From positions 1 through 41,768 of the forward strand of contig JAFIGE010000029.1 in the NCBI GenBank assembly GCA_020831585.1: a DNA stretch of 41,768 nt, in the 5' to 3' direction. Origin of the DNA: Opitutales bacterium (GTDB lineage Bacteria > Verrucomicrobiota > Verrucomicrobiia > Opitutales > Oceanipulchritudinaceae). A program made the translations under genes and the position numbers. The notes beneath the pieces were generated by a model. That model was given only the letters and a program-made list of their open reading frames with translations. It was not told the DNA's origin and did not search any database. Below, piece after piece: positions 1 to 41,768 of the stretch; position 1 is the first letter of the stretch, and each line of letters starts with the position of its first letter.

Positions 1-52
1 TCAACTTGGCCGATAACACCCTCCCTTTAAAGAACCCAACTCATCTTTTTAG

Positions 53-1087
53 GATCAAAAGCCCTATCGCTACTACCGGTGCTGCGGTGCGAATGCGTTG
101 AGAAGGGGTTGCGAGAGTGTCGCGAGGCAACTGCCTGCTGTGCTCTTGGAAAACATCGTTTACGACTTTCTCGGGAGGATGGCTTGCGAACCTGACGTCA
201 TTGAAGCAGTCGTGGGCGCCTCTCACAAGGGCAGGGCTGCTCGCATAAGGCGCCTGGGTTCACAGATCCGCAAACTTGAGAAAGACCTGGAGGAGACGAA
301 AAGAGAGATTACCAACCTCACTGACGTGGCGGCGAGACTCGGCGCTGATGGATTTAGTGCGGATCTTCGGCAAAGATGCGCGGAGGCGTCGAAAAGACGG
401 GATGGAATTCTCGCGGAGACCCATTCTCTCAAGCGGGAACAGTCCGCCCTGAAAGACGAGCAGGATCAGCGCAAACGGGTCCAGGATGGGTTGCATCGCT
501 TCGCGAGTCTTGTCCGCACGTTGCCTGAGAGCGAACAGAAGGAGTTGGTTCAGTTAATCATCAATGACATAGTCGTGAATGTCCCGGACTCGCAGGACGC
601 GTTGCATATTACGCGCAAGGTTTTGATCGATATGCGCTTAAGGATGGGAGCTCTTGTCAAAACGAGGGACCAAAACGGAAGGACACTCAAGGTGAACCTG
701 GAACTGACACTGCACCGGTCAAAAGCCTGGTGGGCCAGAGCCGAAGGGCCTATATCAATAGAGGTCGGGCGACCTCAGACGAAGAAAAAACGCGAAGTTC
801 CATCGCGGAAACACGAAATTCACCGGGCACAACGGCTTGCTAAGGAAATGGCCAGGGACGGTTGGTCTGCCGCAGATCTCTCGCGCCGATACAAGATGTC
901 CCGCGCCGGCATATCGCAGATCCTGCGGTGGAATCAGCTCAGCGACGAGGCAAAACACCTCCTGCTCAAGCTCGGCGAAGGCCGGATGATCCGTCGATGC
1001 AGTCGACGGTTTCGGGAAACGCTCCTGAAAATGCCCAAGAGCGCGCACTTGGAAGCCTTGAAAGAGCGCCTCAGGATGGAGCGTTGA
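53..1087 (+). pseudogene. Large serine recombinase, C-terminal part only; probably broken
   Basis: This is the C-terminal half of a large serine site-specific recombinase. The frame opens with YRYYRC and a second Cys, the end of the recombinase zinc ribbon. A long Lys/Glu/Arg-rich coiled coil follows, then a LVQLIINDIVV segment and a helix-turn-helix-like tail (AADLSRRYKMSRAGISQIL). The catalytic Ser resolvase domain is absent. A TAG stop at 50-52 lies directly before the zinc-ribbon motif, in the same frame. The sequence further upstream gives recombinase-like fragments only in other frames (for example ITPSL near 16-30), so I read the gene as frameshifted or degraded rather than merely cut by the window edge. 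The nearest formal start is TTG at 98, which would cut through the zinc ribbon. The product probably moved a mobile element lying to the left, and the adjacent tRNA-Asn fits an island edge. A sequencing error remains possible. Confidence 0.65.
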
Positions 1088-1278
1088 GTCCCCGGAATGT
1101 GTTAACCACTTTCGGGCTGCAAAAACGTCCGATGACCGTTTTTCGGTTTGATCGTGGTCGGAAATACGAACCTTACTCCAAATGGTTAACAATTCGGATA
1201 CAAAAAAAGTCCCTCGGATAGAGGGACTTATGGAATTGTGTTAACTGCTTTGAACAATGGTTTGTTTTTGGCGAAAAG
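1088..1278. other. Intergenic strip with tRNA-Asn-like fragments (candidate att region)
   Basis: No gene is seen here. The strip holds several sequences resembling the neighbouring tRNA-Asn. TGTTAACCACTT at 1100-1111 exactly matches 12 bases of the tRNA anticodon/variable region, in the opposite orientation to the tRNA. GAACCT-N10-GGTTAACA at 1168-1191 matches the tRNA in the same orientation and with identical spacing (tRNA positions 1299-1322). A further GTTAAC lies at about 1239. The strip also holds the hairpin terminator of the tRNA. Remnant integration sites are a reasonable reading but are not proven. Confidence 0.45.
1200..1229 (-). terminator. Rho-independent terminator of tRNA-Asn
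   Basis: The 9-bp inverted repeat AAGTCCCTC / GAGGGACTT (1207-1215 and 1221-1229) has a 5-base loop. Seven A residues at 1202-1208 become a T tract when read on the minus strand. It lies about 50 bases downstream of the tRNA 3' end in the direction of tRNA transcription, as expected for its terminator. Confidence 0.75.
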
Positions 1279-1353
1279 TGGCTGCTCGGGTAGGATTCGA
1301 ACCTACGACCAAGTGGTTAACAGCCACCTGCTCTACCACTGAGCTACCGAGCA
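1279..1353 (-). tRNA. tRNA-Asn (anticodon GTT), CCA end encoded
   Basis: Read on the minus strand, the sequence folds as a standard cloverleaf. The acceptor stem is TGCTCGG / CCGAGCA (1347-1353 with 1283-1289). The D arm contains GCTCAGTGGTAGAGC. The anticodon loop is CTGTTAA, giving anticodon GTT for asparagine. The T arm contains GGTTCGAATCC. The discriminator is G at 1282 and CCA is encoded at 1281-1279. The gene looks intact. It stands beside the recombinase remnant, and fragments of its sequence recur in the strip between them. Confidence 0.97.
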
Positions 1354-1442
1354 AAAAGTTGGAAAAGAACGGCTGGTGGGCCAGCGGTTGTGAGGGGCTC
1401 ATTCCCAGGGGGAAGAGAAGACTCACGGAATAAAGCCGAGGA

Positions 1443-1471
1443 GAAAAGCGGGGTGGGGGCGGGGGTGTCAA
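1443..1471 (-). promoter_or_regulatory. Possible promoter upstream of tRNA-Asn
   Basis: Read on the minus strand, a perfect TTGACA (1471-1466) is followed after 17 bases by CTTTTC (1448-1443), a poor -10 element. It lies about 90 bases upstream of the tRNA. The -35 match is good, but the -10 is weak and the spacer is C-rich, so this is a tentative call. Confidence 0.3.
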
Positions 1472-1574
1472 TAGTTTGGTGAGATTTTTTTTCGGGGGCG
1501 GTCTGAAAAAAGAGATTGCCATGGGGAGGGCGGGGGTGTTCTGTGGCCGTTTTTTGTCAACCCATTTGGCGTGA

Positions 1575-2210
1575 ATGAAACAAGTTAGTCTCAATGCGAA
1601 GAGCCGGACCGAAAAGGGGCGCAATGCGTCCAAGCGCCTGCGGGGCGCCGGGTCCATTCCGGCCGTCATTTACGGGGAGTCCGGTGTGCGTGATCTTTCC
1701 CTTAGCCAAAAAGAATTTTCCCTGGCGTGGCGTTCGGTTGTCGGCCGGGCCGCTCTCATTGAACTGCATGTGGACGGCGCGGACGAGAGCACGTTTGCGA
1801 TCATTCAGGAAACCCAGCGCAACCCGCGCACCGATTCCTTCCAGCACATTGATTTCAAGGAAGTCGTGCGAGGGAAGGATATGGAAGCGGAGATCCCGGT
1901 CATTTCCAAGGGCGTGTGCCCGGGGGTGAAGAACGGGGGCATTTTGGAGTTCCACTCGGAGACCCTCACCGTGCGCTGCCGCCCACGGGATCTGCCGGAG
2001 GCCATTTCGGTGGACGTGACGGGCATGCAGATTGGCGATTCCTTGCACGTGCGCGACCTCCCCACCGCTGAGGGCGTGACGATCCTTTCGGACGACGATC
2101 TCGTGGTGGTGGCCTGCGTCGGCTCGTCGGGTGGTGCCTCCGCAGCGGCTGATGAAGCGGGCGACGAGGACGAGGCCCCGGCCAAGCCCGCCGAAGCGAA
2201 GGCCAAGTAA
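1575..2210 (+). CDS. rplY: 50S ribosomal protein L25 (TL5/CTC type)
   Basis: L25 binds 5S rRNA in the large ribosomal subunit. The 211-aa product has the N-terminal L25 domain at about residues 1-95 (start MKQVSLNAKSRTEKGR, then IPAVIYG) and the C-terminal TL5/CTC domain at about 100-185. It ends in an Ala/Glu/Lys-rich tail. This two-domain length is usual for the CTC type, against about 95 aa for E. coli L25. The ATG at 1575 starts exactly at the conserved N terminus. No strong Shine-Dalgarno sequence is visible. The gene heads a same-strand run into pth and the rpsF-dnaB genes, and rplY-pth is a common bacterial pair. Confidence 0.96.
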   Translation: MKQVSLNAKSRTEKGRNASKRLRGAGSIPAVIYGESGVRDLSLSQKEFSLAWRSVVGRAALIELHVDGADESTFAIIQETQRNPRTDSFQHIDFKEVVRGKDMEAEIPVISKGVCPGVKNGGILEFHSETLTVRCRPRDLPEAISVDVTGMQIGDSLHVRDLPTAEGVTILSDDDLVVVACVGSSGGASAAADEAGDEDEAPAKPAEAKAK

Positions 2211-2269
2211 CTTTTTCCAATCCGCCGTTTGCCTCTCCGGGGGCACAGCGGCTTGTTCTTTTTCATTTC

Positions 2270-2854
2270 ATGGCAGTGCGTGTCTTAGCGGGCTTGGGCA
2301 ATCCGGGCGCGCGTTACGACGGGACACGCCACAACGTCGGTTTTGTCGTCCTCGATGCACTCGCGCGCCAGTGCGGAGTTTCGTGGACGGCGAGCGAGCG
2401 GTTTCGTGCCCATACTGCGGATGTCGTCATCGAAGGAATTCCCGTGCGCCTCGTGAAGCCCCAGGCTTTTATGAATTGCAGCGGCGGGGTGCTCGGCGAG
2501 CTGTTTCGTTTCCATAAATGGAGGCCGGAAGAGCTGGTTGTGGCGGTTGACGAATACCAAATCCCGGTCGGCTCCCTCAAGGTGAGCATCGGGGGCGGTG
2601 CCGGGGGTCACAACGGCCTCCAGGACATCATTGAGCGGTTGGGCGCGCAATTCATTCGCTTTCGCATCGGCATCGCGCCGGTCGAAAAACCGCTCCAGCC
2701 CATGGCAGATTTCGTCCTTGGGCGCTTTAACGAGGCGGAGCAAGCCGCCTTTGCAGCGCGTCTGGACGACTATGTGACCGGCCTTCGGTTGCTCGTATCG
2801 GCCGGACCCGCCCTCGCCATGAACACCCTTAACCGTAAATCAACAACATCATGA
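2270..2854 (+). CDS. pth: Peptidyl-tRNA hydrolase
   Basis: Pth cleaves the ester bond of peptidyl-tRNAs that drop off ribosomes and so recycles tRNA. The 194-aa product has the N-terminal motif GLGNPGARYDGTRHNVGF with Asn11 and catalytic His21, and VKPQAFMNCSG near residue 62. Asp94 occupies the second catalytic position (VDEYQIPVG, a variant of the usual DDLDLP), and GGGAGGHNGL lies at 108-117. The length is normal for the family. The stop codon overlaps the rpsF start in an ATGA, so translation of the two is probably coupled. Confidence 0.96.
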   Translation: MAVRVLAGLGNPGARYDGTRHNVGFVVLDALARQCGVSWTASERFRAHTADVVIEGIPVRLVKPQAFMNCSGGVLGELFRFHKWRPEELVVAVDEYQIPVGSLKVSIGGGAGGHNGLQDIIERLGAQFIRFRIGIAPVEKPLQPMADFVLGRFNEAEQAAFAARLDDYVTGLRLLVSAGPALAMNTLNRKSTTS

Positions 2855-3150
2855 GTCTGACCCTCACCAAAAAATACAAAGCTTCCTTCATCCTCGACAC
2901 GCGTGGATACGATTCCCCTGTGGAAACCCTCGTGGAAAAGCTGGAAGGCCTCCTCAAGGAGCTCGGCGCGGAAGTGCAGGCTTCCAAGAATCTCGGACGG
3001 CACGATTTTGTGCGCGTGACCGAGAAAGGCCACACGGGCGATACTTACCTCGAAATCGAGTTTTCGGCCGATCCCACCGTGCCCTCCGCGCTCCACGAGA
3101 AACTGCGTCTCGACAAGACGGTCAAGCGCATCTTGATTGAGAGCTGCTAA
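2851..3150 (+). CDS. rpsF: 30S ribosomal protein S6
   Basis: S6 binds 16S rRNA in the small-subunit platform, normally as a heterodimer with S18. The 99-aa product shows the ferredoxin-like S6 pattern: ASFILDTRGYD near the N terminus, VEKLEGLLKELGAEV as the first helix, and a final RLDKTVKRILIE strand. Its ATG overlaps the pth stop codon by four bases. ssb follows, as in many bacteria. The usual partner gene rpsR is not present in this cluster. Confidence 0.95.
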   Translation: MSLTLTKKYKASFILDTRGYDSPVETLVEKLEGLLKELGAEVQASKNLGRHDFVRVTEKGHTGDTYLEIEFSADPTVPSALHEKLRLDKTVKRILIESC

Positions 3151-3198
3151 CCGCTTTGGCGGGTTTTCTCCCGCCATTGAACCGAAAGGACGCTCCCC

Positions 3199-3675
3199 AT
3201 GGCCTCATTCAACAAAGTCATCCTCGCCGGAAACCTGACGCGTGATCCTGAAAAGCGGGTCACGCCCTCGGGTCTGACGATCGTTAAACTGGGTCTCGCG
3301 GTGAACCGCCGCTTCCAGACGCAGAGCGGCGAGCAAAAGGAAGAGGTGACGTTTGTGGATATCGATGCGTTTGGCAAACCGGCTGATATCATCGCCCAGT
3401 ATTGCCAGAAGGGGAAGGGCCTGCTCATCGAAGGGCGGCTGCGTCTCGATTCGTGGCAAGACAAGACCACTGGCGAAAACCGCAGCAAGCTGGGCGTGGT
3501 TCTGGAGAACTTCCAATTTCTCGACAGCGCCGGTTCCGGTGGGGGTTCGGGTGGTTCCGGCGGTGAAAACCGTTACGAGTCTTCCTCGCCCCCGTCCCGC
3601 AGCGCCCCTCCGAGCGCGGCTCCCAAACGCTCGGCGGAAAGTAACTTTCCGGACGACGAAGACGTCCCGTTTTGA
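3199..3675 (+). CDS. ssb: Single-stranded DNA-binding protein
   Basis: SSB coats single-stranded DNA in replication, recombination and repair. The 158-aa product has an OB fold at about residues 1-105, starting MASFNKVILAGNLTRDPE and including FVDIDAFGKPADI and GLLIEGRLRLDSW. A Gly/Ser-rich linker follows, and the acidic tip ends DDEDVPF, the conserved docking peptide for partner proteins. The start is at the conserved N terminus. Its place between rpsF and rplI/dnaB is typical. The 48-base gap to rplI leaves no room for rpsR. Confidence 0.96.
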   Translation: MASFNKVILAGNLTRDPEKRVTPSGLTIVKLGLAVNRRFQTQSGEQKEEVTFVDIDAFGKPADIIAQYCQKGKGLLIEGRLRLDSWQDKTTGENRSKLGVVLENFQFLDSAGSGGGSGGSGGENRYESSSPPSRSAPPSAAPKRSAESNFPDDEDVPF

Positions 3676-3723
3676 TTCTGTTTTCTTTTCCATCCATTTC
3701 CCATTTTTAACGACTTTACGATT

Positions 3724-4230
3724 ATGGCCCATTCCGAACTTCTTTTGTTGAAACCGGTTGATAACCTCGGCAGCGAGGGCGATCAGGTAACTGTGCGCGT
3801 CGGCTACGCGCGCAACTATCTCCTCCCACGGGGCATTGCTGTTCCCCTCACGCGGGCCAACCGCAAGCAGATGGAGGCCCTCCGTGCGCGCGCTGAGAAG
3901 CGCAAGCAGGACGAACTGGCCGTCGCCCAAGCCCTCGCCGAGAAGATCGGGAAGCTGAGTATTGCCTTCGCCGTGCAAACCGGTCCGGGTGGCAAGATGT
4001 TCGGCTCCGTGACGGCGCAGGATCTCATTAACCGCATCGGCGAGGAAGGCATCGCGATCGATAAGAAGCAGGTGAATCTCTACACGCCCGTGAAGAGCCT
4101 CGGCAAGCACACCACCAAGATCAAGCTGCACCCCGAAGTGACGGTGGAGTTTGAGTTCGAGGTGGTGTCGGAGAACCCGATTGAAGAGGATGCCGAGGCG
4201 GCCGAAGAGGCTACCGGAGCCAAGTCCTGA
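3724..4230 (+). CDS. rplI: 50S ribosomal protein L9
   Basis: L9 binds 23S rRNA near the L1 stalk and helps maintain reading frame. The 168-aa product has the signature N-terminal domain (LGSEGDQVTVRVGYARNYLLPRG), a long charged connecting helix at about 45-75, and a C-terminal domain with GPGGKMFGSVT and IDKKQV. An acidic, Ala-rich tail extends about 15 residues past the usual end. The gene precedes dnaB, the common bacterial arrangement. Confidence 0.96.
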   Translation: MAHSELLLLKPVDNLGSEGDQVTVRVGYARNYLLPRGIAVPLTRANRKQMEALRARAEKRKQDELAVAQALAEKIGKLSIAFAVQTGPGGKMFGSVTAQDLINRIGEEGIAIDKKQVNLYTPVKSLGKHTTKIKLHPEVTVEFEFEVVSENPIEEDAEAAEEATGAKS

Positions 4231-4259
4231 GGATCATCTCCGCACGGGGACGACCAGTA

Positions 4260-5699
4260 ATGCCCAGCGGCTCCGCAGGCTCGGAAGGGGACCAGCCCGG
4301 CCGCTCCGCCCCAGCCAATGCTGAGGCCGAAGCCGGTTTGTTGGCCGGCTGTTTGCTCGACCCCGGTGACGAGATCATTTCCGCCTGCATTGAGGCCGGC
4401 TTTGAGCCGGAGTCCTTCTTCACGCCCGCACACAGCATTCTTTTCTACGGCATCCTTGAAGCCTATAAAAAGGGGCTCGCCGTGGACGAGGTGGTGGTGG
4501 CGGAGCACCTTGCGAGCACGCCGCTGGAGAATGTTCGCTGGCTGAGAGAAAAGCACCGGCGCTTGGCACCCGAGACGCCGCTTCTCGAAATGATGGGGGG
4601 AGCGCGCGTGATTGCGGAGATCACGGACCGGGACCTCGCGCCGACGCTCCATGCCCGCCAGTGGATGGAGATTGTGCGCGAGAAGTGGCTCCTGCGTCGC
4701 CTTATCCAGACGGCCTCCCGCATCACCGAGGGGGCTTATTCGGGGCAGGAAAAGGTGGAAGTCTTCATCGACCAGGTGGAGCAGCAGATTCTCAAAATCA
4801 ACGAGACCCGCTACGTGCAGGGCGCGGTGCATTTTGAGCAGGCCGTCGATGCGGCCACCCACCTCATCAGCCAGATTCTTCAGGGACGCAACGACAGCGG
4901 GGTGCTCACCGGCTTCAGCGATGTCGACAACCTCACCTTCGGCTTGCACCCCGGCCAAATGATCGTGCTCGCCGCCCGGCCTTCCATGGGGAAGACCTCC
5001 TTCGGGATGAATATCGTGGAAAACGCCGCCCTCCCGACGCGGGGCGAAGCGGCTCCCATACTCGTGTTCAGTCTCGAAATGCCCGCCGACCAGCTCGCCA
5101 TGCGTATGCTGTGCGGGCGCGCCCGCGTGAACATGAGCCGCGTGCGCAACCGATTTGTCGGCAAAGAGGAGCAGAAGGAACTGGCCCGCGTGGCCCACGA
5201 GCTCAAAAAAGCCCCTCTCTGGATCGACGATTCGAGCAACCTCAACATCCTCGAACTCCGTGCGAAAGCTCGCCGGGCGCACAAGAAACACAACCTCAAG
5301 CTCATCGTCATCGACTACCTGCAGCTCATCGCGGGCACGGACAGCCGCGTGCCGCGCGAGCAGCAGATTTCCGAAATCAGCCGGGGCATCAAAGGCATGG
5401 CGAAGGAGTTGAATTTGCCGGTCCTCGTCCTCAGCCAGCTCAACCGCGCTTCGGAAAAGGAAAACCGCGCCCCGCGTATTTCCGATCTGCGGGAGTCCGG
5501 ATCGATCGAGCAGGATGCGGATGTCGTTTTCCTCCTTGCTTCGCGCATGAAGAGCGATGATAACCCCTCCATTCCTCAAGCCTCCCAAGAGCGGGAGTTG
5601 ATTGTGGCCAAACAAAGAAACGGTCCCACCGGATCGGCTCCCTTAACCTTCCTCACCGATTTCACGCGTTTTGAGAACTACACACCTGCCCGTGAGTAA
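4260..5699 (+). CDS. dnaB: Replicative DNA helicase
   Basis: DnaB is the hexameric 5'-3' helicase of the replication fork. The 479-aa product has a DnaB N-terminal helical domain (about 22-130) after a 20-residue low-complexity leader. The RecA-like C-terminal domain holds Walker A ARPSMGKTS (239-247), the conserved VFSLEMPADQLAMRM, Walker B VIDYLQLI and the late QLNRASEKE and LRESGSIEQDADVV motifs. No intein is seen. The ATG at 4260 is 29 bases after the rplI stop. The 3' end overlaps the bamA start region, an unusual pairing of a replication gene with an outer-membrane assembly gene. Confidence 0.95.
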   Translation: MPSGSAGSEGDQPGRSAPANAEAEAGLLAGCLLDPGDEIISACIEAGFEPESFFTPAHSILFYGILEAYKKGLAVDEVVVAEHLASTPLENVRWLREKHRRLAPETPLLEMMGGARVIAEITDRDLAPTLHARQWMEIVREKWLLRRLIQTASRITEGAYSGQEKVEVFIDQVEQQILKINETRYVQGAVHFEQAVDAATHLISQILQGRNDSGVLTGFSDVDNLTFGLHPGQMIVLAARPSMGKTSFGMNIVENAALPTRGEAAPILVFSLEMPADQLAMRMLCGRARVNMSRVRNRFVGKEEQKELARVAHELKKAPLWIDDSSNLNILELRAKARRAHKKHNLKLIVIDYLQLIAGTDSRVPREQQISEISRGIKGMAKELNLPVLVLSQLNRASEKENRAPRISDLRESGSIEQDADVVFLLASRMKSDDNPSIPQASQERELIVAKQRNGPTGSAPLTFLTDFTRFENYTPARE

Positions 5700-8091
5700 G
5701 CAGACTTCCTTTTCCCGCGCCCTTTTCCTGATGGTATGGGCTCTGTTTTGCGGCTCCCTCCCGGCCCACGCCCAGGAGGATGCATCCGCTCCCCTCATCG
5801 GTGATATCGGCATCGAGTTTGTCGATATTCGCAATGTCAGTGATGAAGCGGTCCTGGCTCGTCTGCAAATCCGGCGGGGCATCCCTTACAGCCAAGTCCT
5901 CGTGGACCGCTCAATTCGTTCGCTCTACGACACCCGGCTGTTTGATTTCATCGAAGCGCGCACGGAGCAGATGCCGGAAAACCAGGTGCGGGTGATTTTT
6001 GTCCTTCAAGCCCGTTATCGGGTGCAGGAGGTGCGGATCACGGGGAATGAGAATGTGCGCACCCGGCGGATCGAGCGGGAGATGCAGATCCGCCCGGCCC
6101 GCTCCCTCGACGAGCGGCAGATCCGCCGTGACGCCGTAGCCATTGAGGAATACTATCAGCGCCGGGGCTACAGCGACGTATCCGTGGATTACGAGATCGA
6201 GCGCGATGCCTCGACAGGGTTGGGCATCGTCACCTTCCGTATCAACGAGGGGCCGAGGCTCAAAATCAAGCGGGTCGAGTTTGTCGGCAATACCGCTTTC
6301 ACGGATCGTCAGTTGCGCCGTGAGATGGAAACCCGCCGCCGCTGGATGCTCTCCTGGCTCACCGGTTCCGGCCGCTTCGACGAGGGCAAGTTTCAGGACG
6401 ACCTCGACCGCCTGCGCCGGCGATACCTCAACGCGGGCTACCTCGATGTCAGCATCCCGGAAGCCAATGTCACCATTGAAAATCCCTCGCCACGCGAGAT
6501 CCTTGTGACCATTCGCATTGATGAGGGCCGCCGTTACCGGGTGGGGGACATTTACTTTGTGGGCAATACGCTCTTTTCCGATCTCGATCTTTACTTTGCC
6601 CTCAACCTCCTTCCCGGCGACTGGTTTTCTCCCGAGACGCTCGATGATGATGTCGAACGCCTCACGAATATCTACGGGGCTCTCGGCTACCTCGATACGT
6701 TCATCCGCCCCGAGCGCGTTGCCAACATCCAGACGGGCGACATCGACATCGTCTTCCACATCAGCGAGAGCGAACGCTTTGAGCTGGAGTCTATCATCAT
6801 TGAGGGCAACACGAAGACCAAGAGCACCGTCATCATTCGTGAACTCGCCATGGCCCCGGGCCGTACCTTCAACCTCGTCAACATGAAGACGAGCGAGGCG
6901 CGCCTGCGGAACACCCGTTTCTTCGAACAGGTGCGCCTCACGCCGGAAGCGACCAATATCCCCGGACGACGGAACCTCAAGATCCGCGTTGAAGAAGGGC
7001 GCACGGGCAACTTCCAGTTCGGGGCCGGCTTCAGTTCACTGGAGCGTGCCGTCTTCTTCTTTGAGGTCACGCAATCCAATTTCGACCTCTTCAAGTGGCG
7101 CTCACCGCTCCTTCAGGGGGATGGCCAGAAGTTCCGTTTCCGCGCATCCTATGGCTCCCGTTCGAACGAAATTGTCCTTGGCTTTGAGGAGCCCTGGCTC
7201 TTCGAAGAGCGCCTCGCTCTCGGTTTTGAGCTCTACCGCCGTCAGACCGATTTCAACTCGACGGTTTACGACGAGCTGCGCGCCGGTATCGAAGTCTATT
7301 TGCGCAAACGCCTCATTGGTCTGATCGACGGCCAGCTCTCCTACACGCTGGAGCGCATCAACATTGATCTCAACATTCCCCGCGACAACGCCCCGCTCTC
7401 CATCGGCCAGGAGGCCGATATCAGCCCGCGCTATGTTTCCAAGATAGCCGCCACTGTACTGCGCGACACGCGAAACGACCTCATCTTCACGACTCGCGGC
7501 AGCCGTATGCAGGTCACGGGCACCTTCGCCGGTATCGGTGGGGACACGCAGTATGTGGGCCTCGAAACGCGCAACGCCTTCTTTGTCCCCACCTTCGAAT
7601 TCGGTGATCAAGTCATCAGCTTCCTTGCCCGCGCCGGGGGCCTGCACGCCTACAATTTCAACCGCGCGCAGCCGGACCCCTCCAAGGATATTCCTTTCTT
7701 CGACCGTTACTTCCTCGGCGGCCCCAACAGCCTTCGCGGCTTCGAGTTCCGGGAGGTTGGCCCGGTCGATACCTCCGGAAACTTCTTTGAGCCCGTGGGA
7801 GGCCGTAGCTACGCCTTCGCCAGCGTCGAGTATTCCGTGAAAGTGGCCGAGCCCCTGCGCCTCGCCGTTTTCTACGACTGGGGATTTGTGAACAGCCGTG
7901 AGTTCGACTTCAACCCCGCCAACTACAACGACAACTGGGGCTTCGGTATCCGCCTGCTCGTGCTCGGTAATCCCCTCCGCCTCGATTTCGGTATCCCCCT
8001 CCGCAGCGGTCAATACGACGAGAACAGCAACCAGTTCATCCGCAACCGCCGTGGCAATCAGTTCAACTTCGCTTTCGGGACCCGTTTCTGA
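5692..8091 (+). CDS. bamA: Outer membrane protein assembly factor BamA
   Basis: BamA is the core Omp85 protein that folds beta-barrel proteins into the outer membrane. The preferred start is GTG at 5692, giving 799 aa that begin with a signal peptide (SFSRALFLMVWALF, cleavage near PAHAQ). A TTG at 5671 would add seven residues. Five POTRA repeats fill roughly residues 30-390, with recurring VEFVGN and IIIEGNTK motifs. The C-terminal half is a 16-strand barrel with the loop-6 signature GGPNSLRGFEF, and the protein ends in Phe, the usual beta-signal. The start overlaps the end of dnaB by eight bases. The window holds no other bam gene. Length and domains are normal for the family. Confidence 0.95.
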   Translation: MSKQTSFSRALFLMVWALFCGSLPAHAQEDASAPLIGDIGIEFVDIRNVSDEAVLARLQIRRGIPYSQVLVDRSIRSLYDTRLFDFIEARTEQMPENQVRVIFVLQARYRVQEVRITGNENVRTRRIEREMQIRPARSLDERQIRRDAVAIEEYYQRRGYSDVSVDYEIERDASTGLGIVTFRINEGPRLKIKRVEFVGNTAFTDRQLRREMETRRRWMLSWLTGSGRFDEGKFQDDLDRLRRRYLNAGYLDVSIPEANVTIENPSPREILVTIRIDEGRRYRVGDIYFVGNTLFSDLDLYFALNLLPGDWFSPETLDDDVERLTNIYGALGYLDTFIRPERVANIQTGDIDIVFHISESERFELESIIIEGNTKTKSTVIIRELAMAPGRTFNLVNMKTSEARLRNTRFFEQVRLTPEATNIPGRRNLKIRVEEGRTGNFQFGAGFSSLERAVFFFEVTQSNFDLFKWRSPLLQGDGQKFRFRASYGSRSNEIVLGFEEPWLFEERLALGFELYRRQTDFNSTVYDELRAGIEVYLRKRLIGLIDGQLSYTLERINIDLNIPRDNAPLSIGQEADISPRYVSKIAATVLRDTRNDLIFTTRGSRMQVTGTFAGIGGDTQYVGLETRNAFFVPTFEFGDQVISFLARAGGLHAYNFNRAQPDPSKDIPFFDRYFLGGPNSLRGFEFREVGPVDTSGNFFEPVGGRSYAFASVEYSVKVAEPLRLAVFYDWGFVNSREFDFNPANYNDNWGFGIRLLVLGNPLRLDFGIPLRSGQYDENSNQFIRNRRGNQFNFAFGTRF

Positions 8092-8112
8092 GAAATTTTC
8101 GCCGGGGGCCAA

Positions 8113-8598
8113 ATGAAACTCTACCTCCTTCGACATGCCGAGGCCGCCCCCACCTTTCCGGACGCGGATCGGGTGCTGACCGCCCATGGTCGAAACACCG
8201 CCCGGGCTCTCGGGCGCTTTCTCGCCAGCCGGGGAGGTTTGCCAGTGGAGGCGATTTTGCACAGCCCCTTTGCGCGGGCGCGGGAAACCGCTCAGATCGT
8301 AGCTGCCGAGCTGGGCACGGAAAGCCTTTTGCAGGAGGTCGGCGGGATCACGCCTGACGACGATGTGGATTCCTTCTTGCCCACGCTCTACAATCGGGAA
8401 AAGCCCTGTCTGGTGGTCGGGCACAACCCGCACCTAACCTTGCTGGCCGGGCGTCTCCTCACCGGGCGGGAACTTGGTCTGCCCATTGCCTTCAAGAAGG
8501 GGGGGCTGCTGACCCTGGAAGCGATGCACCCGCAGGTGGGCCGGGCACCCGCCTTTTGGACCCTCCGTTCCTTTCTCACTCCCTATCTTTACGCTTAG
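8113..8598 (+). CDS. sixA: SixA-like histidine phosphatase
   Basis: This is a small histidine-phosphatase-superfamily protein of 161 aa. The catalytic motif LRHAEAAP is at residues 6-13, with His8 the phosphate acceptor, and a second catalytic His is in VVGHNPHL near 105. SPFARARETAQI is the conserved third motif. Length and the RHA(E) start fit SixA, which removes phosphate from histidine phosphotransfer proteins, but the substrate here is unknown. It follows bamA by 21 bases and may share its transcript. The gene symbol reflects family resemblance only. Confidence 0.85.
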   Translation: MKLYLLRHAEAAPTFPDADRVLTAHGRNTARALGRFLASRGGLPVEAILHSPFARARETAQIVAAELGTESLLQEVGGITPDDDVDSFLPTLYNREKPCLVVGHNPHLTLLAGRLLTGRELGLPIAFKKGGLLTLEAMHPQVGRAPAFWTLRSFLTPYLYA

Positions 8599-8661
8599 GG
8601 AATGCAGCCGCAATCCCCAACCCGTGATCGCCCGGGCAGAGGCAAAGATTGGCGGGCCGCA

Positions 8662-9033
8662 TCACGCAATCTCCAGGCATTCAAGCGCCTGGGGAACATT
8701 CGCAAACATCGGAATAAGCGTGTGGAGATTGGCCGTTCGCAACGATCGCTCCACCGACGGATTGGGCGATACGATGTGGAGCTTGGCGTGCTTGGTGTGG
8801 AGCGCCCGAGCCAGGCGGATGAGCAAGCGAACCCCGTCCTCATCCACCGACATCGTTTCCGAAAGGTCGAAGAAAACCGGACGCTGGGAGCGCAGACTGA
8901 GGTCCCGCAGGTTGAGTTCAGCATCCGACAAAGCATTTCCCTGAAGAGCCCCGGTGAGCCGGAGAACCAAAGCCTGCGACTCATCCCGAGCCACCTTGAT
9001 TTCGACCCCAGAGCTGACTGAATTTTGCGACAT
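8662..9033 (-). CDS. STAS-domain protein (anti-sigma factor antagonist-like)
   Basis: This 123-aa single STAS domain resembles SpoIIAA/RsbV-type regulators, which bind an anti-sigma kinase until phosphorylated on a conserved Ser. The core motif is PVFFDLSETMSVDEDGVRLL at about 52-71. Where SpoIIAA has Asp-Ser-Ser-Gly, this protein has Asp64-Glu65-Asp66-Gly67, so the phosphorylatable Ser is replaced by an acidic residue. The start at 9033 (MSQNS) was chosen because AGGGG lies six bases upstream on the minus strand; an in-frame start at 9051 would add six residues. No partner kinase or phosphatase gene lies nearby. It is convergent with sixA and divergent from the pseudouridine synthase gene. 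Confidence 0.8.
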   Translation of the reverse strand: MSQNSVSSGVEIKVARDESQALVLRLTGALQGNALSDAELNLRDLSLRSQRPVFFDLSETMSVDEDGVRLLIRLARALHTKHAKLHIVSPNPSVERSLRTANLHTLIPMFANVPQALECLEIA

Positions 9034-9106
9034 GACCCCTGCAATCTGCACAGGTTTTTTTGAGGGTAAAGCCTTAACAGGACTAAAGATTTCCTTTTAC
9101 AGCTTC

Positions 9107-9136
9107 TTGACGTTGTTTGCGGTCTTGCGGTTATCC
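9107..9136 (+). promoter_or_regulatory. Possible sigma-70-type promoter before the pseudouridine synthase
   Basis: TTGACG (9107-9112) and TTATCC (9131-9136) are separated by 18 bases and lie about 80 bases upstream of the 9217 start. The -35 is good and the -10 only fair. An AAGGG Shine-Dalgarno-like sequence directly precedes the gene start. Confidence 0.35.
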
Positions 9137-9216
9137 CCCGTTTTCAAGCGGAAAGTCTCCCCGATAAAGAGGTTTCGCATGTTAAAAATATCCAAAAGCA
9201 TGTAAGGGTTTCCCCT

Positions 9217-9990
9217 ATGTCTGAAATCGCCATTCCGCCTTCCTTTGGCCCGGAACCCCCGCTTATTGAAGCAGAGGAGTTGCCTTCATGGATTCTTTTG
9301 GAAGATGAGCGCCTGCTTGTCCTGAACAAGCCCGGGTGGGTGGTTTGCCATCCCTCAAAGAATGGTCCCTGGTCCAGTTTGGTGGGCGCGGCGCGGGAGT
9401 ATCTGGGCGGCGGGACGGTTCACCTGGTTAGCCGGCTCGACCGGGAGACAAGCGGCCTCATTGTTCTGGCGAAAGACCGTGGCATGGCGCGCCTTCTGCA
9501 GATGGCTTTGCAGGAGCGCGCTGTGGAGAAACGGTATCTCGCCGTTGTCGAGGGAGTTTGGGAGAAGCGCAGTGAGCTTTCCAAGGCCATCGAAGATGAT
9601 CCCGACACGCCCGTGGTGGTCAAGCAGCGCGTCGCGGTTGGGGGCGGGGGAACGAAGGCGCAAACGAGTTTTCTGCCCAGGGAAGCGGGTCCGAAGCACA
9701 CGCTGGTGGAGGTGATTCCGCACACCGGACGCAAACACCAGATCCGCGTGCACGCACAATTCGCGGGGCATCCGATTGTCGGGGATAAGCTCTACGGTCC
9801 GGATCCGCTCCTTTACCTGCGCTTCATCGAGTCCGGGTGGACGCCCGAACACGGCGCGCGGCTGGCGCACTTTCGACAGGCCCTGCACGCTTGGAAACTC
9901 ACCTTTCGCACCCGTGAGGGCGAATGGAGTTTTGAAGCACCCGAGCCGACCGATTTCACCCAACTATGGGCGCGACTGCGGGCTCAATGA
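9217..9990 (+). CDS. RluA-family RNA pseudouridine synthase
   Basis: This 257-aa enzyme isomerises specific uridines in rRNA or tRNA to pseudouridine. The catalytic motif is VSRLDRETSGLIVLAK with Asp75. The usual His of HRLD is replaced by Ser72. LVEVIPHTGRKHQIRVHAQ and HPIVGDKLYGPD are the other family motifs. There is no N-terminal S4 domain, so it resembles the short RluA/TruC type rather than RluC/D. The target base cannot be told from sequence. ATG 9217 is preceded by AAGGG eight bases upstream. The gene stands alone, convergent with the exosortase gene, with a REP-like element at its 3' end. Confidence 0.9.
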   Translation: MSEIAIPPSFGPEPPLIEAEELPSWILLEDERLLVLNKPGWVVCHPSKNGPWSSLVGAAREYLGGGTVHLVSRLDRETSGLIVLAKDRGMARLLQMALQERAVEKRYLAVVEGVWEKRSELSKAIEDDPDTPVVVKQRVAVGGGGTKAQTSFLPREAGPKHTLVEVIPHTGRKHQIRVHAQFAGHPIVGDKLYGPDPLLYLRFIESGWTPEHGARLAHFRQALHAWKLTFRTREGEWSFEAPEPTDFTQLWARLRAQ

Positions 9991-10003
9991 GCGCCGCGCA
10001 AAA

Positions 10004-10081
10004 GGAGTCCGGTCGATTCATCGCCGGGCCGCGAAGGGGGCGGCCCCGAATTTTCGAAGGCTGAGGGCGACAAGGGGGGCG
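10004..10081 (+). repeat. Dispersed REP-like element, copy A
   Basis: GGAG at 10004-10007 is followed by the imperfect palindrome TCCGG / CCGGG (10008-10012 and 10024-10028, one T-G wobble) around the loop sequence GATTCATC. The following 50 bases align with copy B at 30655, including the shared block AATTTTCGA. The tetranucleotide-plus-palindrome layout is that of bacterial REP elements. It lies between the convergent rluA-type and exosortase genes. Confidence 0.6.
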
Positions 10082-10164
10082 CACAAAATCTCGCTACGGC
10101 GATTCCGCAAGCGTCTTGCCGTCGCCGGGAGGGTAATCGGTGAACCGATGCGGGGTATTCTTGT

Positions 10165-11049
10165 TCAGGCCACTTTGAGATCTTTTGTGGCTCTGGTCGG
10201 TATGCGGAACCCCTGGATGAGCCACCAGATGAAAACCAGGCAACTGTAATACGTGATCGTGCCGACGATTTCGTGCATCAGATAATAGTTGTCGAGGCCG
10301 ACAACGGGCGCGAGCACCACGATGATTACGATGCGGATGAAGTTAAAGAGGATCCCGCAGATTCCCGCCGTAAAGACCAGGAGGGCTTTGTCGACGAGGG
10401 GAAGAGGGCGGTAAAGGACGAGGAGCATACTCAGGAGAAGACTCGCCGTGAGGACACCAAAACCGTTGCACTCAGGCGCCACCAGGAAGGGCTGGTCGTT
10501 CGCAAAAAGGAGGAGCTGGGGGCCGTCTTCATTGGAGAGCAGGCGCAGATCAATTTCCTTGCCCAGGAGACCGAGAAACCACCCCGATCCCTGCGCCGCG
10601 ACTCCCCGGAGGGGCCAGTCGAGCGCAGGCAGAAAGATCGCCAGCGCCGTGTAGGCGCCGAAGGCTCCGAGAAATGCCCCGACCACCCGGGCCATGGAAC
10701 GCCCGAGAAGGTAAAGAAGGAAGGAGGCGAGGGCAAGAATGAGGCTGGGAAAAGCGACGAAGGCCCACCCGGTGATCCACGTAAGAACGGCTCCGGCATA
10801 GGCGGCGGCCAGCAAACCCACCGCCGGTGCGCCGAAGTCCCAGTTCAGACGAAGGGAAATGCGCTGGTCGACGACGAGAAAAACCCCCGCCATCCCCAGT
10901 ACAACGAAGGCGTGGCGCAGTTGCTCCTCCGCGAGGGTTCGCCCCGTCAGCCAGTGCAAAATGGGCAAGAAAGTGAAAAAGGTCGCCGCGTAGATGAGCA
11001 GCGGTATCCATTCCCGCTGAAGAAATGCTGTAGTTTTGTTTGGAGACAT
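10165..11049 (-). CDS. Exosortase/archaeosortase-family transpeptidase
   Basis: This 294-aa membrane protein has about eight hydrophobic segments. The three family-defining catalytic residues are visible: Cys194 in APECNGFG, Arg239 in FNFIRI and His259 in YLMHEIVG. Exosortases are thought to cleave C-terminal PEP-CTERM signals of exported proteins and attach them to the cell surface. Two such proteins lie about 11 kb away (21864 and 23114), with IPEP motifs rather than the VPDSG motif linked to XrtC. I therefore leave the subfamily open. The length is typical of stand-alone exosortases. It lies downstream of the FAD oxidoreductase gene on the same strand after 97 bases, so cotranscription is possible. 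Confidence 0.9.
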   Translation of the reverse strand: MSPNKTTAFLQREWIPLLIYAATFFTFLPILHWLTGRTLAEEQLRHAFVVLGMAGVFLVVDQRISLRLNWDFGAPAVGLLAAAYAGAVLTWITGWAFVAFPSLILALASFLLYLLGRSMARVVGAFLGAFGAYTALAIFLPALDWPLRGVAAQGSGWFLGLLGKEIDLRLLSNEDGPQLLLFANDQPFLVAPECNGFGVLTASLLLSMLLVLYRPLPLVDKALLVFTAGICGILFNFIRIVIIVVLAPVVGLDNYYLMHEIVGTITYYSCLVFIWWLIQGFRIPTRATKDLKVA

Positions 11050-11146
11050 TAGGAGGCGCGTGAGGGTTTGCGAAAGAGCCTGCCTACCGGACTATCGGGC
11101 AATCGAATTATTCCCGCCCCATTGCGCGAAAGGAGGGAGCGGGTCT

Positions 11147-12625
11147 TCACGCCAAAGACACCTTGGCTTCTTCAAAGAGAAACTTGTCCACGCGGTTGGC
11201 GGTGATAACGCCGTAGTTGATCGTGCCGAGCCAACCGGACATGATAATCCCCACGGAGCCCGCGTGGAAGAGGCCGGGCAATTGGTCGGGCAGGTCCTGG
11301 GAGACTTTGAGGCCCTCGAATTTGGTCCCGAAAGAAGTCCCGCCTATGTGCCGGGTGTAGCGGTTGACGGTGAGGGGCGTCGCTGCTTCGAGGTGTTCGA
11401 TCTTTTCCGACACCCCGGGGATGAGTTTCTCCAAAGCGGCCACCGCCCCATCAATGAGGACCTGTTTCTCTTTCTCGTAGGTGGCGTCGTCGAGGTGAGC
11501 CCAGTCTTCCCAGCGCGCGTTGATGGAGGCCACAATGGCATAGCGCGGTTGCTTTTGGTGGGGACGGGTGTCGGGGTAATAAAAGGAAAAGGTGCGGCTG
11601 CTGGTGCGCATGCCGGTCAGTTCTTCCATGGAAAAGTGTTCCGCCTCCGAGGTGAAGACGAGATCGCCGCAAAAGGGGATGGATTCTCCCTTGCGCAGGC
11701 CCATGTAGACTTGGCAGGAACTCGTGTTGACCCGCACTTTTTCCGCTTCCTCGACAAAGGCCGGGGCAAACCGCGCTTTCCCCGCAAGCCGAAGGATGGT
11801 GTTCTTGATGTTGGCGTTGGAGACGACCGCGCGGCAGCGGATGGTGCGCGGCGGGTGGGTCTCCCCGGTATTTTGGCTTTGTGCCACCACACCGGTTACG
11901 CGCTCGCGACCGTCGGGCACCGGTTCGGTGAGGATTTCCCGCACAAGCGCGCATTTGCGCACTTCGGCCCCGTTGCCGCGCAGCTCCTCCACCATTTTCG
12001 TGATGAGCGTATCCGTGCCACCTTTGAAGATGTAGACGCCCTTGCTCATGAAGTTGGAAAAAACAATGCCGTAGGTGATCGCCGGATCCTCCATGGAGGA
12101 TCCGTTGGCGTAGGAAATCGGCTCCATGAGGAGGCGGTGCACATCGTTTCGCCCGGGAAAGAACTCCTCGAACATCTCGCCCGTGGTCTGGCGGTCGTCA
12201 TCGTAGAAGTTCATCTTCCGCAAGTGGTCGTAGAAAGCCTCCACGCGTTCCCGCTCCAGTCCGAAAACGTTCACGAGCTTTTCCGTGAAGTCGCTGCGGT
12301 CGAAGGTCGTTTGGATGTTCATCTGCGGATTGATGAACCGCACGTCGCTCAATTGATGGATGCGCTCGGCGATCTCACGCGACCAGTATTTCCGGCAAGA
12401 CTTGATCATCCCCACAGGAAACCCGTGCAGGGAAATGTCGAAGATGTGCCCGCCGGGCCGCTTGAACCATGTGGCGAGTCCGCCAAATTGATAATGGTGC
12501 TCCAACACAAGGACGCGGTGCCCTGCCTTCGCGAGGCAGTTTGCGCTTGTGAGGCCGCCCAAGCCGCTTCCGATTACGATCACATCGTAATCTTCCGCGA
12601 CACCTTCCAACCAATCTTTTGCCAT
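11147..12625 (-). CDS. CrtI-like FAD-dependent oxidoreductase (phytoene desaturase / retinol saturase type)
   Basis: This 492-aa flavoprotein has an N-terminal Rossmann motif [14 protein letters not shown] (residues 15-28) and the family motif [12 protein letters not shown]. The late motif [20 protein letters not shown] positions FAD and is typical of carotenoid desaturases and retinol saturases. The product acts on an unknown, probably long polyunsaturated, lipid. No carotenoid synthesis genes are seen in the window. The start at 12625 (MAKDW) was preferred to one 11 codons upstream because alignment to the family begins near it. The exosortase gene follows on the same strand. A link to the polyketide operon at 15 kb is conceivable but unsupported. 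Confidence 0.8.
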
Positions 12626-12707
12626 ACGTCGGAGAAAGCTGCACAGGCCCCGCCCCACCGCAAACCCGAAAAGCGTATTGACTTGAGCCGGTCCTGGCGG
12701 CCAAAAA

Positions 12708-13403
12708 GTGGACTGTGTGAGCGGCTACCTCTTCTTTCTCTACATTGTGGGGATGATTTTGGTCCCTTTGGCGGCCTTTCTTTTTGTCCTCTACGCCATC
12801 CAGCGGGTGCAAAAGGGTGGGGGCGCGTCCAAACCGGGACCGATGGAGGCGCTTGCCAAATCGCTGGGTTTGGGCACGGGCGGCGGAGATCCCTATCTGC
12901 CGAATACCCCGCTCCTGCGTGTTTTTCGCCGACCGGTTCAGGTGGAGGGCGATCTTTCGGGTTTTCGCGTTCTCATTCGCAAATACACCCAGGGTTCGGG
13001 AAAGAACCAAAGCACCTACACGGAGAGCGTGGTTTCCTTCCGAACACCGCTCCCTTTTCGTTTCACGCTTTCGCTGGAATCGCTCTTCACCCGAATTGGC
13101 AAATCTCTTGGCCTGCGGGATATCCCCACCGGGGATCCGTTCTTCGACGAGCGGTTCTATCTGCGGGGCAATGATCCTGAAAAAGTGCGCCTGGCCCTCT
13201 TTCCGGAGATTCGTGAGCGGCTCTTGGCCTGGCAACGCACACACAAAGCGGGCGGCTCTTTCGAGGCGCGGGATGCGGCTATCCGCTACTACGAGCAAGG
13301 CTCCCTAAGCCGACCCGGCGACATACGCCGATTTGAAGAGGTGACCCGTATCCTCGTGGAGCTCGCCGAAATTTTGGATGTTCTCGGCAGCATGGATACC
13401 TGA
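12708..13403 (+). CDS. Membrane-anchored protein of unknown function
   Basis: I do not recognise this 231-aa protein. It starts with GTG at 12708 (an alternative GTG is at 12717). It has one strong N-terminal membrane segment (about residues 7-34, [20 protein letters not shown]), a Gly-rich linker, and a soluble domain of about 170 residues with [13 protein letters not shown] and [12 protein letters not shown]. The C terminus is helical. The pattern suggests a single-pass protein with its soluble domain in the cytoplasm, but topology is uncertain. It is divergent from the FAD oxidoreductase and convergent with the dipeptidase gene. Its protein-like composition and filled intergenic space support a real gene. 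Confidence 0.7.
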
Positions 13404-13454
13404 ACGAGTTTCGCGCGGATTATTCCGGCGACGGGTTGGCGCACCCTTCACCCG

Positions 13455-14825
13455 CTACGCCTTGGCCACGGCGCGCAGGATCGCCTCGCTCACATCGATC
13501 CCTTTGGCGAACATACCGAGGTCAAAACTCTCATTGGGCGCATGCAGATTGTCTTCGGGGGTGAACATGCCGAGCATGATCGAGTCCATCCCGAGCACGC
13601 GCTGGAGGTCGCCGATGATGGGCACGCTGCCTCCCTCGCGCAGATAGAGCGGGGCGTTGCCAAAGGCGGCGCGCACAGCGTCATCCGCCGCCCGAAAGGC
13701 GCGCGCCAAAACCGGCGATTGGTCCGCCGGGGTATCCGACCGGTCGGGCGGCACAACGCGGTAGGGCGGCCCACTGTGCCCCGGTTCGATGTGGAGGCGC
13801 ACGGTTGGGGGGCAGCGGTCCTTGAGCGTCGCAATCACCGCCGCTTCCACTGCTTTCGGGTCTTGCCCGGCAACGAGACGGCAGGAGATTTTCGCAAAAG
13901 CCCGCGAGGGGATAATGGTTTTCGAGCCCTCGCCCTGATAGCCGCCGCCCATACCATTGATTTCCAGAGTGGGCCAGAAACGCGTCGCTTCAAGAGCCGT
14001 GTAACCCGGATGCAAGGGGAGGGAGGGGACGCCCAGGCGCGCCGCCATGGCCGCCTCGCTCTCATCCAGGTGCGCCAGCTCGGCTCGTTCCCATGCCTCC
14101 GGCGATGTCACGCCATCATAAAAGCCGGGCACGTTCACCTGCCCGTCGGCATTGTGCAGGGTGGCGCACAACCGCGCCAAAACGGTCGCCGGGTTGGCCA
14201 CCGCTCCGCCGAAGATGCCGGAGTGCAGATCCGACCTGGGACCCTCCACCACCACGTCGAGGCAGATGATTCCGCGCAACCCCGTGGTGATGGCCAGTTG
14301 CTCCGTGCTCGGACTCATCGTGTCGGAGAGCAGAACAAAATCCCCCTTCAGGCGATGGGCCTGTTTGCTGAGAAACGTTGCGAAACTGGGGCTGCCGATC
14401 TCCTCCTCCCCCTCAATGAGAAAGGTTAGCCGCAGGGGCAGATCCGGTTGGGCTTCGAGCAGCCTCGCCGCTGCGGCGATATGCACCATCATCGGACCCT
14501 TGTTGTCCGCCGCGCCCCGCCCAAAGAGGCGCCCGTCCTGAACGACGGGATCGAACGGCGGCGTGCTCCAGAGTTCGAGCGGATCAGCCGGTTGCACATC
14601 GTAGTGGCCGTAGATGAGGACGTGAGGCCACTCCGCCGGACCCTCGCGCCTCGCCAGCACGATGGGGTGTTTGGCCGTCGGCACGGTCTCCACGGCGAGG
14701 CCCATGCCCGCAAGCAGGCCCGAAATATGCTCGCGCGCCCCCCGCATGCCCGCCTCTGCACGGGAGTCTGTGGAAATACTTGGATGGCGGATAAATTCCC
14801 GCACCGCTTCAACTGGATCAAACAT
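13455..14825 (-). CDS. M20-family metallodipeptidase
   Basis: This 456-aa zinc peptidase is of the M20/ArgE-DapE superfamily, closest in pattern to carnosinase-like dipeptidases. The metal-binding motifs are all present: GHYDVQP (His74, Asp76), GRGAADNKGP (Asp108), EGEEEIGS (Glu141/Glu142), LLSDT (Asp168) and a late PEDNLHAPNE carrying the last His. The dimerisation domain contains DLHSGIFGG. It probably hydrolyses dipeptides in the cytoplasm, since no signal peptide is seen. The ATG at 14825 starts at MFDPVEAVREF, normal for the family. It is divergent from the methyltransferase operon. Confidence 0.9.
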   Translation of the reverse strand: MFDPVEAVREFIRHPSISTDSRAEAGMRGAREHISGLLAGMGLAVETVPTAKHPIVLARREGPAEWPHVLIYGHYDVQPADPLELWSTPPFDPVVQDGRLFGRGAADNKGPMMVHIAAAARLLEAQPDLPLRLTFLIEGEEEIGSPSFATFLSKQAHRLKGDFVLLSDTMSPSTEQLAITTGLRGIICLDVVVEGPRSDLHSGIFGGAVANPATVLARLCATLHNADGQVNVPGFYDGVTSPEAWERAELAHLDESEAAMAARLGVPSLPLHPGYTALEATRFWPTLEINGMGGGYQGEGSKTIIPSRAFAKISCRLVAGQDPKAVEAAVIATLKDRCPPTVRLHIEPGHSGPPYRVVPPDRSDTPADQSPVLARAFRAADDAVRAAFGNAPLYLREGGSVPIIGDLQRVLGMDSIMLGMFTPEDNLHAPNESFDLGMFAKGIDVSEAILRAVAKA

Positions 14826-15023
14826 GCCACGGATTCAGTCGATCAACTGGCTATTTGGCAAGCGCCGCCCGCAATCGCCCCCGCTGTCGGGCGTGATTGA
14901 AGGCGCGATTTTGTTGAAGTTCCGGACTTCGGCGAGCTCAGTCGAGGCGCTTTAGCTTCAAAATGGATTCACAGCTTTGCGGGACAGGTTGACGCAGGCG
15001 CGAATCGCGGGAGACTTTTGGGA

Positions 15024-15692
15024 ATGATCCCCCGCCGCGTCTTTCCGGAATTGCTCGACTCGTTGGAAGAAGGGGATCCGGCAGCCTTGCGAAACCGCCG
15101 GGATCTGCGCCGCCTGAATGCGGTCATGGGCAACCATCGATGGCTTTGCCGCCAGTTGGAGCGGTTGGTGCGGCCGGGCGACCGGGTGCTTGAGCTGGGC
15201 GCGGGAGATGGGGTGCTCCTGCGCAAACTGGACGCCCGTCTGCGGGGGCGGGGAGTCACCCTGAGCGGTCTCGACCGGTGCGCCTCACCCATCGGGTTGC
15301 CTGCCGGCGTGAACTGGATTCGAGCTGACTTGCTGGAGTTCGAGGGGTGGGCGGATTACTCTGTCGTCGTGGTCAATTTGCTTCTGCATCAGTTCGAGGA
15401 TGACGCGTTGCGCGGCTTGGGTTTGCGCATGGGCGCGTCGGCGCGGTGTGTGTTGGGCAACGAAACGGTGCGGGGTCGGTGGCACGGCTTTATGGCACGG
15501 GCTTCCTATCTTTTGGGGATGGGGCCGGTGAGCCGCCACGATGCGGTGGTGAGCGTGCGAGCGGGTTTTCGCCCGGGTGAACTGCGGCAATTGCTTGGCT
15601 GGACGGAGGGTCGGTGGCGCGTGGAGGAGCATGTTTCCCTGCTCAGCGCCCTGCGCTTTTGCGCGCGGCGGGAGGATGAAAGAGGGCCATGA
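15024..15692 (+). CDS. Class I SAM-dependent methyltransferase, first gene of the type III PKS operon
   Basis: This 222-aa methyltransferase has the SAM-binding motif RVLELGAGDGVLL (about 54-66) and a later acidic motif IRADLLEFEG. A UbiE-like hydrophobic region with VVVNLLLHQFEDDAL follows. ATG 15024 is preferred to TTG 15018, two codons upstream. It overlaps the FAD oxidoreductase gene by four bases (ATGA) and that gene nearly abuts the type III PKS, so the three form a tight operon. I infer that it methylates the polyketide product or a quinone made from it. The substrate cannot be read from sequence. Confidence 0.85.
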   Translation: MIPRRVFPELLDSLEEGDPAALRNRRDLRRLNAVMGNHRWLCRQLERLVRPGDRVLELGAGDGVLLRKLDARLRGRGVTLSGLDRCASPIGLPAGVNWIRADLLEFEGWADYSVVVVNLLLHQFEDDALRGLGLRMGASARCVLGNETVRGRWHGFMARASYLLGMGPVSRHDAVVSVRAGFRPGELRQLLGWTEGRWRVEEHVSLLSALRFCARREDERGP

Positions 15693-16732
15693 AGCGCCCG
15701 GTAACGATTGTGGGCGGGGGTGTGGCGGGGCTGGCGCTGGGGGTGCGGTTGCGCGAGCGCGGGGTCGGGGTGGTTCTTCATGAAGCGGGGAGCTATCCGC
15801 GCCACCGGGTGTGCGGCGAGTTTTTTGCCGGACAGGGGGAAGCTTATTTGCGGCGTTTGGGGGTGGTCGCGGAGACCGATGGACTGCCCCGGCACAGCGT
15901 TTCCCATTGGCAACGGGGGAGCGGTAAAACGGTTTCCATGAAGCTACCGCAGGGGGCGCTGGGGCTCTCCCGTCATCGGTTGGATCGCGATCTGGCGGCG
16001 CGTTTTGAGAGGCTGGGTGGCGACTTGCGGGCGGGCTCGCGACTGCCGGAGAAGGCGGGGGGGCGGCCCGGCGTGGTTTGGGCGGCGGGGCGGGCTCCGG
16101 ATCCGCGCAGCCGCTGGGTCGGGTTGAAGGCGCATACGCTGCGGGCCGATCATCCGGAGGGTCTCGAAGTTCACTTCGGTGAGGGTGCCTATGTCGGCGT
16201 GTCGGCGGTGGAAGGGGATCGCCTGAATGTGTGCGGGCTCTTTCGAAAGCGTGAATGGGGTCGCGTGAAAAAGGAAGCGGCGCTTCCGCGGGCCCTCGAA
16301 GTGGCCGGGCTGGGGGCGCTCGCGGAGCGGGTTGCCCGACTCGGGTTGGATGAGGCGAGCTTCTCGGCGGTGAGCGGTTTACGCTTGGGTTGGCGGGGCC
16401 TGCCAGCGGACCGCATACACCTGGGCGATGCGCTTGCGGTGATCCCTCCCTTTACGGGAGACGGCATGAGCCTCGCGCTGGAGAGCGCGTTCCTTGTCGA
16501 AGAGCCCCTGGTTGCCTACGCGGAGGGGAAGTTGGATTGGGCGGCGTGCGTTGGCGGGAGCAACCGTTTGCTGCGGGTGCGCTTGGCGGGGCGCTGCCGG
16601 CGGGCGGCCTGGTTGCACCCGCTCCTGCTCAATCCTTTCGGTCAGCGGATGTTGCTTTTGGCCGCGCGCGGGGGTTGTTTGCCCTTTCGCTCTCTTCACC
16701 GACTCACGCACGGAACCGCCCCCGCCCATTGA
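15689..16732 (+). CDS. FAD-dependent oxidoreductase of the type III PKS operon
   Basis: This 347-aa flavoprotein belongs to the geranylgeranyl-reductase / aromatic-hydroxylase-like group. The N-terminal dinucleotide motif is VTIVGGGVAGLALGVRL (5-21), with RHRVCGEFF after it. The FAD-phosphate motif LGDALAVIPPFTGDGMSLAL lies near residue 250. It probably oxidises or hydroxylates the alkylresorcinol- or pyrone-like product of the neighbouring synthase; this is inference from the operon. Start and stop are tightly packed between the methyltransferase (4-base overlap) and the synthase (2-base gap). The coding strand is strikingly G-rich here. Confidence 0.85.
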   Translation: MKRPVTIVGGGVAGLALGVRLRERGVGVVLHEAGSYPRHRVCGEFFAGQGEAYLRRLGVVAETDGLPRHSVSHWQRGSGKTVSMKLPQGALGLSRHRLDRDLAARFERLGGDLRAGSRLPEKAGGRPGVVWAAGRAPDPRSRWVGLKAHTLRADHPEGLEVHFGEGAYVGVSAVEGDRLNVCGLFRKREWGRVKKEAALPRALEVAGLGALAERVARLGLDEASFSAVSGLRLGWRGLPADRIHLGDALAVIPPFTGDGMSLALESAFLVEEPLVAYAEGKLDWAACVGGSNRLLRVRLAGRCRRAAWLHPLLLNPFGQRMLLLAARGGCLPFRSLHRLTHGTAPAH

Positions 16733-16734
16733 CG

Positions 16735-17778
16735 ATGTACCTTCTCAGTCTCCAAACCGCTTTGCCTCCAAAATTCTTTCCGCAGGAAGCCTCATGGGAG
16801 GCCTTTCGCGAATCGGCCACGGCCCGGCGCCTCCGGGGCCGTTCAGTGAGCCTGGTGGAGAAGCTGCTTCGCCGGAACAACGGGATCGACGGGAGGCACT
16901 TCGCCCTCCTTCCCCTCGAAGACATTTTCGAGCGGGACGCGGAAAGCCTCAACCGGGGCTTTGAGGCGGTGGCTCCCCCTCTGGGTGCCCGCGCTTTGGC
17001 GGCCGCGCTGGACTCGGCGGGGTTGGCGGCGGGGGATGTGGATGCCCTCATTGTTTGCACTTGCACGGGCTACCTCTGTCCGGGGCTGAGCAGCTTTATC
17101 GCGGAGCAGGCGGGCCTGCGGGGGGACGCCGGACTTTTCGATCTCGCGGGCCTCGGTTGTGGGGCGGCCATTCCCTCGCTCCGCCTGGCCGCCGGGCTGG
17201 CGGCGGCGGATCCGGAAGCGCGCATCGGAGTGATCGCCCTCGAGGTGTGCAGCGCGGCTTTCTACATGGACGACGATCCGGGCGTTCTCATCAGCGCGTG
17301 TCTTTTTGGCGACGGGGCGGCGGCAGTGATTGTTTCGGGGACCCCGGGACAGGGGGCGGCTTGGCAATTCTCCGGATTCCGGAGCTTGCACTTGCCGGAG
17401 AATCGACAGGACCTGCGTTTTGAAAATTCGGGGGGCAAGCTTCGCAACCGCCTCCACCGTTCAGTGCCGCAGACGGCGGCTGCAGCCGTGAAGACGCTGG
17501 AGGCTGGCTTTCGCGCGAGCAACCCCGGACGCAACCCCCGCTATATCACGCACGGTGGTGGGAAGGATGTGCTCGACGCGTTGGAGCCGGTTGTTGGCCA
17601 AGCCTTGCCGGAAGCGCGCGCGGTTTTGCGTGAAGCCGGCAATATGAGCAGCCCGAGCGTGCTCTTCGCCCTGCGGCGCTATCTCGATGGGGAGGCCGGG
17701 GCGGACGACCTCCGGCTCATCAGCTTCGGCGCGGGTTTTTCGGCACATGCCTGCTCGCTCAGGCGCGGCGGGGCGTAG
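16735..17778 (+). CDS. Type III polyketide synthase (chalcone/stilbene synthase family)
   Basis: This 347-aa thiolase-fold enzyme has the complete type III PKS triad: Cys142 in LAGLGCGAA, His273 in YITHGGGKDV and Asn303 in EAGNMSSPSVLFAL. The Asn and the GNMSSPSV motif separate it from FabH. Such enzymes extend acyl-CoA starters with malonyl-CoA and cyclise the product to resorcinols, pyrones or related rings. ATG 16735 lies two bases after the stop of the oxidoreductase gene and starts at the conserved N terminus. A frame extension to 16390 runs inside the previous gene and is not used. The 3' end overlaps the convergent XylR-like gene by 20 bases. With its two partners it probably makes a modified phenolic or quinone lipid. 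Confidence 0.93.
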   Translation: MYLLSLQTALPPKFFPQEASWEAFRESATARRLRGRSVSLVEKLLRRNNGIDGRHFALLPLEDIFERDAESLNRGFEAVAPPLGARALAAALDSAGLAAGDVDALIVCTCTGYLCPGLSSFIAEQAGLRGDAGLFDLAGLGCGAAIPSLRLAAGLAAADPEARIGVIALEVCSAAFYMDDDPGVLISACLFGDGAAAVIVSGTPGQGAAWQFSGFRSLHLPENRQDLRFENSGGKLRNRLHRSVPQTAAAAVKTLEAGFRASNPGRNPRYITHGGGKDVLDALEPVVGQALPEARAVLREAGNMSSPSVLFALRRYLDGEAGADDLRLISFGAGFSAHACSLRRGGA

Positions 17779-18976
17779 GGCTTTCGTCAGCGCCTGGGGT
17801 GTCTTCCCATTGTGCGGGGGCCCGCTCGCGGCGAAAGCGGGTGGGGGAGCAGCCCATGTATTTGGTGAAGCGTTCGGAGAGGTCGGCGTGCTTGTTGAAC
17901 CCGCAGTGCTGGGCGATTTCCGCGATGCTGAGGTCGGAATCGAGAAGCATGCGGCCGGCCCGCTGGACGCGTTTGCGCATGATAAACTCCCGCATGGACT
18001 CGCCCCGTTGGCGGCGGAACTTTTCACTGAGGGTGCGCTCTGACATGGGAAAGCGCTCAAGCACATCCGCCACGGAAGGGGAATGGCCGCAGTTGACTTC
18101 TTTGCAGAGCCAGCGGGCGATGCGCGAGAGGAGGGGATCCTCGCAGGAAAAGCCGCCGGTCGTCTCGCGCTCGACGAGGCGCGCCCCTCGGATGCGGATG
18201 ACGCTACCGGGCGCGTAGGCACCGTGATGGGCGGCGCGTTCGAGGTAGTCTGCCGCGTAGGCGCCGACACCGGCAAAGTTCGGCAAGATGGAGGTGAGGG
18301 GCTCGCCTTCGGAAGGGTCGTCGAGGCGGCTCCAGTCGTCATCCACCCCGACGAGGCCGATGGTCTCGGCGGTGTCCGGTTGGCAGCGGCGGAGGGCGCG
18401 GAGGAAGCGTACGGCAATGAGGTCGTTGGCTGCGAAAACGGCCGCACTCGGCCCCAGGAGGGGGAGCCATTCGTTCATTTCGTTGTTCTCGCGTTGCTCG
18501 ATGGTGAAGGGGTCCATACGGTCCCGCTTTTTGAAGCTGAGGTTTCCGAGGAGCGGAAGGCCGCGCCGTTTCAGGGCCTTTTCGAAGGCTTCCGCCCGGC
18601 TACGGGAAAAGGCGGCGGGCGGATCGCCCACGAAGAAGAAGCGGGTGTAGCCGATGCCGGCGAGGTGATCGGCGGCCAGTTCACCAATCTCCGTGCTGTC
18701 GTAGTGGATGTTGATCGCAAACGGGCAGGGTGGGAGGCGCTCGGAGACGTTGATGAGAGGCCGGTGGATGCTGGCCGCCATCTCCCGCACGCGTTCGTTG
18801 CTCACAGGAAGGACGATTCCCAGGCATTCGGGGGCATCTGTGAGCCGTTTTTCGTGGCTGCGGATGAGGACCACGGGGAGCGGGCTGATCTTGCGCCAGC
18901 GGGTCTTGAAGGCTTGCTCGACGAGATTGGCGAAGGTGAGGCTGGGGGGAGAAATGAACTGCACGTAACCCGACAT
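17759..18976 (-). CDS. XylR-like transcription regulator (sugar-binding domain plus AraC HTH)
   Basis: This 405-aa regulator joins a LacI-type periplasmic-binding-like domain (about 1-275) to a C-terminal AraC double helix-turn-helix (about 295-390). The first domain shows INIHYDSTEIGELAADHLAGIGY and the typical end LVGVDDDWSRLDD. The HTH part contains LERFPMSERTLSEKFRRQ and LSIAEIAQHCGFN. This architecture is that of E. coli XylR and of many sugar-pathway regulators. It lies 108 bases downstream of the glycosidase-like gene on the same strand and probably controls it, sensing an unknown sugar. Its 3' end overlaps the type III PKS gene, with no terminator between them. Confidence 0.88.
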   Translation of the reverse strand: MSGYVQFISPPSLTFANLVEQAFKTRWRKISPLPVVLIRSHEKRLTDAPECLGIVLPVSNERVREMAASIHRPLINVSERLPPCPFAINIHYDSTEIGELAADHLAGIGYTRFFFVGDPPAAFSRSRAEAFEKALKRRGLPLLGNLSFKKRDRMDPFTIEQRENNEMNEWLPLLGPSAAVFAANDLIAVRFLRALRRCQPDTAETIGLVGVDDDWSRLDDPSEGEPLTSILPNFAGVGAYAADYLERAAHHGAYAPGSVIRIRGARLVERETTGGFSCEDPLLSRIARWLCKEVNCGHSPSVADVLERFPMSERTLSEKFRRQRGESMREFIMRKRVQRAGRMLLDSDLSIAEIAQHCGFNKHADLSERFTKYMGCSPTRFRRERAPAQWEDTPGADESPTPRRA

Positions 18977-19084
18977 ACCTCCGCATCATGGCGGTGTGCG
19001 CGGCGGAATCAATCTGTTCGGTGGCGGATGTGATGAAAAATGCGTCGACGGTCCGGAGCAGGCACCTCATTAAACCGCACTTCG

Positions 19085-21316
19085 TCAATCAGAGCCCCGG
19101 TGGTCCGCCGCAAGGTCCGCGCGCCTTTCCCACAGGTCGCCGCAGATACCTTCGATGAGGGAGGCCGTGGCCCACGGGTGGTAGGCGAACCACACGTTGG
19201 AGCGTTGTCCGTCAGCCAGGCGGATATCGAGAACATAGCGCCCGGCCTGGCAGAAATACTCCGTGGCCCAGCCGCGTTTCCCGAAAAAGAAGTCGTGATC
19301 GTGCCGATTAAAGGTTTGCAGACCCCAGCGGTAGATGTCGCGCAGGCGTTCCCCGAGGTAGGGATCGTTTGTGCGGCGGCGCGCATACTCGATGTCGTCG
19401 AGGATACGGTTGGTCATGGCGTGGACGACGGCATTGCCCACGGAGGTGATACTTCCGCCGGCGGAGGACCAGGGATGGGCGTCGAGGGGCGGTCCGGGCA
19501 CGCGCACGTTGTGGCAGAAGACGAAGCTGAGCGCATAGTCGAGGCCGTGGCGGAGGCGTTGCAGGCGCTCCGGCTCCGGCGCATGTTCGTCGAGCAGACG
19601 GTTTAGGCGGATGTAGCCAAGGATGCCTTCGGCGTCGGCAGCGTCGGCAACATCGAGGGGCGTTTTCACGCATTCCATTCGGGCTACTCCGGAGGTGAAA
19701 TAGTGCCGCTCGGCGCGCTCGGCGGCCATGAGCCAGTCCTTGCGGCCCGTGCGTGCTCCGTGGGCGGCGAGGGCGGCAGCCACCCAGCACCCGGCGAATC
19801 CTTCGTCATCATAGCCGCTACCCGTCTCCTCATCCCAAAATCGGGGAAACGCGCCCGCGTGGGTCGGGCTCGGGAGGATGGTTTCAAGAACGCGTGCGCT
19901 GAACGCGTCCCAGGCCGCGGGGGCCGTTTCGCCTGCGCGCTCCTCCCATTCGGAGGCCTTGGCGAGGTAGCACAGGGCCTGGCCGACCAGGTAGGCGGGG
20001 TGGCCCACGGGCTGTCCTTCGCTCTCGATCCATCGCGCCCACCAACCGCGGTTGCTCCAGATGCCGTCGATCTTCGCCGCGTAGGGAAGGCCCGTGCGGG
20101 GATTGAGCGAATGCGCCACGATGTCGTTAATCACCGCCCGCGCGGGGATGCGCCATTCGGGCCGTCCGAGACGCGCGGCGGCTTGCAACAGCGGGACGGC
20201 GATGACGAGGCCATTGGTCCAGGCGATGCCGCCTTCATGGAAGCGACGATAGGTCGTTTGCTCCGGCGGGGCGAGGGAGTAGCGGGGGGGCTCGCCGGGA
20301 GGCGCCTCCACCGGGTTCATCCAAATCAAGGCAAAGGTTTTACGCTCCGGTTCGTAGGCGTCTTCCACGATCGCCGCAGCCATGGCTTCAACGGCTTCCT
20401 TGGGGGGCTCGCCCGCCCGTGGGGGGGCGTGGAACCGGCGGTAGGTGTCTTCGAGAAGACGGCCCAGGCCGATACATTCCGCCCCGAAGCAGTAAACGAA
20501 GACATCTCCCGTGAACACCTCCCCCGGAGCGAGATGGAGGGCGCTCGCCGGGTCTTCGGAGGGCGGCTCGAAGGCGAAGGGGCTGCGGTAGAGACCGGGG
20601 TCGTCGCGGTGACCAAAGGTGCATCCGATCGCCGCCCGGCCTGCCTCCAGGGCACACCAGAATCCAATGGCCGGGTGGCCGGGCGGGGGTTGCGGTGCGG
20701 TCGACAGGGCGAGAAAGCCTTCCGCCGTGTGGAGGGCGGCGAGCGGATGCGTCAGTTGATCACTGCGTGCCGACCAGCGGGGGGCATGGGGTGGCTCGAC
20801 CGGACCGGGGCGCAGGCGCGGAAAGTGGCGATGAAAGCTGCGCGCGAGAGGGTGGTCTCCCCGGTTGGTTCCGTAGAGAACTCCCGGCAGAAAGAAGCGT
20901 GGCGAGGACGTCTCCCGGTGCAGACCGACTTCGATCAGGCCGCTCCACGGAGCCTCCCCGCCGTTGCATACGCGGAGGTGAAAGCGCACCGGATCCCCCG
21001 CGCTGCCTCTGCCCTCCGCTTTCGCAAGTTCGGCGGTGAGGGCGGTAGCGGGGTCTCCGCAGCAGCGAAGTTCGAGCCGGAGCCGGGAATCAAGAAAGGT
21101 TCTGAGGGGGGGGCTATACATAGGGAGAGCGAATCGGCGGGGGCGAACACCGTCTTTCCCATACCTGAAGAGGTGGTCGCGGGCGGCAAGCTCTGAAATT
21201 CGGTTTTTCAGGCGGTCCCTCGCCGCCGGATGAGAGCGAAATCCGGCGGTTGGGGGCGTATGGCTGCGGACGAAGGCTTGCCAGCAACGTTGGTTTTGAA
21301 GAGTCTGGAAAATCAT
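19085..21316 (-). CDS. Six-hairpin-glycosidase-like protein, function unknown
   Basis: This 743-aa protein has an N-terminal region of mixed strands (about 1-330) and a C-terminal helical region whose repeated Trp/Gly/aromatic motifs suggest an alpha/alpha toroid. Visible markers are EGGIAWTNGLVIAVPLL, NRGWWARWIESEGQPVGHP and DAHPWSSAGGSITSVGNAV. No signal peptide is seen, so it is probably cytoplasmic. I infer a carbohydrate-active role from the fold pattern and from the XylR-like regulator next to it; the family and substrate are not identified. The start at 21316 (MIFQTL) was chosen because the frame upstream is low-quality and overlaps the 21378 gene. A start as far up as 21610 is formally open but unlikely. 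Confidence 0.7.
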   Translation of the reverse strand: MIFQTLQNQRCWQAFVRSHTPPTAGFRSHPAARDRLKNRISELAARDHLFRYGKDGVRPRRFALPMYSPPLRTFLDSRLRLELRCCGDPATALTAELAKAEGRGSAGDPVRFHLRVCNGGEAPWSGLIEVGLHRETSSPRFFLPGVLYGTNRGDHPLARSFHRHFPRLRPGPVEPPHAPRWSARSDQLTHPLAALHTAEGFLALSTAPQPPPGHPAIGFWCALEAGRAAIGCTFGHRDDPGLYRSPFAFEPPSEDPASALHLAPGEVFTGDVFVYCFGAECIGLGRLLEDTYRRFHAPPRAGEPPKEAVEAMAAAIVEDAYEPERKTFALIWMNPVEAPPGEPPRYSLAPPEQTTYRRFHEGGIAWTNGLVIAVPLLQAAARLGRPEWRIPARAVINDIVAHSLNPRTGLPYAAKIDGIWSNRGWWARWIESEGQPVGHPAYLVGQALCYLAKASEWEERAGETAPAAWDAFSARVLETILPSPTHAGAFPRFWDEETGSGYDDEGFAGCWVAAALAAHGARTGRKDWLMAAERAERHYFTSGVARMECVKTPLDVADAADAEGILGYIRLNRLLDEHAPEPERLQRLRHGLDYALSFVFCHNVRVPGPPLDAHPWSSAGGSITSVGNAVVHAMTNRILDDIEYARRRTNDPYLGERLRDIYRWGLQTFNRHDHDFFFGKRGWATEYFCQAGRYVLDIRLADGQRSNVWFAYHPWATASLIEGICGDLWERRADLAADHRGSD

Positions 21317-21377
21317 CGTCCGGTGGAATGTGAAATCCGGAAACCTGCCGGTCCTTTGATTTATTGGCCACGTTGAC

Positions 21378-21671
21378 ATGACACCGCTCGTTAATTGGAT
21401 CGTGTTCTCAGTTGTTGCGTTACCCGGACTCTGTCTGATTTTTGCTGCAATCATTGAGCGCCAGTTCTTCCGGCAGCGGCGCTGGGAGTGTTGGGATATT
21501 GGCGGAGGTCCCGCCTTCGATTCGGGTGCCCAGTCTCTGAAAAGCGCTGTCAGAAGTTTGCTTCGTCTGGCGTATGCGCTCTTTGGTGAAGCCGGCGCAC
21601 GAGCTCTCATGATGATGCTTGGTGCGAGTTACATCGTGATTATGTATTGGGTTTTCCGATACTTTCGTTAA
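21378..21671 (+). CDS. Small two-span membrane protein of unknown function
   Basis: This 97-aa protein has a hydrophobic N-terminal segment (about 5-28, NWIVFSVVALPGLCLIFAA) and a C-terminal one (about 74-93, ALMMMLGASYIVIMYWVF). Between them is a basic-aromatic stretch RQFFRQRRWECWD and a short helix. I do not recognise the family. The clear hydrophobic pattern and the separation from the divergent glycosidase-like gene argue for a real small inner-membrane protein. No operon partner is evident. Confidence 0.6.
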   Translation: MTPLVNWIVFSVVALPGLCLIFAAIIERQFFRQRRWECWDIGGGPAFDSGAQSLKSAVRSLLRLAYALFGEAGARALMMMLGASYIVIMYWVFRYFR

Positions 21672-21773
21672 CCCCCTCCGCGCATTAATTCCGGGGAGGG
21701 AGATCGCCGAATGCCGGAAGGATTTCTGCCGGAATCCGGAAGACGCGGCACGGCACCCCCGCTACAATGCGCC

Positions 21774-21806
21774 CGTTCGTTGAGAACGCTTTGTGCGGAG
21801 TTCTCA
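21774..21806. promoter_or_regulatory. Overlapping inverted repeats in the PEP-CTERM leader
   Basis: CGTTC / GAACG (21774-21778, 21784-21788) and TGAGAAC / GTTCTCA (21781-21787, 21800-21806) share the central arm, so the two hairpins exclude each other. They lie 58-90 bases upstream of the first PEP-CTERM start. This could be an operator or a leader switch, but no known family is matched. Confidence 0.35.
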
Positions 21807-21863
21807 CCGCTATCCACATCAATCCCCGCGAACTAACAGATAAACACCAAACACCCCCCACCT

Positions 21864-22664
21864 ATGAAATACATCACTTCTCTCCTATGCCTGGCTACAG
21901 TGCCTTTCGCCTCCGGCGCGACGGTCTTTTTGGATACGTTTGCCGACGACGACCGCACGGTCGACCCCGCCTGGTTTATCATCGGAGCGCCTGCGGCGGT
22001 TGACATCAACCAGGCCGACGGCGTCCTGTCCCTCGGGCGCACGCAATCCAATTCCCACACCTATCTGGCTTCTAATTGGAGCGGCACTTCCCTCGCCGTG
22101 GGAGATGCCCTTGCATTCGCCTTCCGCGTGAAGCTCACGGGCAACCAGGGCAACCGGAACAACGAAATCATGTTTACCATCGGTAACAACAACGGCACTG
22201 TGCCGACGGCAGACGGGCAGAATGTGTTCGCCGATGATTTCGGCTATGTCGTCGCTTTGGGCAGCGGCACCGGCACTGGCTCGATCCAGCGCGATGCAGG
22301 CACGGATAATTGGCTCGGGCGTTTTCCGGGCATTGACCACACCCAGATCACCGATTTCTCCTCGGCCTTGGCCATCACCGGCAGCTTTCAGACCTACACC
22401 CTCACGCTTACGCGCACGGGAGCCGGTCTCGATATTGAGCTGAGCAATGGTACGACCACCATCACAACGAGCGACACGAACGTGCCGGCCGAAGCCTTCT
22501 ACACCTTCAACACGGTGACCTTCGGCTACTACAACCGGAACACGGCCAACTTCGTCGACGTTGACTTTTTCGAGGTGACATATTCGCCCATTCCCGAGCC
22601 TTCGGCTTATGCGGCTCTTTTCGGTCTTCTTGCCTTGGCCTGCGCGCGCTATCGCCGCCGCTGA
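21864..22664 (+). CDS. PEP-CTERM surface protein, probable beta-sandwich (lectin-like) domain
   Basis: This 266-aa exported protein has a signal peptide (MKYITSLLCLATVPFASGA) and ends in a PEP-CTERM sorting signal: IPEPSAYAALFG at about 243, a hydrophobic stretch and a basic RYRRR tip. The body is rich in Thr, Asn, Gly and alternating beta pattern (VFLDTFADDDRTVDP, AFAFRVKLTGNQGN), like concanavalin/LamG-type sandwich domains in other PEP-CTERM proteins. An exosortase would cleave it after export and fix it to the surface or extracellular matrix. The exosortase at 10165 is the candidate enzyme. A strong terminator follows. Confidence 0.85.
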   Translation: MKYITSLLCLATVPFASGATVFLDTFADDDRTVDPAWFIIGAPAAVDINQADGVLSLGRTQSNSHTYLASNWSGTSLAVGDALAFAFRVKLTGNQGNRNNEIMFTIGNNNGTVPTADGQNVFADDFGYVVALGSGTGTGSIQRDAGTDNWLGRFPGIDHTQITDFSSALAITGSFQTYTLTLTRTGAGLDIELSNGTTTITTSDTNVPAEAFYTFNTVTFGYYNRNTANFVDVDFFEVTYSPIPEPSAYAALFGLLALACARYRRR

Positions 22665-22695
22665 GCTCCGGCCGTCTTCACCGGTCAACCTCTCC

Positions 22696-22740
22696 AAGCC
22701 ATCCTGTGATCACCTGATCACAGGATGGCTTTCTGTTTTT
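22696..22740 (+). terminator. Strong rho-independent terminator after the first PEP-CTERM gene
   Basis: A perfect 17-bp inverted repeat (22696-22712 with 22715-22731) is followed by TTTCTGTTTTT. The stem contains CCATCCTGTGATCA and its complement, with only two bases between the arms. It lies 32 bases past the stop codon. Confidence 0.9.
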
Positions 22741-23107
22741 GGCGAAGCCAGTCAGAGTGGCGGCAGTCGAGGCTGCCCGGTTTTTTAGAGAAGTTTGTGG
22801 GAAAATCCTTTGTTGAGAAGGCGTAACGGCATAAGCCTGAGATGACTTGGCGCTGGAATTCAAAGGGGGGCGCGCTTCGTCACGGCTGAGCTCGACGGAA
22901 GCCACCGTGCCAGCAGGGATACCGCTTTCGCACGAGATTCTCCTGGCGCACATCGGTTTGCACCCGAACAGCCAGAGGCATCCCTGAATTCCGCCATTTG
23001 ACTGAATTTATAGGTGTTGAATCAACCTGAGCGTAATAACTTCATTTCGGCAAAATGCGGAAAATACTTATTTTCAGGTTGACGGCACTGCTCATTTTGA
23101 ATCGTTC
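22741..23107. other. Intergenic region between the PEP-CTERM genes
   Basis: No convincing gene is seen in these 370 bases. A small hairpin GGCAG / CTGCC (22762-22777) followed by six T (22781-22786) may be a second terminator. Near the right end, TCAACCTGA (23022-23030) and TCAGGTTGA (23074-23082) form a perfect 9-bp inverted repeat 43 bases apart, just upstream of the second PEP-CTERM gene; it could be an operator pair. A 91-codon open frame on the minus strand has no recognisable features. Confidence 0.5.
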
Positions 23108-23113
23108 TTGGGA

Positions 23114-24007
23114 ATGTCTCAGCTGATTGATTCACATCGTGTCTCCCTCTGTCCACTGCGAGAGATCTCCCGTCGTTGGTTATTTGCTGTTTCGCTGCTA
23201 GTCGCCTCGGGTCCGTGGACGATGGCTCAAGTAACGGTCAATTTCGACCTGTCTTTGAGTTCAGTCGACGACCCCGGGGCGACTTACACCAACTTGAATC
23301 AGGCAGAAGCCGGACCCATAGACAGCTTTGTGATCGGCTTTCAAGTTACGCTCCGGAGTGTCGCTGGCAATCCGGTGAACATCGGACCCTTGGCGGCCTT
23401 TTGCAGCGAGCTTGCGGAGCAAATCCGAGAGGGAAATTTCACTTTCCAACTGGCTCCCCTCTCCGGCCTGGCTGCTGGCACGGCCGGCCAAAGCGGAACC
23501 CCCAGTTCGAATATACCGGTTGGGGGAATCGGTTCCTTGAGGGCGGCGCAGGTTGCCTGGCTGTTTGATAATTTCTACATTTCAGACCAGCTCAGTGAGT
23601 GGACGCAGAGCGTGCAGGAGCCGCGGCTTCATGCCTTCCAGCTGGCACTTTGGGAAGTTACCCATGATACGGGTCTCGATTTATCGGGCGGCTCTATCTT
23701 CTTCTCCGGCCAGCAAAACGATCTGCTTCGCGATAACGCCATCGGCCTCGCCCAGGAGTGGCTCGACGAGCTCAGTCTCGAAGGCATCGATGAATCCTAC
23801 ACATCCCAGGAGTTCGAGTTTTATGCCCTCACGAGTGTCAGCGGCAACAACGGCGCTGGATTCCAGGATTTGGTTTTGGCGGCCAGAAGAGATTCCGAAA
23901 CCGTGTTGACGATCGAAGCAAACATCCCCGAGCCGCGGGTGGCGGCCCTCTTTGCCGGGCTTCTGGCGCTCGCTTGGGTCTTGCGATCCCCCCGGAAGGC
24001 TCCATAG
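23114..24007 (+). CDS. PEP-CTERM surface protein with a candidate Cys-Gln thioester domain
   Basis: This 297-aa exported protein starts at ATG 23114 with a basic leader and hydrophobic signal segment (RRWLFAVSLLVASG) cleaved near TMAQ. It ends in a PEP-CTERM signal: IPEPRVAALFAG, a hydrophobic stretch and a basic tip. In between, PLAAFCSELAEQI supplies Cys97 and HAFQLALWEVTHDTG supplies Gln176. This Cys...xQxA-hydrophobic-Trp pair resembles the thioester (TQXA-type) domains of Gram-positive surface adhesins, where Cys and Gln crosslink and can bond host or partner amines. The match is by eye. No terminator of quality is seen after the gene; a weak CACC/GGTG hairpin lies near 24032. A TTG two codons upstream is a less likely start. 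Confidence 0.85.
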   Translation: MSQLIDSHRVSLCPLREISRRWLFAVSLLVASGPWTMAQVTVNFDLSLSSVDDPGATYTNLNQAEAGPIDSFVIGFQVTLRSVAGNPVNIGPLAAFCSELAEQIREGNFTFQLAPLSGLAAGTAGQSGTPSSNIPVGGIGSLRAAQVAWLFDNFYISDQLSEWTQSVQEPRLHAFQLALWEVTHDTGLDLSGGSIFFSGQQNDLLRDNAIGLAQEWLDELSLEGIDESYTSQEFEFYALTSVSGNNGAGFQDLVLAARRDSETVLTIEANIPEPRVAALFAGLLALAWVLRSPRKAP

Positions 24008-24051
24008 CGGCCCCTCTATTCAGCACCTTATGGTGTGGGAATAAGTTTTTA

Positions 24052-24077
24052 CAATGTTCTGAACATTGCAACATTGA
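24052..24077. promoter_or_regulatory. Perfect palindrome with a third half-site upstream of the RAYT gene
   Basis: CAATGTTC-T-GAACATTG (24052-24068) is a perfect 8-bp palindrome around one base, followed by another AACATTG (24071-24077). It looks like a regulator operator. It shares TGTTC/GAACA half-sites with the LexA box described for Verrucomicrobiota, but that box has four bases between half-sites and this has one, so identity is doubtful. Confidence 0.35.
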
Positions 24078-24107
24078 CAGACCTGAAACAAGTGTTTGGG
24101 TGGCTGA

Positions 24108-25106
24108 ATGGGTCGAAAATTTTGTCGTAGACTACGGTATCCACGGTTGGCTTGCCACCACCTTATTTCGCGGGTGGTGCAGAAAAGGCGGCTGATGGAT
24201 GAGGAGGCGATGGAGGCGATGCGGCATATTATGCGGTCGCAGGCGGCGTTTGCGGGGATGGAGGTGCTGACGTATTGCTTCTTGGCGAATCACTTTCACA
24301 TCTTCGTGCGGCTGGATCCGAAGGAGACGGAGAATCTGGACGATGCGGGGCTGGTGGGGCGCTTTCGGGCGCTGTATGGGGGGACGCGCTGTGCCTCGCT
24401 GGGGATCGATGCGGATGATCTGGAGGAGATTCTGAGGAAGAATGGGGACTCCGCAGAGGGCATCCGGCGACGCCTGAAGGCGCGGATGGGGGATGTGTCG
24501 GTCTTCATGCGGGAAGTGAAGACGCGCTTTACTTTGTGGTATAACGGGGAGCACGGAACAGTGGGGACTTTCTGGGCGGAGCGTTTCCGCAGTGTGATCG
24601 TAGAGGCGGATAGCGAGGCGCAAAGGATGGTGGCGGCTTACATCGATTTGAACCCGGTGCGGGCGGGCTTGGTGGAGGATGCGAAGGACTATGGATTCAG
24701 CGGGTTTGGAGAGGCTTGCGCGGGTGGCTCGGCCGCTCGGCGGGGAATCGCCCGGATCGAGGGCAGGATGACTTGGACGACGAAATGGAACGAGCGCTAC
24801 CGTGCGCGGTTGTGCAGCCGAATGGGTCCGGGAATGCGGCCTCACCGGGGAGACCAGAGGACTGAGGCAGCCGGTGCAACGAAGGAGAAAGGGATGCCTG
24901 GAGGCGTTGTTGCGGAAGGATCCGGGCTTCGCTCAAAGATCCGCGCTTTCAGTGAGAGCTGGGTGGTGGGGTCGGTTGGGTGGGTGGAAAGCTTCTGTTC
25001 GGTCAATGGGTGGCTGGGGTATAAGAAGGGAAGAAAGGCCCGACCGGTTAGGCCGGAGGGCGGTGACGACTTCGCGACGGTCGCGACCGTGGTGAAACGC
25101 CACTGA
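24108..25106 (+). CDS. REP-associated tyrosine transposase (RAYT), copy 1
   Basis: This 332-aa protein is a single-copy IS200/IS605-like Y1 transposase of the RAYT type, which acts on REP palindromes and is not itself a mobile IS. It shows HLISRVV near residue 18, the metal-binding HUH motif ANHFHIFV (His62, His64), the GTFWAERFRSVIVE block, and AAYIDLNPVRAGLV with Tyr178 the likely nucleophile. The C-terminal SKIRAFSESWVVGS part resembles RAYT copy 2 at the right edge. The N-terminal CHH differs from the usual YH, so activity is uncertain. The ATG at 24108 gives the full conserved start. No inverted repeats of an IS flank it. It sits between a PEP-CTERM gene and grpE. Confidence 0.88.
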   Translation: MGRKFCRRLRYPRLACHHLISRVVQKRRLMDEEAMEAMRHIMRSQAAFAGMEVLTYCFLANHFHIFVRLDPKETENLDDAGLVGRFRALYGGTRCASLGIDADDLEEILRKNGDSAEGIRRRLKARMGDVSVFMREVKTRFTLWYNGEHGTVGTFWAERFRSVIVEADSEAQRMVAAYIDLNPVRAGLVEDAKDYGFSGFGEACAGGSAARRGIARIEGRMTWTTKWNERYRARLCSRMGPGMRPHRGDQRTEAAGATKEKGMPGGVVAEGSGLRSKIRAFSESWVVGSVGWVESFCSVNGWLGYKKGRKARPVRPEGGDDFATVATVVKRH

Positions 25107-25235
25107 AAAAGGGGACAGCCTTTGTGATCACACCCCGGCGGCGATCAGATTCGCCTAATACCTTGCATTCGCGACGGGGTTGGATTTTTCTATTTGGTTT
25201 TTTGAATCGTGAAATCCGAAAGCAATCAATCCGCC

Positions 25236-25853
25236 ATGCAAACCGAAGAAACCGCGACGAATCGCGAGAACCCAACCCGTCCGATCATTGATGGCGTGGA
25301 GCCGGTGGAAAACGGAAGCCCCGCTGCCGATACAGCTGCCGAAAACACCTCCGCAGGCGATGCCGGGGAAGCCTCCGATCTGCTGAAGAAGCTGGATGAG
25401 ACCACGGCGGCTCTCGAAGAGGCGAAAGAGCGCCAACTGCGCCTCATCGCCGAGATGGACAACATGCGCCGCCGCCACCTGCGCGACAAGGAAGACACCC
25501 GCAGGATCACGACGGCGGGGCTCTTGGAAGATCTTTTGCCGGTGGTCGACAATTTCGCCCTCGGCCTTCAGGCCGCCCGGCAACACGAGGGCGGCGATGC
25601 CTTTGCCCAGGGCTTTGAGATGATCCTCGGGCAGTTCCGCTCTTTCCTGCAACAACAGGGGGTGGAGGAAATCAACCCCAAGGGTGAGCCCTTCGATCCG
25701 AAGTGGCAGGAGAGTGTGGCGCACCTCGCGCACGAAGAGGTGGCCGAGGGGCACGTCATTTCCGTGGAACGCATTGGTTACCGCCTGGGCGAACGCCTCC
25801 TGCGGGCGGCGGCGGTCGTGGTCTCGAAGGGCGGTTCTTCGGCGGAGGCCTGA
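25236..25853 (+). CDS. grpE: Nucleotide exchange factor GrpE
   Basis: GrpE releases ADP from DnaK and so resets the chaperone cycle. The 205-aa product has an acidic, low-complexity leader, a long N-terminal helix (LKKLDETTAALEEAKERQLRLIAEMDNM), and the C-terminal beta domain ending VERIGYRLGERLLRAAAVVVSKG. The signature motif FDPKWQESVAHL is present. I chose ATG 25236; a GTG at 25209 would add nine residues, and neither start has a clear Shine-Dalgarno sequence. dnaJ follows six bases later. dnaK is not in the window. No CIRCE operator is seen upstream. Confidence 0.93.
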   Translation: MQTEETATNRENPTRPIIDGVEPVENGSPAADTAAENTSAGDAGEASDLLKKLDETTAALEEAKERQLRLIAEMDNMRRRHLRDKEDTRRITTAGLLEDLLPVVDNFALGLQAARQHEGGDAFAQGFEMILGQFRSFLQQQGVEEINPKGEPFDPKWQESVAHLAHEEVAEGHVISVERIGYRLGERLLRAAAVVVSKGGSSAEA

Positions 25854-25859
25854 TCCATC

Positions 25860-27002
25860 ATGGCGAAAGCGGATTATTACGAACTCCTCGGCGTCTCGCG
25901 TGATGCCGGAGCCGACGAAATCAAAAAGGCTTACCGGCGCAAGGCCGTGGAGCTGCACCCCGACAAACACAAGGGGGACAAGCAGATGGAGGAGCGCTTC
26001 AAGGAGGTCTCGGAGGCCTACGAGGTGCTCAAAGATGCCGACAAACGGGCCGCTTACGACCGCTACGGCCATGCCGCTTTCAGCAACGGTGGCGGCGGGG
26101 GTGCGCGGGGCGGCGGCTTCCACGACCCGTTCGATATCTTCCGCGAAGTCTTCGGCGGTGGCGGGGGAGGCGGCGGCTTCGAAGAATTTTTTGGCGGCCG
26201 GTCTGCCCGCGGAGGTCCCCAGCAGGGGGATGACCTGCGCTATGATCTCGAAGTCTCCCTTGTCGAGGCGTTCCGGGGCACGGAGAAAACGATTCGCTAC
26301 CGCGCTCCGGTGACCTGTGACCACTGCGCGGGCTCGGGGGCGGAACCGGGCTCCAAGGTGGTGACGTGCCGCACCTGCGGTGGGGCCGGGCGGGTGATCT
26401 CCTCGCGCGGGTTTTTCCAGGTGCAGCAGACCTGCCCGACCTGCGGGGGCGCGGGCCGCATCCCGGAGAAACCCTGCTCGAAGTGTAACGGCGAGGGGCG
26501 CGTGATCGCCGATCGCGAGATCAAGGTGCGCATCCCGCCGGGCATCGATACCGGTCAAAAGCTCCGCTCGGCGGGCAATGGCGCGGCGGGACCGCAAGGG
26601 GGGCCTCCGGGCGACCTCCTCATTGTTGTGCACGTGCGCCCGCACGATCTTTTCGAGCGCGACGGCGACGATCTTCACTGCCTCGTGCCCATCAAGTTCA
26701 CCCTTGCCGCGCTTGGGGGCACAATTGAAGTGCCCACGCTTTCCAACGAGTCCGGCCTGGTCACTCTGAAGATCCCGGCGGGCACGCAGGACGGCACCGT
26801 CTTCAAGTTGCGCGACCGCGGGATGCCGCGCCTGCGGGGCGGGGGCAACGGCAACCAGTTTGTGAAGGTGCACATCGAAGTGCCGCGCAAGCTCACCTCC
26901 GAGCAGCGCAAGCACCTCGAAGCCTTTGCCGAAGCCTGCGGCGATGCCGAACGCCCCACGGAGGGCGGCTTTTGGGAAAAGGCCAAGCGCATTTTCGAAT
27001 AG
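25860..27002 (+). CDS. dnaJ: Chaperone DnaJ
   Basis: DnaJ delivers unfolded clients to DnaK and stimulates its ATPase. The 380-aa product is a full type I J-protein. It has a J domain (1-70) with His33-Pro34-Asp35, a Gly/Phe-rich region (about 75-120), and four zinc-binding repeats near 145-205 ([32 protein letters not shown]). C-terminal client-binding domains follow. All motifs are intact. It lies six bases after grpE and 31 bases before purN, so the four genes from grpE to prmA probably form one transcript. Confidence 0.97.
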
Positions 27003-27033
27003 CCAAAGTGGCCCCCTTCGCACCTTTTAGCAC

Positions 27034-27624
27034 ATGCGATTTCTCATTCTCGGATCGGGTTATGGTTCCAATGCCGAGGCGCTCCTCAAGGCCTGGAAGG
27101 ATGGCAGCCTGGGCCGGGCCACGCCCGTGGGTATCCTCTCCGATAAAGCGGACGCCCGCATCCTCCAGTTGGGGCCGCGGTTTGGGATCCCGGCGGACTA
27201 CGTCGAGAGCGGATCGAAGCGAACGGTCTTCGATCCGGAAGCGGAGGCTCGCTGGATCGCCGCCATTCGGGCAACGGGGGCGGAATGGGTTGTCCTCGCG
27301 GGCTTTATGCGCGTCCTCAAAAGCGGCTTTTTGAATGCCTTTCCCCGCCGCATCATCAACCTGCACCCGAGCCTGCTTCCCAGCTTCAAGGGCCTCCACG
27401 CTATTCGCCAGGCCCACGAGTATGGGGTGCGTGTGACCGGATGCACGGTTCACCTCGTCACCGAAGATCTCGACGGCGGACCCATTCTCGACCAGGCGGT
27501 GGTCCGGGTGGAGCCGGGCCTGCCCCTGGAGGATCTGGAAACGGCCGTGCACGCCGCCGAGCACCGCCTTCTGCCCACCGTTGTGCGCGCGATCGCGGAG
27601 GGGGCCTACGGGGACATTGTCTGA
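27034..27624 (+). CDS. purN: Phosphoribosylglycinamide formyltransferase
   Basis: PurN transfers a formyl group from 10-formyl-THF to GAR in purine synthesis. The 196-aa product has the GSGYGSNAEAL nucleotide-binding start, AGFMRVL, the catalytic INLHPSLLPSFKG (Asn109, His111) and TEDLDGGPILDQ with Asp147. The length is typical of bacterial PurN. The N-terminal phosphate-binding motif has a Tyr inserted relative to the usual GSGSN. It is the third gene of the grpE-dnaJ-purN-prmA run. Confidence 0.9.
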   Translation: MRFLILGSGYGSNAEALLKAWKDGSLGRATPVGILSDKADARILQLGPRFGIPADYVESGSKRTVFDPEAEARWIAAIRATGAEWVVLAGFMRVLKSGFLNAFPRRIINLHPSLLPSFKGLHAIRQAHEYGVRVTGCTVHLVTEDLDGGPILDQAVVRVEPGLPLEDLETAVHAAEHRLLPTVVRAIAEGAYGDIV

Positions 27625-27643
27625 TCCCTCGATCTATTTTCCC

Positions 27644-28564
27644 ATGATTGAAATCCGCTTACCCGTCACCGCCGACTTGGCGAATGGTCTTGAAGCTCAC
27701 TTTTGTGAGGACTACCAGGAAAACTGGTTGCTCTACGAAGATGCGGCGAAGGCGGTCCATGAGCTGCGGGGCTTTTTTGAAGACCGGGCGGCGGCGGAAG
27801 CCGCTCTCGGAGAGCTGCGGGACGTTTTCCCCGATCTGCCTGCGGGAGCGGGCCTGGTCGAGGAGCGGCCGGTGGCCGACGCCGATTGGAAGGAGGCCTA
27901 CAAGCTCCATTTCCGCCCGTGGACGGATCGGGGCCTGCACTGGGTGCCGGTCTGGGAGCAGGCCACATACGATTTGCCCGTCGGCGATGTGCTCATCCCG
28001 CTCGATCCCGGCATGGCCTTTGGCACGGGTAACCACGAAACCACGCGTCTCTGCGTGCGGCGTCTCCTCGACGTGCGCGATGCCTGGGGTGCGGGGGCGC
28101 TTGGCGGGAAGGCAGTCATCGATGCCGGTTGCGGATCGGGCATCCTCGCGCTCTCCGCGCGCAAGCTGGGCTTCGGCGAGGTCTATGGGTTCGATATCGA
28201 TCCCGACGCGGTGCAAATCAGCGAGGAAAACGCCGCGCTCTGCGATCTCACGGGAGCCATCGAGTGGCGGAGGGACGACCTCGTGGGGGGATTGGATGGG
28301 CGGCAAAGCGATATCCTCATGGCCAATATTCTCGCGAACATCCTCATGGACCACGCCGACCGCCTGCTCGCAGCGGTGAAGCCCGGTGGCTGGCTCATTC
28401 TCAGCGGTATTCTCGCGAAGGAGGCGGAGACGGTGCGCGCGTGTTTTGCGGAGCGGGCGGCGATTGTCTGGGGCGTTCAAACCCCCACTGACAGCCGCAC
28501 CGACGGCGAATGGGCGGATGTCTGTCTCAGCCGGGGGAAGGAGTCCGTAACCTCGAATCTCTGA
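27644..28564 (+). CDS. prmA: Ribosomal protein L11 methyltransferase
   Basis: PrmA trimethylates lysines and the N terminus of ribosomal protein L11. The 306-aa product has an N-terminal L11-recognition domain, the linker with WKEAYKLHFRPW, and the family signature AFGTGNHETTRLC. The SAM site VIDAGCGSGILALSA follows, then DILMANILANILM in place of the usual NILA motif. ATG 27644 (MIEIRLP) is chosen; the frame upstream overlaps purN and is not conserved in pattern. It ends the grpE-dnaJ-purN-prmA run and is convergent with birA across 65 bases without a good terminator. Confidence 0.9.
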   Translation: MIEIRLPVTADLANGLEAHFCEDYQENWLLYEDAAKAVHELRGFFEDRAAAEAALGELRDVFPDLPAGAGLVEERPVADADWKEAYKLHFRPWTDRGLHWVPVWEQATYDLPVGDVLIPLDPGMAFGTGNHETTRLCVRRLLDVRDAWGAGALGGKAVIDAGCGSGILALSARKLGFGEVYGFDIDPDAVQISEENAALCDLTGAIEWRRDDLVGGLDGRQSDILMANILANILMDHADRLLAAVKPGGWLILSGILAKEAETVRACFAERAAIVWGVQTPTDSRTDGEWADVCLSRGKESVTSNL

Positions 28565-28629
28565 TTCGGGGCCTTCCGGGGCGTGATATCCGCCCGAGAG
28601 TTTTGCTCTCTCGCAGCCAGCGCCGCCTC

Positions 28630-29619
28630 TTATCGCCCCGAGCCGATTGTCACTTCACCGGAGTGCAGGCGGTGGGTTTGCCCATCGGTCGCCTGCAGTA
28701 GGAGCGCGCCATCGCCATCAATGCCGGCGGCCTCACCGCTGAGCTCGCGCCCGTTCATGCTCGCGCGGATGGTCTTTCCTGCGAGGGCATCATACTTTTT
28801 CCAGAGCATCGGGAAGGCTTCCCGGTGGGTCTCGGCGATGAAGGCCTCGTAGAGCTGAAAGACCGTTTCGATAAACCCTGCGGCAACGGCGTTCACGGGG
28901 AGAGGAGCGGATGCATGCTCGGTGAGGGTTGTGGCGACCCGGCTTGCCTCCGCCGGCCAGGCGGCGGTGTTTCCCTGGATGTTGAGACCGATGCCGATAA
29001 CGAGTTCCCGTGTGAGGTCGGCGTCGATGCGGGCCTCGGTGAGGATGCCGGCCACCTTGCGTCCCTGAATGAGGAGATCGTTGGGCCACTTGACCTGCAC
29101 CGGTACGCCCCAGGCCCGCTCGAGGTAATCGCACAGGCCCGCGCCCATCCAGAGCGTGATGGTGGCAATGCGGCGGTGCGCGATGCGCGGGCGGAAGGCG
29201 AAACTCGCGTAGAGGTTGCCCTCGGCGGGGCTGTGCCAAACACGCCCCAGGCGCCCGCGACCCTTCGTTTGCCCGGCGGCGGCAACAACGAAGGGAGCCG
29301 TCCCGCTGGTCGCGAGGAGGCGCTCCGCCTCGCTGTTGGTGCTGTCGATGGAGGGGTGGAAGTGGAGCGTTCGCTCTGCGCCGGTGAGGGCAAGGTGCGC
29401 GGCCACAAGCCGACCGTCGAGGTGGGACGGTGTTTTGAGCAGGCGGTAACCCCGGTTGCGCACCGCTTCAAAGACAAAGCCGTTCTCGCGCAGTTTTTCG
29501 AGGCGCGCCCAAATGGCGACGCGGGTGAGGCCCACCTCCTCGGCCAAAACGCTCCCGGAGACAAAGGCATCCCCGGCGGCGAGGAAGGCGCGGAGTAAGT
29601 GGATGTCGGTGGGGTTCAT
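28630..29619 (-). CDS. birA: Bifunctional biotin--[acetyl-CoA carboxylase] ligase / biotin repressor BirA
   Basis: BirA makes biotinyl-AMP and attaches biotin to the carboxylase carrier protein; forms with an N-terminal HTH can also repress biotin genes. The 329-aa product has such a winged HTH (about 1-65, LAEEVGLTRVAIWARLEKL), the biotinyl-AMP loop GRGRLGRVWHSP, and the catalytic KWPNDLLIQGRKVAGILTEA. A C-terminal SH3-like domain ends the protein. It starts at ATG 29619, overlapping the nadC stop by four bases, so the two are probably cotranslated. No biotin operator or biotin gene is seen nearby. Confidence 0.93.
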   Translation of the reverse strand: MNPTDIHLLRAFLAAGDAFVSGSVLAEEVGLTRVAIWARLEKLRENGFVFEAVRNRGYRLLKTPSHLDGRLVAAHLALTGAERTLHFHPSIDSTNSEAERLLATSGTAPFVVAAAGQTKGRGRLGRVWHSPAEGNLYASFAFRPRIAHRRIATITLWMGAGLCDYLERAWGVPVQVKWPNDLLIQGRKVAGILTEARIDADLTRELVIGIGLNIQGNTAAWPAEASRVATTLTEHASAPLPVNAVAAGFIETVFQLYEAFIAETHREAFPMLWKKYDALAGKTIRASMNGRELSGEAAGIDGDGALLLQATDGQTHRLHSGEVTIGSGR

Positions 29620-30572
29620 GCTGATGTATCGGGTATATCCATACCGATATCTTTCCAAACGCTTTGGTGAACCGTGGCTCCGGTGGAGATAAAGTCGAGC
29701 GGGAGGCCGCGCAAACGGGGGAGGCGTTCAAGCGTGATGCCGCCGCTGGCCTCGGTGGCAGCGCGCCCGTCGATGAGGGCGAGAGCCTCGCGGAGGGCGG
29801 TGTCGTCGAAGTTATCGAGGAGGAGAATATCCACCCCGGCCTCGAGGAGGGGAGGGATTTGCCGGATCCCATCGACCTCCGCTTCGATGGCGAGATCGGG
29901 CCAGGCCGCGCGGGCGCGGCGGGCGGCCTCGGCGAGCGGTGTGCCTTCGGTGCTTCCTCCGGCGGCGAGGTGGTTGTCTTTCAGCATCACCCGGTCAAAG
30001 AGGCCCATGCGGTGATTCCAGCCTCCGCCCGTGGCAACGGCATACTTGTGCAGGACGCGGTAGCCGGGAATCGTTTTCCGTGTATCGAGCAGCCGGATAC
30101 GTGTGTCCCCGAGGGCTTCGACGTAGCGTGCGGTGAGGGAGGCGATGCCGGAGAGGTGCTGGAGGAAATTGAGAATGACCCGCTCAGCGGAGAGGAGATG
30201 GCGGGCGGGCCCATGAAGGGTGCCGAGGCATTGACCCCGCGCCAAGAGTTGACCATCGCTCGCCAGCGGGACAAAGTGACCGCCCCCGTAGAGACCGAGG
30301 ATGGGGGTGACCAGGGGCAGACCGCAGACCACCAGATCCTCGCGCGCGCGCAGTTCCGCCACAATCGCCACATCCGCCGGAAGGAGCGCGCTGGAAACAT
30401 CACCGGAATGGCGGGGCGCAGCGGCGAGCCCGAAGCCCTCCAGATCCTCCGCGCGGGCGCGTTCGAGTAACGCATTGATGGCCGCCGGATCGATCGCTTC
30501 CCAGCGCAAACGGGAGCTGAAGCGATCAGCAAAAGGGGAGGGGACGGAGCCGGTGGAAGTCAGCGGGGGCAT
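29616..30572 (-). CDS. nadC: Nicotinate-nucleotide pyrophosphorylase (quinolinate phosphoribosyltransferase)
   Basis: NadC converts quinolinate and PRPP to nicotinate mononucleotide in NAD synthesis. The 318-aa product shows the whole signature LLDTRKTIPGYRVLHKYAV, GGGWNHRMGLFDRVMLKDNH, the EAEVDGIRQ block, LLLDNFDD and the late EASGGITLERL. A 20-residue N-terminal extension precedes the usual start but has an ATG. The gene is followed by birA with an ATGA overlap, linking two cofactor-related genes. Confidence 0.95.
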   Translation of the reverse strand: MPPLTSTGSVPSPFADRFSSRLRWEAIDPAAINALLERARAEDLEGFGLAAAPRHSGDVSSALLPADVAIVAELRAREDLVVCGLPLVTPILGLYGGGHFVPLASDGQLLARGQCLGTLHGPARHLLSAERVILNFLQHLSGIASLTARYVEALGDTRIRLLDTRKTIPGYRVLHKYAVATGGGWNHRMGLFDRVMLKDNHLAAGGSTEGTPLAEAARRARAAWPDLAIEAEVDGIRQIPPLLEAGVDILLLDNFDDTALREALALIDGRAATEASGGITLERLPRLRGLPLDFISTGATVHQSVWKDIGMDIPDTSA

Positions 30573-30654
30573 GGGGAGGGTTCAACGGCGGTGCGGATCT
30601 GGCTGGACCCAACACGAGAGCAACAGAGGCGTGCCAGGCACCTTGGGCGAAAGA

Positions 30655-30732
30655 GTAGTCCGGCTGATTCATCGCCGGACCGCGACGGGAAGACGGCTGC
30701 AAATTTTCGAGGGCGGCAGGCGACGAAGTCGG
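30655..30732 (+). repeat. Dispersed REP-like element, copy B
   Basis: GTAG (30655-30658) is followed by the palindrome TCCGGC / GCCGGA (30659-30664, 30674-30679) around TGATTCATC. The next 50 bases align with copy A at 10004. A second hairpin GGCGGAG / CTCCGCC (30742-30762) lies just beyond. The whole set lies in the 286-base gap between nadC and the aguB-like gene, where no gene is seen. Confidence 0.65.
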
Positions 30733-30858
30733 CGTTCGAAGGGCGGAGAGAATACCTCCGCCGCCGGTCGACCGCTGAAGCTGGCCGACTGCTGAAGTCG
30801 CGCCGTTTCCTGGTGTGAGAAGCGAAAAACGGAAGCCACCAAATTTGCACAAAACACC

Positions 30859-31716
30859 TCACACCGATTTCGTGAGTTCGCCGTAGAGCTCCGGTCGGCG
30901 GTCGCGGAAGAAACCGAAGGAGGCGCGGGCGAGGTGGATGGCATCGAGATCGAAGGTGGCGAGAATATGGCCGGTTTCGGTATCGCCCACTTCAGCAACG
31001 AGCTCCCCGCGATGATCGGCGATGAAGGAGTGCCCGTAGAAGGTTTGCCCGTCTTCGTTGCCGATGCGGTTGGCCGCGACGACGGGGATGACGTTGTGCA
31101 CGGCGTGGCCGACCATGGCGCGTTGCCACATGGCGGAGGTTTCGAGATCGGGCTCTTCCGGCTCGGAGCCGATGGCCGTGGGATAGAAGAGGATTTCGGC
31201 TCCCATGAGGGTCATGGCACGGGCACACTCGGGGAACCATTGGTCCCAGCAGATGCCCACGCCGAGCCGGCCAAAGCGCGTATTCCAGACGCGGAAGCCG
31301 GTGTTGCCGGGCCGGAAATAGAATTTCTCCTCGTAACCGGGGCCATCGGGGATGTGGCTCTTGCGGTAGGTGCCGAGGGCCGAGCCGTCCGCATCGATGA
31401 GGACGAGGCTGTTGTAGTAATGATTGCCCTCCCGCTCGAAGATCGAGGTGGGGATGACGACCCCGAGTTCTTTGGCCAGCGCGGACATGCGCGCCACCGC
31501 CGGATGTTCATCGGCGGGATAGGCGGCGCGGAACCAATCTTCCTTTTCCTCGCGGCAAAAGTAGGGCCCCTGGAACAGTTCCGGGGGGAGGATCACCTGG
31601 GCTCCATCGGCGGCCGCCGCGCGCACGTGCCCGGCGACAAGTTCAAGGTTTGCCTGAAGGTCTTTGGAGAAAGCCGCCTGGATGGCGGCGACCGTGATGG
31701 TGCGGGGCGCGCTCAT
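30859..31716 (-). CDS. aguB: Carbon-nitrogen hydrolase, N-carbamoylputrescine amidase type
   Basis: This 285-aa nitrilase-superfamily amidase has the Glu-Lys-Cys triad: Glu46 in LPPELFQGPYF, Lys119 in YRKSHIPDGPGY and Cys156 in VGICWDQWFPE. Those surroundings match N-carbamoylputrescine amidase, which releases putrescine in the agmatine route. No agmatine deiminase gene is present in the window, so the assignment rests on motif likeness. It starts three bases after the lpxC/fabZ stop codon and must be cotranscribed with it. The downstream gap holds REP-like copy B. Confidence 0.85.
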   Translation of the reverse strand: MSAPRTITVAAIQAAFSKDLQANLELVAGHVRAAAADGAQVILPPELFQGPYFCREEKEDWFRAAYPADEHPAVARMSALAKELGVVIPTSIFEREGNHYYNSLVLIDADGSALGTYRKSHIPDGPGYEEKFYFRPGNTGFRVWNTRFGRLGVGICWDQWFPECARAMTLMGAEILFYPTAIGSEPEEPDLETSAMWQRAMVGHAVHNVIPVVAANRIGNEDGQTFYGHSFIADHRGELVAEVGDTETGHILATFDLDAIHLARASFGFFRDRRPELYGELTKSV

Positions 31717-31719
31717 GGT

Positions 31720-33078
31720 TCACATGCCCTCCTCGGGAACGTCGATGATCGTGAACATGAGTTCGGCCGAGCAGGCGAGCTTGCCTTCCACCGTGCAAAC
31801 GCCCTCGCACACGGCGATCCGCTTGTTGCGCACTTTGGTGAGTTTTACGTGGATATCGAGGCGGTCACCCGGCACCACGGCACGCCGGAATTTCACCCGC
31901 TCCGCGCTCATGAAGAGGGCCACTTTGCCCTCCGAGGAGACTTGCCGGAGCATCAGCACGCCCGCCGCCTGGGCAATCGCTTCGATCTGGAGCACTCCCG
32001 GCATGACCGGATTGCCGGGGTAGTGACCCACGAAATACGGCTCGTTGATGGTGACATTCTTGATCGCGTAGAGTTCCTCGTTGCTCACGATTTCCGTGAC
32101 ACGGTCGATCATCACGAAGGGATAGGCGTGCGGCAGCATGTCGAGGATACGCCGGATCATCACTTGCTTTTCGTCCGGGCCGATAATGCGGGGACCGGTG
32201 GAGCGCGCGGGCTTGCGGATGGGCTCCAGGGCGGCCGGTTCCGGTTTCGCATGGAGGCGCGCGTGGAGGCGCTTGGTCAGTTCGGCGTTGAGTTTGTGAC
32301 CCGTGCGCACGGCCACGATGTGAGCCTTGAGGCGCTGCCCGAGGAGCGCAAGGTCGCCCACGATGTCGAGGATCTTGTGGCGGACAAACTCATCCTCGAA
32401 GCGCAGGGGTTCCTTGGAGAGGATTTGGTTGCCCTTGATGACGATGGCCGAGTCGAGGCTCCCGCCCTGGATCTTGCCCATCTTGAGGAGCGGCTCGATG
32501 TCTTCGTAGATCGTGAAGGTGCGCGCCGGGGCGATTTGCGCGATGAAGGTCTCCGGATCGATGTCGACAGAGAGGTGCTGTGTGTGGATGCCGCGATCAT
32601 CCGTGCTTGTGCAGGTGATCTTGAGCCCGTCGTAGGGGAGGGCGATGATGGAGCGGTTGCCATCCGTCACCGAAACCGGTTCGGAGAGGGTGTAGTAGGT
32701 GCGGTCAGCCTCCTGCTCGACCGGTTCGGCCATTTGAATGAGGTTCACGAAGTGCTTCGCGGAGCCGTCGAGGATGGGCGGTTCGGAGGCGTTGAGTTCG
32801 ACGACCACATTATCGATCCCGCTTCCCACGAGGGCAGCGAGGACGTGCTCAATGGTGTGCAGGCGGGTGTGCCCCGACGTGATGTCGGTGCTGCGCACCA
32901 GATCGTCGTTCACCAACTCGATCTGAGGGCGGACTTCCGGCCGTCCGTAAAGATCTACGCGACGGAAAACAATGCCGTGGTCGGCCGGAGCTGGCTTGAG
33001 TGTGAGGGTAACTTCCTGACCGGTGTGGAGGGCCTTCCCGTGGGTGGTCACCTCGCGCAAAATAGAACGTTGCTTCAT
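31720..33078 (-). CDS. lpxC/fabZ: Bifunctional LpxC-FabZ: UDP-3-O-acyl-N-acetylglucosamine deacetylase and 3-hydroxyacyl-ACP dehydratase
   Basis: The 452-aa protein fuses two enzymes. The N-terminal LpxC part (about 1-275) makes the first committed step of lipid A. Its zinc and catalytic residues are Glu77 and His78 in [10 protein letters not shown], His234 and Asp238 in [12 protein letters not shown], and His261 in GHKLNAEL. The C-terminal FabZ part (about 305-452) dehydrates 3-hydroxyacyl-ACP, with His352 in [11 protein letters not shown] and Glu366. The fusion is known from Bacteroidota and relatives and is also seen in Verrucomicrobiota and similar groups. ATG 33078 begins [10 protein letters not shown], the usual LpxC start. 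The gene is followed three bases later by the aguB-like gene. A good promoter candidate lies 126-155 bases upstream. Confidence 0.96.
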
Positions 33079-33203
33079 GCGAATTGGGAAAACAAGAGGC
33101 CCGACCGGGCGAACATACAGGGCGTTTGCATTACGAATTTCGAAATTTGAGTGATGAAAGCGGGCGGACCGCAAGCAGGGGCCCTCCACAATTTTTAACC
33201 CCC

Positions 33204-33233
33204 ATTATGCCGTCACGGGGAAACAGTTGTAAA
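33204..33233 (-). promoter_or_regulatory. Likely sigma-70-type promoter for lpxC/fabZ
   Basis: Read on the minus strand, TTTACA (33233-33228) and CATAAT (33209-33204) are separated by 18 bases. Transcription would run into lpxC/fabZ with a leader of about 120 bases. Both hexamers match the consensus in five of six or in a near-consensus form. Confidence 0.5.
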
Positions 33234-33293
33234 GACCCGAGATAGGGGCTCTTTGGCGCAAGGGATCCCCTCCCGGTCCCCTTGTTTTTTGGT

Positions 33294-34121
33294 TCAATCC
33301 TTAAAATGGAGAGCGTGAAAGGGGTTGTGCCGGCGCTCTTCCTTAACTGTCGTGGCAGGGCCATGTCCGGGGCAAAGAACCGTGTCTCCCGGGAGCGAAA
33401 GGATCTGTCTGCGGACCGCGGTGAGTGCCTCCTGCCAGGCATTGGCCGCGCCCCCCATCGAGCCGGCGAAGAGCGCATCTCCGACAAACGCGATGTTTCG
33501 ATCACCCAGGGGCACAAGGTAGGTGAGCCCATCCGGTGAATGTCCCGGTGTGGAGCGCACCTCAACAGTGAGCGTGCCTGCCCGAATACAGTGGCCCGCA
33601 GAGAGCGGGATGGCGGAGGAGACGGGTTCTCCGGACGGAGCGTAGACGGAAAGATGCGGAAGCTCCCGGCGGAGCGCGGGCAGGGCGAGGATATGGTCGG
33701 CGTGCGCGTGCGTGAGGAAAAGGCCGCGCGGCGTGAGCTTGTTCCCTCGGAGGTAATCGAGCAGAAGCTTCTCGTCTGTGCCGGTATCGAAGATGGCGGC
33801 GTCGCCGGAATTTGCGTCATGGAGAATCCAGGCGTTCACGCGCATGTTCCTGAAGGCGGTGGAAATTTGCTTTAGGCCGGTGAATCGCTCACGAGCCGGC
33901 TCCCATGAGCGTTTGCCGATTGCGAGGAGCGCATCGGCGTCGAGTTGGAGCAGAGGAGCCAGGGCCCGCGCGGTGACTTCCTCCACGCAGCCGTCGAGGG
34001 CATTCGTCACAGCCGCGCGCGAAAGGCCACTTCGTGAGTGGAGTGTTTCCACGTCCAGTTGCCATCCGCTCAGGGCCTTTTGCAGGATGTCTTCGTAGTC
34101 GTCTTCCAGAGGTATCTTCAT
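33294..34121 (-). CDS. MBL-fold metallo-hydrolase with an N-terminal HTH-like domain
   Basis: This 275-aa protein has a metallo-beta-lactamase/glyoxalase-II-like domain (about 80-275) with the metal motif LFLTHAHADHI (137-143), and later His/Asp ligands in TPGHSPDG, VGDALF and CPGHGP. The first 75 residues, including VETLHSRSGLSRAAVTNALDG, look like a helix-turn-helix module rather than part of the hydrolase. Such MBL proteins often act on glutathione or other thioesters, but the substrate is not evident. The start at ATG 34121 (MKIPLEDDY) was chosen; frames upstream to 34208 look non-coding. It is divergent from the histone-like gene and 215 bases upstream of lpxC/fabZ. Confidence 0.8.
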   Translation of the reverse strand: MKIPLEDDYEDILQKALSGWQLDVETLHSRSGLSRAAVTNALDGCVEEVTARALAPLLQLDADALLAIGKRSWEPARERFTGLKQISTAFRNMRVNAWILHDANSGDAAIFDTGTDEKLLLDYLRGNKLTPRGLFLTHAHADHILALPALRRELPHLSVYAPSGEPVSSAIPLSAGHCIRAGTLTVEVRSTPGHSPDGLTYLVPLGDRNIAFVGDALFAGSMGGAANAWQEALTAVRRQILSLPGDTVLCPGHGPATTVKEERRHNPFHALHFKD

Positions 34122-34298
34122 CGGATGTATCGGAAAAGTAAGGGCGGCTTCACTGTTCGCAACTTCTTCCGTCACGGAGGGGTTGAAGGTTGTGAAAAGT
34201 GCTTGCATTCACGGACTTTTGCGTTAGCGATTATCGGAAAAGCGGTATTTGTCTTTTCATCACGCCGACTTGCTATCCCAACCAACTCTGAGAACACC

Positions 34299-34949
34299 AT
34301 GAAGAAAACTTCCTCATCAGGTTCGCCCCTTGCCTTCGAAGTCGATGGTGCCATCTACGCGGATTTAGTGAGTTTGGAGTCCCGTCTCGGGCTCAAATCA
34401 CTCTCGGCTGTAGTCGCTCATGCACTCAGTCAGTATGATTTTTCAAAGGTGCAGGCGGCTTCTTCCGATAATCGGCAAATGTCCGTTCGTGTGACGGACG
34501 AACTCCGCAAGGAACTGCTGAAACACTCTCGTGCAAACAAGGTGAGCGTGGCATATCTGATCCGTGCTGCTTTGAATGCGTTTGTCACGAATCCCCCCGA
34601 CGGGGGTTCACTCACACCAGGTCAACCAGCTATGGCAAAAAAGAAATCAGCAACGAAAAAGGCAGCCGCCAAAAAGGCTGTGAAGAAGGTAGCGGCAAAG
34701 AAAGCAGTGAAGAAAGTGGCGGCAAAGAAAGCCGTCAAAAAGGTCGCCGCGAAGAAGGCCGTGAAGAAAGTCGCCGTGAAAAAGATTGCCGCTAAAAAGG
34801 CGGTAAAGAAGGTCGCGGCAAAAAAAGTCGCCGCGAAAAAAGCGGTGGTTAAGAAAGTGGTAGCTAAAAAAGCGGTCAAGAAGGCTGCGGCGAAGACGGT
34901 GGCGAAAAAAGCCGTCAAGAAAGCTGCGGTGAAGAAGGCCAAAAAGTAA
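34299..34949 (+). CDS. Ribbon-helix-helix / histone-H1-like Lys-Ala repeat fusion protein
   Basis: This 216-aa protein joins two parts. Residues 1-100 hold one clear ribbon-helix-helix (RHH, Arc/CopG-like) motif, MSVRVTDELRKELLKHSR then VSVAYLIRAALNAFV (about 61-95), preceded by a weaker RHH-like half (about 11-47). Residues 112-216 are an Ala/Lys/Val tail built from imperfect repeats of AVKKVAAKK, like bacterial histone-H1-like proteins. The net charge is strongly positive. I infer a nucleoid-associated DNA-binding protein. An internal ATG at 34632 could yield the tail alone. The gene is divergent from the MBL hydrolase, followed by a terminator and then a REP pair. Confidence 0.8.
   Translation: MKKTSSSGSPLAFEVDGAIYADLVSLESRLGLKSLSAVVAHALSQYDFSKVQAASSDNRQMSVRVTDELRKELLKHSRANKVSVAYLIRAALNAFVTNPPDGGSLTPGQPAMAKKKSATKKAAAKKAVKKVAAKKAVKKVAAKKAVKKVAAKKAVKKVAVKKIAAKKAVKKVAAKKVAAKKAVVKKVVAKKAVKKAAAKTVAKKAVKKAAVKKAKK
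34632..34946 (+). repeat. Imperfect tandem repeat encoding the Lys/Ala tail
   Basis: The coding sequence is built from degenerate 27-base units encoding AVKKVAAKK and shortened forms (IAAKK, VAAKK). About seven to eight units are visible. Such arrays expand and contract readily, so tail length may vary between strains. Confidence 0.75.
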
Positions 34950-35021
34950 TCGGCCAGCCGTTTCCGCCAAGGTCTTTTACCCCGGCTTTGCTTTAAATCG
35001 CGCCGGGTTCTTGAGTTTCAG

Positions 35022-35069
35022 CCATCTCTGATGGGAGGACGCCTCCCCTCGGGGATGGTTTGTTTTTTT
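35022..35069 (+). terminator. Rho-independent terminator after the histone-like gene
   Basis: An outer stem CCATC / GATGG (35022-35026, 35054-35058) encloses a perfect hairpin GGGAGG-ACG-CCTCCC (35033-35047). It is followed by a T-rich run ending in seven T (35063-35069), which lies on the plus strand. A weaker six-bp stem CCCGGC/GCCGGG lies upstream (34981-35007). Confidence 0.7.
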
Positions 35070-35155
35070 GCCAAGGTCTCCGCGGCCCCGGACACCTTAC
35101 TCAGGTGAAGGCAGACTGACATCATTGGCAGAATTTGGCAGGAGGAAGCGGTCGT

Positions 35156-35278
35156 GTAGCGCGATCCCATCTTGGGGTCAGCGCGTTCGGTCTGCGGCTC
35201 TTCGGGGGCGGTGAAAGTTCCGCGACCTCCGCCTTTCCCACGCCGCAGAGCAGGGGGCCAAAATGGCCTCCCTGCTAC
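35156..35278. repeat. BIME-like pair of inverted REP elements
   Basis: The structure starts with GTAG (35156-35159) and ends with CTAC (35275-35278). The left REP is an imperfect palindrome around CCCATCTTGGGG flanked by CGCG arms. The right REP, read on the minus strand, is GTAG then CAGGGAGGCC-ATTTT-GGCCCCCTG, a strong hairpin with one wobble. Between them, TCTGCGG/CCGCAGA forms another stem. Two REPs in opposite orientation are the layout of a BIME. Confidence 0.7.
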
Positions 35279-35353
35279 GGAAGATGCCCTCCACGCAGCG
35301 AAATGATAAAACGCGTTGCGGATTCAAAAAGTGTCTAGATCGCTTCACCTCAG

Positions 35354-37369
35354 TCAGGTTCGGCGGGATGGGCGGTATCGTTTTTTCGGAGGCGGGCGTT
35401 TGGTAATGGTTTTGCCTTCGCGGAGGGCATCGATCTGATCGCGGAGGACGGCAGCGCGCTCAAATTCCAGGCTGCGCGCGGCTTCGAGCATGGCCTCTTC
35501 CAGTTCGGCGATAACGGCCGCCACATCCTCGTCGCCCCGTGCTTCCATCACGGAAACGGGGTCGGCGGTTTCCTTCTTCTTTCCCTGGTGGAGGCTGGCT
35601 TGGATGCCACGCTGCACTCCCTTTGGTGTGATGCCGTGCGCGGTGTTGAAAGCAGTTTGCTTGTCGCGGCGTTCCTGGGTGACACGGAGGGTTTCGCGGA
35701 GGGAGTCGTTCATCTGGTCCGCATAGAGGATGACGCGACCGCGCTCGTGCCGGGCGGCCCGTCCGGCCGTTTGGATGAGGCTGGTGGTGCTCCGCAGAAA
35801 GCCTTCTTTGTCCGCATCGAGGATGCCCACGAGGGCCACCTCGGGTAGATCGAGCCCCTCCCGCAAGAGGTTAACGCCCACGAGCACATCGAAGTCGCCC
35901 CGCCGGAGATTGCGCAGGATCTCCACGCGTTCAATGGCATCGATATCGCTGTGGAGATACTCCACGCGGATGTCGCGCTCGCGCAGGTAACTGGAGAGGT
36001 CCTCGGACATGCGCTTGGTCAGCGTGGTAACGAGCACCCGCTCTTCCGCCACCACCGCCTTTTGCACTTCGCCGATGAAGTCTTCCACCTGCCCGGTGGC
36101 GGGACGCACTTCCATGACGGGATCGAGGAGCCCCGTCGGGCGAATGACCTGCTCGGCCACCACCGCGCTGCGGGTGATATCGTCCGCGCTGGGAGTGGCG
36201 GAGACGAGGAGCGTTTGCCCAACCATATTGCGCACTTCTTCGATGCGCAGAGGCCGGTTGTCGAGGGCACTGGGAAGGCGGAAACCAAACTCCACGAGGC
36301 GCTCCTTGCGCGCGCGGTCCCCATTGTACATGCCCCCAATTTGCGGCACCGTGACGTGGCTTTCGTCGATCACGAAAAGAAAATCCTTGGGAAAGAAGTC
36401 GAGCAGACAGAAAGGGCGTTGGCCGGCGGTGCGCCCGCTCAAGTGCAGGGAGTAGTTTTCGATACCCTGGCAAAAGCCCATTTCCTGCAGCATCTCGATA
36501 TCGTATTCCGTGCGCATGCGGATGCGTTGAGCTTCAATGAGGCGTCCGCTGGACTCAAATTCCGCCACGCGCTGTTCAAGTTCCCCGCGGATGGCGGCAA
36601 TGGCGCGCTCCACTTTGTCCTTCGGCGTGATAAACTGATTGGCCGGATACAGGTGGAATTGGTCGAAGCGCGCACCCGTCCGCCCGGTGAGGGGATCGAG
36701 TTCCGCGATCATTTCAATTTCATCACCCCAGAATTCCACGCGGATCGCGCTCTCCATGTAGGCCGGGAACACATCCACGGTCTCGCCGCGCACACGGAAC
36801 TTGCCCCGCGTGAAGCTCACGTCATTGCGCTCGTAAAGATTCTCCACGAGGCGTTCGAGGAGGGCATCGCGCCCGACCTCCTCTCCGACTTTCAAAGGAA
36901 TCATCATCTCCTTGAAGTCATCCGGTGAACCCAGGCCGTAGATGCAGGAGACACTCGCCACCACAATCACATCCCGCCGACTGATGAGGGAGCTGGTGGC
37001 AGCGATGCGGAGGCGCTCGATCTCGTCGTTGATCGAAGAATCCTTTTCGATGAAGGTGTCGGTGGCGGGAATGTAGGCCTCGGGTTGGTAGTAGTCGTAG
37101 TAGCTCACGAAATACTCCACCGCGTTGTGCGGGAAAAAGGCCTTGAACTCACTGTAAAGCTGCGCCGCCAGGGTCTTGTTGTGCGAGAGCACGAGGGTGG
37201 GGCGCTGAATCGCCTGAATCACATTCGCCACCGTGAAGGTCTTCCCCGAGCCCGTGACCCCAAGGAGGGTCTGCACCCGGTTGCCCTTGCCGATGGATTC
37301 AACGAGGCGCTTGATCGCGGCGGGTTGATCCCCGCGCGGCTCGTAGGGCGATTGCAGCTTGAACTCCAT
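35354..37369 (-). CDS. uvrB: Excinuclease ABC subunit B
   Basis: UvrB is the helicase-like damage-verification subunit of nucleotide excision repair. The 671-aa product has Walker A GVTGSGKT (37-44), the damage-probing hairpin region [13 protein letters not shown], the DESHVT Walker B box, the late helicase motifs [15 protein letters not shown] and [12 protein letters not shown], and a C-terminal UVR motif ([20 protein letters not shown]). All are intact and the length is normal. ATG 37369 begins [16 protein letters not shown], the usual start; a TTG 14 codons upstream is less likely. It is on the same strand as the cyclophilin gene upstream. Confidence 0.97.
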
Positions 37370-37420
37370 CGCTAAGAGGATGGACGGATTTTCTTTCGCC
37401 GCAACCGCCAAGGCGGGTCG

Positions 37421-38755
37421 TTAATCCTCCGGCGCAAACTCGATCGCAAAGGAGCCGCGGAAGGGGGGTAAGTTTCCCGGGCTGTTCGAATTCACAAGCC
37501 CATTGAACCAGCCGTTCGTTGCTTCATGGAACGACAGCACGGGTTGGATGGCCGTCAGCCTCAAGGAACCGGCTTCCTCTCCTTCACCAAAGATGAAGGT
37601 CACCCGGCGCACCGGAAGGAGGCGGGCGAGCGTACGCTGGTCCACATAGAATCCGCTGCTTTCGAGGAAGCGCTCGCTATCATTCTGATCTTCCCAAAAA
37701 TTCACCACGGTTCCGTTGGTTGATGTCCCTTCGCTGTCAACGAAGGTCCACGTCCCGGAAACCCCGGAGCCTATCTCGATGGTGAGGAGACCGTCCATGA
37801 CAGAGAGCTCAATCCGGGTTCCGGATGCGAGCACAGCGACCGGTATTACCGGCAGGTGGTTGTAATCGACGCCGAAGAGCCGGAAAAACACCGTCGGGCT
37901 GTCGCTGAAAATGTTGGAAACATCGGTGCCAAAATCTTCCTCGGCGTCCACACTCATTCCAAATCCGAGCGTTTGCCACTCGTCCAAATCCCTGCTCCCG
38001 AGAAGGAGGTAGTCGGTAAAGGCTTCCCTGGGCCATGCCAGATGCAGTCGTCTGCCATTACCGGATTCGGCAGTTTCCTTGGATGTGATAGTCGGATTCA
38101 CCCCGCCGATTCGTGGAAGGCCGTGTTGGTGCAAGTCGGCGCGAAAGTCGGCAAGCGCGGATCCCGATAGCGTTACCGACTCCAGAACGATGGGCTCAAG
38201 AGGCCGGTTCTGTTGATTGGCGGGGAAGGTCTCCGTGTCGGTGAAGGCGTCAATGACCTCACGGCCATCGATCACTTCCCCAAAGACCGAGTGATAGTCA
38301 TCCAGATGGGAGGCATCCTCCAGGGTAATGAAAAACTGTGAACCATTGGTGTGGGGTCCGGCGTGAGCCATCGAGAGCATGTAGCGGCCGTCGTGCCGGA
38401 GATCGGGGTGAAATTGGTCCTGGAAGACATAGCCCGGCCCTCCGCTGCCTGTGCCGAGCGGATCGCCGCCCTGAATCATGAAGTCATGGATGAGCCGGTG
38501 GAAGATCGTGCCGTCGTAAAAAGGCGTTGCGTTGCGCACGCGGGATGTGCGCGGATCGAGCCAGGGCAGATCGCCCGTGGCCAGGCCAACAAAATTGGCC
38601 ACGGGGCGCGGGGCCTTCTCGTGGAACAACTTTACGCGGAAGGAACCCAGCGGTTCTCCATCGCGGGAGAGGGCGAAGTCGGCGAAGATTTCCGCCCGGA
38701 GAGAAGCGCCTATTGAGACAATGGACAGGGCGAGGCAAATGGGGATGCGAAACAT
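37421..38755 (-). CDS. Secreted cyclophilin-type peptidyl-prolyl isomerase with a C-terminal extension
   Basis: The 444-aa product has a signal peptide ([21 protein letters not shown]) and a cyclophilin domain (about 24-200). The domain shows [16 protein letters not shown] with the catalytic Arg87, and [10 protein letters not shown] at 135-144. Cyclophilins isomerise Xaa-Pro bonds in folding proteins; this one would work in the periplasm or outside the cell. The remaining 240 residues form an unrecognised beta-rich extension, including [19 protein letters not shown], which resembles immunoglobulin-like or autotransporter-associated modules seen in secreted verrucomicrobial proteins. An alternative ATG at 38773 would add six residues. 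It is divergent from the lyase gene. Confidence 0.85.
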
Positions 38756-38849
38756 GCTCGAAGAATGCTGCATATTCACCGCTTGGTGACAACCCGGATC
38801 TCTGTTCTTTTGACTTTGCGGAGAAAGGCCGGTGCGCTTGCATGTATCC

Positions 38850-40853
38850 ATGGCAGGCTCGAATCGATGGAGCGCGGCGGCGCGTGGGGCGTTAATCAAG
38901 GGAGCCCTCCTTTGCCTCTGCCTTGCCTGCACGCCGGTGGCCTTTTCCGGAAGCCCGGAAGCCCGGTCGTTCTTCAATTCTCTGGACTTGGACCGTTCCG
39001 GGTTGGAGCCGGTTGCGCGCGCGGTGGATGCGGAGGCGTGGGAGGAAGCGGCGCGCGCGCTGCTGGCTTATTACCAAAACCGCCCCTTCCCTCCGGGTGT
39101 CGATACCTCGCCGCAGCGCGCACACGCGAATTTTCGTGAACTTGCCGATGCCGCCCTGAGAGATGAGTTCACCTTGCAAGGCTTCGTCGACCGCCAACCG
39201 CGTCTGCCGGGCGGAGGCTTTGATTGGCTATACCGGGGGCCGCGGGGCGATAAGGAGTGGGCTTGGTTTTTCAACCGGCATTTTTACTTCAACGATCTCC
39301 TCCTCGCTCATGAGGAGACGGGGGACGAACGATACCGCGCAGCCGTGGCGGCCATCGTGTCCGACTGGGTGGAGAACCAGCCTTTTCCAGGGCGCTTTTC
39401 TTTCTCTCCAGCCTGGCGTGCGCTTGAAGCTGCAAGGAGGGTCATGAACTCATGGATACCGGCTTTCTCCTCACTCCTGGAGGAACCGGAGCTTTATCGC
39501 GAAGCCTTGCTGCACATGTTGATGTCCTTACCCGATCATGCGGAAAAGCTGAAACGCTTTCCTTCTTTTTGGGGAGGCAACCATCTCATCACGGAGACAG
39601 CCGCGCTCTTCCTTCTCGGTGCAATGTGGCCGGAGTTTCGTGAGGCTGCGGCGTGGCGAAGACACGCCCTTGAACGACTTGACCGTGAGCTGACCCGGCA
39701 GACTTACCCCGAAGGTGCCTTCAAGGAGCTATCCACCCACTACCAGCGCGTCGTCCTCATGTCTTTGCAACCGATCCTTCCCCTCCTTCGTGAAGACACC
39801 TCTCCGGAGGCCGCCTCGCTGTGGAAGCGCCTCGAAGCCATGTGGGATTATTTCATTCTCCTTGCCCGCCCCGATGGGATCGGGCCGATGAACAATGCGT
39901 CCGACCAAGAGCACATCTTCGCCTTTGCAGACGAAGCCTTGCCGTTCTTTGACCGACCGGACTGGCTCTATATCCTCTCCAACGGGCAGGAGGGTGAGCG
40001 CCCGATGGATCCCCCCTCCCGCTTTTTTCCGTGGGCCGGACAAGCGATCCTGCGCAGTGGATGGACCGCTGAAGACAGCTGGGCCTTTTTTGACTTCGGC
40101 CCACACGGGGCGGGGCACCAGCACGCGGACCGTCTCCACGTATCGTTTTTTGCCCAAGGCCGGGAGTGGATTGCGGACAGCGGTCGTTATCTCTACATGC
40201 CCGGACCGGAGAGGAACTATTTCACCGGACCCTGGGCCCACAACGTTATCCTCCTCAACGGGCAGTCCACGCTCCCCCCGCCCCGCGTCGTCCATCGCCC
40301 GCTTCCGGCAAACGTTTACCTTTCCGATGGATGGGAGCTCTTCGCCGCTTCAGCACGGTATCCGCCCGATCTCGTGCGCGGACGCGGCCTGAGCCGACAC
40401 CACCGCGCAGTCCTCTTCACCAGAAAGGATTACCTCCTGGTCCTCGATCATGTGTTGGCTTTGGGTCCCCACCGTGCGGAAGCTGTCTGGAATTTCGCTC
40501 CGGAGGTCACGGATGCCGAGGCCGGGGAAGTGGTGCGCTTGTTCGCTACATCAACGGAATTGGCCATCGATGAGGTGCGCTATCGGGGCTCTACGAAACC
40601 TTTTCGGGGGTGGTTCAGTCGGGATTACAATGAAATTGAGCCCAGCCTGCAGAGGCATGTGCGCTGGACGCAAAACAGCCCGGTTACTCTCGCATGGCTC
40701 ATCACTCCAGCCGGTGTCCCTGCTCCGGACATGGAAGTGGCCTTTCCCAGTGCGCGGGAAACGGTCATCCGGTTCACCGGAGCCGACGGCCACCTTCACG
40801 AACTCCACCTGCGATGGGAAAGGGAGGGATTGCGCGTTATCGGGAACCCTTAG
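38850..40853 (+). CDS. Secreted heparinase II/III-family polysaccharide lyase
   Basis: This 667-aa exported enzyme has a hydrophobic signal sequence with a Cys-rich LCLCLAC (cleavage could be Sec type I near AFSG, or lipoprotein-like, though the lipobox is poor). The alpha/alpha toroid domain (about 60-390) contains WGGNHLITE (His245) and [11 protein letters not shown] (Tyr298). The beta-sandwich heparinase II/III C-terminal domain carries [14 protein letters not shown] (His423, His425) and [12 protein letters not shown]. These families cleave uronic-acid polysaccharides such as alginate or glycosaminoglycans by beta-elimination; the substrate is not determined here. ATG 38850 was preferred to GTG 38832. 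No sulfatase or sugar-transport genes accompany it. Confidence 0.87.
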
Positions 40854-40877
40854 GATCTGCCTGCGTGCAGACCCTAC
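40853..40877 (-). repeat. REP-like hairpin at the 3' end of RAYT copy 2
   Basis: Read on the minus strand, GTAG (40877-40874) contains the RAYT stop codon. It runs into GGGTCTGC / GCAGATCC (40874-40867, 40860-40853), an 8-bp stem with one G-T wobble and a 6-base loop. It fills the gap between two convergent genes. It may equally be a bidirectional terminator, although T tracts are missing. Confidence 0.45.
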
Positions 40878-41768
40878 GCCAAGGGCTCCCTTAAATCTCT
40901 CAGGCAACAGAGGTCGGCAAAGTCACCGCCCCTCATTGAACGAGCCCCCGTCCGGCGCTTCCCAAACGAATCCCTCACCCCCGCAAACCAATCTTCGACA
41001 AACGCCCGGCTGCCAATCACCGCGCCCTCGGTCATGTAGCGAAGCCGACACCGCAGCAACTGGGCGCGAGTCAATCCGCCACTCTCCGCGTCCACCCGCC
41101 GGAAGGCTTCTTTCGGTAATACCCGCCCCCTCTCCGAAACACTCCCGTCCGTCGCGGTCTCAAACATGAGCAACCGATACATCCGCCCCGCCGCCTCGAC
41201 TTTCTCCCCAAAGATTTTCATCTCCGCCTCGTCCTGAGCCAAGCGAAGTCCCGGCCCAGCCGGAGCCCTTTTCCTCGTCGACTCTCCACCCTTCCACTCC
41301 GCCATCCCTCCAGATCTAGCCTCCGCTCCAAACCCCATCCCCGCCAACCGCTGTAACAGCGCATACCCGGCCAGTTTTCCCTTTCCCAGAGCCTCCCCGT
41401 ATCCACAAAACCGGTAATCCTTCGGATCCTCCACAATCCCTGCCCGCACCGCATTCAAGTCGATATAGGCGCCCACCATTGCCAGGGCCTCCCGCGACGG
41501 CTCCACCAGCACACTCCGGAAAGGCCCCTCCCACAACGTCCCCTTCCGTTCATTCAAGCGATTATACCCGATCGAAAAACGCTGTTTCAACACCTTCACA
41601 AACATCGACAAGCTCCCCATCCGTCCCAGCAGCAGATCCCGCATGTAGGCCCGCGTCGCCCCGCCCTCCGCCAGCGCCCCCTCCACCATCGAGAGCGTCA
41701 GTGGCTGACCCGGACGCACCTTTCCCCCATACAAATACCCCGCTCGCCGAATCAACTCCGCATCGTCC
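40874..41768 (-). CDS. REP-associated tyrosine transposase (RAYT), copy 2, cut by the window edge
   Basis: At least 298 residues of a RAYT-type Y1 transposase are visible; the reading frame continues past 41768, so the N-terminal HUH domain lies outside the window. Seen are SMFVKVLKQRFSIGYNRL, KGTLWEGPFRSVLVE and GAYIDLNAVRAGIVEDPKDY, which carries the probable nucleophile Tyr. The C-terminal RCRLRYMTEGAVIGS and GARSMRGGDF parts align in kind with copy 1 at 24108. The two copies differ in sequence, so they are not recent duplicates. The only start codon in view (TTG 41755) is internal. The stop is part of a REP-like hairpin. Confidence 0.88.
   Translation of the reverse strand, partial: DDAELIRRAGYLYGGKVRPGQPLTLSMVEGALAEGGATRAYMRDLLLGRMGSLSMFVKVLKQRFSIGYNRLNERKGTLWEGPFRSVLVEPSREALAMVGAYIDLNAVRAGIVEDPKDYRFCGYGEALGKGKLAGYALLQRLAGMGFGAEARSGGMAEWKGGESTRKRAPAGPGLRLAQDEAEMKIFGEKVEAAGRMYRLLMFETATDGSVSERGRVLPKEAFRRVDAESGGLTRAQLLRCRLRYMTEGAVIGSRAFVEDWFAGVRDSFGKRRTGARSMRGGDFADLCCLRDLREPLA

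What the first reader, a model, noticed from the sequence alone, without database searches (positions are those of the whole stretch)
15024..17778. Compact methyltransferase / FAD oxidoreductase / type III PKS operon
Three genes with a 4-base overlap and a 2-base gap encode a methyltransferase, a geranylgeranyl-reductase-like flavoprotein and a type III PKS with an intact Cys142/His273/Asn303 triad. The layout implies a phenolic, pyrone or quinone-type lipid that is built, oxidised and methylated in three steps. Type III PKS with tailoring enzymes is known in other bacteria, but I do not know a product for this arrangement in Verrucomicrobiota.
Basis: partly seen in the sequence, partly recalled or inferred. 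Interest (0 to 1): 0.7.

Follow-up and report, generated by a model that had tools for sequence, protein, structure and literature searches.

The report
Verrucomicrobial phenolic-lipid operon, new synthase lineage
Three overlapping bacterial genes that look like a small assembly line for an oxidised, methylated fatty phenol are conserved together in many Verrucomicrobiota of one class, and their chain-building enzyme belongs to a branch of type III polyketide synthases for which I know of no characterised product.

Summary
A methyltransferase (15024-15692), a flavoprotein (15689-16732; ATGA overlap) and a type III polyketide synthase (16735-17778; Cys142/His273/Asn303) form a compact operon. 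The three proteins are only 28-30% identical to those of a planctomycete operon. The synthase is not in the Hid-like clade (AU p 3.7e-5; stand-ins used) nor with KASIII/FabH. With Caballeronia and other verrucomicrobial enzymes it forms a sister lineage of 31 sampled classical enzymes, marked by CTGYxCPG and Asn at the Phe265 gatekeeper site; its FGAG loop is shared with KASIII, not with classical enzymes (GPG). The trio is complete and in order in 62 of the 80 best named relatives. Synthase and flavoprotein co-occur (of 55 genomes: both 21, one alone 1 and 1, neither 32). The flavoprotein's fold is that of monooxygenases/halogenases, so ring hydroxylation is likelier than reduction. Best reading: acyl starter plus malonyl-CoA to an alkylresorcinol-type phenol, then hydroxylation and methylation. 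No chemistry is shown. New variant of a known kind.

The parts
15024..15692 (+). Class I SAM methyltransferase (222 aa), divergent relative of the PRK06202 family to which the planctomycete operon methyltransferase is close
   Evidence: PRK06202 52.6 bits, cut-off 243; 29.8% to Paludisphaera operon MT, E 2e-12; Paludisphaera MT 232.4 bits to PRK06202
15689..15692 (+). ATGA start/stop overlap; same -4 junction in 50 of 62 complete trios among named relatives
15689..16732 (+). FAD-dependent oxidoreductase (347 aa), fold of flavin monooxygenases and halogenases; likely ring hydroxylase
   Evidence: (29.0% to Paludisphaera operon flavoprotein, E 5e-18); WxWxI[PR] motif in 0 of 67 family members
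16735..17778 (+). Type III polyketide synthase (347 aa) of a lineage sister to the 31 sampled classical type III PKSs
17062..17085 (+). CTGYLCPG motif (residues 110-117); Cys110 aligns with THNS Cys106 / CHS Thr132; the CTGYxCPG pattern was found only in this lineage
   Evidence: equivalence Thr132/Cys106 from PMC6274091 (passages)
17158..17160 (+). Codon of catalytic Cys142
17446..17448 (+). Codon of Asn238 at the CHS Phe265 gatekeeper position, invariant in the family
   Evidence: Met at this place in the HidC clade per PMC8086630 (passages)
17551..17553 (+). Codon of catalytic His273
17641..17643 (+). Codon of catalytic Asn303
17725..17739 (+). FGAGF loop in place of the classical GPG loop; FGAG is shared with 10 of 13 KASIII rows

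Best explanation
A self-contained hidABC-like operon that makes a decorated phenolic lipid. The synthase takes a fatty acyl starter (CoA- or ACP-bound), condenses it with about three malonyl-CoA and closes the chain to an alkylresorcinol-type ring. The flavoprotein then adds an oxygen to the ring with O2 and reduced FAD. The methyltransferase adds one or more methyl groups (O- as in hierridin, or C- as reported for Gimesia maris). The order of the last two steps, the chain length, the ring type and the cellular role are inferred. Shown here: gene content, order, conservation, lineage, predicted folds and active-site residues. The synthase belongs to a lineage separate from the Hid-like clade that works with homologous tailoring enzymes.
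For: Operon and genes. Same gene order as hidABC and the planctomycetal operon with alkylresorcinols shown in a heterologous host (PMC10896814 Results parts 1 and 2 of 3 and Discussion; PMC8086630 section 12 and passages). All three proteins are homologous to those of the Paludisphaera MT-FAD-PKS operon (E 2e-12, 5e-18, 6e-31). Trio complete and in order in 62 of the 80 best named loci, 6 more cut by a contig end, 12 varied. Co-occurrence of synthase and flavoprotein in 55 genomes: both 21, synthase only 1, flavoprotein only 1, neither 32; in 2 genomes with a lone synthase the MT-FAD pair stays together elsewhere. Predicted fold nearest to the alkylpyrone synthase PKS11 (Z 45.5, rmsd 1.9, 339 aligned); by their titles the 50 rows shown are type III PKSs (one, 7f08, is titled only 'K8'). 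Partner swapping: in 6 of 16 loci of a related verrucomicrobial lineage (L088, L089, L090, L093, L096, L097) the flavoprotein is of the Deinococcus type that otherwise serves classical synthases (tree support 92-94 SH-aLRT), so both synthase lineages probably feed the same kind of tailoring. The one such partner scanned (L088) scores as an aromatic hydroxylase. Cys110, Glu170 and Ser305 sit at the CHS Thr132/Glu192/Ser338 places (CHS numbers of the last two recalled).
Against: No product has been detected. The synthase is only 28-31% identical to the seven classical enzymes compared, outside the Hid-like clade (AU p 3.7e-5), with Asn instead of Met at the gatekeeper. Its FGAG loop is that of 10 of 13 KASIII rows and not the GPG of classical enzymes. 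So the product may differ. The closest fold is a pyrone, not a resorcinol, synthase, and chalcone and stilbene synthases follow within about 1.5 Z. Some members lack the flavoprotein (G036 no match in two searches; G268, G409, G387 only weak matches; G409 and G387 have MT-PKS) or have neither neighbour. The role of the flavoprotein is unproven even in Gimesia maris (PMC10896814).
Confidence: 0.6

Rival explanations
1. Same operon logic, but the synthase releases an alkyl-alpha-pyrone (lactonisation) that is then oxidised and methylated.
For: Nearest solved fold is the Mycobacterium alkylpyrone synthase PKS11, with plant 2-pyrone synthase also in the top five rows of both lists. The fungal enzyme ORAS makes both pyrones and resorcinols (PMC6274091 passage).
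Against: The tailoring proteins are relatives of those paired with resorcinol synthases in planctomycetes and cyanobacteria, and an aromatic hydroxylase fold suits a phenol better than a pyrone. Fold similarity does not tell ring type.
Confidence: 0.2
2. A small-starter product (DpgA-like dihydroxyphenylacetyl-CoA or a THN/phloroglucinol-like aromatic) rather than a lipid.
For: DpgA is the best NCBIfam model (122.9 bits), and THNS 1u0m is the best PDB sequence hit (7e-33). Cys110 matches THNS Cys106.
Against: The DpgA cut-off is 425 bits. The flanking genes are a peptidase and a regulator on the other strand, whereas the Streptomyces dpgA locus has dpgB and dpgC; the rest of the genome was not searched for them. 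DpgA and RppA lie in the classical clade, not with the window family. Most bacterial type III PKSs have the second Cys.
Confidence: 0.1
3. A KASIII-like condensing enzyme (single condensation or head-to-head) that is not a polyketide synthase.
For: Weak FabH-family scores (54 bits or less); triad shared with KASIII; the C-terminal FGAG loop is shared with 10 of 13 verrucomicrobial KASIII rows, not with classical type III PKSs; the Caballeronia relative lies beside an ACP and a KAS gene. I raised this rival from 0.07 to 0.1 after finding the shared loop.
Against: 13 KASIII sequences from Verrucomicrobiota separate from all 63 type III-like rows at 100/100, on a much longer branch than the one between the two type III lineages. 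By title the 50 best structures shown are type III PKSs. CTGYxCPG is in 0 of 13 KASIII.
Confidence: 0.1

Closest known systems
hidABC operon (hierridin biosynthesis, Cyanobium sp. LEGE 06113 and other cyanobacteria)
   Same: Methyltransferase, oxidoreductase and type III PKS in the same order, synthase last (PMC8086630, PMC10896814).
   Different: HidC itself could not be fetched. Four of the five named Hid-like stand-ins were compared and are 28-31% identical to the window synthase, and one clade of both is rejected. Gatekeeper Asn, not the Met reported for the HidC clade.
Planctomycetota MT-oxidoreductase-type III PKS operon (58 of 96 genes; alkylresorcinols from Gimesia maris and Rhodopirellula baltica synthases)
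   Same: Identical layout. The Paludisphaera example (L128) has 4-base overlaps at both junctions, and all three proteins are homologous.
   Different: 28-30% identity per protein; different synthase lineage. The paper also reports two Lacipirellula synthases unlike any characterised one; whether they belong here was not tested.
Caballeronia sp. SBC2 plasmid pSBC2-3 cluster (PKS-MT-FAD-ACP-KAS)
   Same: Synthase 42% identical and in the same lineage; MT 34%, flavoprotein 26%.
   Different: Synthase first, plus an ACP and a ketoacyl synthase gene, which suggests an ACP-borne starter there; no relative of these two was found in the window.
Mycobacterium tuberculosis PKS11 (alkylpyrone synthase)
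   Same: Nearest solved fold (Z 45.5), similar length.
   Different: 27% identity; lies in the classical clade; its gene neighbourhood was not looked at here.

Membership tests
Type III polyketide synthase superfamily | Thiolase-type fold closest to solved type III PKSs, apart from KASIII in a tree | tested here: met
   By title the 50 rows shown in each list are type III PKSs (7f08 titled 'K8'); 100/100 split from 13 KASIII rows
Type III polyketide synthase superfamily | Cys-His-Asn catalytic triad | tested here: met
   C142, H273, N303 in 124 of 124 rows; not specific, KASIII shares it
Type III polyketide synthase superfamily | GPG loop near the C-terminus as in the sampled classical enzymes | tested here: not met
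   FGAG in 32 of 32 lineage rows and in 10 of 13 KASIII rows; of 31 classical rows 28 match GPG/GGG in the last 45 residues, 2 more have FGPG further in, 1 has SPG. So filed as a sister lineage, not as a classical member.
Type III polyketide synthase superfamily | Iterative condensation of malonyl-CoA on an acyl starter | not testable with these tools
   needs enzyme assay
hidABC-type operon | Order MT - flavoprotein - type III PKS on one strand | tested here: met
   62 of 80 relatives
hidABC-type operon | Synthase in the HidC-like clade | tested here: not met
   AU p 3.7e-5 against one clade with 15 Hid-like rows (Paludisphaera, Psychrobacter, Deinococcus, Novosphingobium, Microvirga, 10 verrucomicrobial); HidC itself not available, groups named after an earlier tree was seen
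hidABC-type operon | Met at the CHS Phe265 gatekeeper position (HidC clade) | tested here: not met
   Asn238 in 124 of 124; Paludisphaera, Deinococcus, Novosphingobium, Microvirga have Met, Psychrobacter has Ile
KASIII / FabH | Groups with FabH in a tree; FabH model above cut-off | tested here: not met
   TIGR00747 46.4 of 292.1 bits; 100/100 split. The shared FGAG loop speaks the other way.
DpgA (3,5-dihydroxyphenylacetyl-CoA synthase) | NF042429 above cut-off | tested here: not met
   122.9 of 425 bits; DpgA outside the window lineage
DpgA (3,5-dihydroxyphenylacetyl-CoA synthase) | dpgB, dpgC, dpgD partner genes | not tested
   the direct neighbours are other genes, but the genome was not searched for the partners
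Geranylgeranyl reductase family | TIGR02032 above its cut-off | tested here: not met
   43 of 158.8 bits
Geranylgeranyl reductase family | Structural similarity to solved geranylgeranyl reductases | tested here: inconclusive
   none named in the 50 rows shown, which are mostly monooxygenases and halogenases; absence is no proof
Flavin-dependent halogenase | WxWxI[PR] motif (recalled) | tested here: not met
   0 of 67 family flavoproteins, although PltA ranks first by fold

The most novel reading that the evidence does not exclude
The window synthase represents a deep lineage of type III PKSs, sister to the sampled known ones (plant, fungal-type, actinobacterial, Hid-like), that kept a KASIII-like GAG loop and has its own active-site set-up (CTGYxCPG with Cys110/Cys115, Asn gatekeeper). 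With its two partners it makes a so far undescribed methylated, oxidised lipid that is a common trait of one class of Verrucomicrobiota, for example a membrane phenol or an alternative quinone.
Probability: 0.35. Interest if true: 0.72.

Novelty: new variant of a known kind. Interest (0 to 1): 0.52.

Why it matters
Verrucomicrobiota are abundant and chemically little known. A three-gene set kept across many genera of one class points to a useful, probably membrane-associated product. If the synthase lineage is as separate as the tree says, it widens the sequence and active-site space of type III polyketide synthases and offers a form between KASIII and the classical enzymes. Carriers whose titles name strains rather than MAGs (Cerasicoccus frondis NBRC 105381, C. 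maritimus NBRC 105382, Pelagicoccus sp. SDUM812002) make the product directly testable.

Tried and rejected
Considered and rejected: straight transfer of a cyanobacterial/planctomycetal hidABC operon; a KASIII enzyme; DpgA; a halogenase (motif absent); a geranylgeranyl reductase. Promoter and terminator scans gave nothing above chance: 0 promoter-like sites against 0.4 expected, 5 terminator-like against 5.1. I first took the FGAG loop for a mark of the lineage; one search showed it in 10 of 13 KASIII rows, because the pattern FGAG[FM] was too narrow (it counted 1 of 13), so I withdrew that mark.

Led nowhere: a tree with a single KASIII outgroup had a very long outgroup branch and an unsure root (one search repeated it because my KASIII filter found one row), so I used the 13-row outgroup. 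Of the 16 candidate KASIII loci, 3 gave no ORF under my filter and were dropped. The tree used 18 of the 44 window-type loci fetched, 12 of the 16 loci of the second lineage, and 13 of the 20 loci, picked by hand for spread. HidC, SrsA, PhlD and the Gimesia/Rhodopirellula synthases were not available as sequences, so the Hid-like clade is represented by stand-ins. Caballeronia and the second-lineage rows do not form one group. In the flavoprotein and methyltransferase trees many deep branches are weak, and treekit warned of long branches that meet. For the co-occurrence count four weak flavoprotein matches (E 1e-4 to 7e-4) were set aside.

Not in print, as far as searched: no paper on a product or on this synthase lineage in Verrucomicrobiota among the listings (capped lists), with passages seen of PMC12193912, PMC10927696 and PMC9865893, which report antiSMASH type III PKS clusters in Verrucomicrobiota without a product, and of PMC10805854 (nothing relevant). 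Most subscription journals are not held; I did not look for the hierridin paper (Costa 2019) itself.
Full report
WHAT IS THERE. The genes on both sides run the other way: an M20 peptidase upstream (13455-14825, -) and a regulator with HTH_18 and Peripla_BP_3 domains downstream (17759-18976, -), whose end overlaps the synthase end by 20 bases. So the trio looks like a self-contained operon. No promoter or terminator stood out.

WHAT THE PROTEINS ARE. The synthase scores 63 bits to FAE1_CUT1_RppA and 57 to Chal_sti_synt_N. Its AlphaFold2 model (mean pLDDT 93.3, 41 sequences) is closest to PKS11 of Mycobacterium tuberculosis (Z 45.5, rmsd 1.9, 339 residues aligned), and by title the 50 rows shown in each list are type III PKSs (one, 7f08, is titled only 'K8'). 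The flavoprotein has FAD_binding_3 and a 43-bit hit to the geranylgeranyl reductase family against a cut-off of 158.8. Its model (pLDDT 87.4, 34 sequences) is closest to halogenase PltA (Z 31.2, rmsd 3.4, 331 aligned), in a tie with indole monooxygenase (30.9), ChlB4 halogenase (30.8) and TrlE monooxygenase (30.4); 3-hydroxybenzoate 6-hydroxylase (29.6) and p-hydroxybenzoate hydroxylase (29.0) follow. None of 67 family members has the WxWxI[PR] halogenase motif (motif recalled), so a ring monooxygenase is the better guess. The methyltransferase is a divergent relative of the family PRK06202 (52.6 bits), to which the planctomycete operon methyltransferase is much closer (232.4 bits, cut-off 243).

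KNOWN PRECEDENT. [quoted passage not shown]) and of 58 of 96 type III PKS genes in Planctomycetota (PMC10896814: abstract, Results parts 1 and 2 of 3, Discussion, passages). In the second paper six synthases were tested alone in C. glutamicum: those of G. maris and R. baltica (full operon), S. maiorica (no oxidoreductase gene) and 'S. ferox' (two methyltransferases) made alkylresorcinols; those of P. limnophila and A. californiensis, which lack the operon, gave no product. Adding the methyltransferase and oxidoreductase of Gimesia maris gave a methylated product, judged C-methylated, while HidA O-methylates. The role of the oxidoreductase stayed open. A named planctomycete example, Paludisphaera borealis plasmid PALBO1, is homologous to the window in all three proteins: 29.8%, 29.0% and 28.3% identity, E 2e-12, 5e-18 and 6e-31.

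CONSERVATION. In 387 genomes of the phylum, 52 carry a close synthase (E 1e-88 or better), all in the window's own class by the kinship column. The trio is complete and in the same order in 62 of the 80; 6 are cut by a contig end; 12 vary. Of 62 complete trios, 50 have the -4 junction between the first two genes. Among the 44 window-type loci of the unnamed set, 33 have the full trio in order; the two sets overlap. In 55 related genomes, synthase and flavoprotein occur together in 21, synthase alone in 1, flavoprotein alone in 1, neither in 32. In two genomes with a lone synthase (G037, G250) the MT-FAD pair sits together elsewhere; in one more (G018) the flavoprotein is elsewhere with no methyltransferase found in the 1.5 kb on either side; in another (L055) the pair lies about 2 kb downstream of the synthase's end. 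Lines without the flavoprotein exist: G036 has no match, G268, G409 and G387 have only weak ones, and G409 and G387 keep methyltransferase and synthase.

LINEAGE. In a maximum-likelihood tree of 76 proteins with 13 KASIII as outgroup (bootstrap/SH-aLRT), KASIII separate at 100/100. The type III-like enzymes split into 31 classical rows (99/89: RppA, PKS11, PKS18, algal PKS1, curcuminoid synthase, Steely1, DpgA, BcsA, Azospirillum, Deinococcus, Novosphingobium, Paludisphaera and others) and 32 rows (98/93) made of the window family (19 rows, 100/100), Caballeronia with L087, and a second verrucomicrobial lineage. Holding the window family together with 15 Hid-like rows costs 177 log units (AU p 3.7e-5). 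The groups were named after an earlier tree had been seen, so the p-value is indicative. HidC itself was not available. Of the five named stand-ins, Paludisphaera, Deinococcus, Novosphingobium and Microvirga carry Met at the Phe265 gatekeeper place as reported for the HidC clade, Psychrobacter has Ile.

ACTIVE SITE. Cys110, Tyr113, Cys115, Cys142, Glu170, Phe191, Arg224, Asn238, His273 and Asn303 are the same in 124 of 124 window-type rows, some genomes counted twice under two ids. CTGYxCPG occurs in 32 of 32 lineage rows, 0 of 31 classical and 0 of 13 KASIII. The C-terminal loop is FGAG in 32 of 32 lineage rows and also in 10 of 13 KASIII rows; of 31 classical rows 28 match GPG or GGG in the last 45 residues, two more have FGPG further in, and one has SPG. 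So the loop is a KASIII-like trait that sets the lineage apart from classical enzymes only; it fits a branch between the two, and it is the best argument for the KASIII rival, which I raised from 0.07 to 0.1. Cys110 aligns with THNS Cys106, the equivalent of CHS Thr132 and a second active-site thiol found in most bacterial type III PKSs (PMC6274091, passages; the Cys is residue 114 of the 1u0m chain, an offset of 8 that also fits the catalytic Cys138, recalled).

HOW IT LIKELY WORKS. Inferred: an acyl starter and about three malonyl-CoA give an alkylresorcinol-type phenol, which the flavoprotein hydroxylates and the methyltransferase methylates. Two findings tie the new lineage to that chemistry. 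First, homologous tailoring enzymes accompany both synthase lineages. Second, partners were swapped: 6 of 16 loci of the second verrucomicrobial lineage have a flavoprotein of the Deinococcus type (5 of them with a Deinococcus-type methyltransferase), which otherwise serve classical synthases, and the one scanned scores as an aromatic hydroxylase. In Caballeronia an ACP and a KAS gene follow and in Novosphingobium they precede the synthase, so an ACP-bound starter is possible; no relative of these was found in the window.

VERDICT. A real, conserved operon. Its layout is known from other phyla, but the synthase lineage is separate from the references I could test, and no product was found in print. 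New variant of a known kind.

Noticed in passing
L088, L089, L090, L093, L096, L097 (whole loci): A second verrucomicrobial synthase lineage is followed by Deinococcus-type flavoprotein genes (in all but L096 also a Deinococcus-type methyltransferase): tailoring partners swapped between synthase lineages.
   Followed up: partly
L127:6001-10708: Caballeronia sp. SBC2 plasmid carries a relative of the trio (PKS-MT-FAD) with an ACP and a ketoacyl synthase gene, about 1.5 kb after a site-specific integrase.
   Followed up: partly
   Followed up: no
window 17759-18976 (-): Regulator with an AraC-type helix-turn-helix and a Peripla_BP_3 domain overlaps the synthase 3' end by 20 bases on the other strand.
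   Followed up: no
window 10165-11049 (-) and 21864-22664 (+): Exosortase gene (Exosortase_EpsH) and a protein without a Pfam match whose C-terminus looks like a PEP-CTERM sorting signal (motif recalled).
   Followed up: no
window 11147-12658 (-): Flavin amine-oxidoreductase-like protein (Amino_oxidase) close to the operon; no sign that it belongs to it.
   Followed up: no
L223:3998-6821: Psychrobacter urativorans plasmid has the synthase convergent with a FAD-MT pair that overlaps it by 4 bases, a further layout of the trio.
   Followed up: no
L230, L231, L232, L236, L237, L242 and others: Verrucomicrobial KASIII/FabH-type proteins mostly end in an FGAG loop (10 of 13), the same as in the window synthase.
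   Followed up: partly
L167, L191: Record titles 'Proteobacteria bacterium' and 'Akkermansia muciniphila' sit on contigs with a window-type synthase; probably misnamed or mis-binned MAGs.
   Followed up: no
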